In this document: positions 1-35,249 of the stretch, in pieces | How the letters are laid out: each line of letters starts with the position of its first letter | Numbering within the stretch: position 1 is the first letter of the stretch | Assembly: GCA_016199925.1 (NCBI GenBank) | Contig: JACQFT010000215.1 | Span: forward strand, 1-35,249 | Origin: Opitutia bacterium | GTDB taxonomy: Bacteria; Verrucomicrobiota; Verrucomicrobiia; Opitutales; Opitutaceae | Direction of reading: 5' to 3' | DNA: 35,249 bases | Notes under the pieces: generated by a model | The model's database searches: none | The model's input: the letters and a program-made list of their open reading frames with translations, nothing else | Told to the model about the DNA's origin: nothing | Made by a program: the position numbers and the translations under genes

Positions 1-565
1 CGGCGTCGAGGAGGCTGGGCTCGCCCTTGCGGTGCGCCGCCCATTCCATCAGGCCGGCGAAGAGGCCGGTGAACATCAGGTCGCCGAAGAGCGTGTTCTT
101 GAAAAAAAAGATCGTCGGTGGAAATTCCGGGTGGCCGACCGTCAGCGCCTGCCACCAGCCGGCGAGAGACTTCGCGTAGAACGGGTCGGCCCACCATGAC
201 TGCGTGTTCGTGACGAGGTAGAACAGGATGGCGCCGAGCAGGCCGCCGTTGAGCAGGCTGAGCCATGACTTTCGCCGGGCGACGAACGCACCGATCAACA
301 GCGCCGCGCCGAAGCACGCCGTGCGGATGACAAAGCCACCGAGGCTCCAGTGAAAACCATACTCCCGGGCGTGAAACCAATTCACATACACGTCCGAAAG
401 CTCCAGCCCCAGGAACGACAGAACCCAGAACCACGGTTTCCGAAAATAGACCGCGCCGCAAAAGGCGATGGCGGTGAAAGGCGAGAGGTTCGACAGCGAC
501 AGGTCCAACGTGGGCAAAACCCGGAACAGCACGGCGAGGGCGATGAGAGCGATGGCAAGTGGCAT
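1..565 (-). CDS. DUF6580-like integral membrane protein (truncated by window start)
   Basis: Open minus-strand frame from ATG at 565 to the window edge: MPLAIALIALAVLFRVLPTLDLSLSNLSPFTAIAFCGAVYFRKPWFWVLSFLGLELSDVYVNWF...; hydrophobic. The N-terminal 'NLSPFTAIAFCGA' pattern resembles DUF6580. Not in the ORF list because it runs off the edge. Confidence 0.75.
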   Translation of the reverse strand, partial: MPLAIALIALAVLFRVLPTLDLSLSNLSPFTAIAFCGAVYFRKPWFWVLSFLGLELSDVYVNWFHAREYGFHWSLGGFVIRTACFGAALLIGAFVARRKSWLSLLNGGLLGAILFYLVTNTQSWWADPFYAKSLAGWWQALTVGHPEFPPTIFFFKNTLFGDLMFTGLFAGLMEWAAHRKGEPSLLDA

Positions 566-616
566 GGAGCGGCGGCGTTAGTCGGCAGTCAACATACGGG
601 CCAATCGATAAGCACC

Positions 617-749
617 AAGCTCCAACATCCAAGCTCCAATGAAGCTCCAAGTTCCGGACGAAACACCAAGGCCACATCGGGTGGGCGGCTGTTTTCTTGG
701 ATCGCTTTTCCGAGATTCACTGGAGGTTGGAGCTTTGGATTTGGAGCTT
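617..749. repeat. Inverted-repeat element with AAGCTCCAA / TTGGAGCTT arrays
   Basis: AAGCTCCAA at 617-625, 631-639 and 642-650; TTGGAGCTT at 727-735 and 741-749. The 23-nt ends 617-639 and 727-749 are reverse complements with 4 mismatches. Confidence 0.8.
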
Positions 750-756
750 CAGTCGC

Positions 757-1296
757 TCACGCGCCTTCCGCTTCGCGCGCCATCAGCCAGAGCAAATCCG
801 ACACGCGGTTTACGTATTGCAGGAGCATGGGGCGCACGGTGCGGCCGTGGGTGCGGAGCGTCACCATGCGGCGCTCGGCGCGGCGGGCGGCGGTGCGGGC
901 GACATCGAGCGCGGCGGCGTGGGGGTTGGCCCCGGGCGTGGCCCAGCCGTCGAATTTGGGTGAGCGCGCCTCAATGGCGGCGACGCCGGCGTCGAGCCGC
1001 GCGAGCGCGGCTTCGTCGACTTTGGCAAATTTGGATTCGGCGTAGCGGGCGGCGTCGGACTCGGCGCACGCCATCTCGCCCATGAGCGCGACGAGGTCAG
1101 TCTGGATTCTCTCCAGCTCGGCGCGGCGGTCGGCGGCGGGGCAGTGGGCCTTGGCGAGACCGAGGGCGGCGTTCAGCTCGTCGAGCGCGCCGACGGTCTC
1201 GGCCTGCGGGTGGTCCTTGGGGATGCGCTGGCCGTAGAGCAGACCCGTGGTGCCGTCGTCGCCCGTGCGGGTGGCGATGGAGTTGGTGCGCTTCAT
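757..1296 (-). CDS. Cob(I)yrinic acid a,c-diamide adenosyltransferase (PduO-type)
   Basis: MKRTNSIATRTGDDGTTGLLYGQRIPKDHPQAETVGALDELNAALGLA... and C-terminal YVNRVSDLLWLMAR, typical of PduO-type ATRs. ORF start trimmed from 1395 to the internal Met at 1296. Confidence 0.92.
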   Translation of the reverse strand: MKRTNSIATRTGDDGTTGLLYGQRIPKDHPQAETVGALDELNAALGLAKAHCPAADRRAELERIQTDLVALMGEMACAESDAARYAESKFAKVDEAALARLDAGVAAIEARSPKFDGWATPGANPHAAALDVARTAARRAERRMVTLRTHGRTVRPMLLQYVNRVSDLLWLMAREAEGA

Positions 1297-1697
1297 TTGA
1301 CGTGGCTGAATTTCAGTCCCGGGATTTGCGCGAAATGCGCGTCCGAACTCAACAGCGGAAGTTCGCGCCGCAACGCGACGGCGGCGATCAGGCAATCGGC
1401 GGGCGGCACGTTGACGCCTTTCCAGCGCAGGCGGGCGTAGATGCCGGCCGCGCGGTGAAAGTCCTCGGGTTGCTCGGCTTCGTGGTGCCAGAGTCCCATC
1501 TGTGCGCGCAGAAATTCCATCTCAGTCTCAGTGCGTGCGCCTTGAATCGTCTCCTGCACTATTTGGCCGCAGATCACCGCGGCATGGGCGCGGGCCAAGT
1601 CGTGAATGAGCGCGACGGCCGGAGCCTTGCCCCGGAAAAAATCCACCCAGACGGAGGTGTCCACCACCGACCGCTCAACGGTGCGTGCGCTTGGCAT
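1293..1697 (-). CDS. vapC: PIN-domain ribonuclease toxin, VapC family
   Basis: VVDTSVWVDFFRG, QETIQG and PPADCLIAAVALRRELPLLSSDAHF: PIN acidic residues present. Follows and overlaps a VapB-like gene. Confidence 0.9.
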   Translation of the reverse strand: MPSARTVERSVVDTSVWVDFFRGKAPAVALIHDLARAHAAVICGQIVQETIQGARTETEMEFLRAQMGLWHHEAEQPEDFHRAAGIYARLRWKGVNVPPADCLIAAVALRRELPLLSSDAHFAQIPGLKFSHVK

Positions 1698-1905
1698 CGG
1701 CGACGGAGAGTTTGTTGGCGCGTTCCGCCTCGGTGTGCAGGTGGGGATACTTGCCGGCCAGCCCCATGAAGTCGGCGACTTTGCGGCGGCGGACCTTCTC
1801 CTCGATGGCGCGGCGGATGGCCTCCGGCACGCTGGCGTCGGGTTCTCCCGCCATCAATTCCTTCAGTTGGGCGTCATCAATCGTGATGGTTGTGCGCATC
1901 GCCAA
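1675..1905 (-). CDS. vapB: VapB-type antitoxin
   Basis: 76 aa MAMRTTITIDDAQLKELMAGEPDASVPEAIRRAIEEKVRRRKVADFMGLAGKYP; directly upstream of and overlapping the PIN gene. Confidence 0.83.
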   Translation of the reverse strand: MAMRTTITIDDAQLKELMAGEPDASVPEAIRRAIEEKVRRRKVADFMGLAGKYPHLHTEAERANKLSVADAKRTHR

Positions 1906-1989
1906 CTAGCTGTTCAAGCGCATCAGAATGTCAACCGCGAGGATGCGTGGTGTCGCGTCGCCGGAGGCCGCGCCCTCGCGCGTGCGCGG

Positions 1990-2016
1990 CCAATGTCACT
2001 TATTAAGTGACATTGG
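1990..2016. repeat. 27-nt near-perfect palindrome CCAATGTCACTTATTAAGTGACATTGG
   Basis: Arms pair 13/13 around one central base; pairing extends a further ~7 bp into GC-rich flanks with G:U wobbles. A related core occurs at 26856-26874. Confidence 0.85.
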
Positions 2017-2171
2017 CTGCGCGGCTGACGGAACTTCTCGCGGCGGACGTCCCTGGCTGCCGGGAGCGTGAGAGAGCACGATGCCACCGACACGGATACC
2101 TGGGGCTGCCGGGAGCGCGCGGCTCGGCTGGCTGGCAGAACGCGGCGAGGGCGCCGCGTCTCCATCACGAC

Positions 2172-2741
2172 TCACTTCTTCGCGGCGTCGCGGGTGCGTT
2201 TCTTGAGCGCCTTGAGCTCGGCGTCGATCTCGGCGAGAGAATCTTTCTCCATGCGGTCAATGAAGAGGATGCCGTTGAGGTGGTCGGCCTCGTGCTGGAG
2301 GCAGCGGGCGAACAGGCCGTTGCAGCGCAGCGTGTGCGGGTGGCCGTCGCCGTCCTGGAAGGCGACGCGGACCGCGTCGGGCCGCACGACATCGCCGCGG
2401 ATCCGCGGGAACGACAGGCAGCCCTCCTCGTAGGCGGATGCTTCGCCGCCCGGCTCGGGGGTGATGACGGGATTGACGACGGTCAGCGGCATGAAGAGTT
2501 CGAGCGGCGGGCGCGCGCCGTTCAGCTCCCAGTCGAAGTCCGGCTCCACCGCCCGCAGGTCGACGACGCAGAGCTGGATCGCCTGGCCGATCTGCTGGGC
2601 GGCGAGGCCGATGCCCTCGGCGGCGTGCATCGTCTCGACCATCTCGGCCGCGAGTTTCCGCAGCGCCGCGTCGCAGGCGGAGACTTTCGCGCCTTTTTTG
2701 CGGAGGATCGGCTCGTTGAACTGAACAATCGGCAGCGGCAT
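2172..2741 (-). CDS. def: Peptide deformylase
   Basis: MPLPIVQFNEPILRKKGAKV..., EGIGLAAQQIG, EEGCLSFP and HEADHLNGILFIDRM: the three PDF motifs (GxGLAAxQ, EGCLS, HExDH) are present. Confidence 0.96.
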   Translation of the reverse strand: MPLPIVQFNEPILRKKGAKVSACDAALRKLAAEMVETMHAAEGIGLAAQQIGQAIQLCVVDLRAVEPDFDWELNGARPPLELFMPLTVVNPVITPEPGGEASAYEEGCLSFPRIRGDVVRPDAVRVAFQDGDGHPHTLRCNGLFARCLQHEADHLNGILFIDRMEKDSLAEIDAELKALKKRTRDAAKK

Positions 2742-2817
2742 GGGTCGTAGGATGCTCAAGGTATTTGCCAGGGCAACCCGGCGGCAAATAAATTTGTTCC
2801 GCCGCCCCGACCCTGTT

Positions 2818-4482
2818 ATGCATCCACGCATGAATCAGCCCACCGCCACCGTCCGCCGCGACTACTCCGCGGCCTGGCTGGGCTGGCTGGTCCTCGGGCT
2901 CGGGCTCCTGGCGGTGGCGTGGCTGCTGCCGGTGAACATCAAGTCGCTCAACCCGGCGCTCCTGCGCGAGGCCGGCCGCCACTCGACCACGGCGGCAGTG
3001 TTTGCGCGAGGGCTGCTCGACCTCGACAAACCCGGCCCCGCGGCGCTCGTGCTCGACGCCGCGCGGCAGGTCAACGACCCCAGCGCCGGGGCGGTGGGCG
3101 TGCTGCTCAAAGGCTTTGCCGTGCGCCATCCCGAGATGATGCCGTGGGGCGGCTGGGATGTGGCGCTGGAGCCGCTGCTCACGGGCAAGAACGCCGCAAC
3201 CGCGCCCGGCTCCGTGCCGGTGCTGAAATTTCTCGTCGTGCAGTCGGCGCGCGAGAATCTCCGCCGCTATCTCGCCGTCTCGCGCCTGCCCGGCGTGCAG
3301 ACGCTGCTCAAGACCGCCGACCTGACTTCGACCAGCCGGTTTGTGCCCGCGATGCGGCCGGGCGGCCAGCCGCTGGAAGCGGTCATCCTGCTCACGACTT
3401 ACCTCTGGCAGAGCGAGCATCTGTCGCCTTCGCTCCAGCGCGAAGTGCGCAGCCTGGCCGAGAACGCCGTCGCCTCCGGCCAGATGGGGCCGCTGGAAGA
3501 TTTCTACGTCGACATCCTCACGCTGGGCAAGCGCCTCGACTGGGAGCAGCTTTCGGAACTCCTCCGCACGACGACGAGCATCGGCACCGTCACGCAGTTT
3601 GCGCACCTCGCGCGCGTCGCGCCCGAGCATCTGCCCGTCATCTACACGGCCGCGCTCATGACCAAGTCCGCCGATGCGGTCGCGCGCTATCTGATCGCCT
3701 ACGGCAAACCCGGCGCGGAGAACCTGCGGTTCGCGCTCTCCTTCGGCGAGGGCGCCGTCGAGCAGCTCGTGCGGCGCCAGGTGCCGGTGACGAGCGGCGC
3801 CGGACCGGAGTTCGAGCTCGGCGCGGGCTTCGCGCTCGGCCATCCGGAGCTGGCGATTTTCGGCAAATACGCCGCGTTCCTCGCCGGCGTTTTCCTGCTG
3901 CTGCGATCGGTCGACCTGAAGCTCTTCTTCTCGGTCGAGTCGGCGCTGCGCGGCGCGTTCCCGCGGATGGGCAGCGGCGTCCTCGCGGCGATCCTCACCT
4001 TCCTGTTTTTCATCTTCTCGGAGCAGTTCCTCCTCAAGGCGGCCGCCTCCGAATACCAGATCCGGTTCACCTTCCCCGTGCTCGTCGCCGCCGCGACCGG
4101 CGCGACTCCCGCTCACTCAACCACCACCGCCACCATGGAAATGTCCACCGTCCTCTCCATCGCCCTCTTCGCCCTGCTGCAAGTCGGCATGTATGTCACC
4201 TGCCTGCTGAAAATCACCGAGGTCGAGCGCCAGGCGCTGCCGCCGCTGACCAAGCTGAAGCTCATGGAAAACGAGGAGAACCTCTTCGACGGCGGCCTCT
4301 ATCTCGGCATCGCCGGCACGGCCACCGCGCTCGTGCTCCAGGTGCTCGGCCTGATCGACGCGAACCTGCTCGCGGCCTACTCGTCGAATCTCTTCGGCAT
4401 CGTCTGCGTCGCGCTCGTGAAGATCCGCCACGTCCGCCCCTACAAGCGCAAACTCATCCTCGAGTCCCAAACCGGCGCCTGA
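2818..4482 (+). CDS. Uncharacterised multi-pass membrane protein
   Basis: Long ORF with N-terminal TM (LGWLVLGLGLLAVAWLL), a helical central domain and several C-terminal TMs. Alternative start at Met 2830. No family recognised. Confidence 0.8.
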   Translation: MHPRMNQPTATVRRDYSAAWLGWLVLGLGLLAVAWLLPVNIKSLNPALLREAGRHSTTAAVFARGLLDLDKPGPAALVLDAARQVNDPSAGAVGVLLKGFAVRHPEMMPWGGWDVALEPLLTGKNAATAPGSVPVLKFLVVQSARENLRRYLAVSRLPGVQTLLKTADLTSTSRFVPAMRPGGQPLEAVILLTTYLWQSEHLSPSLQREVRSLAENAVASGQMGPLEDFYVDILTLGKRLDWEQLSELLRTTTSIGTVTQFAHLARVAPEHLPVIYTAALMTKSADAVARYLIAYGKPGAENLRFALSFGEGAVEQLVRRQVPVTSGAGPEFELGAGFALGHPELAIFGKYAAFLAGVFLLLRSVDLKLFFSVESALRGAFPRMGSGVLAAILTFLFFIFSEQFLLKAAASEYQIRFTFPVLVAAATGATPAHSTTTATMEMSTVLSIALFALLQVGMYVTCLLKITEVERQALPPLTKLKLMENEENLFDGGLYLGIAGTATALVLQVLGLIDANLLAAYSSNLFGIVCVALVKIRHVRPYKRKLILESQTGA

Positions 4483-4485
4483 GCC

Positions 4486-5880
4486 ATGAACAAGACGCTC
4501 CTCCTCATCATCTGCGACTTCCTCCTGCTCAACCTCCTCGCGTTGACCAAGTGGGAGAAGGCCGAGCCGCCGCGCGCCGCGCAGGTCGCCGCCGCGCAGC
4601 AAGCCGCCGCCGCCACGCCCGCCGTCAACGCCGACCTGGTCGAACTCATGCGCATTTCCCTCGAAGACGAGAAGTCCACCCGCACGCAGCTCGCTCAGCA
4701 GCTCGCCTCGACGCAGGGCTCGCTCTCCGAGCGCGAGAAGAACCTCGCGGCCCTCCAGCAGCAGAAGGGCCAGTTGGAGAATTCCCTCGCCGCGACGCAG
4801 TCCACGGCGCACGAACTGGAGCAAAAATACACCGCCGCCGCGCAGGAGGCCGGGCTCACCAAGGAGCAGCTCGCCAAGATGCAGCGCGAGCTGGAGGAGC
4901 GCCGCGCCGAGGCCGAGCGCCAGAAGCAGGAACTCGCCCGGATGGAGAAACAGAACACCGAGGCGCGCCAGCGCATCGAGAACCTGAACGTCGCCGTGCG
5001 CGTCGCCGAGCAGGAGAAACAGATGCTCGCCAGCAACCTGACCGAGGCCAAACAGCAGGTCGAGGTCGAGCGGCAGGAGCGCGCCCGCGTGCAGGAGCAG
5101 ACGGTGCAGCTCGCGCAGGGCGTCGGCCAGCTCGCGGAGAAATCCGGCGAGCTGTCCAAGGAGATCCGCGACAACCGCCCGATCAACTCGAACCTCATCT
5201 TCACCGATTTCCTCGCCAACCGCGTGCAGACCAGGCTCACCACGCGGCGCCCGGGACTCTTCGGTCCGAACGTCAAGGACAAGGACGCGCAGACGATCCT
5301 CGTGAGCGACGGCCGGCACACCTACGCGCTGATGCACCTGAGCGACACGCCCTTCAGCCTCACCTTCGAGTCGCCGCCCGACTACGACCTGATCGCCGGC
5401 AAGCTGAGCCGCGGCGCGTTCAACGCCCCGGTGAAAGAGCTGGCGTTCCTCGCGCTCGATCCGCGCCTCGTGGTGCTCCCGGTCGACGATTCCCTCGCGG
5501 CGCTGATGGGCGCGAAAATCTATAAGCTCGCCGCCGAGCCGTTCAAGTTTCCCGAGGCCGTGGTCGTGCGCGCCGACGACGGCAAGTATGGCGAGACGCC
5601 GTTCCGCATCGACGCGGCGAACCCCGGCTACGTGAAGCTCGACAACCGGATCGTCACGCGGCTGTTCGGCGAATTCTCGCCGAAGCGCGGCGATCTCGTC
5701 TTCAGCAAATCCGGCGACCTGATCGGCATGATGGTGAACAACGATTATTGCGCCGTGCTCGGCGATTTCCGCGCCGCGCACACGCTGACCGCGGGCGACG
5801 ACGTCGTGCAGCCGAAGACCGGCGCGACCTTCGCCGATCTCGCCGCACGCTGGCAGCGGCTGCCGTTCAAGCTGCAGTGA
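4486..5880 (+). CDS. Signal-anchored coiled-coil protein with C-terminal possibly trypsin-like (degenerate) domain
   Basis: MNKTLLLIICDFLLLNLLALTKW anchor, a long Q/E/K-rich heptad region, then a globular C-terminus ending ...KRGDLVFSKSGDLIGMMVNNDYCAVLGD. Starts 3 nt after the upstream gene ends. Confidence 0.8.
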   Translation: MNKTLLLIICDFLLLNLLALTKWEKAEPPRAAQVAAAQQAAAATPAVNADLVELMRISLEDEKSTRTQLAQQLASTQGSLSEREKNLAALQQQKGQLENSLAATQSTAHELEQKYTAAAQEAGLTKEQLAKMQRELEERRAEAERQKQELARMEKQNTEARQRIENLNVAVRVAEQEKQMLASNLTEAKQQVEVERQERARVQEQTVQLAQGVGQLAEKSGELSKEIRDNRPINSNLIFTDFLANRVQTRLTTRRPGLFGPNVKDKDAQTILVSDGRHTYALMHLSDTPFSLTFESPPDYDLIAGKLSRGAFNAPVKELAFLALDPRLVVLPVDDSLAALMGAKIYKLAAEPFKFPEAVVVRADDGKYGETPFRIDAANPGYVKLDNRIVTRLFGEFSPKRGDLVFSKSGDLIGMMVNNDYCAVLGDFRAAHTLTAGDDVVQPKTGATFADLAARWQRLPFKLQ

Positions 5881-5903
5881 TGAAGCCCCGGCGCTGACTG
5901 AAC

Positions 5904-5994
5904 TGTAGGAGCGGCTTTACGCCGCGATTCTGCTCAGCCATCGCGGCACTCCGCCGTCGCCAAGGCTATGGCGGACAAGAAAGCCGCTCCTACA
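5904..5994. repeat. REP/BIME-like element
   Basis: TGTAGGAGCGGCTTT (5904-5918) and AAAGCCGCTCCTACA (5980-5994) form a perfect 15-bp inverted repeat. Inner arms: GCCGCGAT/ATCGCGGC and TCCGCC/GGCGGA. Confidence 0.88.
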
Positions 5995-6029
5995 ATTCGT
6001 GATTTTCAAGTGCGGACGCGCAATAGCGC

Positions 6030-7568
6030 TCACGGCTCGAACTGATAGAGCGTGAACTTGTCCGCGGCGCCGTGCGGCGTCGTGAACACACGCCGGGTCG
6101 GCGCGCCGGGCTGGTCGAGCCACGCGGCGGCGGGGTAGAGGCTGCCTTCGTAGAGCAGGAAAAACGCGACGCGTTGTCCGGCGGAGATTTTTTTTAGCCC
6201 CGGCAGCGAAGCGGCAAGTTCGCTGGGCTCGTAGACGGTGAAGGGCACGACGCCGATGCGCGGATCGCCGAGTTCGGCGAGCATCAGCCCGTAGCAACCG
6301 GGCCGCAGGAAACGGTGCGTGAGGACGAGGCAGCGGACGTTGTGCCGGTCGGCGTAGTCGCCGAGGAAGCGGCGCACGTCGTTCAGACCGCGTCCGCTCC
6401 AGGGACCGGTGACGTATTGTGCGATCTCTTGAGCGGGGATTGCCGCCGTTTCCGGGGCCGTGCCGATCTGCCGAGAAACCAGAGTCCATCGGCCCAGGGC
6501 GACGAGCAACACGGCCGCGGCGAGAGCGCGGGTCCGACCGGCGGTGGAGACCAGCGCCCGGCCCCAGGCAAGGGACAGGAAGAAAACCAGCGGCAGATGG
6601 TCCGGGAGGGCGTAGCGCGCGAAGGGGCGGTTGTAGAAAAGCGCGGACACCAGAAGGGCCAGCACCGAACCCAAGGCGCAGGCGCCGACGACGCGGGACC
6701 TGGCGCGGAGGGAAAGAACGAGTGCGCCGGCCAACAGCAGGAGAAGCGGCCATCCACCGTAGCCCTCGTGCCAGCGGAGCCAGGTCGCGAGACGCCCGGC
6801 CGCGGAGGCCCAGTAGTGGCCGCTGTCGAAAACAGGCAACGACTCGAAGCGGGAGCTGTGCTGACCCACTTTGAAAAGACTCGGCCCCAAGAGCGCCAGC
6901 GGGGCCAGCGCGCCCAAGCCAAGCAGAACAAGCTCCCGACCGAAAATTCGGCGGGTGTGACTCCGCTGGATCGCGGAATAGATCAAACCGAGCCACCCCA
7001 GCGCGAACACGGCGGAGATTTTGATCAGGAACGCCGTCCCGAAAAATGTGCCGGCGACGACAAACCAAAGCGGCCGGCGGCCTTCCGGGCGCGAAACGCC
7101 CGTGACGATGCACACGGTGGACCACGCGAGCAGCGCGGCGACAAAGGTGTCTTGGAGGGCCAAGCGTTCGTGAAAAACGGCAAAGGGCATCGTCGCCCAA
7201 AGCGCCATGCCGCAGAGCGCCGCCGGGCGTCCGGCCAGGCGGAACAGGGCGAGGCCGAGCGCGGAGACCGTGGCCAAGCCCGCGCCTGCGCTCAGCAGCC
7301 GCGCCACCAGCAGGGCGTGCGCCGGAAACCAGCCGGCAGGAAGAAACTGGCAGGCGAGCAACGGCCGACCCTGGCCCAACGGATCGACCACGGTTTTCAC
7401 CCGCGAATCAAGGGCCACAAGAATGTTCCCCGCTTCGTCAACGAAGGGCTCGAGGGTGCCGAGGCCGCGGAAGCGCAGCCACGCGGCGACGAGCAGGGGC
7501 AGCGCGGCCCAGGTCCAAAAAGGCAGACGGGATTCGCTGGGGCGCGCGGACAGCATCGGTCGGGGCAT
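6030..7568 (-). CDS. Glycosyltransferase family 39 / ArnT-like membrane protein
   Basis: 512 aa polytopic; N-terminal LGTLEPFVDEAGNILVALDSR resembles the acidic first-loop motif of PMT/ArnT GT-C enzymes. Confidence 0.75.
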   Translation of the reverse strand: MPRPMLSARPSESRLPFWTWAALPLLVAAWLRFRGLGTLEPFVDEAGNILVALDSRVKTVVDPLGQGRPLLACQFLPAGWFPAHALLVARLLSAGAGLATVSALGLALFRLAGRPAALCGMALWATMPFAVFHERLALQDTFVAALLAWSTVCIVTGVSRPEGRRPLWFVVAGTFFGTAFLIKISAVFALGWLGLIYSAIQRSHTRRIFGRELVLLGLGALAPLALLGPSLFKVGQHSSRFESLPVFDSGHYWASAAGRLATWLRWHEGYGGWPLLLLLAGALVLSLRARSRVVGACALGSVLALLVSALFYNRPFARYALPDHLPLVFFLSLAWGRALVSTAGRTRALAAAVLLVALGRWTLVSRQIGTAPETAAIPAQEIAQYVTGPWSGRGLNDVRRFLGDYADRHNVRCLVLTHRFLRPGCYGLMLAELGDPRIGVVPFTVYEPSELAASLPGLKKISAGQRVAFFLLYEGSLYPAAAWLDQPGAPTRRVFTTPHGAADKFTLYQFEP

Positions 7569-7651
7569 CCAAGCGGGCGGCGAGGCGAAGTCAGGCCAAT
7601 TGTCCGCAAAGCTGGATTTACAGCGGCGCGGCGGACCGGCTTACTGCGCGG

Positions 7652-8665
7652 ATGCTGCCCGACCTCATCGACGCTTTCGGCGCGACCGACCCGCTGACTT
7701 ACCTCGCGGTGTTTCTCGGCGCGTCGCTGCTGATGCTGTGGCGGCTGGAGGCGATGCTCGACCACGGCCTGGAAGGCACGGCGCTCGGCACACTCGTGAT
7801 GCCGTTCTGCTCGGGGCTGGGGAATCTGCTTTTCGTGTTCATCATGGTGCGGCGCGGCGGACCGGCTTCGGCGGTGCTGACCAACAGTCTCGTCAACAAC
7901 GTCACGAACCTGACGCTGCTGCTCGGGTTGCCGGCGTTGTGCTGGACGCTGCTGGTCGTGCCGGCGGGCAAGGCTGCGGTGAAATCCGAAGGGAAGAAAA
8001 GCGGCGCGGCGAAGAGCGCGAGCGCGCCGCAGATCAACCGGCTGTCGCTCGTGCTGACGCTGACGGCAGTGGTGTTTTTCACGGGCGCGACGTGGCTGCT
8101 GGGGCGCGACGGCGCGCTGAGCCGCACGGACGGCGCGGTGCTGATCGGGCTGTTTGGTTTTTGGCAATGCTTCCAGGTTTACGACGTGATGAAACACAAC
8201 CTGACGCGGCGGGCGTCGTTCGGGTTCGGGTTTTATGCCGACCTCGTGCTCGTGGCGGCGGGTGCGTGGCTGATCTACGAGAGTCTCGACTGGCTGGTGG
8301 CGTGGCTGGGCCAGCAGAAGAGCGGATTCGTGAGCGCGGCGAACCTCGGCTGGCTGAGCGGCTGGCTGATGGTGCTGCCGAACGCGCTGCTGGCGGTTTT
8401 CTGGGGCTGGAAGGGGCGCGCGGATGTCGTCTATAGCTCGCAGGTCGGCGACGGGCACATCTGCATCCCGTTTGGCGTCGGGCTGCTCGCGCTGTTGCAC
8501 CCGGTGAAAGTCGGCGCGGTTTTTCAGGACGGGCTGCTGCTCCTGGCCGGCGCCGCCGGATTGCACGCGGTGTTTCTGCTGACGGCGGGCGGGCTGCCGC
8601 GCTGGGCCGGTGCGCTCTTCGTCGCGGCCTACGCGTGGTTCTTGTGGGACGGGCTGCTGGGGTGA
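7652..8665 (+). CDS. CaCA (sodium/calcium exchanger) superfamily membrane protein, divergent
   Basis: 337 aa, two membrane halves: EGTALGTLVMPFCSGLGNLLFVFIM...NSLVNNVTNLTLLLGL and LSGWLMVLPNALLAVFWGWKGRADVVYSSQVGDGHICIPFGVGLL, resembling alpha repeats. Confidence 0.7.
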   Translation: MLPDLIDAFGATDPLTYLAVFLGASLLMLWRLEAMLDHGLEGTALGTLVMPFCSGLGNLLFVFIMVRRGGPASAVLTNSLVNNVTNLTLLLGLPALCWTLLVVPAGKAAVKSEGKKSGAAKSASAPQINRLSLVLTLTAVVFFTGATWLLGRDGALSRTDGAVLIGLFGFWQCFQVYDVMKHNLTRRASFGFGFYADLVLVAAGAWLIYESLDWLVAWLGQQKSGFVSAANLGWLSGWLMVLPNALLAVFWGWKGRADVVYSSQVGDGHICIPFGVGLLALLHPVKVGAVFQDGLLLLAGAAGLHAVFLLTAGGLPRWAGALFVAAYAWFLWDGLLG

Positions 8666-8691
8666 CGCGCCGGTGCGCCCCGGCGGCGGAG

Positions 8692-9108
8692 CTACTCGAG
8701 CGGATTGGCGCGGAATTTGGCGCTGAGTTGGAAGAACGGTTTTTGCGCTTCGAGCCACATCGGGTCCTGGCGGATTTCGGCCATGGATTTCCGGGTGTTG
8801 TTGCAGAAAAGAAAACTGGTCGCGCCGGTCTTGAGGCAGGCGTCGAAGCGAGTGCCGGCGGCATCGTGCGCGAACTCGAAGTCGCCGACGGTCTGCGTGT
8901 GCTCGGCCATGACGGCCCGCAGCGGCTGGAGATCGGCGGCGAACAGGCGCCGGTAGCTCTCGGCACGCGGGCCGTCGTAGGCGAGGATCGCGCCGCCGTC
9001 GCTGCGGAGGGAGACCAAAATCCACTCGTCGAACACGGTCTTCGTGTAAGCGGAGTTCATGCGGCCGAGGGTGAGGATGACGGCGGACTTGGCTTCTTCG
9101 AGATTCAT
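8692..9108 (-). CDS. Conserved hypothetical protein
   Basis: 138 aa MNLEEAKSAVILTLGRMNSAYTKTVFDEWILVSLRSDGGAILAYDGPRAESYRRLF...; start trimmed to Met at 9108 in the longer ORF 8692..9714. Protein-like composition, unlike its extension. Confidence 0.7.
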   Translation of the reverse strand: MNLEEAKSAVILTLGRMNSAYTKTVFDEWILVSLRSDGGAILAYDGPRAESYRRLFAADLQPLRAVMAEHTQTVGDFEFAHDAAGTRFDACLKTGATSFLFCNNTRKSMAEIRQDPMWLEAQKPFFQLSAKFRANPLE

Positions 9109-9215
9109 GGGTCGGCCCTTGTCTGCGGGAACGGTCGGCGGGATTCGAGAAAATTTGCGCGGCGGCGGACCAGCCGGCCGCACCGGCCGCGGGCCCGCGG
9201 GGCGCCGGTGCCCGG

Positions 9216-9695
9216 TCACACCGGGCCCACGGACCAGAGGGCGGCGGCGAGCAGCAGGAGCGCGGAGCGTTGGCCGATGGCGCGGAGGGCCTGGCGCAGT
9301 TTCGGGGCGAGTTCGCTGAGCTCCTCGTGGTGGGTGGCGGCCAGGCGCGCGATGACCGATTCGCCCTTTTTCGTGAGTTGCAGTTCCACGGCGCGCCGGT
9401 CGCTGGTCGAGCGCACGCGCCGCACCAAGTTGCGTTCCTCCAACCGGTCGAGCAGTTCGACCGCGCTGTGGTGCCGGAGCAGCAACTCGCGGGCGAGGGC
9501 GCCGACCGTCGTGGGGCCCTGGTCGGACGCGGCTTTGAGTGCCAGGAGCGCCTGATAATGCTGGGGGGTGAGGCCGACATGCTTCGCGGCCTTCGCGCTG
9601 AAATCCAGGAAGCGGCGGAGGGAGTTCCGAAAGGCGGCCAGGGCCCGGTAGTCGGCCGGGGTGGGGGGGGAGGGGCGTTTCGCCGAGGCGGGCAT
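9216..9695 (-). CDS. MarR family transcriptional regulator
   Basis: LTPQHYQALLALKAASDQGPTTVGALARELLLRHHSAVELLDRLEERNLVRRVRSTSDRRAVELQLTKKGESVI: MarR winged-helix pattern. Confidence 0.93.
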   Translation of the reverse strand: MPASAKRPSPPTPADYRALAAFRNSLRRFLDFSAKAAKHVGLTPQHYQALLALKAASDQGPTTVGALARELLLRHHSAVELLDRLEERNLVRRVRSTSDRRAVELQLTKKGESVIARLAATHHEELSELAPKLRQALRAIGQRSALLLLAAALWSVGPV

Positions 9696-9805
9696 GGGGG
9701 GAATCTGACGGCACCGGGGCCGTTCGTCAACACTGCCGCGACTATATCGCCGGGCGATGGAAAAAAGCTTGTCTCGCCGCCGGCGATTCGTTGAGTCGGA
9801 GCCTG

Positions 9806-9902
9806 ACGGCCGTCATCCCGGCGGTGTGCAGTTGTCCGCGAAGCTTGCTGGTCTCATTGGTGTGGAACCTAAAGCTTGGTGTCATGCCGGGGTGGCGGCC
9901 GT
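9806..9902. repeat. ~97-bp inverted-repeat element
   Basis: ACGGCCGTCATCCCGGC (9806-9822) vs GCCGGGGTGGCGGCCGT (9886-9902): 15/17 inverted match. Interior carries two AAGCTTG copies. Confidence 0.7.
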
Positions 9903-9932
9903 TTCGTCTCCGGTCCTCGGGGAGGCGCGGCG

Positions 9933-10418
9933 TCACCGGCCGGCGCCGTGAAGGTAGGCCGAGGTGAGGCGTTCGTTTTTGCGCGGCCCCGAGACGGTCC
10001 ACCGGAGCACGACGCGATCGGCGAGGAGGGCGAGTTCGGCCGAGTAGCAGTCGGCGCAGCACTGGTGCGCGCCGACGGAGGCCCACGCGGCGCGCCCGCC
10101 CGCGACGGGTGCGAGGTCGACTAGATGCACGGGATGCCGCGGGCCGAGGCGGATCTGCTCGAGCCGCAGCAACGCGCCGCCGAGCCGGGTCCAACGGTAG
10201 GCGTTGTGGAAACGGACGGCCGGTCCGCCGGCGGCGGACCAGACGCCGGTTTCGGCGAAATCAACCGTCGCCGGGCCGGGAGTCGCAGTCTCGACCGAAC
10301 CCGCACCGGTGAGGTCGGCCGCCGCGGCGCCGCCGCGGGCGGCCGAAAACTCGGAGGCCCGCACTTGGCGGAGCCGCCCGAGCAATTCTGCGGCCGGGTC
10401 CACGGGCGGAGCGCTCAC
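9933..10418 (-). CDS. DUF6314-like family protein
   Basis: 161 aa ...ETGVWSAAGGPAVRFHNAYRWTRLGGALLRLEQIRLGPRHPVHLVDLAPV...; GTG start overlaps the upstream asparaginase stop (GTGA). Confidence 0.65.
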   Translation of the reverse strand: MSAPPVDPAAELLGRLRQVRASEFSAARGGAAAADLTGAGSVETATPGPATVDFAETGVWSAAGGPAVRFHNAYRWTRLGGALLRLEQIRLGPRHPVHLVDLAPVAGGRAAWASVGAHQCCADCYSAELALLADRVVLRWTVSGPRKNERLTSAYLHGAGR

Positions 10419-10900
10419 GCTTTGGGCTCGAAGCGGCTGGCGGCGCGATTTTTCTTCACCGAGCCGGCCGGAGCGACGATGCCGTTCATCGCGATGTAAA
10501 CGCCCGGCGGGAGCGCCTGGACGGCACCGATGGCGCAGCCGAGGTTGAAGACGGCGTCGCTGTTGCGGAAACGCGCCGGCTGCATGGAGCCGGTCAGGAC
10601 GATGACTTTGCCCTCGATCCCCTCGAGGCGGGCGGCGGTCTCGGTCATGGTGTCGGTGCCATGGGTGATGAGGATCAGGTGCTCGGGCGCCGCTTCGACC
10701 CGCTGCCGGATGAGCGCGCGGTCCGCCCCGGTCATGGCGAGGCTGTCCTTTTGGAGAACCGACTCGACGACGAAATCGAACGTGACGTTGGACTCGCGCA
10801 GGACGGGGCCGACTTGCGGCTCGCCGACTTCGTAGGCGCTGGCGGCATCGAAGTAAACCTTGTCGATCGTCCCCCCGGTGGAAATCACGCGCAGTTGCAT
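10415..10900 (-). CDS. Single-domain (N-terminal domain only) asparaginase-like protein
   Basis: 161 aa MQLRVISTGGTIDKVYF..., LILITHGTDTMTETAARL, VLTGSMQPARFRNSDAVFNLG: asparaginase TGGTI and HGTDT motifs present. Start trimmed from 11134. Confidence 0.88.
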   Translation of the reverse strand: MQLRVISTGGTIDKVYFDAASAYEVGEPQVGPVLRESNVTFDFVVESVLQKDSLAMTGADRALIRQRVEAAPEHLILITHGTDTMTETAARLEGIEGKVIVLTGSMQPARFRNSDAVFNLGCAIGAVQALPPGVYIAMNGIVAPAGSVKKNRAASRFEPKA

Positions 10901-10966
10901 GGCGGATGATTGCGGGAGAGGCGCGGCGAGTTCAAAGATTTTCGGCGGGCGGGCGGTCGGGCAGGG

Positions 10967-11072
10967 TCTTTTGTTTTGGAAAACGTGGAGCCGCGTCGCC
11001 CTCGGCGCGGATGATTCGTCGGAACGCGGCGAGGGCGCCGCATCCCCAGCAGAAGCGGTCCAAAACAAAAGA
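10967..11072. repeat. ~106-bp element with 14-bp terminal inverted repeats TCTTTTGTTTTGGA
   Basis: TCTTTTGTTTTGGA at 10967-10980 and TCCAAAACAAAAGA at 11059-11072. Interior contains CGTCGCCCTCGGCGCGG and the opposed GCGGCGAGGGCGCCGC. Confidence 0.8.
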
Positions 11073-11142
11073 ACCTGGCCGGTCGGGCGAAGGTCGCTGC
11101 GCAGGAGTTGCGTGGCGGCGACGAGGGCGCACACTCCCGGGA

Positions 11143-12321
11143 ATGCTGCGGAGACCGAACATCGTCTGGATCGTCACCACGCAGTGGCGCGCGCAGGCCT
11201 GCGGCTACGCGGGCGACCCGAATGCGCGCACGCCGTGGCTGGATGCGTTGGCGAGCGAGTCGACGAACTACCCGCAGGCGGTCACCCCGCACCCGATGGG
11301 GCCCCAGGCGCGCGCGGCGTTGCTCACCGGAAAACTGTGCCCGCTGAACGGAGTGTCCGACTACTGGGACCCGCTGCCGGTCGACCAGCGGACAATCGCC
11401 CACGCGATGCGGGAGCGGGGCTACACGACGGCGTTCTTCGGCAAGTGGCATTTGGCGGAACGAGACCGCGACGTGGCGCTGGTGGGTGAGGCGCACGCCA
11501 AGATGCTGGTGCCCGAGCAAAGGCGGGGGGGATTTGAATTTTGGGAGGGATTTGAGAGCGGGTTCTTGATCAACGATCCGTGGCTCCATGGCACCAGGCT
11601 CGCCGAGCCGAGGCATTTCAAGGGCTATCAATCGGACGTGGTCGGCGAGCGGGCGGCGCGGTGGATGCAGGAATCGCACGGCGCGCCGTATTTCTGCGTG
11701 GTGAGTCTGGAACCGCCGCATCCGCCCTATGACGCGCCCGCGCCACACCTGAAGGCCTACGATGCGGGGGCGATTGTCTTGCGGGCCAATGTGCCGCGCG
11801 GCGGCGAAACCGAAGCGCAGGCGCGCCGGGAACTGGCCGGTTACTACCGGCACCTCGAGGCCACGGACCGGGCCGTCGGGCGATTGCTGGCCGAGATCGG
11901 CCTCGGCGAAACCGTGGTCGTTTTTACTTCCGTTCACGGCGACATGCACGGATCGCACGGGCACTTCCGCAAGGGCTGGCCCTACGAGGAGTCGGTTCGA
12001 GTCCCGCTCCTGGTCCGGCACCCGGCGGGTGCGCCGAAGACGGACGGCAGCATCGTCAGCCTGGTCGATCTCCCCGCGATGACGGTGGCCTGGGCTGAAC
12101 AAAAGGAATGGTCTTCGACCCGGCAGACCGCGTGGATCAGCATACCGAAGGCCTCGGCGCTCGCCAAACAATGCCCGTTTGCCTGGCACGGATCGAGAGG
12201 GGCGCGGCAGAAACAGATTCGAGTCGAACCCTCCGCCGCCGCGGCGGCGGCCGGAGAACGGCCGACCGAATTGCGGTTCGATTTGGCCGCCGATCCGTTC
12301 GAGCTGTGCCGTTTGGAGTGA
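11143..12321 (+). CDS. Sulfatase-fold protein, predicted catalytically inactive
   Basis: PNIVWIVTTQWRAQACGYAGDPNARTPWLDALA, QARAALLTGK, GYTTAFFGKWHL, VVFTSVHGDMHGSHGHFRKGWPYEESVRVPLLVRHP: clear sulfatase scaffold, with catalytic Cys/Ser and metal residues substituted. Confidence 0.88.
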   Translation: MLRRPNIVWIVTTQWRAQACGYAGDPNARTPWLDALASESTNYPQAVTPHPMGPQARAALLTGKLCPLNGVSDYWDPLPVDQRTIAHAMRERGYTTAFFGKWHLAERDRDVALVGEAHAKMLVPEQRRGGFEFWEGFESGFLINDPWLHGTRLAEPRHFKGYQSDVVGERAARWMQESHGAPYFCVVSLEPPHPPYDAPAPHLKAYDAGAIVLRANVPRGGETEAQARRELAGYYRHLEATDRAVGRLLAEIGLGETVVVFTSVHGDMHGSHGHFRKGWPYEESVRVPLLVRHPAGAPKTDGSIVSLVDLPAMTVAWAEQKEWSSTRQTAWISIPKASALAKQCPFAWHGSRGARQKQIRVEPSAAAAAAGERPTELRFDLAADPFELCRLE

Positions 12322-12430
12322 GCACAGCCTGCCGCCCGCGGGTGCGGTCGTCGGGTTCGCCGCGCGCCGACGGGCGTCCGCCAGGCGCCGGTTGAGGCGG
12401 GCCGGACCGGGCGGCGACCCGCACTGGGCG

Positions 12431-13945
12431 TCAGGCGCGGCTGGCCGGCGCGGGATTGAGCGCGACCGGCGGCGCGGCGGTGGCTGGCGGCGGGCAAGTC
12501 TCGGCGAGCTTCGCGCGAGGGAGGTGCAGCCGGAAGACTGCGCCGGTCGCGACCGGGAGCGCTTCGATCTCGGCGCCGTGCGCCTGCACGAGGCGGCGGC
12601 AGAGCGAGAGGCCCAGGCCGTTGCCGGTGGCTTTGGTGCTGTGGAACGGCTCGAACAGCCGCGCGCGCACGGCCGGCGACAGGCCGGGTCCGGTGTCGGC
12701 GAAATCGACGCAGACAACGCCGCTCTGCTCGCGCACGGTGACGCGGATGGCGCGCTCGCCCGGGTGCGTCTCGAGGGCCTGGCGGGAGTTGTTGAGCAGG
12801 TTGAGGAAGACCTGGCCGATTTGCTGCGGATCGATGCAAAGCGGCGCCAAATCGGGCGGGCAGTCGAGCGTGAGGACGATCTGGGCGCGGCGCAGGTCGG
12901 CGCCGATGAGCTCTTGCGTTTCCGCCAGCAGCGTGGCGAGCGAAGTCAGGCGGCGCGTGGGCGGGGCGTTGCGGGCGAAGGCGAGGAGGTTGCCGACGAT
13001 GCGCCGCACGCGCTCGGCGGTCAGTTGCAGTTTGGTGCCGGCCTCCACCGCGGCGGGGCCGCAACTGCCGGTCGCCAGCAGGTCGGCATAGCCGGTGATG
13101 ACGGTGAGCGGGCTGTTGATCTCATGCGCGATGCCGGCCATCAGTTCGCCGAGCAGGTGCATCTTGTCGCCGTGCATGAGGCGGCGGTGCGCCTCCTGGA
13201 GGTCGGCGAAGGCCTGGCGCAACTCGGCGGTGCGCTCCGCGACGCGTTGTTCGAGCACGGCGTTGGCGGCCTCGATCCGGCGCTCGTAGCGACGGGTGAG
13301 CGAATGGGCGACGCCGGCGCCGACGGCCGCCATCCCGAGGACGAGTGGCGCCGCCAGCGCGCCCAAGCGCCAGGCGAACGCCCGGAAATGTTGCGCGGTG
13401 GCCGCCATGTCTTCGTGCACCGCCACCAGCCAGGAGGTGCCCGGGACCGGCTCGAAATAGACCTGAACGGCATGCTGGCCGTCGGGGCCCGGGATGGAGT
13501 ATTGGCCGCAGCACGTCTGGCCCGCCGCGGCCACGCGCCCGACCGGAGTGAGCCGCCCCGTGCCGTCGAGGCGGACTTCCTGCGCGGCCGTCGAGGTGCC
13601 GACCAGCGCGGGGTTCGGGTGGGTGAGGAGCCGGCCCTGCGCGTCGAGCAGCGAGATATATCGCGTGCTCTCGGTCATGCCCTGCATGGTGAGTTGCAGG
13701 CGGGCGACGACCTGCGCCGGCGTCGCGCCCCCCTGCAGTTCGTCCGCGAGGAGCCGGCTCGTCGCCTTGGCCTGCCAGCGAGCGGCGTCGAGCCGCTCGT
13801 CCATCAGTTCGTCTTTGAATTGCTCAAACAAAAACCAGCCGCCGGCGGCGCTGACGACCAACACGCTGGCGGCGACGAGCAGGAAAATTTTTGAGCCGGG
13901 ACGACTCAGTCGCCAGGGAGTAAGCGTGGCCGAGAGCGGATACAT
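12431..13945 (-). CDS. Membrane sensor histidine kinase (Cache-like sensor, HisKA, HATPase_c)
   Basis: TM, periplasmic domain, TM, then LLGELMAGIAHEINSPLTVITGYADLL (H-box), NLLNNSRQAL (N-box), FADTGPGL (G1) and TGNGLGLSLCRRL (G2). Confidence 0.93.
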   Translation of the reverse strand: MYPLSATLTPWRLSRPGSKIFLLVAASVLVVSAAGGWFLFEQFKDELMDERLDAARWQAKATSRLLADELQGGATPAQVVARLQLTMQGMTESTRYISLLDAQGRLLTHPNPALVGTSTAAQEVRLDGTGRLTPVGRVAAAGQTCCGQYSIPGPDGQHAVQVYFEPVPGTSWLVAVHEDMAATAQHFRAFAWRLGALAAPLVLGMAAVGAGVAHSLTRRYERRIEAANAVLEQRVAERTAELRQAFADLQEAHRRLMHGDKMHLLGELMAGIAHEINSPLTVITGYADLLATGSCGPAAVEAGTKLQLTAERVRRIVGNLLAFARNAPPTRRLTSLATLLAETQELIGADLRRAQIVLTLDCPPDLAPLCIDPQQIGQVFLNLLNNSRQALETHPGERAIRVTVREQSGVVCVDFADTGPGLSPAVRARLFEPFHSTKATGNGLGLSLCRRLVQAHGAEIEALPVATGAVFRLHLPRAKLAETCPPPATAAPPVALNPAPASRA

Positions 13946-14058
13946 GACGTATTCTTACAGATGGTCACGCTAGACCTGCCAGGCCGGCGGCTTGTTCCAC
14001 GGGGGCGCGGGCTTGACGCTTGCCGGGGCGGGCGGCGCGGTGTTGCCTGCCGGCACGG

Positions 14059-14604
14059 ATGACGGCGCCGGATTTCACCAATCTTTATCTCGTCGGTTTC
14101 ATGGGCACGGGCAAAACCACCGTGGGCCGGCAGGCCGCGGGCGAACTCGGCGCGCGGTTCCTCGACAGCGACCACGAGATCGAACGCGCCACGGGACGGA
14201 CGGTCGCGCAGATTTTCGCCGAGGACGGGGAGCCGGCGTTTCGGGCGCTGGAGCGGAAGTTCATCGTGGAAGAGCATCCGGCCAGCGGCTGCGTCGTCGC
14301 GTGCGGGGGCGGCCTGATCGTGCCGGACGGGAGACTGGAGCTGTTGCTCGCGCGCGGCGTGGTGGTGTGTCTGCACGCGTCGCTGCCGACGATTCTGCGG
14401 CGCACGGCGCGCTCGGCCCACCGGCCGTTGCTGCAGGTGGAGGATCGCGAGGCGCGCCTCCGCGAACTCTACGCGAAGCGCGAGGCCGTCTACCGCCGCG
14501 TCGGGCTGACCGTGCTGACCGACGGCCGTCCCCGGCGCGAGGTGGTGGCGCAGGTGCGGCGGCTCTACCAGCGGGAAGTCGAGGCGCTGGCGGGAAAATC
14601 CTGA
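14059..14604 (+). CDS. aroK: Shikimate kinase
   Basis: MTAPDFTNLYLVGFMGTGKTTVGRQAAGELGARFLDSDHEIERATGRTVAQIFAEDGEPAFRALE and VVACGGGLI: P-loop and shikimate kinase motifs. Confidence 0.93.
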   Translation: MTAPDFTNLYLVGFMGTGKTTVGRQAAGELGARFLDSDHEIERATGRTVAQIFAEDGEPAFRALERKFIVEEHPASGCVVACGGGLIVPDGRLELLLARGVVVCLHASLPTILRRTARSAHRPLLQVEDREARLRELYAKREAVYRRVGLTVLTDGRPRREVVAQVRRLYQREVEALAGKS

Positions 14605-14607
14605 CGC

Positions 14608-15792
14608 ATGGAGCCGGTGCTGCCCGCAATCCTGGCCGGGGAAGCGCGCGAGCGGCTGCGCGCGCGGCTGCGCTCGGCCGGGTTCGACGAGGTGCGGTTC
14701 GCGCGAGTCGGGGCGGAACGGCCGGCCGGTTTGCGCGAGTGGCTGGCGGCCGGCAATCATGCCGACATGGCGTGGTTGGAACGGACCGCCGGCAAGCGGA
14801 TGAACGCCGACCTCGTGCTGCCCGGCGCGCGCAGCGTGATCATCCTCGGAGTGAATTACGCCAACGGGGACGAGTCCGCCGCGGCCCCGGCCGGCGAACC
14901 CCGGCCGCCCGTCTGGGCGCGCTATGCGTTGCACGACGATTACCATGACACGATCAAGCCGGGGCTCGTCGCCGCGGGCCGGATGCTGGAGGACGCGTGC
15001 GGGCTCGGGGCGCGCGACTACCGCTACTACGTCGATACCGGGCCGGTGCTCGAGCGCGGTTGGGCGGCGCGCAGCGGGCTCGGTTTCCTCGGCAAGAACG
15101 GCATGTTGATCTCGAAGCGGCACGGGAACTGGCTGTTTCTCGCGACGATCCTGGTGCGCGCGGAGATCGAGCCCGACGCGCCGTTGCGCAAAAAGGAACT
15201 GCCGGCCGACGGCGCCGAGCCGGCGGGGCTGCTCTGCGGCAAATGCACGCGGTGCCTCGACGCTTGTCCGACGGCGGCGATCACGGCGCCGGGCGTCGTC
15301 GACGCGCGGCGGTGCATCTCGTATCAGACGATTGAGAACAAGGGCGTCATCCCGCGGGGGCTGCGTGCCGGCATCGGCCGGCGCATCTACGGGTGCGACG
15401 TGTGCCTGGAGGTTTGCCCGTGGAACCGCTTCGCGCAGGCGGGGCACAAACTGCTGCTGGCGGCGCGCGGGGAGATCGGAGATCTGTCGCTGCGCGAGAT
15501 TCTCGAGCTGACGCCGGCGCGTTTCGCCGCGGTGTTTCGGCGGACGGCGATCAAGCGCCTGAAGCTCGCCGGACTGTTGCGCAACGCCTGCGTCGTCGCC
15601 GGCAATTCGGGCGAGGCGGTGCTGCTGCCGCCGCTCGCGCGGCTGGCCGCGCACGAGTCGCCGCTCGTGCGGGCGCACGCGGTGTGGGCGGTGCGGCGGC
15701 TCGCGGGGGAGGGCGCGGCGGCGTGGCTCGGCGCCGCGCGGGCGCGCGAAACGGAGGCGAGCGTGCTGGTCGAATACGGCGACGGAGCGTAG
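14608..15792 (+). CDS. queG: Epoxyqueuosine reductase
   Basis: CGKCTRCLDACPTAAI and CDVCLEVCPWNRFA 4Fe-4S motifs, GFLGKNGMLI, C-terminal HEAT-like repeat. Confidence 0.95.
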   Translation: MEPVLPAILAGEARERLRARLRSAGFDEVRFARVGAERPAGLREWLAAGNHADMAWLERTAGKRMNADLVLPGARSVIILGVNYANGDESAAAPAGEPRPPVWARYALHDDYHDTIKPGLVAAGRMLEDACGLGARDYRYYVDTGPVLERGWAARSGLGFLGKNGMLISKRHGNWLFLATILVRAEIEPDAPLRKKELPADGAEPAGLLCGKCTRCLDACPTAAITAPGVVDARRCISYQTIENKGVIPRGLRAGIGRRIYGCDVCLEVCPWNRFAQAGHKLLLAARGEIGDLSLREILELTPARFAAVFRRTAIKRLKLAGLLRNACVVAGNSGEAVLLPPLARLAAHESPLVRAHAVWAVRRLAGEGAAAWLGAARARETEASVLVEYGDGA

Positions 15793-15876
15793 GGGCGCGC
15801 CCGTCGGTCCGCCTTCATTCGCGGTGGGTCCGATTCCCCGAAGCCAGCTCCGGCTTGGTCGGGATCGGAAAGTTCC

Positions 15877-15979
15877 GGGGAGCGCCCGCGTCCCGCGGGC
15901 TATCCTCGGCGTCTCGCCGAGGATGTTCGGAGGTGCCGGCGAGACGCCGGCACCAGCACGCGAGACGCGTGCGCTCCCC
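15877..15979. repeat. Four-hairpin cruciform array inside a GGGGAGCGC/GCGCTCCCC inverted repeat
   Basis: Perfect hairpins, each with a 3-nt loop: 15884-15900 GCCCGCG-TCC-CGCGGGC; 15903-15923 TCCTCGGCG-TCT-CGCCGAGGA; 15932-15954 GGTGCCGGCG-AGA-CGCCGGCACC; 15956-15972 GCACGCG-AGA-CGCGTGC. Confidence 0.9.
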
Positions 15980-16014
15980 GAGCCAAGATGAATTCGCGAT
16001 TTGCATGGGGTTTG

Positions 16015-16049
16015 ATGAACGCCCCGGGGCTTGCCCCGCGGTTCTTCAT
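16015..16049. repeat. Hairpin repeat ATGAACGCCCCGGGGCTTGCCCCGCGGTTCTTCAT
   Basis: Inverted arms; the 16-nt GCCCCGGGGCTTGCCC (16021-16036) recurs exactly at 31452-31467. Confidence 0.7.
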
Positions 16050-16074
16050 GGCCACTCCCTCCGAAAATGCGGGT

Positions 16075-16485
16075 CTAGCTTTTCGCGGCGAAGAGTTCGC
16101 GCATCTTCGCGGTGAAGACGGCGGGCGGGCGGGCGGGTTCGCCGGTGTGCCTGATGAACCCGTGCAGCGTGTGCGCGGTGACGAGCAGCTCCTCGCCGCG
16201 GCGCACTTCGTAGTCGAGGCGGATGCGGAGGAGCGGGCGCTCGGCGAGGCGGGTGACCACCGTGACGGTGTCGTCGTAGCGGGCGGGTTTGTGGTATTTC
16301 ATCCCGACTTCGATGACGGGCAGATAGAATCCCTGTGCCTCGATCTCGCGGTAGGGGAGGCCGCACTCCTTGAGCAGCGTGGTGCGGCCGACCTCGAGCC
16401 ACGGGAGGTAGTTGCCGTGATAGACGACGCCCATCATGTCGGTCTCGGCGTAGCGGACATTGATCGTGACGCGTGATTCAAGCAT
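16075..16485 (-). CDS. Acyl-CoA thioesterase, hotdog fold (YbgC/FadM-like)
   Basis: RVTINVRYAETDMMGVVYHGNYLPWLEVGRTTLLKECGLPY...: typical YbgC/4HBT pattern (YAETD..GVVYHGNY..W.E..R). Confidence 0.93.
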   Translation of the reverse strand: MLESRVTINVRYAETDMMGVVYHGNYLPWLEVGRTTLLKECGLPYREIEAQGFYLPVIEVGMKYHKPARYDDTVTVVTRLAERPLLRIRLDYEVRRGEELLVTAHTLHGFIRHTGEPARPPAVFTAKMRELFAAKS

Positions 16486-16497
16486 GGAGAGGAGGGT

Positions 16498-17655
16498 TCA
16501 GGCGGTGGCGGGCGGGGTGGGTGGTCCGAACAAAGTCCGGGCGGCGTCGAGCCAGGTGTGACCGAGCGCACGGGCGCGACCGTGATGGCCGAGGCGGCGG
16601 CGCAGCGCGGCGTCGCCGATGAGACGCGCGAACGCGGCGGTCAGGCCGGGCAGGTCGTCGGGCGGGACGAGCAGGCCGTTTTCTTCGTGGGCGACGGCTT
16701 CGGGCACGCCGCCGATGGCGTGGGCGATCACCGGCAGGTGATGCGCGCCGGCCTCGAGATAGACGAGGCCGAAGCCCTCGACGCTGAGTTTGTGCGGCAT
16801 GCTCGTCATCGCGAAGATGTCGGCCTGGGCGTAGAAGCTGCCGAGTTGGTCGTCGGCGACGTGCTCGCGGAATTTCACGGGAAAGCCGGCGGCGCGCGCG
16901 GCGGCCTCGAGGGCGCGGTGATAGTTCTCTTTGCTGTGTCCGCCGACGATCCAGTATTCGATCTGGCGGCGCTGGGCCGCGGGCAGCGCCGTCAGCGCCT
17001 GCAGGCAGCGCAACTGGCCCTTGCGGGGGTGCAGCCGCGCGACGGTGAGGATGACGATTTTGCCGGTGGAACTCGCGGTGCGGACCGGCGAGCCGGCGGC
17101 GAAATCGGGGCGGAGCGCCCCGGGGGTGACGACCACCTTGGAGGAGTGGGCGGGGAATCTGTCGGCCATCAGCTCCCGGGCGAAACGACTGACGACGCTG
17201 ATGCGGTCGGCGCGGGCGAACATGCGGTTGGTGCTCCACCGCGTGAGCGGGCGCGACGCCAGGCGCAGAATTTCCGAGCCGTGCAGGGTCAGCACGAGGC
17301 GGGCCGGTTGCAGGAGTTTGAAATACTGGAGGAACAGCATCGACAGCAGCGGGCCGGGCTCGGGGATGTAGAGCGTGGCGTGGCGGAGCCGGGCGCGGTG
17401 GGCCAGGAGCTCGCGGGCCATCCGCCATTGGCTGAGCAGCCCGTGATCGCCCGACATGGGCAGACGCTTCACGGCGAACGGCCACGCGGGCTCGTCGGCC
17501 CCGGCCGCCGCCCGGCCCGGCGCCCAGACTTCCACCCCATGACCCAGTCGGCTGGCGGCCCGGGCCATCTCCGCGGCGAACACCGCGATGCCTCCGCGAT
17601 GCGGGAAGAACTCGTGAGTCACCAGAACAAGATTGGACGGAGAGGTAAACTGCAT
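16498..17655 (-). CDS. GT-B glycosyltransferase, family 4
   Basis: NLVLVTHEFFPHRGGIAVFAAEMARAASRLGHGVEVWAPG..., ILTVARLHPRKGQL, SVEGFGLVYLEAGAHHLPVIAHAIGGVPEAVAHEENGLLVPPDD. Start placed at ATG 17655. Confidence 0.93.
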   Translation of the reverse strand: MQFTSPSNLVLVTHEFFPHRGGIAVFAAEMARAASRLGHGVEVWAPGRAAAGADEPAWPFAVKRLPMSGDHGLLSQWRMARELLAHRARLRHATLYIPEPGPLLSMLFLQYFKLLQPARLVLTLHGSEILRLASRPLTRWSTNRMFARADRISVVSRFARELMADRFPAHSSKVVVTPGALRPDFAAGSPVRTASSTGKIVILTVARLHPRKGQLRCLQALTALPAAQRRQIEYWIVGGHSKENYHRALEAAARAAGFPVKFREHVADDQLGSFYAQADIFAMTSMPHKLSVEGFGLVYLEAGAHHLPVIAHAIGGVPEAVAHEENGLLVPPDDLPGLTAAFARLIGDAALRRRLGHHGRARALGHTWLDAARTLFGPPTPPATA

Positions 17656-17834
17656 CGCCGAGGTTCCTTTAGGTGGTTTTCGGCGCCCAGTGCCAAGAGA
17701 AATATTCCGCCGGCGTTTTCTCCGTGCCACCCGTTCGTTTGCGAGGGCTTTCCTCGGGCGGTAGGTGAACACGGCTCCTCCCCGGGGAATTTTGGGGTTT
17801 ACATATTGGAGCCCCTTAACTTACTAGGTCCGAA

Positions 17835-18776
17835 ATGGCACAGGCAGCAAACAGCCCATCGGGCTTCCAACTCAAACCGTTCACGCCCGAGGAAGATGCA
17901 AATCTTCGGGAAGCTTTGAAGCGTTGTTCGGCAGCGACTTATGAGTCGGCCGCGCAGTTCCGAAAAACGGGCAACACCGAGCATCTCCCGGCCATCGTGC
18001 TCGGGGTCATCGAACGCTACGTCGAGCCCGATCTGCGTGCCAAACTGAAGGACGCCGACGACGACCTGCGCATCATTGAAGATCTCGGCATCGATTCGCT
18101 GACGATGATGGAAATCGTCATCCTCGTGGAAGATGTTTTGCAGATGACGATCAACAACGAGGAACTGCGGCACCTCCGCACCGTCGGCGACGTGAAGACC
18201 TTCCTCGATTGCAAAGTCCGCGGGCTGCCCCTGCCGCAGCCGACCAAGTTTCTCCCGATCGAGCAGATCGCGTCGATCATGCCGATCCAGGCGCCGTTTC
18301 TTTTTCTCGGCGAAGCCTCGGTCAACGCCCATGGCGCCAACGCCAAATACAAAATCAGCGGCCAGGAATTTTTTCTGCAGGGCCATTTCAAGGGCAACCC
18401 CGTGCTGCCCGCCTCGATCATGCTCGAAGCGCTCGGCCAGTTGGCGGTGCTGTTCCTCCTCGAGGGCCAGGTCGGCGAAGCCGGCAAGTCCGTCGACCCC
18501 AAGATGATTTTCTTCACCTCCTGCGAAGGCGTGCGCTGCCACCGCGTGTGCCGCCCGGGAGACGTGCTCAGCCTTTCCATCAAGCCGAAGCGGCTGAAGC
18601 TGCCGCTCGCGACCTTCGAGGGCCAGATCCGCGTCGGTCAGGAAAAGGCGGCCATCGCCGAGGAAATCACGCTCACGTTCGCCTATGCCGAGGAGATCGT
18701 GCCGCCGGTCGTGGCGGTCGCTCCGACCGTCGCGGTGTCCGCGCCGGCCGAGCAGCAGGCCGTCGTCAACGCCTGA
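17835..18776 (+). CDS. Acyl carrier protein / FabZ-like 3-hydroxyacyl-ACP dehydratase fusion
   Basis: ACP domain with IIEDLGIDSLTMMEIVILVEDVLQMTI (Ser of DSL); hotdog dehydratase with QGHFKGNPVLPASIMLEALGQLAVLFLL. Confidence 0.85.
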   Translation: MAQAANSPSGFQLKPFTPEEDANLREALKRCSAATYESAAQFRKTGNTEHLPAIVLGVIERYVEPDLRAKLKDADDDLRIIEDLGIDSLTMMEIVILVEDVLQMTINNEELRHLRTVGDVKTFLDCKVRGLPLPQPTKFLPIEQIASIMPIQAPFLFLGEASVNAHGANAKYKISGQEFFLQGHFKGNPVLPASIMLEALGQLAVLFLLEGQVGEAGKSVDPKMIFFTSCEGVRCHRVCRPGDVLSLSIKPKRLKLPLATFEGQIRVGQEKAAIAEEITLTFAYAEEIVPPVVAVAPTVAVSAPAEQQAVVNA

Positions 18777-18888
18777 GTTGGCGGGCGGGGCGTCTCGTCG
18801 CCGGGGCTGTTGACCGGGCGGGCAAAACCCCTTTCATTCGCCGCAGGCTGCCGGCTCGAAATGGGCCGGCGGTTGTCATTTATTCTCC

Positions 18889-20151
18889 ATGCGGAAAGTT
18901 TACATCACCGGAGTCGGATTCATCACGAGCATTGGCAACGACGCCGCCCGCGTCTCCGAAAGCCTGCGCGAAATGCGCCACGGCATGGTGCTCTACCCGC
19001 CGTTCCAGAAAGCCGACGTGCCCGTCAAAGTCGCCGCCCCGATCCGCGATTTCCAGACCGACACGACCGAGGCCGAGGACTGGGTTTTTCCCGCCCGCTA
19101 CAGCCTGCGGCGGGAATTGCTCCGCGGCATGGCGCCGCACGGCGTTTACGCCTATTGCGCGATGCAGCAGGCCGTCGAGGACGCGAAGCTGACCGACGCC
19201 GACTGTTCCAACCCCGACACCGGCCTCTACGCCGCCTCCGGCGGCTCGCCGTTTCTGCTCGGCTACTATCTGGAAAAAATGCGCCGGCACGGCGTCATGC
19301 GCTGCCAGCCCCTCGGGGTCGTCGCGTCGATTTCCGGCACGGTCAACTTCAACCTCGTCTCGCATTTCAAGATCAAGGGCGCGTCCACCGGCTTCTCCTC
19401 CGCCTGCGCCTCGTCCGCCCATGCGCTCGGTTTTGCCTGCGACGAGATCATGCTCGGCCGCCAGCAGCGCATGTTCGTCGTCGGCGCCGAGGACGGCAAC
19501 ACCGAGAGCATCCTGCCGTTCGCCGGGATGCGCGCGCTCTCCGTGCAGACCGATCCGTCCATCGCCTCGCGCCCCTTCGATCTCGCGCGCGACGGCTTCG
19601 TCGGCACCGGCGGCGCGACGGTGCTCGTGCTGGAGAGCGAGGCCGAGGTCGAGCGCCGCGGCGCCAAGATTTACTGCGAAGTCGCCGGCTGGGGCCAGGC
19701 CTCCGACGGCCACAACGTCGCCATCTCCCATCCCGAGGGCACCGGCCTCCGGGTGGCGATCACCAACGCCCTCAAGGCCACCGACCTCCCGCCCGAAGCC
19801 GTCGACTACGTGAACGCCCACGCGACCTCCACGCCCATCGGCGACCTCTCGGAGATCCGCGCGCTCAAAACCATCTTCGGCAACTCGCCCACGCGTCCCG
19901 CCGTCAGCAGCACCAAGGCCCTCACCGGCCACGGCCTCTCGCTCGCCGGCGCGATGGAGGCCGGCTTCTGCGCCCTCGCGATGCGCGAAGGCTTCATGCC
20001 CGGCTCGGCCCACATCACCAGACTCGACCCCGCCTGCACCGGCCTCAACATCATCCGCGCCACGCTGCCGCACCGGCCGGGCATCGTGCTCAGCAACAGC
20101 AGCGGCTTCGGCGGCGCCAACGTCGCCGTGATTTTCCGCAACGCCCTCTGA
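18889..20151 (+). CDS. Beta-ketoacyl-ACP synthase (KAS II-like)
   Basis: FSSACASSAHALGFACDEI (active Cys), VNAHATSTPIGD (His), SSTKALTGHGLSLAGAMEA (Lys/His), LSNSSGFGGANVAVIF. Confidence 0.93.
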   Translation: MRKVYITGVGFITSIGNDAARVSESLREMRHGMVLYPPFQKADVPVKVAAPIRDFQTDTTEAEDWVFPARYSLRRELLRGMAPHGVYAYCAMQQAVEDAKLTDADCSNPDTGLYAASGGSPFLLGYYLEKMRRHGVMRCQPLGVVASISGTVNFNLVSHFKIKGASTGFSSACASSAHALGFACDEIMLGRQQRMFVVGAEDGNTESILPFAGMRALSVQTDPSIASRPFDLARDGFVGTGGATVLVLESEAEVERRGAKIYCEVAGWGQASDGHNVAISHPEGTGLRVAITNALKATDLPPEAVDYVNAHATSTPIGDLSEIRALKTIFGNSPTRPAVSSTKALTGHGLSLAGAMEAGFCALAMREGFMPGSAHITRLDPACTGLNIIRATLPHRPGIVLSNSSGFGGANVAVIFRNAL

Positions 20152-20170
20152 CCGCCGCCCGCCCGCCCCG

Positions 20171-20989
20171 ATGAGCTCCGCGCCGCTTTCCGCCCGTTAC
20201 CGCACGGCCTTCGTCACCGGCGCCAGTGCGGGCCTCGGGCACGCCTTCGCCGAAATGCTCCTCGACGAGGGCGTCGAAGTCTGGGGCACCGCCCGCGACA
20301 CCGCCCGGCTGCCGCCCCGCAAAAATTTCCACGCGGTCGCCCTCGAACTCGGCGACGGGGCCGCCGCCGAGAAAAGTTTCCTCACCGCCGATGCCGCCGC
20401 GGGAGGCTTCGACCTCGTCATCAACAACGCCGGCTTCGGCGCGTTCGGCGCGTTTGCGCACACCGACTTCGCCGTCTGGCAGTCGCAGTTGGAGATGATG
20501 CTCGTGAACACCGCGCGCCTCAGCCACGCCGCGCTCCGCGGCCTGCTCGCCCGCCGGCGCGGGGCGCTCGTCAACATCTCGTCCCTCGCCGCCGAGTTCG
20601 CGCTGCCCTACCAGTCCGCCTACAACATGGCCAAGGCCGGGCTCTCCGCCCTCAACGAAAGCCTGATGTATGAGACGCGCGGCACCGGCGTCGCGATCAT
20701 CGACTTTCGCCCGGGCGACTACCGCACGGACTTCGAGGGCTCCGTGCGCCGCCCGCCCGGCGCGCCGGGCCCCGGGCAGGAACGCGCCTGGGCCGCCTTC
20801 GAACGCCTGATGGCCGGCGGACCGCCGCCCGCGCACGCCGCCGCGGCGCTTCGCCGCGCGTTGCGACGCGGCCGCAGCGGCACCGTGCGCACGGGCCGCT
20901 TTTTCCAGGCGGTCCTCGCTCCCTTCCTCGCGCGCTTCGGTTCGCTCGCGCTGAAGCGCCGCATTCAGGAAAGCTATTTCGACCTCTGA
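20171..20989 (+). CDS. Short-chain dehydrogenase/reductase
   Basis: TAFVTGASAGLGHAFAEML, INNAGFGAFG, VNISSLAAEFALPYQSAYNMAKAGLSALNESL (Ser, YxxxK), RPGDYRTDF. Confidence 0.93.
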   Translation: MSSAPLSARYRTAFVTGASAGLGHAFAEMLLDEGVEVWGTARDTARLPPRKNFHAVALELGDGAAAEKSFLTADAAAGGFDLVINNAGFGAFGAFAHTDFAVWQSQLEMMLVNTARLSHAALRGLLARRRGALVNISSLAAEFALPYQSAYNMAKAGLSALNESLMYETRGTGVAIIDFRPGDYRTDFEGSVRRPPGAPGPGQERAWAAFERLMAGGPPPAHAAAALRRALRRGRSGTVRTGRFFQAVLAPFLARFGSLALKRRIQESYFDL

Positions 20990-20990
20990 C

Positions 20991-22235
20991 ATGGCGCGCC
21001 TCCGCATCCTCGTTCTCACCTCCAGCACCGGCGCCGGCCACGACACCCGGGCGCAGGCGTTCGCCGAGTGGTGCTACGAACTCTACCGGCACGACGTCGA
21101 CGTGCGCATCGAGCAGATGCTCGAGAAATCCTCCGGCTTCTTCAGCGCCGGCGTGAATTTCTACAACTGGATCCAGCAGAAATCACCGTGGCTCCACAAA
21201 GGATTCTATCTCTTCGTCGAGCTGCTCAGTCTGCTCAACCGCCGCTCCGTCAGCTTCGGCCGCGCCTACTACGAGAAGGTGCTCCGCGACTACCGGCCGC
21301 ACCTCATCTTCAGCGTCCACGATTGCCTCAACCGCGGCTATTTCCAGTTGGCGCGCAAGATTCTCGGCCCCGACCGCGTGCGCTGCGCCACCTACTGCGG
21401 CGAATTTTCCGGCGGCTTCGGCTACAGCATCAACTGGGTCGAGCCCAGCGCCGACCTCTACGTTTCCCGCACCGCCACCGCCAACGACTTCGCCATCAAG
21501 CTCGGCATGCCCGCCGCGCGCACCCGTGTGCGCGGCTACCTCATGCAGCCCCGCGCCTATGTCGAGGTGCTCCCCACGGCCGACGCGCGCGCCGATTTTC
21601 TCGAGAACGAACTCGAGCTGCGCTCCGACCGGTTCACCCTCTTCCTCGCCACCGGCGGCAACGGCGCCAACAACCACCTCGAGCTCCTCCCCCAGCTCCT
21701 CCCGCACGCCGACCGGCTCCAGGTCGTCCTCGTCTGCGGCAAGAACCGCGAGACCTACAACGAACTCGTGCACTGGCGCGCCGAGCACCCGGAACTCGCG
21801 TGCTATGTCGACGGCTTCTCCGAGAAAGTGCATCTCCTCCTGCAGGTCAGCGACGCCGTCGTCACCCGCGGCGGCACCACCACTTGCGCCAAGGCCCTGC
21901 ATTTCCGCTGCCCGATCGTCTGCAACGCCATCGGCGGCGTCATGCCGCAGGAATCGCTCACGGTGAAATTTTTCCAGCGCGGCTGTGCCGCTCCGCTCAT
22001 CGGCTCCGCCGCCGGTTTCGGCGCGCTCATCGACACGTGGATGGCCGACCGCGCCGCCTACGAAAAACTCCGCGCCGATTTTCTCAGCCTCCGCTACGAG
22101 GAAGACCCGACGATTGTCATCCGGGAACTCGTCGGCCTCGCCGAGGAAGCCGCCGCGAACGATCCCGATCCGAAGACACGCGCCAAGGTCGGCTTGTCCG
22201 CGCGCCCGTTCCCGCCGAAGCCGCGCAAGCACTGA
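20991..22235 (+). CDS. MGDG-synthase-like / GT28-type diacylglycerol glycosyltransferase family protein
   Basis: RILVLTSSTGAGHDTRAQAFAEWC, PHLIFSVHDCLNRGYF, LATGGNGANNHLELL, VVTRGGTTTCAKALHFRCPIVCNAIGGVMPQE. Confidence 0.85.
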   Translation: MARLRILVLTSSTGAGHDTRAQAFAEWCYELYRHDVDVRIEQMLEKSSGFFSAGVNFYNWIQQKSPWLHKGFYLFVELLSLLNRRSVSFGRAYYEKVLRDYRPHLIFSVHDCLNRGYFQLARKILGPDRVRCATYCGEFSGGFGYSINWVEPSADLYVSRTATANDFAIKLGMPAARTRVRGYLMQPRAYVEVLPTADARADFLENELELRSDRFTLFLATGGNGANNHLELLPQLLPHADRLQVVLVCGKNRETYNELVHWRAEHPELACYVDGFSEKVHLLLQVSDAVVTRGGTTTCAKALHFRCPIVCNAIGGVMPQESLTVKFFQRGCAAPLIGSAAGFGALIDTWMADRAAYEKLRADFLSLRYEEDPTIVIRELVGLAEEAAANDPDPKTRAKVGLSARPFPPKPRKH

Positions 22236-22481
22236 GTTGGGGACTTCGTGTAGGGCCGGCGCTTGCCGCCGTGCCGCGCACAGCTTGAGGTGGAGCCGGG
22301 GCGCCCTCGTCCCGGTGCGTAGACAAAAATGCGGTGGCTCTTCCGGCCCGCAATGCGCGTCTCCCTAAAACAGTGCGCGACGAAACTTTCGTCGCCGGCT
22401 CTGCTTGGCGTTTTCCGCCCTGGACCCGTTGTCCGCCGTGGGTTTGTTGCCCCGGAGCTCGCATCGGCTTGAGCAGATAGC

Positions 22482-22542
22482 TGTGGGAGCGTGCTTGCAC
22501 GCGACGTTTGGCGGACGGGGCGCGACCAAGGTCGCTCCCACA
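22482..22542. repeat. REP-like element (variant 2)
   Basis: TGTGGGAGCG (22482-22491) ... CGCTCCCACA (22533-22542), with inner hairpins GTGC-TT-GCAC and GCGACC-AA-GGTCGC. Confidence 0.82.
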
Positions 22543-22650
22543 AGACCGGAGACAGACGGTCTTGACCAAACGCCTCGGGTTCCGCCGCCTTCGGGCATTT
22601 CCGGCTTCCCTGATTTCGACATTCGCGTTTGGGTAGCCGGCGCGCCCACC

Positions 22651-23862
22651 TTGTCCGCCCCGCCCACCATCGCCCTGCTGTTCACGACGTTTCCCAAGTC
22701 GACGGAGACGTTTCTCCAGCGCGAGGTCGCCGCCTTGCAGGCGCGCGGCGTGAACCTGCGGCTGTATTCACTCTGGGGCGGCGGCGGAAATTTCCGCGGA
22801 CTCCCCGTGCGTCCGTTTCCGAAATGGCGGCTGATCCCGCTTTTCCTCTTCGTCATTCCGTGGAATTTTGTCCGCCGCCCGCTTCTCATCGGCGAATTGT
22901 GCAAGGGCGTCTTCACGCGGCGCGCGCCGTCATGGCTGAATTTTTGGGAGAACATGCTCGGGGCCGGATTCGCCGGCAGCTACTACCGCGAGTTCCGGCG
23001 GCATCCACCGACGCTCGTGCATGGGGCCTGGGCCGGCGCGCCCGCGACCGCCGGCTGGCTGCTCTGGCGCATTCTCGGTTTGCCTTACAGCACGGGCGCG
23101 CACGCCTACGATCTCTACGAGCACGGCGGCGACTGGTGGCTGATGGAAAAACTCGCGCACGCGCGCTTCGTGCACACGTCGACCGAGATGGGCCGGCAGC
23201 TCATGGTCGCGCGCGGCGCCGATCCGGAGAAAATCTTCTGCATCCGCCGCGGCCTCGACTCGTTTCCCGCGTGCAAGCCGCTGCGCCCGCACCGCGCGAA
23301 GCTCCGCCTCGTCTGCATCGCACGGCTCGTGGCAAAGAAGGGCCTCGATCATCAGCTGAAAATCTATGCGGCCCTGCGGGCGGCGGGCGTGGCGTTCGAG
23401 GCGCACCCCGTCGGCGACGGTCCGCTGCGCGCGCACCTCGAAGGCGCGGCGCTCGCGCTCGGCGTCACGCACGAGGTGAAATTCCTCGGCCACCTGGCGC
23501 AGCCGGAAGTCTGGCGCCAGCTCGAGTGGGCCGACGTGTTGCTGCACACGGGCGTCGTGGCCGCCAGCGGCGACCGCGACGGTTTGCCCAACGTGATTCC
23601 CGAGGCGATGGCCGCCGGCGTGCTCGTCGTGACGACGCCGACCTCGGCGACGACCGAAGCCGTCGCGCATGAGCGCACCGGGCTCGTCGCCGGAGTCAAC
23701 ACGCCGGACGAGTGGGTCGCGGCGCTGCGCCGGCTCGCGGCCGACGACGAACTCGCGGCACGGCTGCGCACCGCCGCCCGGCGGTGGGTCGAGGAAAATT
23801 ACGACGCGCACAAGAACACCGCGCGGCTGCACGAGTGTTTCATGAAGGTGATCGCACCATGA
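22651..23862 (+). CDS. GT-B glycosyltransferase, family 4
   Basis: IALLFTTFPKSTETFLQREVAALQARGVNLRLYSLW..., CIARLVAKKGLDHQL, GLPNVIPEAMAAGVLVVTTPTSATTEAVAHERTGLV. Upstream part of the ORF translates repeat DNA, so TTG 22651 is the likely start. Confidence 0.88.
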   Translation: MSAPPTIALLFTTFPKSTETFLQREVAALQARGVNLRLYSLWGGGGNFRGLPVRPFPKWRLIPLFLFVIPWNFVRRPLLIGELCKGVFTRRAPSWLNFWENMLGAGFAGSYYREFRRHPPTLVHGAWAGAPATAGWLLWRILGLPYSTGAHAYDLYEHGGDWWLMEKLAHARFVHTSTEMGRQLMVARGADPEKIFCIRRGLDSFPACKPLRPHRAKLRLVCIARLVAKKGLDHQLKIYAALRAAGVAFEAHPVGDGPLRAHLEGAALALGVTHEVKFLGHLAQPEVWRQLEWADVLLHTGVVAASGDRDGLPNVIPEAMAAGVLVVTTPTSATTEAVAHERTGLVAGVNTPDEWVAALRRLAADDELAARLRTAARRWVEENYDAHKNTARLHECFMKVIAP

Positions 23863-24911
23863 TTTACTACGACGTCACGAAGATGGGCAAAGCCAGGCAG
23901 CGCTCGGGGCTGACGCGCGTCAGCTCGCGCATCGGCGAAGAGCTGGGTTCGTTGCTGACGCATGTTTGCTGGGACGCGAAGACCGGCGGTTTTACGACCG
24001 AGAAGGGCGGAGCGCCGGTGAAGTTTCAACCGCACGACTGGCTGCTGACCGTGGAGTTGTTCAGCGAAGCGGAGCGGCCGGGTTTCTGGAAATTTCTCCG
24101 CCAGCCGCCGTGCCGGCTCGCGGCGATCTTTCCCGATGCGATCCCGCTCCAGTTGCCGCATCTCACCTGGCCGCACAGCGTGCAGCGCCATCCGGAATAT
24201 ATGAAAATGCTCGCGTCGTTCGACCGCGTGTGGGGCATCTCGGAGACGGTGCGGCGCGACCTCACGGAGTTCTGGCGTTGGCAGGGCGTGGCCGTGCGCG
24301 CGGCGACCGAGGTGATCGAACTGGGCGCCGATTTCGACGGCAGCAACCGGGTGCATCGCGATCCGATCCTCGGTCGCGCCCGACCGGCGTTCCTCGCCGT
24401 CGGCATCGTCGAGCCGCGCAAGAACCAGGAATTCCTCCTCGATGTCTGCGAGGCGCTGTGGGCGGAGGGCGCGAAGTTCAAACTCGATATCGTCGGCCGC
24501 GTGAACCCCCATTTCGGACGCCCCACGGTGCGGCGGATGCACGCGCTCGCGAAACGGAATCTGGAGTTCGCCTACCACGAAGCCGCGGGCGACCGCGCGC
24601 TGCTGAAGCTCTACTCGGAGGCGCGCGCCGTGCTGTGTCCGACGCTGGCCGAGGGCTGCGGGCTCCCGCTGCTCGAGGCGCTGTGGCGCGGCGTGCCGGC
24701 GGTGGCGAGCGACTTGCCCGTGCTGCGCGAGAACGCGGAGGGCGGCGGCTGCCTGCTGGCAACGGTCAACGACGCGGCCGACTGGCGCGCAAAACTGCTG
24801 GCCGTGCTGACCGATCGCGACCTCGTGCTGCGCCTGCAGCGCGAGGCGATGGCGCGTCCGCTGCCGAAGTGGGCGGGCACCGCCCGGACGCTGCGCGCCG
24901 CGCTGGCGTGA
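23859..24911 (+). CDS. GT-B glycosyltransferase, family 4
   Basis: MIYYDVTKMGKARQRSGLTRVSSRI..., AVGIVEPRKNQEFLLDVCEALW, PTLAEGCGLPLLEALWRGVPAVASDLPVLREN. ATG overlaps the upstream stop (ATGA). Confidence 0.9.
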   Translation: MIYYDVTKMGKARQRSGLTRVSSRIGEELGSLLTHVCWDAKTGGFTTEKGGAPVKFQPHDWLLTVELFSEAERPGFWKFLRQPPCRLAAIFPDAIPLQLPHLTWPHSVQRHPEYMKMLASFDRVWGISETVRRDLTEFWRWQGVAVRAATEVIELGADFDGSNRVHRDPILGRARPAFLAVGIVEPRKNQEFLLDVCEALWAEGAKFKLDIVGRVNPHFGRPTVRRMHALAKRNLEFAYHEAAGDRALLKLYSEARAVLCPTLAEGCGLPLLEALWRGVPAVASDLPVLRENAEGGGCLLATVNDAADWRAKLLAVLTDRDLVLRLQREAMARPLPKWAGTARTLRAALA

Positions 24912-24919
24912 GTCTTATT

Positions 24920-24973
24920 GGTAGGGCGAACCCGCTGGGTGAGCCGCGGCTCGGCGGGGACGCCTCGCCTACC
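24920..24973. repeat. Inverted-repeat intergenic element, possible terminator
   Basis: GGTAGGGCGA (24920-24929) vs TCGCCTACC (24965-24973), with perfect 12-bp palindrome GAGCCGCGGCTC at 24941-24952; between convergent genes. Confidence 0.6.
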
Positions 24974-25004
24974 TCAAGGCATTGCCCAAGGGAAACTCAA
25001 GTCC

Positions 25005-26201
25005 TCAGAGCTGCTTCACCGCGTAGGACATCGCGGCGTGGATCTTCTCGAGATCCTCCTCGCTGTGCTGCGCCGACATGGCGGTGCGGATGAGGTCCTT
25101 GCCCGGCGGCACGGCCGGCGCGATCGACATGACGGTGAAAACGTTTTTCTCCAGCAGCGCCTGCCAGAAACGATAGACGAGCTCCTTCGAGCCGAGGACG
25201 ACCGGCACCGCCGGGGTCTCGCTCTCCCACGTGTCGAGGCCGAGGCCCTTGAGCATCTCGCGGTAGCGCCGGGTGTTTTTCCAGAGCCGCTCGAGGTGCT
25301 GCGGCTCGCTCTGCATGGCGTCGAGCGCGGCGGATGCGGTGGCGGCCTGACTCGGGCTGACCGCGGCGCTGAAAATCGTCTGCTTGGAATTCGTGCGCAG
25401 GTATTCGATGAGGTCGCGCGAGCCGGCGACGAACCCGCCCGTGCTGGCGAGAGTTTTCGAGAGGCTGCCGCAGATGAGGTCGACCTTGTCGTTCATCTTG
25501 AAGTGATCGACGGTGCCGCGGCCCTGCCGGCCGAGCACGCCGAAGCCGTGCGCGTCGTCGAGCACGGTGAAGCAGCCGGCCTCTTCGCCGATCTGCGCGA
25601 TTTCGGGCAGGCGGCAGATGTGGCCTTCCATCGAATAGACGCCCTCGACGAGGAGCATCTTCGCCTGCTGGTGCCCGAAGCCCTTCAGCACCTGGCGCAG
25701 GTCCTCGGGATTGTTGTGGCTGAAGCGCTCGACCGTCGCCATCGAGAGGCGGATGCCGTCCCAGAGGCAGGAGTGGATGTTCTTGTCGGCGAGGATCACG
25801 TCGCCCTTCTGGGCGAACGTCGCGACGGCGGAGCAGCAGGAAATGTAGCCGGCGACGCTGATGTGGCACGCCTCGCGGCCGAGGAACGCCGCGAGTTTTT
25901 CCTCGATGGCGAGGTGGTAAACGCGCGAGCCGTTGGAGGGGCGGGCGCCCGTCGTGCTCGTGCCCCAGGTCTTGGCGGCGACCCCGCAGGCTTCGATGAC
26001 TTTCGGATGGAACGAGAGCCCGAGGTAGTCGTTGCTCGAGAGCATGACCATGTCGCGTCCCTGGAGCCGGATCTTGGTGCCCTGTTGCGCTTCGATGGCG
26101 TGGTAGTAGGGCTTGTATTTGAGGCGCATCTTCGTCGCGTAGTCGTCCTGTGCGCGTTCGATGATCGCTTTTTTGGTCTTGGTAAAGAGGGACAGGGCCA
26201 T
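25005..26201 (-). CDS. PLP-dependent alpha-oxoamine synthase family enzyme (SPT/KBL/BioF-like)
   Basis: LSSNDYLGLSFHPKVIEA, GSRVYHLAIEEKLAAFLGREA, LLVEGVYSMEGHICRLPEI, DDAHGFGVLGRQGRGTVDHF, GSLSKTLASTGGFVAG (PLP Lys), IFSAAVSPSQAA. Confidence 0.92.
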   Translation of the reverse strand: MALSLFTKTKKAIIERAQDDYATKMRLKYKPYYHAIEAQQGTKIRLQGRDMVMLSSNDYLGLSFHPKVIEACGVAAKTWGTSTTGARPSNGSRVYHLAIEEKLAAFLGREACHISVAGYISCCSAVATFAQKGDVILADKNIHSCLWDGIRLSMATVERFSHNNPEDLRQVLKGFGHQQAKMLLVEGVYSMEGHICRLPEIAQIGEEAGCFTVLDDAHGFGVLGRQGRGTVDHFKMNDKVDLICGSLSKTLASTGGFVAGSRDLIEYLRTNSKQTIFSAAVSPSQAATASAALDAMQSEPQHLERLWKNTRRYREMLKGLGLDTWESETPAVPVVLGSKELVYRFWQALLEKNVFTVMSIAPAVPPGKDLIRTAMSAQHSEEDLEKIHAAMSYAVKQL

Positions 26202-26265
26202 GGAAATTTTGCTGGGCGAATAGACGGAAGAACGCAGGGCATAGCAACCGCAAAGCCCGCCGCAC

Positions 26266-27459
26266 TCAGCTGCGGCGCGGCAGCTTGCTCATCCACCCGG
26301 TCAGATCGGCGGCGTAGTCGCGCCAGGTGCGGAACGGTCGGGCGCGCGCCGCCGCCGCGAGCGCGGCCAACTCGGCGGGGTTCTCCAGCAGCCGCCGGAT
26401 CGCCGCGGCGAGACTGGGCGCGTCGACGCGGTCGAGCGCGACGCAGCCGCCAAGGCTGCCGCACTTGTCGCCGCCGCCGCGGGCCGCCTCGCCGAGCGCG
26501 CCGTGCGCCGAGCAGACGCAGGGTTTGCCGTAGCCGAGACTCTCGAAGACGGGTAGCCCGAAACCCTCGGTCAGCGACGGATAAACGGTGAACGCGCACC
26601 GGCCGTAGGCGGCGTGGAGCTCGGCCTCGGGCACCGAGCCGACGTAGAACAGCGGAAGCCCGGCGCGCCGGAGTGCGGCGATTTTGGCCAAGGCCGGCGC
26701 GGCAGTGTCGGCGCGCGCGAGTCCGATGAGTTCCAGCTCAAAGGCGAGCCCCTCCGCCCAAAGTTTTTCGCACGCCTCGAGCAACGCGAGGTGGTTCTTG
26801 CGCCCCTCGACGGTGCTGACACAGAGCAGCCGCGGCGGCCGCAGCCCGGGGGAAGTGTCGCTTATTATATGACACTTGGCCAAACCGAGCGGGAGCGCGC
26901 GCACGACGGGCGGGGCGGCGACCCCGAGCCAGCGCCAGTAGGCGCGGAGGATTTCGGCGGAGGTCTCGGAGATCGCGGCAACGCCGTCGAACGCGAGCAG
27001 TTCGCGCAAGTAGGCGGGGAAGCGCGCGACGGTGGCGGGCGGCGTGAGCTCCGGGTATTGGAGCGCGATGGCATCGCAGAAAATCGCGACGCGCGGACCG
27101 CGCACGCGGGCGAAAATCGCGGGCAGATTCGCGGCGACTTTGGGGGAGAAGATTTCCGGGCAGACGAAGCCGGTCGCCGCGGGCAGGGCCGGGACGAAGC
27201 CGAGCAGCCGCCGGGTGTGCGAGGCGAGGCGTTGGCGCAGCGACCACTTGGAGCCGCGCGATTTCGTCGCGGGTTGGTCGGGACGCAGATGGTCGAGTTC
27301 GCCAGCGTTGAGTGTCCGCCACGCGCGGAGGCCGGGATCGTAGCAGACGCCGGCGGTGGGCTGAGTGAGCGCCAGCTCGGCGAACAGCGAACGCGTCACG
27401 CGCTGGATGCCGGTCTGCGCGCGGGTGTGGCTGGTGTGGCTGGCGTCGAGGAGGAGCAC
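26266..27459 (-). CDS. GT-B glycosyltransferase, family 4
   Basis: VLLLDASHTSHTRAQTGIQRVTRSLFAEL..., LLCVSTVEGRKNHLALLEACEKLW, PSLTEGFGLPVFESLGYGKPCVCSAHGALGEAA. GTG start at 27459 proposed. Confidence 0.88.
   Translation of the reverse strand: MLLLDASHTSHTRAQTGIQRVTRSLFAELALTQPTAGVCYDPGLRAWRTLNAGELDHLRPDQPATKSRGSKWSLRQRLASHTRRLLGFVPALPAATGFVCPEIFSPKVAANLPAIFARVRGPRVAIFCDAIALQYPELTPPATVARFPAYLRELLAFDGVAAISETSAEILRAYWRWLGVAAPPVVRALPLGLAKCHIISDTSPGLRPPRLLCVSTVEGRKNHLALLEACEKLWAEGLAFELELIGLARADTAAPALAKIAALRRAGLPLFYVGSVPEAELHAAYGRCAFTVYPSLTEGFGLPVFESLGYGKPCVCSAHGALGEAARGGGDKCGSLGGCVALDRVDAPSLAAAIRRLLENPAELAALAAAARARPFRTWRDYAADLTGWMSKLPRRS
26853..26877. repeat. Palindrome AAGTGTCGCTTATTATATGACACTT within a glycosyltransferase CDS
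   Basis: Core TGTCGCTTATTATATGACA (26856-26874) matches 16/19 positions of TGTCACTTATTAAGTGACA at 1994-2012. Confidence 0.75.
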
Positions 27460-27467
27460 GGAGACGC

Positions 27468-29495
27468 TCAGGGCTCGGCCTGATCGAAAGTCATCTGGTG
27501 AACCGCCCACCCGAGCAGGCGCGGGTCGGTCGAGAGGGCGAGGTGCAAAGGGGATTCGGCCTTCGGGAAGGAGAGCACCACCGTGATGACCGGCCGCAGG
27601 TTCCAGACTTCGGCGGGGATGCGGGCCGTGAGGGTCTGGAGACGGTCAAGGTCGAACGCCGCGATTTTGCGGCCGTTGACGGTGAGCGCCATCGGCTGAC
27701 TGCGGATGCGGCCGGTCGCGACGAACGGTTCGGCTTTGAGGGAGAAAAGAATATCGCGGGCCGTGCGGGGAGCGCTGAATTGCAAGGCCGCGTCGGGCAG
27801 GTTCGTCCACGAAAAATCGCCGTCGGGGGTATTGAAACCGAAGAGGGAGAAATCCTCGAGATTGCCTCCGCGGCTGCAGTCGATGACGAAATGGGCGGGA
27901 TTCAGAGGGACGGGGTCGAAATACACGTTGAAGTCTTTGGCCAACGCGACGGAGCGCCCGGGAAGCTGGCGGTGGGAGAAGCGCCAGACGGACATGCCTT
28001 GGAGGCCGAAGTCGGGCGGGGCCGGTCGAAACGTGCGGTAGCGGCCAAACATGAAGCTCCAGTTGCCGTCAACGCGGTAGCTCCCGCCCGCGCGTTTCAA
28101 GGCCAGGGCCGTCCGGGCGACATCGCCCCAATCGTCGTGGCTGAACACGAGGTATTTTGTCGCGTTTGGCTGCGGGTCGGCCCGAAGCGCGGCCTGGGTG
28201 GCCTCGACCCAGGAGGAGTCGGCGCTGACGGCGGAATCGGGAGTGCGGTTGCCGTGCCAGAGGGCGGCCGCCCCTCCGGCGCAAAGGATGGCGCCGATCG
28301 GCAGCACCCCGCGCTCGGGGAGCAGCCGGGCGACGGCCGCAGCGACGAGCATCAACAGGGCGAAGACCAGCGCGTAGTAGAAATGTCCGTTGAACTCGAA
28401 CATGGGCCCGGTCTGGATGACGCCCCACGGGATCGTGATGGCGAGGCCGACGGCGGTGAGAGTCGCCAGGGCGAAGAGGAAGCGGCACTCCGGCCGGGAG
28501 CGCTCCTCCGATCTCAACCGGATCAGGGTGAAGACGACCAGCGCCACCGCCGCCAGCCAAGCCGGATACCAGGCGGCGCGAGTCCAGATGAAACCCGGGT
28601 GGCCCGGACCCAATGCGGGCAGGAATTGGTCCTGATGATGGAAATACGCGAAGAAACTGAGCAGGTAGGCCAGCGACTGCGTCAACGATTTGGGCGGTTC
28701 GTTCCCGGCGTGGAGGAACCGCACGATGGAGACGAGATTGCTGGCGGCGCCCGACGCGAGGTCGATCCCCAAAGGCAGCACGAAAAGGACGAGGCAAAGC
28801 CCGGCGAGCAAATGGGCCGCGCGATGCTGCCGGACCAGTTCCCGCACGGTTTGCCCGGGCAGACGCGACCGCGCCAGGAACAGGCCGTAGGCCAGCGGGA
28901 AAAGGAGCAGCACAAACAAAGCCTGGGCGACGTGGCCATGCACAAGGAAACAGGCGCTGAGCACGGTCAGCGGCAGGTGCCGCGCCCGCCCGGCCGCCGT
29001 CGAGGCGCCGGCCACGAGAAAACACAGGAACGGCATCACGAGGACGTGGGGCGGCCAGATGCTGATGAAGGCGTTGCCGGCCAGTCCGAAGTGGGCGCCG
29101 CCGAGCAGCAGGACGAGCGGCAGGAACCAGCGGTAGCGGATCCATCCGCCGGCGACGACGATCGCCGCGGTGAAAAAAAACGCCTGCAGGAGGACGCCGG
29201 TGAGCGCGTGCGCGTTGTGCGGCGAAGGCACGATCTGCAGCCAGTCGAGAAAGAAAAACTCACCGAGGGCGTAGGCGTAGAAAAAAGCCGGACCCGGGTG
29301 GTTGAAATGGAACCGGGAGTAGTTGCCGTAAACTTCGTTGAAGTGCCGGGCGCGGTCGATCTGGAGGGCGTTGACGGCAAAGTCGCCGTTCTCGTGCCAC
29401 GGCGTGTCGAAGAGAAAGGCGTGGTTGGCCGCCAGCATGAGTGCAAGGACTCCGAGGAAGATCAGCTTGGCGGGATGGGCAAGGAGGCCTTTCAC
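27468..29495 (-). CDS. Large GT-C-like membrane protein with C-terminal beta-rich domain
   Basis: 675 aa; N-terminal polytopic part (TPWHENGDFAVNALQIDRARHFNEVYGNYSRFHFNHPGPAFFY...), then a ~150-aa soluble tail ending LHLALSTDPRLLGWAVHQMTFDQAEP. Confidence 0.75.
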   Translation of the reverse strand: MKGLLAHPAKLIFLGVLALMLAANHAFLFDTPWHENGDFAVNALQIDRARHFNEVYGNYSRFHFNHPGPAFFYAYALGEFFFLDWLQIVPSPHNAHALTGVLLQAFFFTAAIVVAGGWIRYRWFLPLVLLLGGAHFGLAGNAFISIWPPHVLVMPFLCFLVAGASTAAGRARHLPLTVLSACFLVHGHVAQALFVLLLFPLAYGLFLARSRLPGQTVRELVRQHRAAHLLAGLCLVLFVLPLGIDLASGAASNLVSIVRFLHAGNEPPKSLTQSLAYLLSFFAYFHHQDQFLPALGPGHPGFIWTRAAWYPAWLAAVALVVFTLIRLRSEERSRPECRFLFALATLTAVGLAITIPWGVIQTGPMFEFNGHFYYALVFALLMLVAAAVARLLPERGVLPIGAILCAGGAAALWHGNRTPDSAVSADSSWVEATQAALRADPQPNATKYLVFSHDDWGDVARTALALKRAGGSYRVDGNWSFMFGRYRTFRPAPPDFGLQGMSVWRFSHRQLPGRSVALAKDFNVYFDPVPLNPAHFVIDCSRGGNLEDFSLFGFNTPDGDFSWTNLPDAALQFSAPRTARDILFSLKAEPFVATGRIRSQPMALTVNGRKIAAFDLDRLQTLTARIPAEVWNLRPVITVVLSFPKAESPLHLALSTDPRLLGWAVHQMTFDQAEP

Positions 29496-29576
29496 AAATT
29501 TTCGGCTACTAGAATTTGCGCGGACCGGTTAGGCGAGAAAATTTGCCGCCGCGGCCGGGCTTGCGCGCGGAGACCG

Positions 29577-31064
29577 TCACCGTGCGCTCAGCTCCAATAC
29601 CGGCAGACCGTTCCAGATAAAATCGAAGCGGGCGATTTCGCGGGCCTGAAAGCGCCGCTCGATTTCCAGGATCACCGGATGCGTCGCGTTCCATGGCTCG
29701 GGTATCAGATAGACCCGGCGCCCTTGCGCCAGGGCCTGGCCGATGAGATCGGGTGCCGTCGCCTCGATGGGCACGAACGGAATCTGGCCCGAATAGAGCC
29801 GGAACGTGCTGGTGAGTTCGACGCTGCCGACCAGACTGCCAGGCGGGGCTATCAAGCCCACGCGGCGGACGACTTCGTAGTAAATGGAACCGGTGTCGCG
29901 TTGCCAAAGGTCGTTTTGCGACCGGCCGTAGTGAACATAATACAGCGGCAGACTGAAGACCGCGATCCCCAGCGCCATCCGCGCGAGCCCGGCCCGGGCG
30001 CCCGGCCACCAGCGTTCAAACCACCGCCCGGCCGTCTCGAATCCTCCGGCGGCGAGGAGGAAAACCGCTCCGAGGCCCGGGAGGATGAACCGCGCCCACC
30101 ACCACCGATCGATACCGCCGCCCGCCCAGAAGGAGTAGAAGACGACGAGGGTGCCCGGCCAGAGCGCGAGGAAGAGTTTTTCCCGGGTCCACGGAACCAG
30201 CCCGCAGACGGCGAGCGCCGCGATCAGCGGGCTGAGAATCGCCACGCCGGCCGTGAGGTAGAAGGCGAAGTGAGCGGGAAAAAACTCCGGCCGCAGATTT
30301 CCCCAAACGTCGCCGTAGCCCGTGCGCCACGGCGCGCCGTAGAGGTGCGAGTTATACCAGCCGTAGAGGGCGCACGGGGCCGCCAGGTGCAGGGCCAGGA
30401 GGAGGGTGCGGCGATCCGGCCGGAGCACGAGCGCGAACGGGGCGAAAAACAGAAGATTCGTCGGGCGCACCGCGATGCTCAGTCCGAAAATCCATGCGGC
30501 GGCCGCGACGTGGCCCCGCCGGTAGCTCAGCAACCCGCCCATCAGCGTGGTCGCGGCGACCAGGTCGCTCATCATCAGGGTGCTTCCATAGACCGTCAGC
30601 GGCATGAATGCCCAGGCGAGCGTGAACAACCAGGTGGTGCCTTCGCGGACCCGGTCGCGGAGCAAGGCGAAAAGCACCAGGCAGGAGACGACGCCGAGAA
30701 ACGGGGTGACCCACATCGGGGCGCGCACCAACTGTCCGAGCGCGACCAAGAGAGGAAACCCGGGCGGATAGTTCGGCACCGCGTGCAGACCGCCGCCGGC
30801 GAGGGAGAACCCCAACGGGACGAGCGCCGCCCGCGCGGAGCCCGACCACTCGACGGGCAGAAACAGCCTGCCTTCGCTGAAAAGCTTGCCGAGTTGGTAG
30901 TAGCCATACGAATCCACTCCCCAGACGTAGCGTTGGCGAAACGAGCCGTAGATGAGAAACAGCGCCAGGCAGGCGGCGAGCACGAGATTCTCCCGCAACC
31001 GGCCGGTCGGCAGCATGGAGCGAATCAGGGAGCGGGCGGGCGCGGGTCCGGGCGGGTGGTTCAT
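29577..31064 (-). CDS. GT39/ArnT-like polytopic membrane glycosyltransferase
   Basis: 495 aa; YVWGVDSYGYYQLGKLFSEGRLFLPVEW, NYPPGFPLLVALG, GLSIAVRPTNLLFFAPFAL: GT-C topology. Confidence 0.78.
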   Translation of the reverse strand: MNHPPGPAPARSLIRSMLPTGRLRENLVLAACLALFLIYGSFRQRYVWGVDSYGYYQLGKLFSEGRLFLPVEWSGSARAALVPLGFSLAGGGLHAVPNYPPGFPLLVALGQLVRAPMWVTPFLGVVSCLVLFALLRDRVREGTTWLFTLAWAFMPLTVYGSTLMMSDLVAATTLMGGLLSYRRGHVAAAAWIFGLSIAVRPTNLLFFAPFALVLRPDRRTLLLALHLAAPCALYGWYNSHLYGAPWRTGYGDVWGNLRPEFFPAHFAFYLTAGVAILSPLIAALAVCGLVPWTREKLFLALWPGTLVVFYSFWAGGGIDRWWWARFILPGLGAVFLLAAGGFETAGRWFERWWPGARAGLARMALGIAVFSLPLYYVHYGRSQNDLWQRDTGSIYYEVVRRVGLIAPPGSLVGSVELTSTFRLYSGQIPFVPIEATAPDLIGQALAQGRRVYLIPEPWNATHPVILEIERRFQAREIARFDFIWNGLPVLELSAR

Positions 31065-31374
31065 TCAGCGGTCGAGTGACAGTTCGAAAGGAGGGAGGGA
31101 AGCTCATGGGTCCGCGTGGATTTGGTCTCCGGCAGGGCCGACGATCCGGTGAGCTTGGCTGCACGGGTTTCTCCCGCACAACCCCAAAATCTCCAGTCGC
31201 CGGGGCGTCGCCGCGGATTTCCGGTGGCGCCGCCTGGCGAGCTGGCGCCGATCCGCGGCCGTTGGCGTTCAGTTTGCAGAATCTGCGCATCGACGCGCTG
31301 CGGTTGCAGCGCTGAGGCGTCATTCACTTCCTGTGCGCCCGATACCCCGGAGTTCGCGCCGGCTTGGTCGGACG

Positions 31375-31422
31375 GTGGGAGCGGGCTGGCACACGACGGT
31401 CGCGACCAAGGTCGCGCCCACA
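31375..31422. repeat. REP-like element (variant 3)
   Basis: GTGGGAGCG ... CGCGACCAAGGTCGCGCCCACAA; the right half CGCGACCAAGGTCGC(T/G)CCCACAA is shared with the element at 22482-22542. Confidence 0.72.
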
Positions 31423-31475
31423 AATTCCGAGAACAGCCGGCTGGACCCAATGCCCCGGGGCTTGCCCGAGGGGCC

Positions 31476-32234
31476 CTATTTTTTTCGCGCGAGGTAACCC
31501 CAGCTTTCCAGCGCGCTGCCGGCGGCGTCGTAGCGATAGACGTTGAGGATCTCCGCGCCGCTCCGGCCGAGGAGCGCCTCGACTTCCGCCCGGGGTAGCG
31601 CGTGCATCTCCATCAGCGGCTCGGTGACGAACCAGATGCGCCAGAGCCGGCGCAGGCGCCGCCGCGCCCGCTTGTAGAACAACTCGGGCGACGACGTGAG
31701 GAGCGGGCCGATCGGTTTTTCCGCCGGGCGCTGGCTCGGCACCTGGAACAGGATCGCGCCGCCCGGCGCCGCCACGCGCACGAATTCCGCGATGTAGGCC
31801 TTCGCATATTCCGGCTCCATGTGCTGGAGCGTGATGAGGCTGTAAACGAAATCGAACTGGTTGTCCGCGAGCAGCCGCAGGTCGGGGTGGGGATTGTGGA
31901 GGTAGCGCACCCGGTCGCCGTGGCGGTTGTGCTCCCGGGCGCGCGCGAGCATTTTCTCGGAGAGGTCGATGCCGACCACGCGGGCGAAATGCGGCGCGAG
32001 GCCCTGGGTGAGCCGCCCGACGCCGCAGCCGAAGTCGAGGGCCGCGCCGCTCTCCAAGTCCGGGCAGAGGGCGCGCACGCCGGCCAGCTCGGCGTCCACC
32101 GTCGTGCGGCCGGTGGCGAAAAATTCGTCGATCGGCCAGCGGTTGCCCTTTTTGTCGGGCGTGGTCAGCACGGCCCAGAGGGCGTCGGTGTCGGCCAGGC
32201 GGTCCCAATGGCGGCGGGTTTGGTGCAGTTTCAT
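31476..32234 (-). CDS. Class I SAM-dependent methyltransferase
   Basis: ALDFGCGVGRLTQGLAPHFARVVGIDLSEKMLARAREHN..., FDFVYSLITLQHMEPEYAKAYIAEFVRVAAPGGAILFQVP. Start trimmed to ATG 32234. Confidence 0.93.
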   Translation of the reverse strand: MKLHQTRRHWDRLADTDALWAVLTTPDKKGNRWPIDEFFATGRTTVDAELAGVRALCPDLESGAALDFGCGVGRLTQGLAPHFARVVGIDLSEKMLARAREHNRHGDRVRYLHNPHPDLRLLADNQFDFVYSLITLQHMEPEYAKAYIAEFVRVAAPGGAILFQVPSQRPAEKPIGPLLTSSPELFYKRARRRLRRLWRIWFVTEPLMEMHALPRAEVEALLGRSGAEILNVYRYDAAGSALESWGYLARKK

Positions 32235-32236
32235 GC

Positions 32237-33841
32237 TTACCAGCCGGCGATGGCTTCGAGGCGGCGCCGGTAGCGCGCGCCGATGACGGCGGGGGAAAAA
32301 TTCGCCTCGACGGTCGCGCGCGCGGCGGCACCGAGCCGCGCGGCGAGCGCGCGGTCGGCGCAGAGGCGCTGCATCCATTCGGCCGCGTGGTCGAGGTCGG
32401 GCTCGGCCCACGTCTGGCCTTTCGCGTAGGGGCCGTGGTTGCGGTCGAGCGTGACGAGCCGGCAACGCACGGGGCAGCCGTTGCGCTCGTTGACGAACTC
32501 CGCCGTGGCGGACCAGTCGGTCGAGATGACGGGTTTGCCGAGATACATGCTCTCGGCGACGGCGAGGCCGAAGCCTTCGGCGCGGTGGAGCGACACGAAG
32601 CAGTCGCACGCCGCCTCGAGTTCGTAGATTTCGCGGCGCGGGAGCGTCGCCGTGATGAGCACGGTGCCGGGCAGCGCGGCGACGCTCGCCTGCAAGCGCG
32701 CGAAATCGGCCGGGTGGCCCGCGGTGTTGTGGACCTTGATGACGAGCGCGGCGTGCCGGCCGGCGAGGCCCGAGCGGCGGAACGCTTCGATCACGGCCGC
32801 GGGATTTTTCCGCTCGGAGTAGGAGTTCAGGTCGTAGAGGAAGAGGAAAAGAAACTTGTCCGCCGGCAGGCCGAATTTCGCGCGCAGGTCGCCGGTCGGG
32901 CGTGCGAAGGCGATGGCGTGCGGCATCGCGAGCACGGGCACGGGGATTTTTTGCGCGATGGCCTCGGCGGCGAAGCGGGAGGGCGCCCAGACTTCGTCGA
33001 CGCAGTCGCTGAAGTGAATCCACGCGTCGGGGAAATCCGGCAGCTCCCACGCCCAGTAGCCGACGTTGTATTTGCCGCGCAGAAAAGCGGCGCCGTGATG
33101 GTGTTCGAGGTCGCGCGAGCCGGGCGCATCGACGTGAAACACGTTTACGGGATGGGGATTGTCCGCCTGTAGGCGCGCCGCGAACGAGTCGTCGGTCTGC
33201 GGATTCTTGCAGTGCAGCTTGAGGTCGATCAGCGCGACCGGCAGGCGGTCGGCGTCGGCCGCGCGGGCGGCGCAGCGCACGGACTCGCCGATGCCGAGGT
33301 CGGCGCGGAAGAAGCCGACGAGGTTGAGGCCGACCTGGAGGAGGCGGCGCGCGAAGGCGGCGTTCCACGGCGCGGCGCGGTTGGAGAAATCGAACAGCAC
33401 TTCGCCGTCGGCTTCGATGCGGTGAATCCGCACGCGGCGGTTCTTCGCCTGCTGGCGCCACGGTTGCAGCGCGCGGAGGCCCGTCACGCGGCCGAGCCAC
33501 GCGAGCCCGTTGCTCCACCGGGCGCCGCGGAGGTGCAAGGCGAGGCAGCGGGTGGTCGTCGCGGCCGTGGCGGGCACCGCCGTGTCGAAGCGGAACGGAC
33601 CGACGGGCAGGGTCGGACGGTCGGCGACGCTGCGCCCGTCGAAGTCCACGCCGAGGCCGACCAGGCCGCGGGCGGCCGGAGCGGCCGGGTCTGCGGCGAG
33701 CACTTCGCCGATGACCGCGAGATGTTTCGCGCCGCCGAGCGGCGGCAGTTCGAGCCGGCCGGTCTCGCGGATCCAGTAGGAATCGGGCGCGACTTCGTCA
33801 TGGAACAAACCGGTGAACTTGGGGCGGCGGCGGGGCGGCAT
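32237..33841 (-). CDS. GT4 glycosyltransferase with N-terminal accessory domain
   Basis: FLYDLNSYSERKNPAAVIEAFRRSGL, ACDCFVSLHRAEGFGLAVAESMYLGKPVISTDWSATAEFVNERNGCPV; ~150-aa N-terminal region precedes the GT-B part. Start at ATG 33841. Confidence 0.9.
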   Translation of the reverse strand: MPPRRRPKFTGLFHDEVAPDSYWIRETGRLELPPLGGAKHLAVIGEVLAADPAAPAARGLVGLGVDFDGRSVADRPTLPVGPFRFDTAVPATAATTTRCLALHLRGARWSNGLAWLGRVTGLRALQPWRQQAKNRRVRIHRIEADGEVLFDFSNRAAPWNAAFARRLLQVGLNLVGFFRADLGIGESVRCAARAADADRLPVALIDLKLHCKNPQTDDSFAARLQADNPHPVNVFHVDAPGSRDLEHHHGAAFLRGKYNVGYWAWELPDFPDAWIHFSDCVDEVWAPSRFAAEAIAQKIPVPVLAMPHAIAFARPTGDLRAKFGLPADKFLFLFLYDLNSYSERKNPAAVIEAFRRSGLAGRHAALVIKVHNTAGHPADFARLQASVAALPGTVLITATLPRREIYELEAACDCFVSLHRAEGFGLAVAESMYLGKPVISTDWSATAEFVNERNGCPVRCRLVTLDRNHGPYAKGQTWAEPDLDHAAEWMQRLCADRALAARLGAAARATVEANFSPAVIGARYRRRLEAIAGW

Positions 33842-33938
33842 GCGTGGGGACGGTGGGCGCGGTTTATCGCCGAGGCGCGCAGGCTTGTAAACCGGGAACT
33901 GCCGCGCTGGGATGCGGACCGACCGACTTCGCCCTCTC

Positions 33939-35249
33939 ATGTGGTTCTATCTCCTCGCCGCCGGCCTGCTGCTGCACACCTGTTTCTGGGGTGCGGGCCT
34001 GGCGCTGCTCGCCACGCCGCGCGTCTGGCGGAGATTTTGGTGGGTGTTCGTGCCGGCGTTCGGCCTCGCGCTGCAATCGGCCGTGGTGTGGGCCGGGGCG
34101 CACACGTCGCTGGCGGGCACCCGCGCGTATGCCTGGCCCAGCGAACTCTTGCCGTTGCTCCTGCTGGCCGCCGCGGCGTGGCGGTTCCGGGCGGGCTGGC
34201 GCCGGAGGGTGGCGGACGGGCGCCGCGCCGCCGGAGTCGCGCTCGTCGTGCTGGCGGCGGGTTGGACGCTGCTCTCGCCGATGGCCGCGGCGTCGCGCGG
34301 ACTCACCTCGCTGTCGCTCGGGAGTTGCGACCACGCCGACTATGCGGCGGGAGCGCGCGTGTTGCAGGAATTCGCGCGCGACGACCGCACCGGATTTCTC
34401 GGGCTGCCCGAGGTCACCCGGGTGCGCTCGGCGGAGTATTTTTTCGATTTCTGGCTGCGGCTGAATCATTTCACGCCGGCGGCGCTCGTGGCGCATGACG
34501 CCGTGGTGCTCGACACGCGGCCTGACGAGATGATCAGCACGCTGGCGGCCGTGCTGGTGCTGCTGAACGTGCCGCTGGTGTTTTTTCTCGCGCGGCGGCT
34601 GCTCGGGTTGCGCGGCCGGCCGCTGCTGGTGCTGACGGCGGTGTATGCGTTCTCGCCGCTGCAATCTTACGCGGTGCAGGCGGGGGCGCTCGGCCAATTG
34701 CTGGCGGCGCAGGGCATCGCGTTGCTGACGCTCGCGGCGCTGGCGGCGGTGGAGACGCGGCGCGGGTGGGCGTTCGCGCCGCTCGTGCTGGCGGGATTCT
34801 GGCTGTTGGCCGGCAGCTACAACTTCATCCTGACGGTCAGCCTCGCCCCGGCGGGCGCCGGATTGCTCGGGTGGATCTGGTGGCGGCGCGACTGGCGCGG
34901 CCCGGCCCGCGTGAGCGCCATGCTCGCGGCCATGCTCGCGCTGTGCGCGGCGCTTTTCTGGGGCCGGTTCGACGGCTTGATCGAGCGGTTCAGTTTGTTC
35001 GAAGAATACAATTTCGGCTGGCCCGTGCCGTTGCTCTCGCCCGACGGCTGGCTCGGCCTCGTCGCCGATCCGGCGTTGCACGCGTGGCCGACGGGGTGGC
35101 GCGTCGGGCTGAGCGTCGCGGCCGTGGCCGGCTGGATCGGCGGGGTGGCGTGGCTGGCGCGGCGCCGGAAAAAACAGGCGCTGGCCGCGCTGGCGCTGAC
35201 GCTGCCGGTGCTCGCGGGCTGGGCGATGCTGGCGTGGGAAACCCGCACG
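33939..35249 (+). CDS. Polytopic membrane protein, possibly GT-C-like (truncated by window end)
   Basis: ATG 33939 open for 437 codons to the edge: MWFYLLAAGLLLHTCFWGAGLALLATPRVWRRFWWVFVPAFGLALQSAVVW...; many TM segments. Not in the ORF list because it runs off the edge. Confidence 0.8.
   Translation, partial: MWFYLLAAGLLLHTCFWGAGLALLATPRVWRRFWWVFVPAFGLALQSAVVWAGAHTSLAGTRAYAWPSELLPLLLLAAAAWRFRAGWRRRVADGRRAAGVALVVLAAGWTLLSPMAAASRGLTSLSLGSCDHADYAAGARVLQEFARDDRTGFLGLPEVTRVRSAEYFFDFWLRLNHFTPAALVAHDAVVLDTRPDEMISTLAAVLVLLNVPLVFFLARRLLGLRGRPLLVLTAVYAFSPLQSYAVQAGALGQLLAAQGIALLTLAALAAVETRRGWAFAPLVLAGFWLLAGSYNFILTVSLAPAGAGLLGWIWWRRDWRGPARVSAMLAAMLALCAALFWGRFDGLIERFSLFEEYNFGWPVPLLSPDGWLGLVADPALHAWPTGWRVGLSVAAVAGWIGGVAWLARRRKKQALAALALTLPVLAGWAMLAWETRT

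Follow-up and report, generated by a model that had tools for sequence, protein, structure and literature searches.

The window analysed here (35,249 nucleotides of contig JACQFT010000215.1, from a member of the Opitutaceae) contains at 11143-12321 an open reading frame of 392 codons followed by TGA, which we describe as a pseudo-sulfatase gene. The gene, its diagnostic motifs and a repeat that lies upstream are listed below, with residue roles and the equivalent AtsA positions taken from PMC5066984.

10958-11081, no strand assigned: inverted-repeat element of about 124 bp whose ends are 23-bp inverted repeats; it lies upstream of the pseudo-sulfatase gene, between that gene and its divergent neighbour
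11143-12321, forward strand: pseudo-sulfatase gene; 392 aa, without a signal peptide, sulfatase fold with a shortened C-terminal subdomain
11176-11190, forward strand: TTQWR; Thr13 replaces a calcium-ligand Asp (AtsA Asp13), Gln14 and Arg16 are kept
11290-11313, forward strand: HPMGPQAR; Gly53 stands for the formylglycine (FGly) Cys/Ser and Gln55 for the Pro of the FGly motif, Arg57 (AtsA Arg55) is kept, His50 is new and invariant
11443-11451, forward strand: KWH; Lys101 (AtsA Lys113) is invariant, His103 (AtsA His115, catalytic base) is variable
11719-11730, forward strand: HPPY; His193 (AtsA His211, active site) is invariant (106/106)
11932-11949, forward strand: VHGDMH; Val264 replaces the calcium-ligand/activating Asp (AtsA Asp317), His265, Asp267 and His269 are invariant
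11965-11979, forward strand: FRKGW; Lys277 (AtsA Lys375) is kept (106/106), Arg276 and Trp279 are invariant and clade-specific

The gene occupies a broadly syntenic site made up of peptide deformylase, the uncharacterised genes C7 and C6, variable genes and the pseudo-sulfatase, followed by a hybrid histidine kinase, which is convergent with it and adjoins it in most loci, and by an AsmA/YhdP-like gene. The variable position is taken by a dienelactone hydrolase or, as in the window, by an asparaginase-domain gene, which is here the divergent neighbour with a likely start near 10900. C6 (4486-5877 in the window, 3677-5122 in locus L091) is conserved, encodes an N-terminal hydrophobic segment followed by a coiled coil and matches no Pfam family; it adjoins C7, a membrane-like gene that also lacks a Pfam family, and occurs in Opitutaceae and in the class beyond them. 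An operon with the upstream C7-C6 pair was considered and rejected, as the genes are adjacent and co-directional in only a few loci and are separated by intervening genes elsewhere. At 12431-13945 the window carries a HisKA/HATPase histidine kinase convergent with the pseudo-sulfatase gene; the kinase found there in other family members is another one, a large PAS hybrid, whose homologue in the window's genome lies on another contig (C143). Of 14 family genomes sampled, four (G003, G016, G127 and G156) gave no match to the sensor region of the hybrid kinase yet keep the pseudo-sulfatase gene. Present evidence makes an obligate partner of neither the kinase nor C6, since the former does not occur throughout the family and the latter extends beyond it. 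The gene neighbours indicated no pathway, and no recognisable glycan-utilisation locus was present at the conserved chromosomal site. The inverted-repeat element, whose arms are 91% complementary, had 54 matches at roughly 40 places in a DNA search of the genome (67-97% identical); it is a MITE- or REP-like dispersed repeat and belongs to the context of the gene, not to the conserved anatomy of the protein.

That the encoded protein has a sulfatase scaffold, as the preliminary description had proposed from the sequence, is certain. It matched PF00884 in a Pfam profile search (E=6.8e-37, 127.8 bits against a curated cut-off of 25), and 64 PDB sequences matched at E<=1e-3. The best of these was 2QZU (E=1.3e-30), and every listed match was a sulfatase or a related hydrolase of the alkaline phosphatase (AP) superfamily. 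An AlphaFold2 model had a mean pLDDT of 94.4 and a pTM of 0.94, and its best Foldseek matches among solved sulfatases reached query-normalised TM scores of 0.84-0.86. NCBIfam and Pfam searches returned no specific subfamily. Because in most orthologues the start Met lies only 2-7 residues ahead of the conserved Pro5 and the first strand, the protein has no signal peptide and is probably cytosolic.

Relative to active S1 enzymes, the protein has lost Asp13 (Thr13), Cys51 (Gly53), Pro53 (Gln55 or Phe55 among orthologues) and Asp317 (Val264). The sequence ATGGGGCCCCAGGCGCGC at 11296-11313 encodes M52-G53-P54-Q55-A56-R57, so that the reported GPQAR, with neither Cys nor Ser, does stand where FGly sulfatases have C/S-x-P/A-x-R, and orthologues share the loss: position 53 is Gly in 105 and Ala in one of 106 orthologues, and Cys in 20/20 active relatives. 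Two calcium ligands, Asp13 and Asp317, are missing as well. Asp13, which is 96% conserved in the SulfAtlas study (PMC5066984) and present in 20/20 active relatives, is Thr in 105/106 orthologues and Ser in 1/106. Here the earlier reading holds in part. The Asp before Gln is indeed lost from TTQWR; the nearest active relatives, however, read DQ[WH]R with no second Asp ahead of it (x-D-Q-W-R), so this is the one acid lost at the site, and loss of a second N-terminal Asp was ruled out. At position 264 (codon 11932-11934, with SVHGD ending at 11943), 98 of 106 orthologues have Val, six Ala, one Thr and one Met; the residue is never acidic, whereas all 20 active relatives have Asp within DHG, in agreement with the reported change of DHGD to VHGD. 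Gln14 and His265 (AtsA has Asn318 at the latter position) are also the usual residues of the closest active sulfatases. Sequence could hardly establish more firmly that this protein is not an FGly sulfatase.

The other side of the pocket has been kept. Arg57, Lys101, His193 and Lys277, the oxyanion-side residues that correspond to the active-site Arg55, Lys113, His211 and Lys375 of FGly sulfatases, are present in 106/106 orthologues, as is His265. Position 103, in contrast, is His in 84 (including the window protein), Gly in 17 and Gln in five of the 106; its AtsA counterpart, His115, is the base that resolves the sulfo-enzyme (PMC5066984). This combination of invariant oxyanion-side residues and a drifting catalytic-base position suggests an anion-binding, metal-poor pocket. 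In addition, the clade has 39 positions with at least 96% conservation whose residues seldom occur in active relatives; several are polar and adjoin the old active-site motifs. His50, His269, Arg276 and Trp279 are among the invariant residues new to the clade, and further conserved residues lie outside the catalytic motifs.

A search in 57 relatives recovered an orthologue from almost every member of the family, and the resulting alignment (A1, 32 rows), which supplied the profile for the genome counts below, reads T[T/S]Q, HPxG.xxR and [V/A/T]HGD in 32/32 rows. A GTDB-wide scan added 80 loci, giving 106-109 distinct sequences; the record titles of these loci, where specific, name Opitutaceae, Opitutus, Lacunisphaera, Didemnitutus, Cephaloticoccus and similar taxa. 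The same replacements occur in all 109 distinct orthologues (46-78% identity), none of which keeps CxPxR or DHGD. Synonymous codons vary at the replaced sites (GGG/GGC/GGT/GGA at 53, all four ACN at 13 and all four GTN at 264); it is thus selection, not recent ancestry, that keeps these amino acids in place. By the Nei-Gojobori method, which is crude and for which dS is partly saturated here, dN/dS was about 0.08-0.26 for the closest pairs, 0.12-0.24 for the window protein against its nearest relatives, and 0.24 at the median of 3766 pairs with dS<1.5, with a maximum of 0.58 in any such pair; selection is not relaxed. Shared replacements and a dN/dS well below 1 rule out a young pseudogene or a sequencing error, and the family shows what characterises pseudoenzymes: an orthologous clade, lost catalytic residues and a fold under purifying selection.

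A FastTree phylogeny of 158 sequences placed the pseudo-sulfatases in one monophyletic group (local support 0.907) on a stem of 0.76 substitutions/site. Their sister group consists of CxPxR sulfatases from the same order, mostly reading PLC[CT]P[FYA]R and SDHGD, and the node that joins the two groups has a support of 1.0; no intermediate with a partly lost site was seen among the relatives fetched. Thus the FGly residue and two of the four calcium ligands were lost once, in the ancestor of the Opitutaceae, and the altered site was strictly conserved thereafter. The active-looking sister clade (L161-L166) shares the SDHGDMHGSHG loop, including the His at position 269 in most members, and apparently also lacks a signal peptide.

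Using the A1 profile at E<=1e-90, we found the pseudo-sulfatase in 230 of 252 Opitutaceae genomes, in 162 of the 165 that are of high quality (>=90% complete, <=5% contaminated) and in 49/49 genera; the genomes that lack a match are mostly incomplete. Across 384 genomes of the class, full members (474-692 bits) were confined to the Opitutaceae, the next best match scoring 301 bits, and no member outside the family passed the threshold in 289 genomes of the phylum. Every matching genome has one copy except G033, which has two (L035 and L059), a diverged pair in which the former FGly motif reads FSR or FAR. The gene is retained in genomes as small as 2.1-2.4 Mb (G242 and G156), and although many Opitutaceae hold large sets of active sulfatases, it provides the sole PF00884 match, at its exact coordinates, in G011, G016 (100% complete), G017 and G022. 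The pseudo-sulfatase is therefore a near-universal single-copy core gene of the Opitutaceae, kept even where no other gene of the sulfatase fold was found. The orthologues, the dN/dS values and this core-gene status bear out the suggestion, made from the window alone, of a non-catalytic role or a different chemistry.

With its catalytic and metal-binding residues lost but the protein and its charged pocket strictly kept, the pseudo-sulfatase very probably acts otherwise than by cutting sulfate esters. Judged by which residues are retained, ligand binding is its most likely function, and we slightly favor the view that it is an ancient, clade-defining cytosolic pseudo-sulfatase that retains an anion-binding pocket and acts by binding a ligand. 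In such a scheme the cytosolic protein would have given up sulfate ester hydrolysis by the FGly/calcium mechanism; the kept basic half-pocket (Arg57, Lys101, His193 and Lys277), together with the new invariant His50, His269, Arg276 and Trp279, would bind an anionic ligand, for which a sulfate or phosphate ester held without a catalytic metal is a candidate, and some core process may depend on it as a binding or regulatory protein that responds to its ligand. The broader proposition, that in a core protein which defines the family a sulfatase pocket stripped once of its nucleophile and calcium ligands was rebuilt to receive oxyanions or esters without a metal (or into a new enzyme) and now serves a near-universal purpose in the cytosol that has nothing to do with sulfatase activity, seems to us evenly balanced between holding and failing.

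The main rival to ligand binding is an enzyme that lost the FGly/calcium chemistry and assembled another catalytic site, possibly metal-independent or re-metallated, from Thr13, His50, His265, Asp267, His269 and Arg276. The 39 clade-specific positions, with their polar members near the old motifs, would fit such a site, the invariant His50, His265, Asp267 and His269 could equally form a new catalytic or metal center, and the near-universal distribution would suit a metabolic enzyme. We nevertheless consider it unlikely: the FGly position offers no candidate nucleophile, both acidic residues that were key metal ligands have been replaced, the neighbourhood holds no conserved pathway genes and, to our knowledge, hydrolysis in the alkaline phosphatase superfamily is metal-dependent. 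It is more doubtful still that the protein is a structural scaffold or protein-protein interaction module with a vestigial pocket. Many pseudoenzymes work in this way, and the conserved residues outside the catalytic motifs would be consistent with it, but a vestigial pocket would have no need of Arg57, Lys101, His193, His265 and Lys277, invariant in 106/106.

Very little probability attaches to a role as regulator or partner, perhaps a decoy or one half of a heterodimer, either of active sulfatases or of the use of sulfated glycans. The large sulfatase sets of many family members invite this reading, yet the conserved chromosomal site lies outside any recognisable glycan-utilisation locus, the protein is probably cytosolic, and in four genomes it is the only PF00884 protein and therefore cannot merely assist active sulfatases; these genomes rule out partnership as a general role, which could still hold in some species. 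Equally improbable is a non-canonical sulfatase or phosphodiesterase, or a decaying gene or sequencing artefact, since, despite the intact frame and fold, no orthologue keeps the FGly residue or the Asp317 equivalent, and dN/dS lies well below 1. A putative ligand-binding pseudo-sulfatase remains the reading that we prefer.

Across more than 200 genomes, profile-based annotation would label these proteins as sulfatases or sulfatase-like hydrolases. Sulfatase counts serve as an ecological trait in Verrucomicrobiota, and some Opitutaceae hold only the dead 'sulfatase'. Having arisen once, with active enzymes as its sister group, and being strictly conserved and near-universal in one family with no member found outside it, the clade also offers a clean natural experiment in pseudoenzyme evolution.

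Among known systems, the FGly-dependent sulfatases (SulfAtlas S1, PF00884; L161-L167 of the same order; PDB 2QZU and 6J66) share with the pseudo-sulfatase the fold, the Arg/Lys/His/Lys residues of the oxyanion side, the context of a DQ-type N-terminal motif and the C-terminal subdomain. Unlike them, the pseudo-sulfatase has no FGly Cys/Ser, motif Pro, Asp13 or Asp317, varies at the His115 position, is about 400 aa long instead of about 450-530 and sits on a long stem branch. The phosphonate monoester hydrolases/phosphodiesterases of the S1_0 group (2W8S and 2VQR) have the same fold but, in contrast to the pseudo-sulfatase, retain the FGly Cys and the metal ligands. Our literature search for pseudo-sulfatases found no description of a family-wide one. 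Of the 4058 sequences that the SulfAtlas study covered, essentially all had Cys or Ser as the nucleophile, and nine probably inactive sequences from Lentisphaerae and Planctomycetes had lost a positively charged residue of the catalytic site (PMC5066984). These sporadic, probably inactive sulfatases likewise combine the fold with a lost catalytic residue. A parallel in a different fold is given by the bacterial pseudo-orthocaspases (PMC6426788), which also form a conserved clade of catalytically dead homologues.
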